34,061 nucleotides of DNA from Solobacterium sp. (GTDB lineage: Bacteria > Bacillota_I > Bacilli_A > Erysipelotrichales > Erysipelotrichaceae): NCBI GenBank assembly GCA_024680365.1, contig JAILCN010000123.1, positions 1-34,061 of the forward strand. The letters run 5' to 3'. Below, in pieces: positions 1 through 34,061 of the stretch. Both the position numbers and the translations under genes were made by a program. The notes beneath the pieces are model-generated. The model did not search any database. It was not told the origin of the DNA and was given only the letters and a program-made list of their open reading frames with translations. Each line of letters opens with the position of its first letter. Positions within the stretch are counted from its first letter, which is position 1.

Positions 1-237
1 CATCAGGGGATGTTCCAGAGTGATCGCACCAGGCACAGGGCATTCCATGACGCATGCTCCGCAGTACCAGCATTCACCGGGATACATGACGACGGGATGC
101 TTCCCTTTCTCCATCGGGATCAGCACATCTGCCTGACAGGCCTCAGCGCATCTGTGACAGCCGATGCACAATGAATCATCATAACGGATCGGACGATTGC
201 TTGAAGAAATGATCCTTGCTCTGAATTCCTTCATCAT
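1..237 (-). CDS. Ferredoxin-type protein with two 4Fe-4S clusters (partial, C-terminus off the window)
   Basis: Seventy-nine codons are visible; the gene runs off the left edge, so its C-terminus is unseen. It shows two classical cluster motifs: C24-x2-C27-x2-C30-x3-C34 and C56-x2-C59-x2-C62-x3-C66-Pro, so it should hold two [4Fe-4S] clusters and pass electrons. The ATG at 237 overlaps the TGA of the preceding flavoprotein gene as ATGA, which indicates translational coupling and makes it the electron-transfer partner of that flavoprotein. A second ATG follows directly at 234. The pairing resembles the AprA/AprB adenylylsulfate reductase arrangement and its relatives of unknown substrate. No other sulfate-reduction gene is visible, so a generic electron-transfer subunit is the safest name. 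Confidence 0.85.
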   Translation of the reverse strand, partial: MMKEFRARIISSSNRPIRYDDSLCIGCHRCAEACQADVLIPMEKGKHPVVMYPGECWYCGACVMECPVPGAITLEHPLM

Positions 238-2153
238 GCATTCTCCTCTCTGTTATGTTTCTCATAGTTTTCTTTCAGATCACCGTAATAATCCAGACAG
301 ACACTTCCTTCCGCGAATTTTCCGTGATCTTTTGTGATCGTAATATACCGTCTGTCCTCTTCCGGATCGAACAGCTCTGTATCCGTTCTTTCAAAGCAGA
401 GCGGACGGCTGGAAGTACGGCGCATCAGGCAGGCATGAAGGATCATCTCAGCCACATCGAGAATATCAAGGACCTCGTGGGTGCGCATGAGTTCATGCGG
501 ATTCAGTGCCGACAATTCAGGCACTGCATCTCTTCTGTAGCTTTCCAGCAGAGCGATGCCCTCTTTCAGCAGCTCGTCATTTTTCAGTCCGCCGCAGTAA
601 TTCTGCATTGCCTTGGCAATTGCCATATTCAGTTCGCGCCAGTCCATTCCATCTTCCTTTTCCAGCGGCGCATACAGACGGCTGATCTCGCTGCTGACAA
701 ATGCTTCATCCACGGTCCCGTGCGTGCATGAACGGGCTGCATCCGCGGCGTGTCTGCCGGCATAGTGACCGGTCGCGCAGGCAGCTCCGGCGCAGTCCAT
801 TCCGTAAAGCTGATCGCCGCAGGCATAGATGCCGTCAAGATTTGTCTTCAGGTCCCAGTCGGTAATGATCCCGCCCGGAGCGCCGAACAGCTGTCTTTCC
901 TGAGGCAGGAACGAAGCAGACTGCCAGCCTGTTCCATAGCTTTGCAGAAGATGTTTTTCCGGATCAAAACCGCGCTTTGTCAGCTCTTCATAAACAGGGA
1001 TCTTTGTCTTGCCTTCCTGGCCGACCATCAGTCCCCAGATCGCCTTTCTTTCATATTCCGGCATGGAGGAAAGATCCGCGTAGAACGGAAGCCGGTACCC
1101 TTTTTCGATCAGTTTGTCAAAGGACATTGTTTCCGGTCCGCGGTATTCATATTTCGGCTCATCGATCGCGCCGCCTTTCAGGAAGAATCTCTGCCCCTTG
1201 ACAGGATAGTATCTTGCTTCAACGGATGTCAGCTCATTGCCGTCTCTGTCCAGATAAGGGATCTCGACACCGCGAGCATCCACCATCGTTGCGGCATACC
1301 ATGTATTGTGATTGTTGCCGGTGGAATACGGCGGAAAAGATCTGCCGGCAGCGCTGAATTCACCCTGCACGCTCTTTTCCATCATCGTAAAGGAAACACC
1401 TGCCCGCAGTCCCATCGCATGTCCGCTGCCGATGCACTGGATCGGACGGAATTCCGAAAGACCTGTCATGTCAGGATTATACAGCCAGATCCTGGCCGGC
1501 CTTGACATGGCAAGCACTGTTTCCTTTGCTCTGATGACATACATCTTCGCTGTATGTGTATCCATTGCCAGGGCTCCGATGCCGCGTTTCTTTCCTTCTG
1601 TTTCTTCTGTCAGAAGAGAAACAGCTTCACATCTTTCATATAATCTGACGCCAAGCTTCTTCAGCTGTCTCAGCAATGCCGGCTTGAAAGTCGTACCCCA
1701 TACGCGCAGCGTATATCTGGCTGAATAATCATAGGCGTACAGAAGCTTTGTCTTTTCATCCCGGAAAGGCGCGCCGGCGAATTCATCTTCCGTATCACGG
1801 ATCTTTGCGCCGAATCGTTCCAGATCAAGCAGCCGGTCATATCCTTCACGGCATTCAATGTAATGGGCAATACCGTTCGAATAGTGTTCCTGTTCATCGA
1901 TATACGCGCAGGCAAGTTCCTCCGGAGTGATCGTGCAGCCCGGGTTGGTGCAGGCGTTTTCCCAGTGATCGATGCCGGTGCCGGCAGCGCCGCTGTGGAT
2001 CAGCGTTCCCTTCTCCACCAGGATCGTATCCATCCCTTTCTCAGCCGCCGCAATTGCCGCAAAACAGCCGGAGATGCCGCCGCCGAGAACCAGAACGTCA
2101 CAATCCAGATCTTCTCTTTTTCCTTTTTCGTTTTCAAATGGCCATTGATCCAT
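234..2153 (-). CDS. FAD-binding oxidoreductase, AprA / fumarate reductase flavoprotein-like
   Basis: A 639-residue protein with an N-terminal dinucleotide-binding fold: a beta strand followed by GGGISG at residues 24-29 and an acidic residue at the end of the next strand (LVEKG). The C-terminal part has the second FAD-contact segment (GIYACGDQLYG, then GMDCAGAACATG), as in the fumarate reductase/succinate dehydrogenase/AprA flavoprotein family. Length suits AprA-like members. The segment SGAAGTGIDHW followed by a Cys-containing loop resembles AprA-type more than classic fumarate reductases. The start ATG follows GAGG by 8 bases and lies 9 bases after the hydrolase stop; the ferredoxin gene overlaps its stop. 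A soluble two-subunit reductase is inferred; the substrate cannot be told from the sequence. Confidence 0.85.
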   Translation of the reverse strand: MDQWPFENEKGKREDLDCDVLVLGGGISGCFAAIAAAEKGMDTILVEKGTLIHSGAAGTGIDHWENACTNPGCTITPEELACAYIDEQEHYSNGIAHYIECREGYDRLLDLERFGAKIRDTEDEFAGAPFRDEKTKLLYAYDYSARYTLRVWGTTFKPALLRQLKKLGVRLYERCEAVSLLTEETEGKKRGIGALAMDTHTAKMYVIRAKETVLAMSRPARIWLYNPDMTGLSEFRPIQCIGSGHAMGLRAGVSFTMMEKSVQGEFSAAGRSFPPYSTGNNHNTWYAATMVDARGVEIPYLDRDGNELTSVEARYYPVKGQRFFLKGGAIDEPKYEYRGPETMSFDKLIEKGYRLPFYADLSSMPEYERKAIWGLMVGQEGKTKIPVYEELTKRGFDPEKHLLQSYGTGWQSASFLPQERQLFGAPGGIITDWDLKTNLDGIYACGDQLYGMDCAGAACATGHYAGRHAADAARSCTHGTVDEAFVSSEISRLYAPLEKEDGMDWRELNMAIAKAMQNYCGGLKNDELLKEGIALLESYRRDAVPELSALNPHELMRTHEVLDILDVAEMILHACLMRRTSSRPLCFERTDTELFDPEEDRRYITITKDHGKFAEGSVCLDYYGDLKENYEKHNREENA

Positions 2154-2162
2154 ATGTATTCC

Positions 2163-2960
2163 TCATTCGAAACTGTAGAAATGAATGATGTTCATATCTT
2201 CTTCCATATCCAGTCCATGGCTGCCCAGGCCGCCGTCAATGTCATGACAGCCGTGATCCGGCAGGAACGCGCACATATGGGGAATACCCTTCCACACTTT
2301 GCCGGCAGCCGTCACAAGCGTTTCATAGGCAGCCGCGTTATGATCCAGCATTGCCAGTGCTTCCGGTGAATTCGGTCCGGTCCTGTGCATCTGCTCATCA
2401 AAGTTTCCGTTATAGACAGTGATCAGATCATATTGATCTTCCTGCAGGATCCGCAGCGCGTTTTCATTGACTTCATCCGGCGTTGCACAGAAGATATAAT
2501 CCATGTTTCTTTCCTTGAAGATCTCGGAAATACTGTCGCCTGCCGTGGAAATGATGATGGGCTTCTTTCCGGCAGCGATCACTGCGTCAAACAGTGTTTC
2601 ACACTTCAGCACAGGCTTGACGTAAGCTCTGATCCCATGCTCTTCCGGCACCAGTCCGCTGTACATGGACGCAAAGCATACCGGCGTCACGCTCGGCATC
2701 ACCGACTGCACAGGAAGCGCCATGTCGCTTCTCCGGATCACCGGGATCATGCGCTCCGTATATTTCTGGTACACCCATAACGCGATCGCATCGGGATTGT
2801 ACATCAAAACTCTCTGCAGCGGCTGATCACCATAGATCAGTTTTGCTTTTTCCCTGACTGCCTCATTTGCGGCATCTGCTTTTTCCAGTCCGCCGATCCC
2901 CATCAGATCGCGGATCGTCGCGGCTGTCTGGGTGATCCTGAATTGATTTCTGATTTCCAT
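2163..2960 (-). CDS. Alkaline phosphatase superfamily hydrolase (nucleotide pyrophosphatase/phosphodiesterase-like)
   Basis: A 265-residue protein. The start is set at 2960 because AGGAGGAAAT directly precedes this ATG; an upstream in-frame start at 3002 has no such site. Superfamily marks are an early metal-binding Asp (NPDAIA, D57), a segment SVTPVCFASMYSG with the probable Thr nucleophile (T92), EEHGI, and the late metal ligands PDHG and GSHG. It lacks a signal peptide, so it is probably cytoplasmic. The family cleaves phosphoesters or phosphodiesters such as nucleotides. It opens a probable operon with the flavoprotein and ferredoxin; why a phosphohydrolase should accompany an AprA-like reductase is not evident. 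The specific substrate is unknown. Confidence 0.8.
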   Translation of the reverse strand: MEIRNQFRITQTAATIRDLMGIGGLEKADAANEAVREKAKLIYGDQPLQRVLMYNPDAIALWVYQKYTERMIPVIRRSDMALPVQSVMPSVTPVCFASMYSGLVPEEHGIRAYVKPVLKCETLFDAVIAAGKKPIIISTAGDSISEIFKERNMDYIFCATPDEVNENALRILQEDQYDLITVYNGNFDEQMHRTGPNSPEALAMLDHNAAAYETLVTAAGKVWKGIPHMCAFLPDHGCHDIDGGLGSHGLDMEEDMNIIHFYSFE

Positions 2961-3014
2961 ATTTCCTCCTGTCTGGCAAGTCAATAATACTGTTTCCGGC
3001 ATTATTGATCAGAT

Positions 3015-3028
3015 ATGTATTTATACAT
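3015..3028. promoter_or_regulatory. Inverted repeat ATGTAT-N2-ATACAT in the leader of the hydrolase operon
   Basis: Two perfect 6-base arms (3015-3020 and 3023-3028) separated by two bases form a near-perfect palindrome. It lies about 55 bases upstream of the start codon and roughly 20 bases downstream of the predicted transcription start, a position typical of a repressor operator. The regulator is not identified. Confidence 0.35.
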
Positions 3029-3053
3029 TTCTTCCGTTGTTATCATATTCAGA

Positions 3054-3084
3054 ATTATATCTCACTGCAGCACTCTGCAGTCAG
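3054..3084 (-). promoter_or_regulatory. Probable promoter of the hydrolase-flavoprotein-ferredoxin operon
   Basis: On the minus strand a perfect TATAAT lies at 3059-3054 with CTGACT (4 of 6 matches to TTGACA) at 3084-3079. The spacer is 19 bases, a little long. It would give a leader of about 85 bases before the ATG at 2960. Confidence 0.5.
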
Positions 3085-3108
3085 AAAAAAGCACAGCTTC
3101 CTGTGCTT
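3085..3108 (-). terminator. Rho-independent terminator after the HD hydrolase gene
   Basis: The minus strand reads AAGCACAG, a four-base GAAG loop, then CTGTGCTT followed by a run of T. The 8-base perfect stem begins within the TAA stop codon of the HD-domain gene, ending that operon just before the promoter of the next one. Confidence 0.85.
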
Positions 3109-3568
3109 ATTCGAATCCGAATTCTTTTCTGAGCGCAGCGTATCTTGCCTGCTCTTTTTCCTTGACCGGCTTCAGCGGATCCGCCATCGTATGATGAACC
3201 ACGTCCGCGTCTTTCAGCACCTCGTCAAACGGCGCGTCAACAGAGGCTTTGTCATCGTGATGATAGATGGCGGAACAGATCATTTCCTTTTCTTCTTCCG
3301 TCACGATATCCAGCTTTTTCAGATACTTCTCAGCCAGCTTCGCACCGAGGTGGGCGTGATCGTCATACGAGCCGCTCGTGTATGCCTGCATGTCATGCAG
3401 GAGACCGGCGATGCAGGCGCATTCGACATTTTCTCCACGCTTGTCCGCAATGATGCCGGCAGCCATTGAAACGCCGTTGAGATGGGCAAGTGCTTTGTTC
3501 CGCTTATCGGATGGCAGACTTTTCAGTTTTTCTTCGACAAATTGTCTTACAGTTTTGATCCGGGACAT
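3107..3568 (-). CDS. HD-domain metal-dependent phosphohydrolase
   Basis: A 153-residue cytoplasmic protein covering one HD domain. Visible metal ligands are an early His (H29 in ALAHLNG), the His-Asp doublet at 58-59 (GLLHDM), the HH pair near 103-104 (IYHHDD) and a late Asp (KDADVVHH). HD proteins of this size hydrolyse phosphates from nucleotides or related small molecules; some are annotated only as HD-domain proteins, and no exact substrate is implied here. The ATG at 3568 follows AGGAGGAAGT and overlaps the end of the M20 peptidase gene by 22 bases, so the two are translated from one message. It is the last gene before the terminator. Confidence 0.85.
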   Translation of the reverse strand: MSRIKTVRQFVEEKLKSLPSDKRNKALAHLNGVSMAAGIIADKRGENVECACIAGLLHDMQAYTSGSYDDHAHLGAKLAEKYLKKLDIVTEEEKEMICSAIYHHDDKASVDAPFDEVLKDADVVHHTMADPLKPVKEKEQARYAALRKEFGFE

Positions 3569-5220
3569 ACTTCCTCCTTCAGGTATCCGTAGTATTTCAG
3601 TGTTTCCGTTAACAGGATCGGGAGCGTATGGAATGTATACGGTACATTCACTCTTTCATAACGCTTGTGAGCATCTTTGCCGTAACAGCCGAAATCCACA
3701 GCCGGGATGTTCAGCCGGCGGATCGCGTCCAGCGGCACCTCATACAGCTTTCCGTATCCGGGGAAGTTGTCCATCCAGGCCTGCAGAGACGCTTCCGATT
3801 CATCCAGCTTCAGATAGCTGCTGTCCGAAAGCGACGGGAAGAAACGCATGATGCGGAATTCGTCACCGGTCTCTGCGCTGACTGTTTTCGTGATCTTTCC
3901 AAGGTCCTCAATGATGGATCCGTCTTCTTTCTGCAGGGTATTGTGCGGACAGATCGGGGCGCCGTAATAGATCACCGCCGTCGGATCGCCAATGCCTGCC
4001 TGATCCAGCAGGAAACGGATCAGCGCGATCGGGATCTCTCGGACATCTGTTCCCAATGCCTGCTGTTCCCTCAGGATCCGCTGTTCTTCTTTCTCCAGCT
4101 GATGAGGATCATATCCCTTTTCAATGAGCTCATTTCTCAGCTCATTGTATGTCATGACGCGGCAGCTGACATGCAGGCTTCCAGTCTTCTGGCCGGTCCT
4201 TTCCCGGAAGAGATCTGCCTGTTTCAGCGTATCTCTCAGTGTGTCACGCATCGCTTCTTCCGCAGCTTTGCGGACATGTTCTGTCACGCTGTCGATCGAT
4301 GCCTGATGGAGGAACCAGTTGAAGTAAACAAATGCCTCACAGGCTGTCTGCACGTTGTAGCTTGTCTTCAGATCCTTCATTTTCAGGACACTGGGCGGCA
4401 TTGTATATTCACCTTCATAGCCATCGATCAGATCTGTATTCAGAGAGATCCCGGACACCAGACGGGCTGCAGCAGCGGAGGCGTCAAAGCCTTCAAAACA
4501 CTGACCCACATGGGTCTCTTTTCCCCTGATATAGACGCAGGGAAGCACTTTGCCGACAACGCCGGTATACAGTGTTTTGACTGTATCGCCGGCAAACAGC
4601 GGACAGATATAGTCGTTGTTGATCGCCAGCTGATACGTCAGTCCATACTTTTCTTTCAGATCCTCAAACGCTTCCAGCGCGCTCAGGATCCCCAGCTGCA
4701 GCGATTCCTCCATCGGATTGAGCGACAGCAGGATGTTGCCGCTGAGCATTTCCGGATGTGCGCTCAGTTCTTCCAGCAGACCGATGAACACAGCGTCGCC
4801 GCTCTTCATATCACAGCTTCCCCGGCCGAACATATAGTCGCCCGACAGAAGATCATTCCTGACTTCTTCCTCAAGATCCGCGTCCTTCAGTTTTTCCGCC
4901 AGCAGACGCGGTGAGAACGCGTACGGCTTCATCGCGCCGAAGTCATCGATGCCGACGGTATCGGTGTGGCCATGGAACAGCAGTGTATCGCTTCGTTTTT
5001 CTTTTTCACCGATCAGCAGCGCAAGAATGCTTGCTCTTTCCAGCGGGTCATCTTTCAGCGGCACCCGGATCACCTGATCAGGATGTTTCTGAAAATACGG
5101 AAATGAGCGGAGCATTGTTTCCAGGACATCCGCGATCTGTTTCTCCCCTGCCGTCTCGTTGACACTGCTGACAGCGATCAGTTGTTCGGCGATCTCCAGC
5201 ATGCGCTCATTGTATTTCAT
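3547..5220 (-). CDS. M20 family metallopeptidase, RocB-like
   Basis: A 557-residue zinc-dependent hydrolase, close in length to the RocB branch of the M20 family (about 550-570) and longer than ordinary M20 dipeptidases. The metal-site motifs are clear: HGHTDTVG (H83, H85, D87), FGRGSCDMKSGDA (D137, bridging ligand) and NPMEES (E171 as the likely general base with E172). RocB is linked in Bacillus to arginine and ornithine use, though its exact reaction is not settled, so arginine catabolism is only a hint. No rocF, rocD or permease is adjacent. The ATG overlaps the stop of the upstream FAD oxidoreductase gene (ATGA), and the HD gene overlaps its own end, so three genes are coupled. Confidence 0.85.
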   Translation of the reverse strand: MKYNERMLEIAEQLIAVSSVNETAGEKQIADVLETMLRSFPYFQKHPDQVIRVPLKDDPLERASILALLIGEKEKRSDTLLFHGHTDTVGIDDFGAMKPYAFSPRLLAEKLKDADLEEEVRNDLLSGDYMFGRGSCDMKSGDAVFIGLLEELSAHPEMLSGNILLSLNPMEESLQLGILSALEAFEDLKEKYGLTYQLAINNDYICPLFAGDTVKTLYTGVVGKVLPCVYIRGKETHVGQCFEGFDASAAAARLVSGISLNTDLIDGYEGEYTMPPSVLKMKDLKTSYNVQTACEAFVYFNWFLHQASIDSVTEHVRKAAEEAMRDTLRDTLKQADLFRERTGQKTGSLHVSCRVMTYNELRNELIEKGYDPHQLEKEEQRILREQQALGTDVREIPIALIRFLLDQAGIGDPTAVIYYGAPICPHNTLQKEDGSIIEDLGKITKTVSAETGDEFRIMRFFPSLSDSSYLKLDESEASLQAWMDNFPGYGKLYEVPLDAIRRLNIPAVDFGCYGKDAHKRYERVNVPYTFHTLPILLTETLKYYGYLKEEVCPGSKL

Positions 5221-6593
5221 GCGTGTTCCTCCACGATCAGATCAGCGACATAGACACCGGACGCAGATGCGTGAGAAAGTGAATGCGTTACGCCGGAGCC
5301 GTCGCCGATGATGAACATGCCAGGATACTTTTCGTTTTCCAGACGGCTGTTCAGAACGACTTCCATGTTATAGAACTTGACTTCCACGCCATACAGAAGC
5401 GTATCAAAATTCGCTGTTCCCGGTGCGATCTTGTCCAGTGCATAGATCATTTCGATAATACCGTCCAGGATCCGCTTCGGCAGTACCAGGGAAAGGTCAC
5501 CCGGCGTCGCGTTCAGAGTCGGACGAACACTGCCTCTTTCGATCCTTGCCGGCGTGCTTCTTCTGCCCCGTTCGAGATCGCCGAAGCGCTGGACGATGAC
5601 GCCGCCGCCCAGCATGTTGGACAGTCTGGCAATGCTTTCGCCGTATCCGTTGGAATCATGGAACGGCTCGCTGAAGTGCTTGGAGACCAGCAGCGCGAAA
5701 TTGGTATTCTCTGTTTTCTTGGCGGCATCTTCAAAGCTGTGGCCGTTGACCGTTACGATGCCGTTCGTATTCTCGTTGACGACGATGCCGTTGGGATTCA
5801 TGCAGAAGGTACGGACACTGTCTTCGAATTTTTCCGTCGTATAGACGATCTTGCCTTCATACAGACGGTCGGTAATATGCTGGAAGACAACAGCCGGCAG
5901 CTCTACGCGTACACCGAGATCGACCCGGTTCGAATGCGTCGGGATATCCATCTCCTGGCAGATCTTCTCCATCCACTTGGAACCGGAACGGCCGACAGAA
6001 ACGATGCATTTATCGCATTCCGTGACCTGATCGCCGCAGATGATCTCATATCCGTTCTCTGTCTTTCTGATATGATCCACAGGCGTGCGGAAATAGAAGT
6101 CCATGTGGTCTTTCATCTCATTGTACAGATTGCCAAGCACGATGTAATTGATGTCTGTGCCGAGATGTCTGACAGAAGCATTCAGCAGTTTCAGCTTGTT
6201 CTGAATGCAGACCTTTTTGAATTCCGATCCGGCTGTGGAATACATCTTCGTCCCTCTGCCGCCGTGCGCCATGTTGATATCATCAACATAATGCATCAGC
6301 TCAAGTGCTTTGGCCCGCCCGATGTATTCATACAGCGTTCCGCCGAAATCATTTGTGATGTTGTATTTTCCGTCGGAAAACGCTCCGGCGCCGCCGAAGC
6401 CGTTCATGATCGCGCAGCTCGGACAGCGTATGCAGGAGGTCACCTTTTCCCCGTCGATCGGGCACTTTCTTTTTTCCAGAGGATTGCCTGATTCAAACAC
6501 CGCGATCTTCAGATCAGGCGCTTTTTTCATCAGTTCCCAGGCGGAAAAGATCCCGCCCGGACCGGCTCCGATAATCACTACATCATACTTCAT
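5217..6593 (-). CDS. NAD(P)/FAD-dependent oxidoreductase
   Basis: A 458-residue flavoprotein. It begins with a Rossmann motif (VVIIGAGPGGIFSA; GAGPGG at about residues 9-14), has a Cys-rich segment CIRCPSCAIMNGFGGAGAFSDGK near residue 55, and ends with the C-terminal FAD segment MFIIGDGSGVTHSLSHASASG. This layout matches a family of uncharacterised bacterial FAD-dependent dehydrogenases (COG2509-like) often annotated only as FAD-dependent protein. The closely spaced cysteines could bind a metal or take part in redox chemistry; that is inference. An AAGG site precedes the ATG. It follows the Mrr-like gene by 25 bases and overlaps the M20 gene. Confidence 0.85.
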   Translation of the reverse strand: MKYDVVIIGAGPGGIFSAWELMKKAPDLKIAVFESGNPLEKRKCPIDGEKVTSCIRCPSCAIMNGFGGAGAFSDGKYNITNDFGGTLYEYIGRAKALELMHYVDDINMAHGGRGTKMYSTAGSEFKKVCIQNKLKLLNASVRHLGTDINYIVLGNLYNEMKDHMDFYFRTPVDHIRKTENGYEIICGDQVTECDKCIVSVGRSGSKWMEKICQEMDIPTHSNRVDLGVRVELPAVVFQHITDRLYEGKIVYTTEKFEDSVRTFCMNPNGIVVNENTNGIVTVNGHSFEDAAKKTENTNFALLVSKHFSEPFHDSNGYGESIARLSNMLGGGVIVQRFGDLERGRRSTPARIERGSVRPTLNATPGDLSLVLPKRILDGIIEMIYALDKIAPGTANFDTLLYGVEVKFYNMEVVLNSRLENEKYPGMFIIGDGSGVTHSLSHASASGVYVADLIVEEHA

Positions 6594-6618
6594 ACTATCA
6601 ACCTTTCTTATCCGCGGA

Positions 6619-7545
6619 CTATTTCATCCGCACCCGGAACTGTCTTTCACTGAGCGCTTTCAGCTCATAACACTGTGTCATCTCATTCAGTTCCTTTTCT
6701 TCATCTTCCAGCAGCTGCGCGGTATTGCCGGCGGAGTGAAATACAAATTCACATGTTCCGTCACGATGCCGGACAGCTTCTTTTACAGTGACTGTTTTCC
6801 CGAAGTCCATGCTGAAGACCTCAGCCAGCTTTCCGCCGATCTTCGTCAGATCCTCATGCATCAGCTCCCGGATCTCCTTCCGGTGTCGTGTGATCCAGAC
6901 CCGCATATTCCGCTTCCGGATGATCGTCCATCGCATCATCTGCAGCAGTGCCGCAAGCAGCGCCGCGATACGGCAGATCTCATAGACCGTACCCTGTCCG
7001 CTGACAAAGCAGGAAGCTGTCAGAAACAGAAATGCAGAAATGATGCTCAGTCCCGTACAGCCGGTACTGTGATGCGAACAAAGCGCAAAGACGCTTTCCA
7101 GTACTGCCGCTGTCATCAGCAGGATCATGCTTTCATCTTTGCCAAGACAGGCATTTACAAGCAGCCATACAGACACCAGCAGAAGCACAAAAGCAAACAG
7201 CGTGACAAAACGGAACGGCGAAGCCTCTGTTCCGGGATCCTGACGGTCCCACAGGACAACGCCTGTCTCATCCGCAAGGTCTTTCGCGGAGGATGTAAAT
7301 TCACCGTTTGTCATCACGACAGCCTTGTCGCAGCCGTAGTATTTCATTCCGGCATACGCCTGCTGGACCGCTTCATTGCCGACATGACTCTGATAATATT
7401 TACACTGAAATCCAAACAGCAGACCGCCCTTTCTTGCCAGCAGATCAATGCCCTGATCCCCTGTCGCTTTTGTTTTTCGTATCTGTGCAAAGCCGCACTG
7501 TCTGAGATACTGCGCGCACCAGTTTTCGTATTCAATGCCAGTCAT
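6619..7545 (-). CDS. Mrr-type restriction endonuclease-like membrane protein
   Basis: A 308-residue protein. Residues 1-100 form an Mrr_cat-like PD-(D/E)XK nuclease domain: start of the core near the FENWC-like helix, then GDQGIDLLARKG (D34) and FGFQCKYYQS (Q47-x-K49). The region 111-206 then holds about four hydrophobic segments (near 112-134, 140-156, 165-182 and 187-206). A charged cytoplasmic tail of about 100 residues follows. Membrane-tethered Mrr-like nucleases are known in Bacillota, but their targets (foreign, methylated or stalled DNA) are mostly unproven. The gene has TATAAT exactly 7 bases before its ATG and no ribosome binding site, so the message may be leaderless. It is first in the operon with the oxidoreductase, peptidase and HD hydrolase. 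Confidence 0.8.
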   Translation of the reverse strand: MTGIEYENWCAQYLRQCGFAQIRKTKATGDQGIDLLARKGGLLFGFQCKYYQSHVGNEAVQQAYAGMKYYGCDKAVVMTNGEFTSSAKDLADETGVVLWDRQDPGTEASPFRFVTLFAFVLLLVSVWLLVNACLGKDESMILLMTAAVLESVFALCSHHSTGCTGLSIISAFLFLTASCFVSGQGTVYEICRIAALLAALLQMMRWTIIRKRNMRVWITRHRKEIRELMHEDLTKIGGKLAEVFSMDFGKTVTVKEAVRHRDGTCEFVFHSAGNTAQLLEDEEKELNEMTQCYELKALSERQFRVRMK

Positions 7546-7552
7546 CGGTACT

Positions 7553-7558
7553 ATTATA
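7553..7558 (-). promoter_or_regulatory. -10 box TATAAT, seven bases before the Mrr-like start codon
   Basis: On the minus strand TATAAT is followed by the seven bases AGTACCG and then ATG, placing the expected transcription start at or one base before the start codon. The -35 region is poor (no good TTGACA at 16-18 bases). Confidence 0.6.
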
Positions 7559-7609
7559 CTTCGAAACTCCCTTTTCTTTCACTAACGTACACAAAACATG
7601 AGGCCAAAG

Positions 7610-7632
7610 AAAAAATGCCGGCAGGCGGCATT
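7610..7632 (-). terminator. Rho-independent terminator after the SSB-like gene
   Basis: A 7-base perfect stem (AATGCCG / CGGCATT) with a five-base loop, followed on the minus strand by six T. It may also work weakly on the plus strand. It separates the SSB-like gene from the Mrr-like operon. Confidence 0.8.
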
Positions 7633-7652
7633 TTCCATTTTCACTTTTTCAG

Positions 7653-8144
7653 TCAGCGCTGGGGGACCAGGGAAGAGTTCATGGAAGTGAATCTTCTTCT
7701 GCCCAGCAGGAACAGACCGGTCGCGGTGACGCTCAGTTCCGGCAGACGCTCAGGATCTGCACCGGCATTCTGACGGATATAGACTCTGCCTTCGACCAGC
7801 ACTCTGTCTCCTTCGTTGAACGCGAATGCTTCATCTGCCCGCCAGTCTTTAGCCGTATAGGAGATCACATCTGTCGCAAGTCCTTCTTCCTCATTGTATG
7901 AGTGATACCAGACACGGCTGTTTGTCTCTGTCGTCAGAAGACGGATCTTGCGGTCCAGACCGCGGACAGTCACCCGTCCGAACGCCATCTTCTGGTCTGC
8001 GTTGGTGCCGAGATCCGTACGGATCCTCGCAGCGCCGTCAGCTTCGATCGTGCCGATCATGGTCACGTGATAACAGACGATATTTCCTTCTCTGTCTCTG
8101 ATCGATTCGAAATTAAAGTAATCTTTGTTTCTGCTGTTTGCCAT
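7653..8144 (-). CDS. Single-stranded DNA-binding protein-like OB-fold protein
   Basis: A 163-residue protein with features of an SSB-type OB fold: a strand that begins near residue 22 (NIVCYHVTMIGTIEAD), a central loop, and the typical SSB turn GDRVLVEGRVYIRQ near residue 115. It lacks the usual acidic C-terminal tip (DDDIPF) of housekeeping SSB; its end is instead a basic stretch (GRRRF...LVPQR). It is therefore unlikely to be the main replication SSB and may be an accessory or divergent copy. It forms its own transcription unit, with TATAAT 7 bases before the ATG, no ribosome binding site, and a terminator behind it. The OB fold is fairly safe; DNA binding is inferred. Confidence 0.7.
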   Translation of the reverse strand: MANSRNKDYFNFESIRDREGNIVCYHVTMIGTIEADGAARIRTDLGTNADQKMAFGRVTVRGLDRKIRLLTTETNSRVWYHSYNEEEGLATDVISYTAKDWRADEAFAFNEGDRVLVEGRVYIRQNAGADPERLPELSVTATGLFLLGRRRFTSMNSSLVPQR

Positions 8145-8151
8145 ACTGCAT

Positions 8152-8157
8152 ATTATA
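8152..8157 (-). promoter_or_regulatory. -10 box TATAAT, seven bases before the SSB-like start codon
   Basis: On the minus strand TATAAT is followed by ATGCAGT and the start ATG, the same spacing as at the Mrr-like gene. The expected message would have almost no 5' leader. The -35 region is weak (TGTTCA at a 16-base spacer at best). Confidence 0.6.
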
Positions 8158-8190
8158 CATGTTCTTTCTGCGATGAACAGAATGAATCAG

Positions 8191-8216
8191 AAAAAAAAGC
8201 GGATTTTCATCCGCTT
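8191..8216 (-). terminator. Rho-independent terminator after the OB-fold lipoprotein gene
   Basis: A 7-base stem (AAGCGGA / TCCGCTT) with a six-base loop, followed on the minus strand by a run of eight T. It ends 14 bases after the lipoprotein stop codon. Confidence 0.85.
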
Positions 8217-8230
8217 CCGCTGTCATGAAT

Positions 8231-8950
8231 TTACTTTTTCTTGACGGATGTGATATGCGGGTTGAGACCCTCGTACCAGTAAGCAAAGCCTTCCAGATCG
8301 ACCTTGTCGCCGACTTTCAGTTCCTTGACTGCCTTGTAGACATCGCTGTCCTTGTCGCAGAGATAGGATTCAACTGTGAATGTGTATGTCTTGCCGTTGC
8401 TGGAAACATCGAAGTACAGGTCATCGCCTTCAGTTCCGGATCCATCCCACTTGTACTGGAATTCTTTTTCAACAGTCATGTCTTTGAACGCAACGAGTTT
8501 GTTCATCTTCTTGATCATGTCGTCTGTTCCGAGAAGTGCAGTGACATCTTCAGCTGTCGCGACCCAGCTGCCTTCTTCGATCTCGAATTTTCCATCGCCG
8601 ATCTCAACTTCGCCGGACCATTCTGTCTTGAAGCCTTCAACCTTGAGCTTTGTGCCTGTTGTCAGCTTCTTGTAGTCTTCTTCAGAGATCGGAAGCTCAT
8701 ACAGGAAGTATCCGCCGTCGCCGTCCTGCAGATAAATGTTGGCCTTGTTTTCCCACCAGGACTGCTTGCCCTGAACATACGCTTCGATGACAACTTTGTC
8801 ATCTGTCTTGGCTGCATCATATTCAGCATATGTCATGACGCCTTCGGATTTCTTTGTCGGATCTTCCTTGGAAGCATTGCCGCTTCCAGAGCAGCCCGCC
8901 ATGCTGAAGAGCATTGCGGATGCCAGTAATACCTTACTGATATTCTTCAT
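8231..8950 (-). CDS. Lipoprotein with two OB-fold-like domains
   Basis: A 239-residue exported protein. The start is set at 8950 because GAAGGGAG precedes it and the residues that follow form a lipoprotein signal ending in SMAGC (C20); an in-frame start further upstream would place the signal inside the protein. After the lipid-anchored Cys come two similar units, about residues 40-120 and 145-239. Each shows OB-type strand patterns, with VVIEAYVQGKQSWW and KLKVEGFKTEW in the first, and KLVAFKDMTVEKEF and KVDLEGFAYWYE in the second. This resembles the YhcR-type OB domain of secreted nucleases, but no catalytic domain is present. It probably binds a ligand at the outer face of the membrane; which one is unknown. 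TATAAT lies about 40 bases upstream. Confidence 0.75.
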   Translation of the reverse strand: MKNISKVLLASAMLFSMAGCSGSGNASKEDPTKKSEGVMTYAEYDAAKTDDKVVIEAYVQGKQSWWENKANIYLQDGDGGYFLYELPISEEDYKKLTTGTKLKVEGFKTEWSGEVEIGDGKFEIEEGSWVATAEDVTALLGTDDMIKKMNKLVAFKDMTVEKEFQYKWDGSGTEGDDLYFDVSSNGKTYTFTVESYLCDKDSDVYKAVKELKVGDKVDLEGFAYWYEGLNPHITSVKKK

Positions 8951-8986
8951 TTTCTTTTCTCCCTTCACGGTTTTCGTGATATCTCT

Positions 8987-8992
8987 ATTATA
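8987..8992 (-). promoter_or_regulatory. -10 box TATAAT upstream of the OB-fold lipoprotein
   Basis: A perfect TATAAT on the minus strand, 36 bases before the ATG. No convincing -35 hexamer lies at 16-18 bases; the region upstream is A/T-rich. Confidence 0.45.
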
Positions 8993-9030
8993 CCCGTTTT
9001 TCAGTCTTTTATTATTTATTTTTGTATGAA

Positions 9031-9054
9031 GAAAACCGGCCTGTATGCCGGTCT
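9031..9054 (-). terminator. Rho-independent terminator after the GH1 gene
   Basis: Stem ACCGGC / GCCGGT around a six-base loop, followed by TTTTCTTC on the minus strand, 24 bases after the GH1 stop codon. Confidence 0.7.
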
Positions 9055-9077
9055 TCTGCTTCAAATAGTATTCCTGC

Positions 9078-10589
<1,512 letters not shown>

Positions 10590-10595
10590 CTTATT

Positions 10596-10633
10596 AAAAG
10601 AGTCCATGGAATATGATATGCATGGACTCTTTT
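10596..10633 (-). terminator. Terminator between the sugar-binding protein and GH1 genes
   Basis: A 13-base perfect stem (10596-10608 with 10621-10633) around a 12-base loop. Because the arms are AAAAGAG.../...CTCTTTT, it carries a T run on both strands and may stop transcription either way. It begins 4 bases after the binding-protein stop codon. Confidence 0.85.
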
Positions 10634-10636
10634 CAC

Positions 10637-12238
10637 TTATGCGTTTTTCTTTTTCTTCTTCAGTTCGAGCCAGCCGAGATACAGCAGGATCAGTACCCAG
10701 ACGCCGATCAGTGATCCGATCAGGATCTTCGCGGTGGAAGGCAGCGGACCAAGATCCGCTTTTTCACTGGAAGAGTAGCTGTTTGTCTGATCCAGTCTGT
10801 ACAGCGCTGTCACATCTTTGAACATCTTTTCCATGTACGCTTCGTCGACGGTTTCGTTTCTGCGCACGGACTTGGCGACGTTCTCGATCATCTGGCCGGC
10901 TGCATCACGCAGTGACGTACTGCCGTTGAAGACCGGTGTTGTAAATGTATTCGCAACGTTTTCCTTCAGCAGCTCGGAAGCCCAGATCTTGACGTTATAG
11001 TGATCCTTGTTGTCTTCCCCTGCTTTCTTCAGATATGTCTGATACGTCTCAGAATTCTGCGCTTTGGAAGTGACCGGAACATATCCTTCGGTTTCCGCGT
11101 ACGCGATCTGCACGTCATTTGTCAGCATGTACTGGGCAAACATCCAGGATGCCAGAACTGTCTGCGGATCTTTCTTGTTGAAGATACAGATCGAAGGACC
11201 CTGGGAGATCATCTTCGGATGCGCCGTATCAAACTGCGGTACAGAACGGACGGCAGTCTCAAACTTCACCAGCTTGTCCGCGCTGATATCAAGCAGCGGC
11301 GCGTCAGAACCCATCCAGGTCGCACCGGCAGTCGAGTCGATCGCGAAGATGCACTGGCCGGCGTTCAGGAAGTTGGCCGGATAGCTGGAGATCTTGAACG
11401 TTGAGAACGCTCCTGTTTTGACATGGGAAGCGACCATATACAGAAGTTCTTTGGTCGTATCATTGAAGATCTCAATATTGCCCTGATCATCCGAATAGCC
11501 GGCGTCTTTCTGTTTCAGCATCTGGATCATCATGTTGTCAGTCGACTTGTAGATGATCGGGATCATGACCTTCTGGCCGTTGATCAGGAAGTTTCCTTCC
11601 CCGTCCTTTTTGACCGCGGCTTCCGCCACTTCGAACATGAAGTCCCATGTCAGCACTTCCGGCAGCGTATAGCCGAGTTTTTCAACATAGGTCTTGTTGA
11701 TGTAGACCGCTTCCGTGGAACGCATATACGGGATCGCGTAATGGGCATCCTGAAGAACGCATTCATCCAGGAATTCCGGAATGACTTCTTCATTCTTCGG
11801 ACTGTCGTATTTCAGCTCACTTCCGCCGAAACCGTATTTTGCGTCCGCGAAGAGATCATCCAGCGGAACGACGACATTGGAACCGGTCATATATGTCGCG
11901 ATATGGTCCGGATAGGTAATGCAGATATTCGGCGTCGTATTGGTGGAGATATTGGTGATGACATCGTTATAGATCTTGCCGTAGTCCGTATACAGCTTCA
12001 GCTCGATCTTGATGTTCGGATACAGCTTTTCAAAGAAACTGATCGCGTTTTCGTAGATCTTTGTCTGGGTGATGTTGGTATCATTCTTGGCCCAGAACTT
12101 CAGTGTGATCTGCTGTGACTCATCGAATGACTCCGGCACCGCGAAGGCTTCCATTCCCTGCGAACCATGGCATCCGCACAGCGTCAGTCCCAGCAGGACT
12201 GCAGCAGCGCCGGCAAGCAGTTTTCTTCCTGTTTTCAT
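10637..12238 (-). CDS. Extracellular sugar-binding lipoprotein of an ABC importer, with C-terminal membrane anchor
   Basis: A 533-residue family 1 solute-binding protein. Residues 1-23 form a lipoprotein signal (LTLCGC, lipid Cys at 23). The core has the features of the MalE/UgpB family: LKFWAKN near residue 48, a YPNIKIEL strand, a hinge region, and PQTVLASWMFAQYML with the late helix. Unusually, the end adds a hydrophobic segment (about 503-525, ILIGSLIGVWVLILLYLGWLEL) and a Lys-rich tail KKKKK, a second anchor that would pin both ends to the membrane. The start ATG overlaps the permease stop as ATGA. It is the last gene of the importer and precedes a terminator. Substrate unknown; a glycan or oligosaccharide is likely. 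Confidence 0.88.
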   Translation of the reverse strand: MKTGRKLLAGAAAVLLGLTLCGCHGSQGMEAFAVPESFDESQQITLKFWAKNDTNITQTKIYENAISFFEKLYPNIKIELKLYTDYGKIYNDVITNISTNTTPNICITYPDHIATYMTGSNVVVPLDDLFADAKYGFGGSELKYDSPKNEEVIPEFLDECVLQDAHYAIPYMRSTEAVYINKTYVEKLGYTLPEVLTWDFMFEVAEAAVKKDGEGNFLINGQKVMIPIIYKSTDNMMIQMLKQKDAGYSDDQGNIEIFNDTTKELLYMVASHVKTGAFSTFKISSYPANFLNAGQCIFAIDSTAGATWMGSDAPLLDISADKLVKFETAVRSVPQFDTAHPKMISQGPSICIFNKKDPQTVLASWMFAQYMLTNDVQIAYAETEGYVPVTSKAQNSETYQTYLKKAGEDNKDHYNVKIWASELLKENVANTFTTPVFNGSTSLRDAAGQMIENVAKSVRRNETVDEAYMEKMFKDVTALYRLDQTNSYSSSEKADLGPLPSTAKILIGSLIGVWVLILLYLGWLELKKKKKNA

Positions 12239-13110
12239 CCTTTGGTACCTCCTCTTGAGACACCTGCCATGATCTTCTTATGGAAGATCAGGAACAGGAT
12301 GATCAGCGGGATCGAGATGACAACGACAGCTGCCATCATCGCCGGAATGTTTTCCCGTCCGAAGCCGTTTTCACGGATCTCCTGGATACCGTTGGAAACA
12401 AGGAAATACAGACTGTTGTCAGTGATCAGGCGAGGCCATACATAAGAGTTCCAGCACTCGATGACCTTCAGGATCGTGATCGTAACGATCGTCGGCTGAC
12501 AGATCGGGATCATGACTTTTGTCAGATACTTGAAGTCACTGGTGCCGTCGACCTTCGCAGCCTTGTACAGCTCATCCGGGATCTGTTCAAAGTTTTCTTT
12601 CAGAAGATAGATATAGAATACCGAGGTGATGCTCGGCAGGATCAGACCGGCAAACGTATTGCGCATGCCAAGGTTCGTGATCGTCTGGAAGTTGGTGATA
12701 ATAACGAGTTCGTTCGGGATCATCATCAGAGCCAGGAATCCTGTGAAGAGAAGATTCTTGCCTTTGAAATTCAGTCTCGCGAACGCAAATGCCGCAAGCA
12801 CAGTCACCGCCAGCATGCCGGCTGTCGTGATCACCGTAAAGATCAGCGTATTGCCGAAGTAGCGGGCCAGCGGGACCGCTGTAAACGCGTCCTTATAATT
12901 CTGCATGGTCGGCGCCAGCGTATACAGCTGGGGAATGTATTCCGAGTTGTACGCGCCGTAGCTTTTGATGGATGTCAGGACCATCCAGTAGAACGGGAAC
13001 AGAACAGCCAGCGCCCAGATCACAAGCATGATGTATGTGATCGTACGGACAGTATTTTTTCTTGCCTTCGAGGCCTTGCCTATTTTCTCAAAATCATTCT
13101 GCACTGTCAT
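12235..13110 (-). CDS. Carbohydrate ABC transporter permease, MalG type
   Basis: A 291-residue inner membrane protein with about six hydrophobic segments. The EAA loop that contacts the ATPase is visible as ELYKAAKVDGTSDFKYLTKVMIPICQP, near residue 190. A GAGGTGAG site precedes the ATG, 12 bases after the stop of the partner permease. With the other permease it forms the channel for the importer. Confidence 0.92.
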   Translation of the reverse strand: MTVQNDFEKIGKASKARKNTVRTITYIMLVIWALAVLFPFYWMVLTSIKSYGAYNSEYIPQLYTLAPTMQNYKDAFTAVPLARYFGNTLIFTVITTAGMLAVTVLAAFAFARLNFKGKNLLFTGFLALMMIPNELVIITNFQTITNLGMRNTFAGLILPSITSVFYIYLLKENFEQIPDELYKAAKVDGTSDFKYLTKVMIPICQPTIVTITILKVIECWNSYVWPRLITDNSLYFLVSNGIQEIRENGFGRENIPAMMAAVVVISIPLIILFLIFHKKIMAGVSRGGTKG

Positions 13111-13122
13111 ATTCTCACCTCG

Positions 13123-14016
13123 TCAGCTGATCATGTCGTTCTTGTTTCTGGCAAGAAGATTGATCACGGTAATTGTCAGGACGATCGCAAACAGGATCAG
13201 AGCCGCCGCAGACGCATAGGACGGATAGCCGCCGCTGTCGCCGTACAGCATGTCATACACGTAGCCGACGATCGTATTCATGCCGGCTGCGTTCAGATTT
13301 GTGCCAAAGATCGCGACCTCGTCGGAATATGCCTTGAACGCTCCGATAAATCCGGTGATGATCAGATAGAAGATCATCGGTGAGATCATCGGCAGCGTGA
13401 TCCGCCAGAAGATGCGCCAGGAAGATGTTCCGTCGACCTTGGCTGCCTTGTACAGGTTCTGATCGACTGAAGCCAGCGCGCTGGTCAGGATCAGGATCTT
13501 GAACGGCATGACGATCCAGATCGTATAGAAGCACATGACGAACATCTTTGCCCAGTATGGTCCTTCGATAAAGTCAACGGAGTTCCCGCCGAAGAAATTG
13601 ATGAGCATATTGATAAAGCCGTCTGTGTAGGGAGTCTTCTTGAAGAGGATCATAAAGACGAGACCGACCGCCAGCGTATTGGTAACATACGGCAGGAAGA
13701 AAATCGTCTGGAAGAGATCCTTCAGCTTCGGGATGGAATTCAATCCGACGCTGATCAGCAGCGCGATCCCGGTGGAAAGCGGGACCGTGATGATGACAAG
13801 AAGGAACGTATTCTTGACCGCCTGCAGGAAATACGGATCATGCAGGACATAGGAATAGTTGTACATGCCGACACCGGAGAACGTCTGGGATGCGGAATTG
13901 TATCCTTCTTCCGCTGAATAGATAAATACGTCAAACAGCGGATAGATCATGAATACTGCCAGGAACGCAAACGCCGGCAGCAGGTACAGCCATGCTTTGT
14001 TATTGTTTCTGAACAT
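13123..14016 (-). CDS. Carbohydrate ABC transporter permease, MalF type
   Basis: A 297-residue permease with six predicted membrane segments and the EAA loop LYKAAKVDGTSSWRIFWRITLPMISP. The start is set at the ATG at 14016, which has GGAG eight bases before it. A GTG at 14025 overlapping the ATPase stop is possible but lacks a suitable site. The order in this operon is ATPase, this permease, second permease, binding protein, with the ATPase first, which is unusual for this family but keeps all four parts together. Confidence 0.9.
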   Translation of the reverse strand: MFRNNNKAWLYLLPAFAFLAVFMIYPLFDVFIYSAEEGYNSASQTFSGVGMYNYSYVLHDPYFLQAVKNTFLLVIITVPLSTGIALLISVGLNSIPKLKDLFQTIFFLPYVTNTLAVGLVFMILFKKTPYTDGFINMLINFFGGNSVDFIEGPYWAKMFVMCFYTIWIVMPFKILILTSALASVDQNLYKAAKVDGTSSWRIFWRITLPMISPMIFYLIITGFIGAFKAYSDEVAIFGTNLNAAGMNTIVGYVYDMLYGDSGGYPSYASAAALILFAIVLTITVINLLARNKNDMIS

Positions 14017-14021
14017 GACTC

Positions 14022-15125
14022 TCACTCCGTCTCAAAATAAATTCGTTTTTCAGTTTCCGCATCGAACAGATGTACTTTATACGGCTTTAGTCTGAAGCGG
14101 ACGGATTTCACATCTCTTCTGATCTTTGTATCGGAAGGAATGATCGCCCGGACTGTTTCGTTCTGGGATGCAGGATGTACGGAGACAACGCTTGTGTCTC
14201 TTCCCATCACTTCGATGTGGCTGACCTTCATTTCAAACGGTCCGTTTTCATCAACAACGAATCCCTCCGGACGAATGCCTACGTATACCTTTCCGTCCGG
14301 TGCTCCCTTTACGTCAAGCACAGCGTCGTTTCCGATCCAGAGCTTTTCATTCTTCACTTCACCGGTAAAGACATTGATCGCCGGTGTGCCGAGGAATTTC
14401 GCAACAAACAGGTTGATCGGATCATCATAGACATCCTGCGGTCTGCCGATCTGCTGCAGAACGCCGGCACTCATGACAACGATCATGTCCGAGATGGACA
14501 TGGCTTCTTCCTGGTCATGGGTGACAAATACTGTTGTGATGCCTGTCTCCTGCTGGATCCGCTTGATCTCCTCACGGGTCTGCAGACGGAGTCTTGCGTC
14601 AAGGTTGGACAGCGGTTCGTCCAGGAGAAGGACACGCGGACGCTTGACAAGCGCGCGGGCGATCGCGACACGCTGCTGCTGACCGCCGGACATTTCGCTC
14701 GGTTTGCGGTCCATCAGCTGTTCGATCTGCACGAGTCTCGCAGCTTCTTCCGCCTTGGCATCCATCTCTTCCTTTGTCATCTTGTCTTTCCCCTTCAGAT
14801 TCTCAAGCGGGAATTTGATGTTCTGCCTGACAGTCAGATGCGGATACAGGGCATAGCTCTGGAAGACCATGCCGACGCCGCGGTTCTCGGGAGGAAGGTT
14901 CGTAACATCATCGTCGCCGAACAGGATCCGTCCTTCGGTCGGGTTTTCCAGTCCGCAGATCATGTTCAGCGTCGTGGATTTTCCGCAGCCGGAAGGTCCG
15001 AGAAGGCCGATCAGCTTGCCGTCGGGAATTTCAAAATCAAAATCATCAACAGCAGTAACAAAGCCTCCTTCCTTTTTGTTGCGGTTAGGAAACCTTTTGG
15101 TAATGTGTTCCAGTACGATTTTCAT
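14022..15125 (-). CDS. ABC transporter ATPase, UgpC/MsmK type
   Basis: A 367-residue sugar-importer ATPase. Walker A is GPSGCGKST (residues 43-51), the signature MSGGQQQRVAIARAL, Walker B VLLLDEPLSNLDA, and the switch His is in FVTHDQEEAMS. About 130 residues after the ATPase core form a regulatory TOBE/OB-like extension that ends with the RFRLKPYKVHLFDAET segment. In this family such ATPases often serve several importers. An AGGAG site lies 11 bases before the ATG, and this gene opens the sugar importer operon. Confidence 0.93.
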   Translation of the reverse strand: MKIVLEHITKRFPNRNKKEGGFVTAVDDFDFEIPDGKLIGLLGPSGCGKSTTLNMICGLENPTEGRILFGDDDVTNLPPENRGVGMVFQSYALYPHLTVRQNIKFPLENLKGKDKMTKEEMDAKAEEAARLVQIEQLMDRKPSEMSGGQQQRVAIARALVKRPRVLLLDEPLSNLDARLRLQTREEIKRIQQETGITTVFVTHDQEEAMSISDMIVVMSAGVLQQIGRPQDVYDDPINLFVAKFLGTPAINVFTGEVKNEKLWIGNDAVLDVKGAPDGKVYVGIRPEGFVVDENGPFEMKVSHIEVMGRDTSVVSVHPASQNETVRAIIPSDTKIRRDVKSVRFRLKPYKVHLFDAETEKRIYFETE

Positions 15126-15146
15126 AATTTTCTATCTCCTGCAGAA

Positions 15147-15180
15147 ACAATACTATGCGTTTATTGTATCACGATTGTAT
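15147..15180 (-). promoter_or_regulatory. Promoter and repeat cluster of the sugar ABC operon
   Basis: On the minus strand the sequence ATACAAT occurs twice, 11 bases apart (15180-15174 and 15169-15163); the nearer copy could be the -10 box. A mirror copy ACAATA/TATTGT with a 9-base spacer (15147-15152 and 15162-15167) spans the likely transcription start. Just upstream, CGCATATGCG (15182-15191) is a perfect 10-base palindrome. The -35 region is poor, so activator control is possible. The TACAAT half-site matches the one before the GH1 gene. Confidence 0.4.
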
Positions 15181-15201
15181 GCGCATATGCGTAAGTGAAC
15201 G

Positions 15202-15228
15202 AAAAAAGGCGGTGATGAAACACCGCCT
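15202..15228 (-). terminator. Rho-independent terminator after the nucleoside importer operon
   Basis: An 8-base perfect stem (AGGCGGTG / CACCGCCT) with a six-base loop, followed by a run of T on the minus strand, 9 bases after the last permease stop. Confidence 0.88.
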
Positions 15229-15236
15229 GAAGATAC

Positions 15237-16175
15237 TTATCTCTGTCCTTTGTCGTAAGGCTGGCCTTCCGCCTTTGGAGCTTTGGAGTTCCGGGATGTA
15301 AATGCCAGAATAACGAGTGAGATGATATAAGGCATCATGTTGTAGACTGTGCTTGGAATACCGAGATTCGCAAGGAACGGGAATCCGGTATAGACGTTTG
15401 ACAGAGAGCGGAAGAAACCGAACAGCAGTGCCGCACCGGCAATCCTTGAAGGTTTCCACTGGCCAAAGATCATAACCGCCAGAGCCAGGAAGCCAAAGCC
15501 GGCAACACCGACTTCGAATTTCCATTCAGAAACACCGGAAAGGATATAGACGATTCCGCCGAGACCGCCCAGCATGCCGGAGATCAGCACGCCAGCCCAT
15601 CTCATCTTATGAACGTTGATGCCGACGGAGTCAGCTGCCTGCGGATTTTCACCGCAAGCCTGCAGACGCAGTCCGAATTTTGTTTTGTAGAGAACAAACC
15701 AGGAGAGCGCAAGCAGTATAATTGCAAATAACATGAACCAGTTGAATTCAAAACTGCCGATCCTGACGATAAATGCATTTTTCTGCTGAATATACTGCAG
15801 TGTGGAAGACGTATTGTCAGGATTGATCGATTTGTTATAAGAGGAAACAAATACGGTTGAAACAGCTGTAGCAAGCATGTTCATAGCTGTACCGATCAGT
15901 GTCTGATCAGCTCTGAATCTGATTGCCGCTACACCGAGCAGACAGGAATACAGCATGCCGAAGAGTGCAGCACAGAGAGCTGTCACTAATACCATCAGAA
16001 ATGCGGGCATATCCGGAAGCAGATTCATGACCAGGGCGCCGCCAAGGGCACCGAGAACCATGATTCCTTCCAGACCGAGGTTGATGACGCCGGAATGCTC
16101 CGAGAAGCATCCGCCAAGCGCAACGAGCATCAGAACGGACGCGAAGATCAGTGTATATTGAACCAGGAGTACCAT
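15237..16175 (-). CDS. Nucleoside-type ABC transporter permease (second)
   Basis: A 312-residue membrane protein of the BPD_transp_2 fold (branched permease type used by BMP importers), with repeated hydrophobic segments and the motif GVNVHKMRWAG followed by GGLGGIVYILSG. It starts by overlapping the stop of the first permease gene as TAATG. Sequence features match the second permease of guanosine/xylose-type BMP importers such as YufQ/NupQ; it would pair with the protein encoded at 16175-17299. Confidence 0.88.
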   Translation of the reverse strand: MVLLVQYTLIFASVLMLVALGGCFSEHSGVINLGLEGIMVLGALGGALVMNLLPDMPAFLMVLVTALCAALFGMLYSCLLGVAAIRFRADQTLIGTAMNMLATAVSTVFVSSYNKSINPDNTSSTLQYIQQKNAFIVRIGSFEFNWFMLFAIILLALSWFVLYKTKFGLRLQACGENPQAADSVGINVHKMRWAGVLISGMLGGLGGIVYILSGVSEWKFEVGVAGFGFLALAVMIFGQWKPSRIAGAALLFGFFRSLSNVYTGFPFLANLGIPSTVYNMMPYIISLVILAFTSRNSKAPKAEGQPYDKGQR

Positions 16176-17299
16176 TATTTATTTCCTCCTTCCGCTTTTT
16201 TCGCAAGCTTTTCTTCATTCTTTCTGATGCGGGCATTCATCACTGTCTTGAAGAAGAGAACAAATCCGCAGAGATAAATGATGACTGCAGAAATCAGGTT
16301 GGAGATTTCTGATGGGTACAGGGAACGGTTGATCATGGCACCGCCCTCGGTAATTGACTGAATAAAGTAAGAAGAGAAGATCGTTCCGATCGGATTCAGT
16401 CCGCCGAGGAATGTTGCGGCAATGCCGTTGAATCCCATACCCGGAACGGAAGTGATCGTTGTCTGCCACTGCTGATAGCCTGACAGGAACAGGAATGCCG
16501 CACCGAGTGAAGCAAGCGCACCGCCGATTGCCAGAGTGATGATGATATTCTTCTTTTCTTTCATGCCTGCATAGCGGGATGCATCTTTGTTGAAACCGGT
16601 AGCCCTGAGTTCATATCCGAACTTGGTTTTTTCAAGGACGACCCAGATGATAACGGCAATGATGATTGAAAGAGGAACTGCGATCGTCACGTATTTGTTA
16701 TCCGCAAACAGAGCGCCAAGCCCCATAGTTGGAAGAAGACTTCCGCGGCTTACCGAACTGATGACGATCGTATACGGCGATGTCGCTTCTTTGATCGAAG
16801 GCACGCCGAGAATCATATTTGTCAGATAAAGCAGGATCCAGTTCAGCATAATGCCGGAAATGACTTCATTGACATTTCTGTATGCCTTCAGAAAACCGAC
16901 AATGGCACCGAAGAACGCACCGGCAAGACCCGCTGCGATCAGACAGACAAACCATGGAAGCTTAAGGCCAATGGCGCAGTACAGAGCAGCACATGCACCT
17001 GCCTCATACTGACCGGCAGCACCGATATTGAAGAGGCCGACTTTATAGCAGAAGCATACACTGAGCGCGCACATCAGCAGCGGGGCTGTTTTTGTCAGCA
17101 TATTGCCCAGCACTTTCATTCTCGCAGCCGGAGTAGCACGAGTCATGAAATTCAGTATAATTGTCATTATTGCTTTTCCGGCACCGGAAGGATTGATGAT
17201 TGCCAGAATGATGAATCCAACCAGAAGACCTGCAGCAATACAGATCAGGGAAGACAATAAGGTTTGAACACCAGGTTTTTTGAAAATGCTCTCTTTCAT
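16175..17299 (-). CDS. Nucleoside-type ABC transporter permease (first)
   Basis: A 374-residue permease of the same fold as its neighbour, with a long first segment and the stretch CYKVGLFNIGAAGQYEAGAC, typical of BMP-importer permeases (YufP/NupP type). Its TAATG overlap with the ATPase gene and with the next permease links all three. The long N-terminal hydrophobic segment starts after MKESIFKKPGVQTLL. Confidence 0.88.
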   Translation of the reverse strand: MKESIFKKPGVQTLLSSLICIAAGLLVGFIILAIINPSGAGKAIMTIILNFMTRATPAARMKVLGNMLTKTAPLLMCALSVCFCYKVGLFNIGAAGQYEAGACAALYCAIGLKLPWFVCLIAAGLAGAFFGAIVGFLKAYRNVNEVISGIMLNWILLYLTNMILGVPSIKEATSPYTIVISSVSRGSLLPTMGLGALFADNKYVTIAVPLSIIIAVIIWVVLEKTKFGYELRATGFNKDASRYAGMKEKKNIIITLAIGGALASLGAAFLFLSGYQQWQTTITSVPGMGFNGIAATFLGGLNPIGTIFSSYFIQSITEGGAMINRSLYPSEISNLISAVIIYLCGFVLFFKTVMNARIRKNEEKLAKKAEGGNK

Positions 17300-18843
17300 T
17301 ATTCCTTCGTCTCCTTTCCTGTATTTCTCTTCGCACCGGCCATATAAAGACCAAGTTCTTCTGCAGTTGTCTTCTTCGGATCGAGTTCACCGACGATCTC
17401 ACCCTCATACATGACAAGGATCCGGTCGGAAACATTAAGTACTTCTTCCAGTTCGAGTGAAACAAGCAGAACTGCCTTGCCGCTGTCTCTTTCTTTGATC
17501 AGATTGCGGTGTACGCCTTCGATCGCGCCGACGTCCAGACCTCTGGTCGGCTGAACTGCCAGCAGAAGCTCATGCGGTCTGTCCAGCTCACGGCCGATGA
17601 TCGCCTTCTGCTGATTGCCGCCGGACATGGATCTTGCGGCTGTGATCGCACCCTGACCGGAACGGACATCATATTCCCCGATCAGTTTGTCAGCGTATTC
17701 GCGGATCTCTTTCCGCTTCAGGAAGCCGGACTTGCTGGTGAACTGCGGCTCAAAGTACAGCTGCAGGATCATGTTGTATTCCAGTGAATAGTCCAGAACG
17801 AGACCGTGCTTGTGTCTGTCTTCCGGAATGTGGCTCATCATTTCCGAACGGGAGCGGATGCTCGCATTGGAAATATCTTTTCCGCACAGTGTGATCTTTC
17901 CGGAAACGAGAGGTTCCAGTCCGCTGAGTCCGTAGACAAATTCTGACTGTCCGTTGCCGTCAATGCCGGCGATACAGACGATCTCACCGGAACGAACCTG
18001 CAGTGAGACATCTTTGACAGCGTTGTTCTTGTGGACCTTAGAAGCGACTGTCATGTGACTGATATCCAGAACAACTTCACCCGGATGAGCAGGTCCCTTT
18101 TCAACGACCAGCTGGACGTCACGGCCGACCATCATGCGGGAAAGCTCCGCTTCCGTCGTATCGGCAACATTGACAGTTCCGATATACTTGCCCTTGCGCA
18201 GTACGCTGACCCGGTCAGCGACTTCCATGATCTCATTCAGTTTATGAGAAATGAACAGGATCGATTTGCCTTCCTTGGCAAGATTCTTCATGATCTGCAT
18301 CAGTTCCTCAATTTCCTGCGGTGTCAGGACAGCTGTCGGTTCGTCGAAGATCAGGATCTCATTGTCGCGGTACAGCATTTTGAGAATTTCCGTTCTCTGC
18401 TGCATACCTACCGTAATGTCTTCGATCTTTGCGTCCGGATCAACATACAGTCCGTACTTCTGTGACAGCTCTGTCACTTTTTTTCTTGCTTCGTCCATCT
18501 GCAGAACACCGTTCTTCGTGGTTTCCACGCCGAGGATGATATTCTGCAGCACCGTGAAGCACTGCACCAGTTTGAAATGCTGATGGACCATTCCGATCCC
18601 CAGATCATTTGCGTCATTCGGGTCATTGATCTGTACGACCTTGCCGTCTTTCTTGATCGTGCCTTCTTCCGGCTGATACAGTCCGAACAGCACCGACATC
18701 AGTGTTGATTTGCCGGCACCGTTCTCACCGAGAAGTGCGAGGATCTCGCCCTTCCTCAGCTGAATGGTAACATTATCATTCGCAATGATTCCGGGAAAAC
18801 GTTTGGTGATGTTCAGCATCTCTATTGCATATGGAGCATCCAT
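17299..18843 (-). CDS. Nucleoside-type ABC transporter ATPase with two ABC domains
   Basis: A 514-residue protein of two fused ABC domains, the layout of YufO/NupO and of sugar ATPases such as RbsA. The first half has an intact Walker A GENGAGKST, Walker B EILIFDEPTAVL and a switch-His segment FISHKLNEI. The second half starts near residue 255 with GIDGNGQSE in the Walker A place, which lacks the GKS/T lysine, and MSGGNQQKAIIGREL as its signature; this asymmetry is normal for the family. A strong AGGAGG site precedes the ATG. It lies just after the terminator that follows the binding-protein gene, so its expression is probably set lower than that of the binding protein. Confidence 0.92.
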   Translation of the reverse strand: MDAPYAIEMLNITKRFPGIIANDNVTIQLRKGEILALLGENGAGKSTLMSVLFGLYQPEEGTIKKDGKVVQINDPNDANDLGIGMVHQHFKLVQCFTVLQNIILGVETTKNGVLQMDEARKKVTELSQKYGLYVDPDAKIEDITVGMQQRTEILKMLYRDNEILIFDEPTAVLTPQEIEELMQIMKNLAKEGKSILFISHKLNEIMEVADRVSVLRKGKYIGTVNVADTTEAELSRMMVGRDVQLVVEKGPAHPGEVVLDISHMTVASKVHKNNAVKDVSLQVRSGEIVCIAGIDGNGQSEFVYGLSGLEPLVSGKITLCGKDISNASIRSRSEMMSHIPEDRHKHGLVLDYSLEYNMILQLYFEPQFTSKSGFLKRKEIREYADKLIGEYDVRSGQGAITAARSMSGGNQQKAIIGRELDRPHELLLAVQPTRGLDVGAIEGVHRNLIKERDSGKAVLLVSLELEEVLNVSDRILVMYEGEIVGELDPKKTTAEELGLYMAGAKRNTGKETKE

Positions 18844-18879
18844 GATCGTTTTCCTCCTGTGATTATCACCTTTTATTAT

Positions 18880-18917
18880 AAAAAAAAAGACCGGCAGATG
18901 AAAGCATCTGTCAGTCT
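18880..18917 (-). terminator. Terminator between the BMP lipoprotein gene and the ABC genes
   Basis: A 13-base stem (18888-18900 with 18905-18917, one A-C mismatch and one wobble pair) around a four-base loop, followed by eight or nine T on the minus strand. It lies 36 bases before the ATPase start, so partial read-through would set the ratio of binding protein to channel. Confidence 0.85.
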
Positions 18918-18929
18918 AATTTTATCCAA

Positions 18930-20111
18930 TTACTTAATGTTGCCCTGGTAGTCAACTTTGATTGCAGTAACTGCAGGTTCCTTTTCTGTATCAGAGGAAA
19001 CCTTGATCTCGCCCTTGAACATCTTGGCAACGAGTGTCTTGTAATCATCAGCTGTGAACTTGCCGTCAGCAAACTGTGTTGTGGAAGGCAGCTGTACATA
19101 GTTGTCATCCGGATTCTCAGAAACCAGACCCAGAGTCTCGATCTTGCCCTTGTAGGAATCCCACTTGCCGTCAACGATCGCGCCGAGGACTGTCTTTACT
19201 GTCGGAGCCAGACCCTTCATAGCGGAAGTAACTGTCATGCCTGCGCCGTAGCCGCCGTCAATGATGCCTGCCTGGTCAACGTCTACGCCGATGACCTTGC
19301 CGTTGACTTTCTTAGCTGCTTCTGCTGCAGATGTGAAGATGCCGCCGCCGCAAGCGAAGACAACTTCTGTGCCTGCGCCATACCATGTGTCCATAACAGC
19401 TGTGATATCAGGATCGCCGGCAAAAGCACCGCCGTAAACATACTTGATCTCAACATCTGTAAGTCCGAGCTCAGCTGCTGCTGCATCTGCGCCCTGAACA
19501 TAACCGTATCCATAACGGACAACTGCCGGAACAGCCATGCCGCCAAGATATCCGAGCTTCTTGTAGCCGAGCTTGACTGCTGCATAACCTGCCATGTACC
19601 CAGCGAGTTCTTCCTGGTAAACTGCAGAGTAAACATTGTCAGCCTTGAATTCTCTCTTTCCGTAAGCTGTCAGATCGCCTTCGGAAACGTCAAGAGCAAC
19701 GAACTTGATGTCAGGATACTGCGGAGCTACTTCATAAATTGCATTTGCGAATGCAAATCCCGGCATAACGATGACATTGTAGCCTTCTTCGATTGCCTGT
19801 TCGATGGATGTGACACGGTCAGCATCTGCGTTGTCAGCAGGTTTGAAATAATTGAATGTCAGCTTGTTTGCTTCTGCGAAAGCCTTGCATGCTTCATACG
19901 TTGTCTGGTTGAAAGACTGGTCTGTAATATCACCATAGTCTGTTACCATCGCAACTTTGACTGCTGCATCAGCTGCCGGTTCAGGTGTCTTTTCACCAGC
20001 GGGTTCTCCTTCACCCTTGCTGCTGCCGCCCTCTGCGGGTTTTGTGCCGCTGCAGGCAGCGAGGCTGAAGCACATAGCACCGGTTAAGAGTGTTGTAAGG
20101 AACTTCTTCAT
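18930..20111 (-). CDS. BMP family nucleoside-binding lipoprotein
   Basis: A 393-residue surface lipoprotein. The start is 20111, with AGGAGGAGAAG directly before it; an in-frame ATG at 20141 lies within the palindrome upstream and is not expected to be used. The signal ends SLAAC (C20). After a Glu/Gly/Pro-rich linker to residue 50 come BMP family marks: VAMVTDYGDITDQSFNQ, NVIVMPGFAF, VALDVSEGD, the GYLGGMAVPAVVRYGYG segment and KVIGVDVDQAG. BMP proteins bind purine or other nucleosides for the importer encoded after it. Confidence 0.9.
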   Translation of the reverse strand: MKKFLTTLLTGAMCFSLAACSGTKPAEGGSSKGEGEPAGEKTPEPAADAAVKVAMVTDYGDITDQSFNQTTYEACKAFAEANKLTFNYFKPADNADADRVTSIEQAIEEGYNVIVMPGFAFANAIYEVAPQYPDIKFVALDVSEGDLTAYGKREFKADNVYSAVYQEELAGYMAGYAAVKLGYKKLGYLGGMAVPAVVRYGYGYVQGADAAAAELGLTDVEIKYVYGGAFAGDPDITAVMDTWYGAGTEVVFACGGGIFTSAAEAAKKVNGKVIGVDVDQAGIIDGGYGAGMTVTSAMKGLAPTVKTVLGAIVDGKWDSYKGKIETLGLVSENPDDNYVQLPSTTQFADGKFTADDYKTLVAKMFKGEIKVSSDTEKEPAVTAIKVDYQGNIK

Positions 20112-20127
20112 TTCTTCTCCTCCTATA

Positions 20128-20141
20128 ATGGGTATACCCAT
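20128..20141. promoter_or_regulatory. 14-base perfect palindrome ATGGGTATACCCAT before the BMP gene
   Basis: A perfect palindrome just upstream of the ribosome binding site of the BMP gene and at or just after its likely transcription start. The position suits a repressor operator. No matching regulator gene is in the window, and the palindrome is not repeated elsewhere here. Confidence 0.5.
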
Positions 20142-20149
20142 ACAAATTC

Positions 20150-20178
20150 ATTTTAATCTCTGGAATTATTGAAAGCAA
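20150..20178 (-). promoter_or_regulatory. Probable promoter of the BMP nucleoside importer
   Basis: On the minus strand TAAAAT (20155-20150) is 17 bases from TTGCTT (20178-20173), giving a start near 20143. A perfect TTGACA lies a few bases further up (20186-20181) but is 25 bases from that -10 box and so is not well placed for it. Confidence 0.45.
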
Positions 20179-20213
20179 CCTGTCAATTCTGAAACACAAA
20201 CGCAAGCTGAATG

Positions 20214-20240
20214 AAAAAAGCCCTGAATTGTTTCAGAGCT
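20214..20240 (-). terminator. Rho-independent terminator after feoAB
   Basis: Stem AGCTCTGAA / TTCAGGGCT (one wobble pair) with a four-base loop, then six T on the minus strand, 8 bases after the FeoB stop. Confidence 0.85.
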
Positions 20241-20248
20241 TTCTGTTT

Positions 20249-22606
20249 CTAGAATCCGGCAGCCAGCCCGATCAGCCGGACGATCAGCGCGCAGACCCAG
20301 GCAATGGTGCACTGATACAGGACGATCGACCATGCTCTGCCTCTGCCCAGTTCCCTGCGGATCGCGGAGACAGCCGCGATACACGGCGTATACAGCAGAC
20401 AGAAGACAAGGAAGCCGGCAGCACACAGAGGCGTCATGGCAGCGGATACCGATACGGAGCCAAACAGGACCTGCAGCGTGGAGACAACGCTTTCCTTGGC
20501 AATAAAGCCGGTGATCAGCGCGGTCGCCATGCGCCAGTCGCCGAAGCCAAGCGGCTTCAGCAGCGGCGCGATCAGCGAACCGGTATAGGCAAGGATGCTG
20601 TCTGCCATTTCTTCTTCGCTCAGCATATGGAAGCCGGGATCGAATGTCTTCAGCACCCAGATCACCAGCGTTGCGATCAGAATGACCGTAAATGCCCGGC
20701 GGAAGAAATCTTCCGATTTTTCCCAGAGCAGCTGCATGACGTTCTTCGCTCTTGGCAGACGGTAGTTCGGCAGTTCCATGACAAACGGGACAGCTTCGCC
20801 TTTGAACAGCGTCTTTTTCATTGTCAGCGCCGTGAGCACAGCGATCAGGATGCCGAACAGATATAATCCGACCATCACCAGGGCCGCGTATTTCGGGAAG
20901 AATGCGGCGGTGAAGAATGCGTAGATCGGCAGCTTTGCCGTACAGCTCATAAACGGGATCAGCATGACCGTCAGGTTTCTGTCCCGCTCGGAAGGCAGTG
21001 TCCGGGTACTCATGACGCCCGGCACGCTGCATCCGAAGCCTACCAGCATCGGAACGATCGAACGTCCGGAAAGGCCGAGACGACGCAGCGCCTTGTCCAT
21101 GACAAATGCCACTCTCGCCATATATCCGCTGTCTTCCAGAATGGAAAGGAAGAAGAACAGAAGAATGATGATCGGAATGAAGCTGAGCACGGTGCCGACG
21201 CCTTCAAAGAGACAGTCGCGGATCAGCGACCGCAGCACATCGCTCACTTCCCAGCGCAGCAGCATCGCATCGCAGGCTTCGGCAAGATAACTGATGCCTT
21301 CCGCAAGCAGATCCTGCAGCGGCAGTCCGAGCACATGGAACGTCAGCCAGAACATCAGTGCCATGATGCCGGCAAAGGCAGGCAGTGCAGTATACCGGCC
21401 GGTCAGGATGCGGTCAGCTTTTTCCGAGCGTTCCCGCTCCCTGCTTTCCTTCGGCTTCCGGGCGCATGCCGCAGTCACTTTTTCAATGAATGAGAAACGC
21501 ATGTCCGCGATGGCAGCTGCCCGGTCAAGGCCTCTTTCCTGTTCCATCTGCGAAATGATGTGTTCCAGCATTTCCTGCTCATTGGGTTCCAGCTTCAGTT
21601 CATTGATGATCGCCTGATCCCCTTCCACGCATTTGGTCGCCGCGAAACGGATCGGGATCCCGGCTCTGTCCGCGTGGTCGCGGATCAGATACATGATGCC
21701 GTGCAGACATCTGTGGACCGCACCGCCGTGGTCGTCTTCACCGCAGAAGTCATCACGGCCGCTGAATTCCTGGTATCTCGCGACATGGACCGCATGGCGG
21801 ATCAGCTCGTCAACGCCTTCATTATTCGCAGCGCTGATCGGAATGACCGGAATGCCAAGCATTTCCTCCATCCGGTTGATATCGACAGAGCCGCCGTTGC
21901 CGCGCAGCTCGTCCATCATGTTCAGCGCCAGGACCATCGGAACATGCAGTTCCATCAGCTGCAGCGTCAGATACAGGTTTCTCTCCAGATTTGTCGCATC
22001 CGCGATATCAATAATGCCTTCCGGCTTCTCGCGGATAATATACTCTCTTGAAATGATCTCTTCATCCGTATACGGGGACAGAGAATAGATACCCGGCAGG
22101 TCCATGACCTGGGTATTCGGATAACCGCGGATCACGCCGCTTTTTCCTTCGACGGTCACACCGGGGAAATTGCCCACATGCTGGTTGGATCCGGTCAGCT
22201 GGTTGAACAGCGTTGTCTTGCCGCTGTTCTGATTGCCGGCCAGCGCAAAGCGCAGCTTTCTGTCTTCCGGAAGCGGATGCTCGTCTTTGTGGGAATGGTA
22301 TCTGCCGGCTTCACCGAGGCCGGGATGTTCTTTCTTTTTCGGCAGCGGTTCGGGTTCCGGGGAAATCACCGTTTCCTCTTCACCTGCCAGCTCCACCGTG
22401 ATCTTCGCGGCATCATCCAGCCGCAGGGTCAGTTCGTATCCGTGGATCCGCAGTTCCATCGGATCACCCATCGGCGCCAGCTTGATCATCGTGACCCGGG
22501 CTCCCGGGATCACTCCCATATCCAGAAAATGATTCCGCAGGCCGCCTTCACCGCCGACATTTTCAATTACACAGGTCTGTCCTGCTTTCAGCTCATTCAG
22601 TTTCAT
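20249..22606 (-). CDS. feoB: FeoA-FeoB fusion, iron(II) transporter
   Basis: A 785-residue protein that fuses two Feo parts. Residues 1-75 form a FeoA SH3-like domain (MKLNELKAGQ ... ELTLRLDDAAKITVEL). A charged linker rich in Glu, Pro and Lys follows. FeoB then starts near residue 117 with its GTPase: G1 GNQNSGKTT (124-132), a G2 region with NFPGVTVEG, G3 DLPG (169-172), G4 NMMD (229-232) and G5 ISAAN. The membrane part follows, with gate helices and the GFGCSVPGVMSTRTL segment with its conserved Cys. The start is set at the third of three adjacent candidate codons (GTG at 22612, ATG at 22609 and 22606) since AAGG is then 7 bases away. It is a single-gene unit reading away from the MBOAT gene. 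Confidence 0.93.
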   Translation of the reverse strand: MKLNELKAGQTCVIENVGGEGGLRNHFLDMGVIPGARVTMIKLAPMGDPMELRIHGYELTLRLDDAAKITVELAGEEETVISPEPEPLPKKKEHPGLGEAGRYHSHKDEHPLPEDRKLRFALAGNQNSGKTTLFNQLTGSNQHVGNFPGVTVEGKSGVIRGYPNTQVMDLPGIYSLSPYTDEEIISREYIIREKPEGIIDIADATNLERNLYLTLQLMELHVPMVLALNMMDELRGNGGSVDINRMEEMLGIPVIPISAANNEGVDELIRHAVHVARYQEFSGRDDFCGEDDHGGAVHRCLHGIMYLIRDHADRAGIPIRFAATKCVEGDQAIINELKLEPNEQEMLEHIISQMEQERGLDRAAAIADMRFSFIEKVTAACARKPKESRERERSEKADRILTGRYTALPAFAGIMALMFWLTFHVLGLPLQDLLAEGISYLAEACDAMLLRWEVSDVLRSLIRDCLFEGVGTVLSFIPIIILLFFFLSILEDSGYMARVAFVMDKALRRLGLSGRSIVPMLVGFGCSVPGVMSTRTLPSERDRNLTVMLIPFMSCTAKLPIYAFFTAAFFPKYAALVMVGLYLFGILIAVLTALTMKKTLFKGEAVPFVMELPNYRLPRAKNVMQLLWEKSEDFFRRAFTVILIATLVIWVLKTFDPGFHMLSEEEMADSILAYTGSLIAPLLKPLGFGDWRMATALITGFIAKESVVSTLQVLFGSVSVSAAMTPLCAAGFLVFCLLYTPCIAAVSAIRRELGRGRAWSIVLYQCTIAWVCALIVRLIGLAAGF

Positions 22607-22692
22607 CATCACACCTTGCGACTATCTTACCACAGTCGGAACTGATTAACAGTACTCAGGTCCTGCTTTTTCTGTTCATTCATGCACAGGAT

Positions 22693-22701
22693 TGCTATAA
22701 T
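22693..22701 (+). promoter_or_regulatory. Extended -10 promoter of the MBOAT operon
   Basis: TGCTATAAT is a perfect TATAAT with an extended TGn before it, 26 bases ahead of the MBOAT ATG, giving a short leader with the ACGGAG site. The -35 region is weak, as is common with an extended -10. It reads divergently from feoAB across about 120 bases; no clear feoAB promoter (only TAAGAT) or Fur-like site was found there. Confidence 0.6.
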
Positions 22702-22727
22702 AACAAGGATATGAACGGAGTGTGCCT

Positions 22728-24125
22728 ATGATTTTCAGCAGCCTGACATTTCTATTCGCTTATCTTCCGGCAGTTCTGCTGGTTTATTTTGTCTCTCCTC
22801 TGCGGTACCGAAACTTTGTACTGCTTCTGGTGAGTCTTTTCTTTTACGGATGGGGTGAACCGGTCTATGTTCTGCTGATGATCTTTTCGATCCTGTTCAA
22901 CTGGTATTTCGGAAAGATGATCGGTGAATACCGCGACAAAAACCGGGTCATCGCCCAGAAGTTCCTGATCCTGTGCATTGCCCTGAATCTGCTTCTGCTC
23001 GGCTTCTTCAAATACTTTGACTTCTTCGCGGCAAATCTGAACGCGCTCGGTGTTTCCTTTATCCGACCGCTGAAGCTCGGACTGCCGATCGGCATCAGCT
23101 TCTATACCTTTCAGGCAATGTCCTATCCGATCGACATCTACCGCCATGACACGGATCCCCAGCGTTCCGTGATCTGGTTCGGATCGTATGTCACGATGTT
23201 TCCGCAGCTGATCGCCGGTCCGATCGTCCGGTACCGCGACATCGCCGCCCAGCTGAAAAAGCGCACCCATTCCATTGATAAATTCAGTGCCGGCATCAGC
23301 CGCTTCATGTGCGGATTATGCAAAAAAGTGCTGCTTGCCAACAGCGCCGGAGCTGTCTGGGAGACCATTTCTTCCCTCTCTTACGCCCGCAACAGCGTGC
23401 TGACCGCATGGATCGGCATCATCTGCTATGCCTTCCAGATCTATTTTGATTTCTCCGGATACTCTGACATGGCGATCGGTCTTGGCAAAATGTTCGGCTT
23501 TGACTTCCTTGAAAACTTCAATTATCCATACATTTCAAGATCCATCACGGAATTCTGGCGCAGGTGGCATATGTCCCTCTCCTACTGGTTCCGCGACTAT
23601 GTATACATTCCCCTCGGCGGCAACCGCAAAGGCTTCCCCAGACAGATCTTCAATATCATGGTCGTCTGGCTGCTGACCGGCTTCTGGCACGGTGCCTCGT
23701 GGAACTTTGTCATGTGGGGCGTATTATACGGCATCATTCTGATCATTGAAAAGCTGTTCCTGCTGAAGCAGCTGGAAAAAGCACCGGCCTGGGCAGCTCA
23801 CGTTTACACGATGGTGATCGTACTGATCGCGTGGGTGCTGTTTGCCTTTACGGATTTCTCAAAAGCACTGTCCTATCTTGCGATGATGTTCGGCAAAGCG
23901 CCGCGCATCGCCGATATGACGACCCTGTACTTCCTCCGCAGCAATTTCGTTCTGCTCGCAGTCTGTGTATTTGCCAGCACGCCGCTGTACAAAACCAGAT
24001 GGCATCTGACAGAACAGAAATGGTTCCGCTATGTTCTTCCCATCCTTGTGCTTGCCGGCCTGTTCGCCTGCACAGCCTTTATCGTGGATGCTTCCTATAA
24101 CCCGTTCCTGTACTTCCGGTTCTGA
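22728..24125 (+). CDS. MBOAT family O-acyltransferase, AlgI-like
   Basis: A 465-residue integral membrane protein. The start ATG at 22728 follows ACGGAG by 7 bases; the GTG six bases earlier is less likely. Family marks of AlgI/PatA-type acetyltransferases are clear: MIFSSLTFLFAYLP at the start, a stretch QIYFDFSGYSDMAIGLGKMFGF (about 237-258), FWRRWHMSLSYWFRDYVYIPLGGN (277-299) and the active-site His in LTGFWHGASWN (H321). It moves acyl, usually acetyl, groups across the membrane for sugars or other polymers outside. The DHHW gene overlaps its stop codon, and that pairing is the usual acetylation module. The acceptor glycan is not identified. Confidence 0.92.
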   Translation: MIFSSLTFLFAYLPAVLLVYFVSPLRYRNFVLLLVSLFFYGWGEPVYVLLMIFSILFNWYFGKMIGEYRDKNRVIAQKFLILCIALNLLLLGFFKYFDFFAANLNALGVSFIRPLKLGLPIGISFYTFQAMSYPIDIYRHDTDPQRSVIWFGSYVTMFPQLIAGPIVRYRDIAAQLKKRTHSIDKFSAGISRFMCGLCKKVLLANSAGAVWETISSLSYARNSVLTAWIGIICYAFQIYFDFSGYSDMAIGLGKMFGFDFLENFNYPYISRSITEFWRRWHMSLSYWFRDYVYIPLGGNRKGFPRQIFNIMVVWLLTGFWHGASWNFVMWGVLYGIILIIEKLFLLKQLEKAPAWAAHVYTMVIVLIAWVLFAFTDFSKALSYLAMMFGKAPRIADMTTLYFLRSNFVLLAVCVFASTPLYKTRWHLTEQKWFRYVLPILVLAGLFACTAFIVDASYNPFLYFRF

Positions 24126-24139
24126 TGAGGGAAAACTGT

Positions 24140-25261
24140 ATGAAGAAACTCAACACGAAAAATCTGATGAATCTGATCACCTGCGCGGTCTTCCTGGCAT
24201 TCATCTTTTCCTATACCGTCCTGAATCTGTTCACACCGGAAAAGACCTTCTCGGAAAATGAGAACCGGGTCCTGGCCAAAGCTCCGGATGCTTCCATAAA
24301 AAATATCCTGTTCGGTGACTTCGATACTGAATTTGAGAACTGGTTCTCCGATCAGTTCATCGGCAGAGACAGCTGGATCCAGGCAAAGTCCACGATGCGC
24401 AGGACGGCCGGCGCAATCGAAAACAATGAAGTATATTTCGGCGGTAACGGACGGCTGATCCAGCAGTTCCTCGACTTTGACCGGAAGATCCTCGACAGCA
24501 ACATCAGCTATGTGAATCAGTTCGCGAAAGACACCGGCATCAGGATGAACATCATGCTGGTGCCCGGCGCCAGCCAGGGAGAAAAGAAATTCCTTCCCCT
24601 CTTCGCTTCCAATGTCAATGAAGCAAAACTGCTGGAAGAGATCGCTTCCTCCTTCAGTGATCAGAACTTCATCGACGCTGCCGCCAAGATCGGGACCGGA
24701 CAGGACATGTACTTCCGCACCGATCATCACTGGAACGCTGCCGGCGCCTATGCCGGATATACAGCGATCTGTCAGAGCGTTCTGAAAAAGGAACCGGAGG
24801 AATTCACCTATACGAAAGTCAGCGACGACTTCCGGGGAACGATGTATTCCCGTTCCGGCGCCTTCCGCACAAAAGGAGACGAGCTGTACCGCATGGATCC
24901 CGTCATCCCGTACAAAGCTGAGATGACCTATGAAAACGGCAATACGTCAAACAGCCTGTTCGTTGATTCCAGACTGCAGGAAAAAGACAAATACACGTAT
25001 TATATCGACGGCAACCATGCCCATGTCACGATCAGGACCAGCAATCCTTCCGGAAAGAAAGCGGTGCTGATCAAGGACAGCTTCTCGCATATCCTGGTTC
25101 CGTACCTGTGCGCAGAATACAGCGAGATCGAACTGTTCGATCTGCGCTACTACCGCGATCAGGTCTCAAGATCCATAACCGATCCGGCCACTACAGATGT
25201 TTATCTGATCTACGGCCTGGAGACATTCTGTTCTGATACATCCCTTGCGGTACTCTGGTGA
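24140..25261 (+). CDS. DHHW family protein, probable O-acetylation partner
   Basis: A 373-residue protein with one N-terminal membrane segment (about residues 11-31) and a large extracytoplasmic domain. The motif that names the family, FRTDHHWNA (D195, H196, H197), and a later KDSFSHILVPYL (Ser314) give the probable Ser-His-Asp site of the AlgJ/AlgX-like SGNH fold. It would take acetyl groups delivered by the MBOAT protein and place them on a surface polymer. The start is set at 24140, 8 bases after GAGGG; an ATG at 24125 overlaps the MBOAT stop (TGATG) and is possible. The next gene overlaps or abuts its stop at 25259-25261. Confidence 0.88.
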   Translation: MKKLNTKNLMNLITCAVFLAFIFSYTVLNLFTPEKTFSENENRVLAKAPDASIKNILFGDFDTEFENWFSDQFIGRDSWIQAKSTMRRTAGAIENNEVYFGGNGRLIQQFLDFDRKILDSNISYVNQFAKDTGIRMNIMLVPGASQGEKKFLPLFASNVNEAKLLEEIASSFSDQNFIDAAAKIGTGQDMYFRTDHHWNAAGAYAGYTAICQSVLKKEPEEFTYTKVSDDFRGTMYSRSGAFRTKGDELYRMDPVIPYKAEMTYENGNTSNSLFVDSRLQEKDKYTYYIDGNHAHVTIRTSNPSGKKAVLIKDSFSHILVPYLCAEYSEIELFDLRYYRDQVSRSITDPATTDVYLIYGLETFCSDTSLAVLW

Positions 25262-25263
25262 AA

Positions 25264-26577
25264 ATGATGAAGATCACATGCAGAAAAATGGGAATCAACG
25301 GTGAAGGCATCGGCTACATTGACCGCGTGCCTGTCTTCTGTGACGGCGTACTGCCGGGGGAAACGGCAGAAGTCGAGATCACGGAAAAACATGAAACATA
25401 CATGCGTGCCGCAGCGAAGAAGATCATCCGCTTCTCCCCGGTACGGGAACGCTGTGACTGCCGCTGTCAGAAAGCCTGCGGCGGCTGTCCCCTGTTCATC
25501 ATGAAATATGAAGAACAGCTGAAATGGAAGAAAGAACTGCTTGCCGAAGCGCTGCTGAAATACGGCAACGTAAAGCGGCACTTCATCCGTGAATTCCGTC
25601 CTTCCCCGCAGATCACAGGTTACCGGAATCAGTGCCGGCTGCCGGCTGCCATGTTTGACGGAAAACTTGTTACAGGAATGTACAAAGCAGGTTCCAACCA
25701 TTTCATGAGCGTTGCCGAATGCGCCGTTCATGATCCGCTGCTGGAAACCGTGCGCAAAGATGTGCTCCGTGTTCTGAATGATCACCGGATCAGAGCATAT
25801 GACGCCAAGACGCGCAAAGGCATCCGCGGCGTGATGGTCAGAGTCCTGGATGAACAGGCACATGTCACCCTGATCACCGGCAAAGAAAAACTGAACGATG
25901 AAACGATCAGTGATCTGATGCACATTCCATACGTCAAAGGTGTGCATCAGTCCGTCAATACTGAAAAGAATCCTGTCAGTCTTCTGACATCCGTGAAAAC
26001 GATCGCCGGCGATGATCAGATGGAGATCAGCGTGCACGGCATACAGCTGCGTCTTTCCCCTGATTCATTCTTCCAGCTCAACCGTCCGCAGGCAGAAAAG
26101 CTATACGAAACAGCGGTATCGAAGATCGACAGATGCGGTCTGTTGGTCGAAGCTTACTGCGGCGTCGGGGCAATGAGCCTGATGGCTGCCGGCAAGGCAA
26201 AAGAGATCATCGGCATTGAATCCGTCCGGAACGCGGTCAGAAACGCAGAAGAAAACGCCCGCATCAATCACATCACAAACGCGAAGTTCCTCTGCGCTGA
26301 CGCTGCCGACGGACTGTACAAAGCTGCCAGAAACGGCGAGATCGGCTGTCTGCTTGCTGACCCGCCGCGCTCCGGCATGGATGACAACATGATCGAAGCG
26401 ATCATGAAGGTCCTGCCGAAGAAGATCATCTATATCTCCTGCAATCCTGCCACCCTGGCAAGGAATCTGAAGGAGCTGAAGCATCACTATCACGTGGAAT
26501 CCGTGATCCCCTTCGATATGTTTCCAAACACACCGCATATTGAAAGCATCACGGTCCTGGAAAGAGACAACTATTGA
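25264..26577 (+). CDS. rlmD: 23S rRNA (uracil-C5)-methyltransferase, RumA/RlmD (RlmCD) family
   Basis: A 437-residue SAM-dependent RNA methyltransferase. A TRAM-like N-terminal domain (ITCRKMGINGEGIGYID ... EVEITEKH) is followed by cysteines CDCRCQKACGGC (C66, C72, C75) that hold a [4Fe-4S] cluster with a later Cys. The SAM motif is VEAYCGVGAMSL, followed by LLADPPRSGM and the catalytic Cys in YISCNPATLARN. In Bacillota one such enzyme may modify both positions covered by RlmC and RlmD in E. coli. The starts GTG 25258, ATG 25264 and ATG 25267 are close together and the ribosome binding site is weak, so coupling to the DHHW gene, whose stop overlaps, is likely. It ends at a shared terminator. 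Confidence 0.9.
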   Translation: MMKITCRKMGINGEGIGYIDRVPVFCDGVLPGETAEVEITEKHETYMRAAAKKIIRFSPVRERCDCRCQKACGGCPLFIMKYEEQLKWKKELLAEALLKYGNVKRHFIREFRPSPQITGYRNQCRLPAAMFDGKLVTGMYKAGSNHFMSVAECAVHDPLLETVRKDVLRVLNDHRIRAYDAKTRKGIRGVMVRVLDEQAHVTLITGKEKLNDETISDLMHIPYVKGVHQSVNTEKNPVSLLTSVKTIAGDDQMEISVHGIQLRLSPDSFFQLNRPQAEKLYETAVSKIDRCGLLVEAYCGVGAMSLMAAGKAKEIIGIESVRNAVRNAEENARINHITNAKFLCADAADGLYKAARNGEIGCLLADPPRSGMDDNMIEAIMKVLPKKIIYISCNPATLARNLKELKHHYHVESVIPFDMFPNTPHIESITVLERDNY

Positions 26578-26600
26578 AAAAGCGCATCACGCGCTTTTTT
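26577..26600. terminator. Bidirectional terminator between the converging rlmD and Sel1 genes
   Basis: A 9-base perfect stem AAAAAGCGC / GCGCTTTTT with a five-base loop. A T run follows on either strand, so it serves both converging genes; it begins at the last base of the rlmD stop codon and reaches the last base of the Sel1 gene's stop codon. Confidence 0.88.
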
Positions 26601-27250
26601 CAGTCTTCATCAGGTGTTTCCGAAGCAAGTTTCCGAAGTTCTTCCGCTCTTGTACGATCCTGCGCCACACCGCGGCCTTCTTCATACAGCTTCGCCAGTT
26701 TCTCAATGGCAGGCGCATATCTCTGTTTCATGCCGCGTTCATAGTATTCCGCGGCCTTTTTTTCATCACTGGGAACATACGTTCCGCTTTCAAAGTATTC
26801 GCCCATTTTCAAAGAAGCGATGCCGTTGCCTTTCGCAGATGCCTGTTCCATCCAGGCTAGCCCTTCTTCAATGTTCTGTTCTGTGCCTGTTCCTTCCAGA
26901 AAGCACAGCGCGAGATTCCCCATGCCGGAAAGCGATCCGTGCTCTGCCGCTTTCAGGAAACAGGCGAACGCTTTCTGTTCATCCCGCACTTCCGGTTCGC
27001 TCAGCTGAAGCGTTCCGGCTCTGCTTGCTGCTTCCGGATCGCCGCATTCAGCCGCCTTCAGAAACCAGGCTAGCGCCTCTCTGACATTCCGTTCAGGGCC
27101 GTCTCCGAAGTAATACATGCAGGCGATATTGTACATCGCCAGCCAGTTCCCTTCTTCAGCTGCGCTGAGATAGTATTCCATGGCTTTATCGTAGTCATGG
27201 TTCATCAGGTATTCCGTTGCTTTTTCATTCAGTTCTTTTCCGTTCATCAT
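26600..27250 (-). CDS. Sel1-like repeat protein
   Basis: A 216-residue cytoplasmic protein (no signal, no membrane segment) made of about five Sel1-like repeats of roughly 36 residues. Each has the pattern A-x-x-Y/W-x-x-x-A-A-E-x-G with an L/Y-x-G/E-G-x-G turn, as in AMEYYLSAAEEGNWLAMYNIACMYYFGDG, ALAWFLKAAECGD and AAEYYERGMKQ. Such solenoids act as protein-binding scaffolds. The start is set at 27250, where ATGA overlaps the stop of the transglutaminase-like gene; an ATG at 27262 in frame is also possible. It is the last gene of the iron-importer operon, ending at the terminator at 26577-26600. Confidence 0.85.
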   Translation of the reverse strand: MMNGKELNEKATEYLMNHDYDKAMEYYLSAAEEGNWLAMYNIACMYYFGDGPERNVREALAWFLKAAECGDPEAASRAGTLQLSEPEVRDEQKAFACFLKAAEHGSLSGMGNLALCFLEGTGTEQNIEEGLAWMEQASAKGNGIASLKMGEYFESGTYVPSDEKKAAEYYERGMKQRYAPAIEKLAKLYEEGRGVAQDRTRAEELRKLASETPDED

Positions 27251-28578
27251 TCTTTTATGCACAGCAGAGCGTATGCATTTCCTCCTTTGTATGTTACAGG
27301 GATGAGCTGAAACTGATTCAGCCCTTCAAGATATCTGATCATTTCCGCTTCAAAAGCGGCCGGATCACTGCTGTCACAGATGAATTCTGCTTTGTATTCC
27401 CCTTCACAGCAGTCTTCACAGAAAGCAATGAGTTTTTTCAGATCATCCAGGTTTCTGATCTTCAGGGAGATCCCGTCAATATCTGACATTGCCTGATAGA
27501 CGTCATACGGACTGCTCTCCAGTTTTGCGGCAGTCTCCCGGTGTTTCTGCGGCTGATATCCCCATTCGCTTCCGTATGCGGTGTCTTTGTCCGCAAGAAG
27601 AATGGAATAATCCGGAATGATCCTTCCGAGCGTCTTCTCCGCATTCTTCTGACCGTAGGTCGTACAGGATATATACCAGCTGCCGTCCAGTTCCACCATG
27701 TTCCAGGCATGATCTCCGGCTTCGCTGACGCCGGTCGTTCTGAAACAGGGAATGCCCAGCATGTTCAGCAGCAGCGCATACGCCTTGGATTTGCCGTCGC
27801 ACACTGCGCAGTGATTCAGAAACACGCCTTCCAGATAATATGCCTGTTCTCTGACAAGGTATGTATCGGAAGAATATGCCGTATCTCTGTCATATCTGAC
27901 TTCTGTTGTCAGCCAGTCATAGACTGCCTTGATTTTCTGAAAGTCATTCATATCCCTGCGAATCACTTTATGCAGGACATCTTTTGCGGCTGCGTACAGC
28001 GTTTCAGCCATGCTGTTCTTTGCCGGAAGCGGACGGTATCCGTTCATCACCAGATAATACAGCTGCTCGCCGTTTTCACAGCTCACTGCTTCCTTTCCGG
28101 GATCTTCTTCACAGATATAATCACCGTCGGTCCTGTAGTCAAAAGAAGGAACCACCGGTATGTCAGGGATATTTGCAGGAGCGGCAGAAGCGATCTCTTT
28201 TGACATGGAATGACTGATGCCGACGATCCTGAAGTCTGAATAGTATGTATCGTCCAGATGTGCCGCATACACATCCGCCAGATCTGCCGAAGCATATGCT
28301 TTTGTGAATACAGGATATGGATTCAGCAGTTCTGCGGCATATTGCTCATCCACATCAAACCAGACTGTATCACTGATCCGGTAAAATGCCATCCAGTCCA
28401 GGATCTGCCGGAGATCCTCTTCTGAAGTGATCGTCCGCGCCGGCTTTTTCAGCTCCGTTTCCGCCAGATCATCAATAAAGGTCTTCCCTTCTGTGATCTC
28501 TCTGTATCCGCTTCTCTGCTCTTTGATCTGACAGCCGCATAACAGCAGGGCCGCAGTCAGACAAATGATCCGTTTCAT
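27247..28578 (-). CDS. Transglutaminase-like lipoprotein (paralog A)
   Basis: A 443-residue lipoprotein with a signal ending LCGC (Cys16). A transglutaminase-like core lies at about residues 205-310: YDWLTTEVRYD, then CAVCDGKSKAYALLLNMLGIPC with the catalytic Cys (C260), then GDHAWNMVELDGSWY with the catalytic His (H290). In the third triad place, where this family usually reads W-Y-x-x-D-x-T, the sequence is WYISCTTYG, so Asp is replaced by Cys305. A C-terminal domain of about 100 residues follows. It is 1 base overlapped (TGATG) with paralog B and 4 with the Sel1 gene. Function may be cross-linking, proteolysis or non-catalytic binding; none is shown. Confidence 0.82.
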   Translation of the reverse strand: MKRIICLTAALLLCGCQIKEQRSGYREITEGKTFIDDLAETELKKPARTITSEEDLRQILDWMAFYRISDTVWFDVDEQYAAELLNPYPVFTKAYASADLADVYAAHLDDTYYSDFRIVGISHSMSKEIASAAPANIPDIPVVPSFDYRTDGDYICEEDPGKEAVSCENGEQLYYLVMNGYRPLPAKNSMAETLYAAAKDVLHKVIRRDMNDFQKIKAVYDWLTTEVRYDRDTAYSSDTYLVREQAYYLEGVFLNHCAVCDGKSKAYALLLNMLGIPCFRTTGVSEAGDHAWNMVELDGSWYISCTTYGQKNAEKTLGRIIPDYSILLADKDTAYGSEWGYQPQKHRETAAKLESSPYDVYQAMSDIDGISLKIRNLDDLKKLIAFCEDCCEGEYKAEFICDSSDPAAFEAEMIRYLEGLNQFQLIPVTYKGGNAYALLCIKE

Positions 28579-29957
28579 CAGCCGTTCCCTCCGATCACAT
28601 AGATCTGAAGCCGCTGTCCCGCAAAGGTCCCGCCCGAAAAATACATCACGTCCGTGCCTTCTTCTTTCAAAGCGGTGTAAGTCTTCCTCAGAAGATCTGC
28701 ATTTCCGCAGAGTTCGCATTCCACGGCGATCCCGAGTTCTTTCTGCATCCGGACTGCTTCATGCAGGACGGCAAGTGCTTCTTCCGTACTTTCCGGATGA
28801 AGCGTATATTCCCTGCCTTCCGCAGAAATATGTGTATGGCTCCATGAATCATACGGCTCACAGTCACGCACTGCTTCCCTGACTTCCGGCAGCGCGTCAG
28901 AAACATACGGCCAGCCGTCCATATTTGTATCAAGATCCGTTAACATGTAGTTCATCGTATGATAATCAAGCCGTTTTCCATTTTTTGTCTCCGCGGTCAG
29001 CGATCCATACGTCGGACAGCTCAGGTACCATTGTCCGTCACATCTGACATACAGATAGGCATGCCCGCTGTCACCGTTTCTTGCGCCGATGTGGTGCGCC
29101 TTAATTCCGGCAAGCCGGCACAGCAGCAGGATCTCCTTGCACATGCCGTCACAGACCGCATGTTCATCCATGAGTGCCCCTTCCAGATAAAACACTCTGT
29201 TCTGTCTGCCGCGGGCGTCCATATACATCAGTGTCGTGTAATCATAATGCACATTCTGCAGAACATAGCGGTAGACGGCACTGTACAGTTCTGTTTCGCT
29301 GTCAGTGCATCCTTTGAACAGAGAAAGGATGCCGGTCGCTTTTTTCAGGATCTCGTATGCAGGCGTATTCTCTTCAGCAGCCGGTATATATCCGTATTCT
29401 GCCGCGTAAGCCAGCTGTTCACTGTTTTCACAGAGCAGATATCCTCTGTGAACTGTGTGCTGCACAGGCAGAGTCATATATGTATACGATGACCGGTCCC
29501 CTTTCAGAAGATCCGCACAGAGATCCAGCGATCTGACTTCTCTGATCTCCGGAAGCGGCGGCGACTCCAGGGCATACTCCCTCAGAGGCGCAAAACGTAT
29601 GCCGATATACCCTTCCGCAAGACGTGAATCATCATATGCTTCATAAAACGAATGACCAAGAAGTGAGATCTGCAGAGCTCTGCCCAGGGTTCCCGCCGGA
29701 TCACTGCGCAGCTCATCATACAGACTTCCTTCCGCCTTCCACCAGTGCATGTCCGTTTCACCGAGAAAGATCACACTGTCAGCCTCTTCTGCCAGTTTCT
29801 GCAGCGTGTCCGCTGTATCACTGACAGTGATCTCCGCATATGATATGTCTCCAGGCAGATCGATGATGCCGTCCTTCGCTTCCGGCAGTGACGCTTTCCT
29901 TCCTGCACAGCCTGTCATCAGGATCCCTGTCAGTATGATCAGTGCCGTCTTTTTCAT
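28578..29957 (-). CDS. Transglutaminase-like lipoprotein (paralog B)
   Basis: A 459-residue lipoprotein (signal ending MTGC, Cys17) with the same build as paralog A, though clearly diverged. The core is FYLEGALMDEHAVCDGMCKEILLLC with the putative Cys nucleophile (C269), then GHAYLYVRCDGQWY with His299, and WYLSCPTYG, where Cys314 stands where Asp is expected, exactly as in paralog A. A short shared block before the core, LCENSEQLAYAAEYGYIP, matches SCENGEQLYYLVMNGYRP in A. Its ATG overlaps the stop of the iron-importer ATPase gene as ATGA, so it is translated with that importer. Confidence 0.82.
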   Translation of the reverse strand: MKKTALIILTGILMTGCAGRKASLPEAKDGIIDLPGDISYAEITVSDTADTLQKLAEEADSVIFLGETDMHWWKAEGSLYDELRSDPAGTLGRALQISLLGHSFYEAYDDSRLAEGYIGIRFAPLREYALESPPLPEIREVRSLDLCADLLKGDRSSYTYMTLPVQHTVHRGYLLCENSEQLAYAAEYGYIPAAEENTPAYEILKKATGILSLFKGCTDSETELYSAVYRYVLQNVHYDYTTLMYMDARGRQNRVFYLEGALMDEHAVCDGMCKEILLLCRLAGIKAHHIGARNGDSGHAYLYVRCDGQWYLSCPTYGSLTAETKNGKRLDYHTMNYMLTDLDTNMDGWPYVSDALPEVREAVRDCEPYDSWSHTHISAEGREYTLHPESTEEALAVLHEAVRMQKELGIAVECELCGNADLLRKTYTALKEEGTDVMYFSGGTFAGQRLQIYVIGGNG

Positions 29958-30751
29958 CTGTTTTTCTCCAGCAGGTCATAGCTGATGCACAGCGGCTTGC
30001 CGTTTTCCGGATCGCTGACGATCCTGCCGTCAATGCGGAAACATTCCGCCAGCATTTTTTCCGTAAATACTTCTGACGGGACCCCATAGGCAAATACATC
30101 ACCGGATCTCATCGCCAGCAGTCTGTCGGAATACCTTGAGGCAAGATTGAGATCATGAAGCACCATGATGATCGTGCACCCATCTTCCTGATTCAGCTTT
30201 TTCAGCAGTTCCAGCACTTCCAGCTGATGGCACAGATCCAGATATGTCGTCGGCTCATCCAGCAGTATGATGCCGGTCTGCTGGGCAAGCGCCATGGCGA
30301 TCCAGACACGCTGTCTCTGGCCGCCGGAAAGATATGCGATCTCCCGGTCTTTAAATTCATACATATTTGTCTGCTTCAAAGCCCATTCAACGATCTCCCT
30401 GTCTTCTCTGGTCAGTTTTCCGAAGCCTTTCTGATAGGGAAAACGGCCGTAGGAAACCAGCTCCGTGCAGGTCAGGGTGCCGGGTGCGCTCGGAGTCTGA
30501 GGCAGGATCGCCATCTGTCTGGCAATTTCTTTGCTGCTCATCTCCCGGATATCCGTCTGATTGATGATCACTGTTCCGGAAGCGCTTGGAATGATGCGTC
30601 CGACTGCTTTGAGCACCGTGGACTTTCCGCATCCGTTGGCGCCGATGATCGATGTGATCTTTCCTTTTTCAAAAGCCACATCAAAATCTCTGACAATAAT
30701 CGTTTTTTCATATCCGACCGCAAGATGGCCGGTCTTTACAGCATAGTCCAT
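29954..30751 (-). CDS. Iron-chelate ABC transporter ATPase, FepC/FecE type
   Basis: A 265-residue ATPase with Walker A GANGCGKST (37-45), signature YLSGGQRQRVWIAMAL (140-155) and Walker B IILLDEPTTYLD, typical of siderophore and heme importers; the last strand carries DLNLASRYSDRL with the switch His region. GAGG lies 11 bases before its ATG, inside the end of the preceding permease gene. Its stop overlaps the start of paralog B. Confidence 0.93.
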   Translation of the reverse strand: MDYAVKTGHLAVGYEKTIIVRDFDVAFEKGKITSIIGANGCGKSTVLKAVGRIIPSASGTVIINQTDIREMSSKEIARQMAILPQTPSAPGTLTCTELVSYGRFPYQKGFGKLTREDREIVEWALKQTNMYEFKDREIAYLSGGQRQRVWIAMALAQQTGIILLDEPTTYLDLCHQLEVLELLKKLNQEDGCTIIMVLHDLNLASRYSDRLLAMRSGDVFAYGVPSEVFTEKMLAECFRIDGRIVSDPENGKPLCISYDLLEKNR

Positions 30752-30757
30752 CAGTCA

Positions 30758-31783
30758 TTACCTCGCTTTCACCAGAAGATACAGGAAATACGGAACCGCC
30801 AGGATCGAAACAAAGATTCCGGTCGGTATATTGATGAATACCGGAACGTTTTCAACAAGAATATTAGCCGAAACGATGATCACAGCAGAAACGATGCCGG
30901 CTGCCGGAATCAGATAACGGGCATCCGTTCCGACAATGCGGCGGGCAATATGCGGACCGATCAGTCCGAGAAAGAAGAAGTTGCCGCCGAACGCGACCGA
31001 AGCGGAAGATAATCCTACGGCTAGAAACGCCAGAAAGGAAAACGATGTCTTCATGCTGACGCCGAGTCCGGTCGCCGTATCATAGCCGAGATGGATCACG
31101 TTCAGTGTTCTTGCGTTGTACATCAGCACGGCCAGGAATCCTGCCAGCCAGACTGCCAGGATCAGTATGTACTGCCACTGTGTGCCCCACAGCTCTCCGG
31201 ACTGCCAGCGCTGGATGAATTCCAGCTGTGTTTCATCCAGTACATACATGGCAAAGGTGCCGGCGGCCGAGTAGCACGCGCCCATGGCAACACCGGTCAT
31301 AATGAGCTTGGTGGATGAGATCGGCTTCCCCTTCTTCGTGCCGAGAAGATAGATGATCAGGGAAGACAGCAGGCCTCCTGCCAGCGCCAGTACAGGAAGA
31401 AGCACCGGCTGATCGATCTTTTTTGCGATGAGGGCAACGTACAGCGTCACGAACAGGGATGAACCGTCCGCCACGCCCAGGGTGCCCGGTGAAGCGAGAT
31501 CATTGTGCAGAAGATTCTGCATGATCACGCCGCTGGCTCCCATGCCCGCTCCCACGAGCACTGCCAGGCAGAGTCTGGGCAGACGGTAATCAAATATGAC
31601 CATCCGCCCACGCGGGCTGCCTCCTCCAAAGAAGGAAGCCAGAACATTTCTGATCGGAACTGCATACGGTCCAAGACAGCATCCAAGTACAAATATGAGG
31701 ATCATCCCTGCCAGCAGAAGCAGGATCCTGCGGATCTTTGTTCTGTGCCGCTGTTCCGGCGTCATATACTTCCGCTCAGTCAT
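30758..31783 (-). CDS. Iron-chelate ABC transporter permease, FecCD type (second)
   Basis: A 341-residue membrane protein with about ten hydrophobic segments, of the FecCD/BtuC fold. The stretches GVIMQNLLHNDLASPGTLGVADGSS and FFLGLIGPHIARRIVGTD are family marks. The start is 31783, with AAGGAG nine bases before it; it overlaps the upstream permease stop by 8 bases. It would pair with the other permease in the import channel. Confidence 0.92.
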   Translation of the reverse strand: MTERKYMTPEQRHRTKIRRILLLLAGMILIFVLGCCLGPYAVPIRNVLASFFGGGSPRGRMVIFDYRLPRLCLAVLVGAGMGASGVIMQNLLHNDLASPGTLGVADGSSLFVTLYVALIAKKIDQPVLLPVLALAGGLLSSLIIYLLGTKKGKPISSTKLIMTGVAMGACYSAAGTFAMYVLDETQLEFIQRWQSGELWGTQWQYILILAVWLAGFLAVLMYNARTLNVIHLGYDTATGLGVSMKTSFSFLAFLAVGLSSASVAFGGNFFFLGLIGPHIARRIVGTDARYLIPAAGIVSAVIIVSANILVENVPVFINIPTGIFVSILAVPYFLYLLVKAR

Positions 31784-32816
31784 ACAGCTGCTCTCCTTCC
31801 TGCTTTCTGGAGACATATACGAAGAACGGCACACCGATCATCGTGATCAGCAGACCGATCGGGAACTCCATGCCCGGATGAATGTTTTTTGCCGCAAGAT
31901 CGACTGTGCTGACAAACAAAGCTCCGTAGACGCTGCATACCGGCAGCACCAGCCGATAGTCCGTGCCGACCATATAGCGGGAAATATAGGGGATCATCAG
32001 ACCGATATATCCGACCGGACCGATAATGATCACCGCTACAGCCGAAAGGATCAGGACAACGATCGTCGAAAGCGTACGGATCAGAGCAACGCTTGCGCCA
32101 AGTCCTCTGGACACTTCCTCGCCGAGATTCATCACTGTCAGCGATCTTGAGATGATAATGGACGTGATCATGCCAAAGGCAAAGAACGGCAGCGCAATGA
32201 ACAGATCTTTCCAGATCGTGTTTGCGGAAGAACCGCTGGTATAACGGATCATCTGATTCATCAGACCGTTTTTCAGGATGACAGCTGTTGTCAGAGATGA
32301 CAGCAGCGTAGAGATCGCCATGCCGGAAAGCACCATGCGGTCAGATGTGATCCTTCCTCTTCCCGCATAGGCGATCACATAGATCAGCAGTGTGACCAGT
32401 CCTGCCCCGAGGGCAGAGATGCCCATCTTGGCAAATCTCCCGGCTTCCGGAATAAATGCCATGACGATGACAACACCGAGTGTGGAACCAGCCGAGATCC
32501 CCATGATGCCGGAGTCTGCCATCGGGTTTTTTGTGGTCCCCTGCATGATCGCTCCGGCTGTTGACAGCGAAGCGCCGACGATGACGTCCGCGAGAAACCT
32601 CGGCAGCCGGATATCCCGGACGGTCAGATGCGTGAAATTATCTCTGTCAAATGACAGAAAGGATGCTGCGATATCCTGAAAGCTGATCTCGGAAGCGCCT
32701 TTTTTCAGCGTCAGGATCATAACAGCGAAAAGAGCCAGAAGCCCGATGGTAAAGAACATCGCGAATCTGGCTGTATTTGACTTTTTTGGTTTTGTACCGG
32801 AAGCTGTACGATTCAT
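31776..32816 (-). CDS. Iron-chelate ABC transporter permease, FecCD type (first)
   Basis: A 346-residue permease with the same fold as its neighbour; ADVIVGASLSTAGAIMQGTTKNPMADSG and YIGLMIPYISRYMVGTD are the matching family segments. It starts 10 bases after the stop of the binding-protein gene with an AAGG site about eight bases from the ATG. The N-terminus has a short basic stretch before the first membrane segment. Confidence 0.92.
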   Translation of the reverse strand: MNRTASGTKPKKSNTARFAMFFTIGLLALFAVMILTLKKGASEISFQDIAASFLSFDRDNFTHLTVRDIRLPRFLADVIVGASLSTAGAIMQGTTKNPMADSGIMGISAGSTLGVVIVMAFIPEAGRFAKMGISALGAGLVTLLIYVIAYAGRGRITSDRMVLSGMAISTLLSSLTTAVILKNGLMNQMIRYTSGSSANTIWKDLFIALPFFAFGMITSIIISRSLTVMNLGEEVSRGLGASVALIRTLSTIVVLILSAVAVIIIGPVGYIGLMIPYISRYMVGTDYRLVLPVCSVYGALFVSTVDLAAKNIHPGMEFPIGLLITMIGVPFFVYVSRKQEGEQLYD

Positions 32817-32826
32817 GGTTCCGGCC

Positions 32827-33828
32827 TTATTTCACCTGTCCGGCTTTTTTCAGCGCTTCCATGATCTGTCCGTACTGGTTTTCAAGCAGAATGACGCCTT
32901 TCTGGGCATAAGGAGTAATATCGATCACACCGACCCGGTCTTCTCTGACCGCGTTCAGTGCCTGCCAGCCGACATTCTCACTTACATAGGTCGAAACAGT
33001 TTTCTCACCGAAGCCGGCATAGATCACCATGTCTCCTTCATAATCCTTCAGCTTCTCAGCTGAGATCGCTTCATACGCAACACCGCTTTCATCTTTCATG
33101 AACGCTTCCACCTGCGGAAGACGTTTGATCCCTGCATAATCAAACAGGATCGTATTCATGAACCAGCCTCTCTCCGGCGGAATCGAGATCGCACCCATAT
33201 ATGTATAGATCGTCAGAGTCTTGTCAGAAAGGCCGAGTTTCTTCAGCTCACTGACCATTTCCTCACGGATCGTATCCGCATAGGCGATCAGCTTTTTCGC
33301 ATGTTCCTGCAGACCGAAGATCTCGCCGATATAGGACAATCTCGTTTTGAAATCCGTGGAATCTGTATAGAGCGGAATCACCGGGGCGATCTTAGAAAGA
33401 GCTTCAATATTGGAAGCACTCATCTTCTGATTGACCAGGATCAGTTCCGGCTCATAGGAAAGCACTTCTTCCGGGGAGAACGGCGTACTGTTCATCAGCG
33501 CTGACGCCCCGTCATAGAATGACTCATATCCGGTGATGTCGGTTGAGCCTTCATAAGCAAGCAGCGGAATGCCAAACGCCACGACATCCTGTGAACCGAA
33601 CAGGCAGACGATCTTTCTGGTGTTCATGTTATATGTCACTTCATCCCCGTTCAGTGTTGTAAATGTATTCTCTTTGTATTCTTCAGGCCGTGTGTCTTCC
33701 AGCTTCGGGAACTCTCTGAGATCCGCTTCTGTCCCGCTGCTGTTTCCGCTGTCTGCGCCCGAGCAGCCGCCAAGCATCACTGCACCAAGCATAAGCGCGC
33801 ACATACTTTTCATCATTTTATGCTTCAT
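32827..33828 (-). CDS. Iron-siderophore-binding lipoprotein of the ABC importer
   Basis: A 333-residue surface lipoprotein of the FhuD/BtuF class. The start is 33828 with AGGAGGATAGT just before it; the signal ends LGGC (C22). Family marks are RKIVCLFGSQDVVAFG, EVLSYEPELILV and the long central helix (about residues 170-200) that joins two lobes. It should capture a siderophore or heme-like complex for the permeases next to it; the ligand itself cannot be told. It lies after a short leader ORF whose stop codon is one base from its ATG. Confidence 0.9.
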   Translation of the reverse strand: MKHKMMKSMCALMLGAVMLGGCSGADSGNSSGTEADLREFPKLEDTRPEEYKENTFTTLNGDEVTYNMNTRKIVCLFGSQDVVAFGIPLLAYEGSTDITGYESFYDGASALMNSTPFSPEEVLSYEPELILVNQKMSASNIEALSKIAPVIPLYTDSTDFKTRLSYIGEIFGLQEHAKKLIAYADTIREEMVSELKKLGLSDKTLTIYTYMGAISIPPERGWFMNTILFDYAGIKRLPQVEAFMKDESGVAYEAISAEKLKDYEGDMVIYAGFGEKTVSTYVSENVGWQALNAVREDRVGVIDITPYAQKGVILLENQYGQIMEALKKAGQVK

Positions 33829-33829
33829 A

Positions 33830-33889
33830 CTATCCTCCTGTATGCACAAACACCTTGCGCATATCGCACAGGGTGTTCCTGCATTTCAT
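33830..33889 (-). CDS. Short leader ORF (19 residues) with internal hairpin, upstream of the siderophore-binding gene
   Basis: The ORF begins at an ATG (33889-33887) with GAGGAG five bases before it, one of the best ribosome binding sites in the window, and reads MKCRNTLCDMRKVFVHTGG before TAG at 33832-33830. One base then separates the TAG from the siderophore-binding ATG, and the downstream gene's AGGAGG lies inside the last codons. Within it, arms AACACC/GGTGTT and TGCG/CGCA form a 10-base-pair stem with an internal loop. It could be a leader peptide coupling translation or an ordinary spacer that happens to be open; the peptide has no known relatives that I recognise. Confidence 0.45.
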   Translation of the reverse strand: MKCRNTLCDMRKVFVHTGG

Positions 33890-33898
33890 CCTTTCTCC

Positions 33899-34061
33899 TC
33901 ACTCCGGAAGCTCAATTCTGATCTCAACATTGCCATTGACAGCAAGACCTTCAAACTCAGCTCCCTGGAACCCTATGACCTTTGTTTCACCGGCCTGTTT
34001 TCCGCCGATGAAGACCGTAACTTCCGCGTTTTCCAGACCGTCAATGTAGTTTTCGTTATAC
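33899..34061 (-). CDS. Unidentified protein, C-terminal 53 residues only
   Basis: The minus strand reads an open frame to the TGA at 33901-33899, ending with GNVEIRIELPE; the rest lies beyond the right edge. The visible part is rich in Val, Gly, Glu and alternating hydrophobic residues, suggesting beta strands, possibly a late extracytoplasmic domain. The siderophore-binding gene follows 70 bases later with no T-run terminator between them, so it may belong to the same iron-linked operon. The family is not recognisable from this fragment. Confidence 0.6.
   Translation of the reverse strand, partial: YNENYIDGLENAEVTVFIGGKQAGETKVIGFQGAEFEGLAVNGNVEIRIELPE

Follow-up and report, generated by a model that had tools for sequence, protein, structure and literature searches.

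An iron-importer operon of Solobacterium sp. that includes transglutaminase-like lipoproteins with an altered triad and a giant repeat surface protein

Why transglutaminase-like lipoproteins and a Sel1-repeat protein should be encoded together with an iron-chelate importer is the question raised by the 34,061-nt stretch of Solobacterium sp. DNA analysed here (the window). To our knowledge, no operon of such composition has been described, and the open-licence literature yielded no paper in which an iron importer is connected with a transglutaminase-like protein. Inspection of the minus strand revealed the end of a giant gene, a binding lipoprotein, two FecCD permeases, a FecE-type ATPase, the two lipoproteins P0001 and P0002 and the Sel1 protein (P0003), in that order, followed by a terminator.

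33899..34061, minus strand: C-terminal 53 aa of a giant repeat surface protein (translation YNENYIDGLENAEV...RIELPE, then stop; matches the C-terminus of the giant protein of genome G048)
32827..33825, minus strand: substrate-binding lipoprotein, FeuA/FhuD-like (Peripla_BP_2, E 2.6e-16; lipobox LGGC)
31776..32816, minus strand: FecCD-family permease 1 (PF01032, E 8e-79)
30758..31834, minus strand: FecCD-family permease 2 (PF01032, E 2.5e-77)
29954..30751, minus strand: FecE-type ATPase (ABC_tran, E 8e-30; among NCBIfam models FecE scored best, E 2.9e-92, but short of its cut-off)
28578..29957, minus strand: transglutaminase-like lipoprotein 1, P0001 (Cys269, His299, Cys314 in place of Asp, and Cys176; lipobox MTGC)
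27247..28578, minus strand: transglutaminase-like lipoprotein 2, P0002 (Cys260, His290, Cys305 in place of Asp, and Cys167; lipobox LCGC)
26600..27247, minus strand: Sel1-repeat protein, P0003 (PF08238, E 1.3e-36, six repeats; no signal peptide)
about 26577..26599, minus strand: intrinsic terminator (9-bp stem AAAAAGCGC/GCGCTTTTT, loop GTGAT, then a T run)

The initial annotation had linked the last four genes by ATGA or TGATG overlaps, and all of these were read: fecE and the P0001 gene overlap in ATGA, and the P0001/P0002 and P0002/Sel1 junctions are each a shared TGATG, the Sel1 gene starting at ATG. Comparable junctions are present in a second genome, G033, where the transglutaminase-like gene overlaps both fecE and the Sel1 gene by 4 bases each. 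The single terminator earlier placed at the operon end was likewise recovered, by direct reading of the sequence after the Sel1 stop codon; the list made by a pattern scanner does not contain this hairpin, and the same scanner found no minus-strand terminator-like site within 26600-29957. A TTG at 33849 was considered as the start of the binding protein and set aside in favour of the ATG at 33825.

The operon is longer than first described and runs upstream, past the end of the contig, into the gene of a giant repeat protein. The start of this gene lies near the end of another contig of the same genome (G000:C162; L072, 9456-14090), its C-terminus being the fragment at the window edge. In G048 (L055, 1470-6398), G033 and G003, the gene immediately 5' of the binding-protein gene encodes such a protein, of 1025-1642 aa, and in G033 the two genes overlap. 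The proteins are built of repeats of ~100 aa, among which a His-x-Tyr type has an invariant His and Tyr (16/16 copies) and a second His in 15/16. Most begin with a lipobox-like signal (LVSC, LFSC or IKGC), that of G003 with a plain membrane segment, and their C-termini have neither an LPXTG motif nor a hydrophobic tail.

Among 273 genomes of the family, the His-x-Tyr repeat was confined to the four genomes that carry the operon, and in 356 genomes of the class it was not found outside these four. The repeat matched no PDB sequence, and no relative was found in viral contigs. Matches of the giant protein to Ntox27, PASTA, ThiS and other Pfam or NCBIfam models were regarded as noise, being scattered and mutually unrelated and in most cases failing to reach the cut-off. 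Judged from these searches, the ~100-aa repeat belongs to no known family.

The importer itself is of the FecBCDE (FeCT) type, comprising a Peripla_BP_2 binding protein, FecCD permeases and a FecE-type ATPase in one operon, although none of its parts reached an equivalog cut-off in NCBIfam. A profile of the four carriers' binding proteins identified FeuA (2why, E 3.7e-15) and FhuD (E 1e-14) as the nearest solved proteins. FeuA binds ligands of the catecholate class and FhuD those of the hydroxamate class. Catecholate, hydroxamate, citrate and haem are all possible ligands, and from the similarity to FeuA and FhuD, together with the operator described below, we infer that a ferric chelate or haem is imported. 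The binding lipoprotein, paired permeases and ATPase correspond to those of FecBCDE, FhuBCD and FeuABC; unlike these systems, the cassette adds transglutaminase-like lipoproteins, a Sel1 protein and a giant repeat protein within one operon.

Palindromic GTTAG-N6-CTAA(C) sites lie before the giant gene, two in this genome, two in G048 and one in G033, which has an ATTAG variant in addition; in G003, a longer related palindrome occupies this position. The spacing of GTTAG-N6-CTAAC equals the geometry of the TTAGGNNNNCCTAA half-site proposed for DtxR/IdeR (PMC8464063). The TTAG-N6-CTAA sites were first spotted by eye and then counted, an automatic palindrome filter having given nothing useful. 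In this genome, 20 strand matches to GTTAGN6CTAA, at about 12 separate places, compare with 2 matches to the reversed control, and in G048 the full palindrome was found 16 times genome-wide against 0. The operator was not enriched over the control across the AT-rich genomes G003 and G033 (17 versus 15 and 11 versus 9 per strand), so that the case for it there rests on position, the genome-wide count hardly exceeding the control.

Operator sites also precede feoAB, a ZIP transporter gene and a DUF3793-flavodoxin pair in this genome, feoA-feoA-feoB in G048 and two feo loci in G033. TTAG-N6-CTAA palindromes before iron genes are what a DtxR-type regulon contains, the contrast across the whole genomes of G003 and G033 being weak, and both the operator geometry and the presence of feoAB among the targets are shared with the DtxR, IdeR and MtsR regulons. 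No operator lies within the 34,061 nt of the window, as expected if the promoter is on another contig. Since DtxR-type operators precede both the giant gene and feoAB, the cassette is very probably iron-regulated, presumably by a DtxR-type repressor acting at the candidate operator. Fur control was also considered and was rejected, as the region before the giant gene has no Fur box of good quality.

Three further species of the genus have full-length relatives of P0002 (50-68% identity); none was found in the remainder of the 273 family genomes, and the order (316 genomes) gave no additional carriers. The binding protein is present in 4 of the 273 genomes, and the identical four carry the transglutaminase-like gene. 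All four have the binding protein, permease, permease, ATPase, transglutaminase-like gene(s) and Sel1 gene, the order of importer, transglutaminase-like and Sel1 genes being kept across four species at protein identities of 50-90%, beyond what chance would give; the Sel1 protein is 54-73% identical to those of the other three carriers. The earlier assignment of the trio to the iron importer is borne out by this constant adjacency, by the common genome distribution and by the operator shared with feoAB. The pair of lipoproteins, proposed as part of the same unit, is present in this genome and in G048 but is not essential to it, given that two of the four species, G033 and G003, have the P0002 type only.

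The flanks of the cassette vary, with transposase-like genes on both sides in G003 and surface-protein genes in G033; in G048, the operon lies on three contigs. RpoA of this genome is 98% identical to that of G048, its closest relative and a carrier, 91% to G049, 90% to G004 and 88% to G003, so that the non-carriers G049 and G004 are nearer than the carrier G003. These distances, together with the differing flanks, indicate that the cassette is patchy and has been kept or moved as a unit. A contig search returned one relative, on a RUG597 contig. Distributions were obtained by a rapid initial screen and subsequent scoring, with three of the four carrier genomes fragmented or incomplete, and sampling at the class and phylum levels comprised only about 350 genomes each, so that further carriers may exist. 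The cassette is rare and belongs to gut- or rumen-type Erysipelotrichaceae.

P0001 and P0002 had been described as paralogous transglutaminase-like lipoproteins, and Pfam matches, lipoboxes and an identity of 28% (E about 1e-24) agree with this description. P0002 has the PF01841 (Transglut_core) fold by its Pfam match (E 6.2e-10, 39.8 bits), and P0001 is borderline (E 1.9e-4; 22.1 bits against a gathering score of 23). The lipoboxes are also consistent with the cell-surface location assigned to the two proteins, as is the missing signal peptide with the intracellular location assigned to the Sel1 protein. The conserved core motifs are AVCDG, containing Cys260 of P0002, and HAW or HAY, containing His290; AVCDG and HAW are intact in the P0002 type, and P0001 has HAY for HAW.

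At the third position of the triad, 15 residues past the His, Cys (SC[TAP]TYG) takes the place of the usual Asp in all copies from the cassette, so that Cys and His of the Cys-His-Asp triad are retained without the Asp. By contrast, control domains of the same genus from outside the cassette have Asp at this position in 20/20 cases with a readable motif; in a few control rows the Cys motif was printed from too early a start, which leaves the His-to-Asp reading unaffected. Asp is also present in TglA of Streptococcus pyogenes (9crn), the closest solved relative, for which no descriptive paper was found in the open-licence literature. Of six nearest relatives from outside the order, the three that could be resolved have Asp. 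These three lie in larger proteins, with no importer adjoining in the DNA read (~1.5 kb on each side). Adjacency to iron importers, on which the earlier description relied, holds for every full-length relative found, all of these lying in the cassette, and does not extend to the distant core matches, which exist away from importers and contain Asp where resolved. A plasmid search gave weak core matches only.

A second Cys (Cys167 of P0002, in CEN-x-EQL) is present in every cassette copy and missing from the three resolved outsiders. The joint gain of two Cys residues suggests a disulfide, or a ligand site that the second Cys shares with Cys260 and His290. A core with catalytic Cys and His places the lipoproteins in the transglutaminase-like superfamily, where TglA is the best match in sequence and fold, and the Cys in place of Asp, the second specific Cys and the co-inheritance with an iron importer set them apart from it. 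The AlphaFold model of P0002, built from three sequences, was poor (pLDDT 44), and no structural claim is based on it; its Foldseek match to 9crn was counted only since the sequence search agrees. P0002 also shares its core segment (E 5e-23) and its lipoprotein nature with the MAG6410 family of transglutaminase-related Mycoplasma lipoproteins (NF045980), but only ~140 residues of the 622-position model were matched, and the scores of 81 bits for P0002 and 24 bits for P0001 compare with at least 450 bits for full-length members.

With Cys standing for the catalytic Asp throughout the cassette copies, the lipoproteins cannot be presumed to have the usual activity of transglutaminases or proteases. 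Cysteine enzymes with a changed third residue can nonetheless be active, and that P0001 and P0002 may no longer be Cys-His-Asp enzymes is the least certain of the conclusions drawn here. The description from which this work started included neither the giant repeat protein nor the DtxR-type operators nor the Asp-to-Cys change.

Taken as a whole, the cassette is probably an iron-repressed system for surface capture and import, in which a relay role of the lipoproteins is the weakest step; its importer and iron-regulation part, considered alone, is highly likely. At low iron, the repressor would leave the operator and the cassette would be derepressed. The giant protein, as the more likely partner at the surface, would hold an iron complex through its repeats with the invariant His-x-Tyr. 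This complex would then pass to the binding protein and be imported by FecCD/FecE. The transglutaminase-like lipoproteins may serve at the membrane as relay or accessory binding proteins, their Cys-His-Cys centre and co-occurring second Cys binding or reducing the iron ligand or holding a disulfide, and the Sel1 protein may act as a scaffold in the cytosol.

A more specific and tentative proposal is that the transglutaminase core has been turned into a metal or thiol-redox site, made up of Cys-His-Cys and the second gained Cys, that takes iron or its chelate from the His-x-Tyr repeat, itself a new class of receptor domain at the surface, and hands it to the FeuA/FhuD-like importer, a Gram-positive route unrelated to NEAT. 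Surface iron capture in gut Gram-positive bacteria without NEAT proteins is poorly known, and the cassette, which looks like a new way of iron capture for Gram-positive bacteria, offers a compact set of parts for it: an undescribed repeat domain found only with this importer, and a family in which Cys-His-Asp has become Cys-His-Cys. It also suggests that, among annotated transglutaminases, some may have been recruited to the handling of metals.

Three other readings of the trio were weighed. In the first, which is doubtful, the lipoproteins would cross-link or anchor the giant protein in the manner of a sortase, as catalytically active cysteine transamidases, the Cys-His pair sufficing for catalysis and the Cys in place of Asp serving as a polarising or redox-control residue. 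In the Isd operon, sortase B anchors IsdC, and the layout is surface protein, binding protein, permease and then cysteine transpeptidase, a gene slot that the lipoproteins resemble. The intact AVCDG and HAW motifs of the P0002 type, the relationship to TglA and the missing LPXTG tail of the giant protein agree with such an activity, as does the proposal that S. pyogenes transglutaminases act on an S-layer-like protein (PMC13361665). Against it, the catalytic Asp is gone from every cassette copy and kept in all 20 genus relatives read, most giant proteins would already be anchored by the lipobox-like signal at their N-terminus, and P0001 has HAY for HAW and scores under the Pfam cut-off.

Enzymatic processing of peptides or modification of host proteins, as suggested in the initial annotation, fares worse. 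Cleavage or deamidation of a host protein, or of an iron source linked to a peptide, would be in keeping with the proteases and deamidases known among transglutaminase-like cores and with the position outside the cell that the lipobox implies, but the triad is altered in all cassette copies and the cassette has no peptide-transport gene, which makes this reading improbable. That the lipoproteins and Sel1 protein merely hitch-hike downstream and play no part in import is very improbable, given that, common as read-through co-transcription is, their gene order is constant in four species despite varying flanks, the lipoproteins share the importer's genome distribution and the overlapping junctions recur in G033.

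For the preferred reading, surface capture followed by import, the relevant comparisons are Isd of Staphylococcus aureus and Shr-Shp-HtsABC of S. pyogenes. The cassette differs from both in that its repeats match no Pfam or PDB sequence; Pfam scans detected no NEAT domain in the giant proteins, and the cassette operons read in the four carriers contain no sortase ORF. It shares with them a multi-domain surface protein, a binding lipoprotein, a FecCD-type importer and, very probably, metal control, and hand-over of haem from Shr to Shp has been demonstrated (PMC2266757).

The iron-type operator, a DtxR-type palindrome (GTTAG-N6-CTAAC), was also present at a gene pair encoding DUF3793 and flavodoxin on contig C149 of the Solobacterium genome G000 (L082), which suggests that the iron response includes DUF3793. 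The same operator precedes a gene pair encoding an ABC ATPase and a large permease in G000 and in two other genomes carrying the iron cassette, G033 and G003 (L090, L095, and L100). This pair is a further putative regulon member common to the three genomes.

Two features of the window lie close to or within the iron operon:

20249-22612, minus strand: FeoA-FeoB fusion gene, separated by ∼4 kb from where the iron operon ends
33856-33881, minus strand: hairpin between the giant surface protein gene and the binding-protein gene in G000

Within the window, the operator was not found for the FeoA-FeoB fusion gene, the arrangement of which recurs in another cassette-bearing genome, G048 (L043 3-950). 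The hairpin is possibly an attenuator or processing site, and no obvious counterpart was seen in G048. In the G048 orthologue of transglutaminase-like lipoprotein 1 (P0001; L042 2-1245), a frameshift in the region of the AVCDG motif breaks the reading frame in two, which may reflect either assembly error or decay.

Directly downstream of the G033 Sel1 gene lies an S-layer-homology protein with one His-x-Tyr repeat (L044 4143-7697). Segments of this protein carry a DAVSSAT motif resembling an FMN-attachment site, and its match to FMN_bind is weak (E 0.03). In G003, several transposase-like genes are located on both sides of the cassette (L045 280-1398 and 12210-17635; L073).
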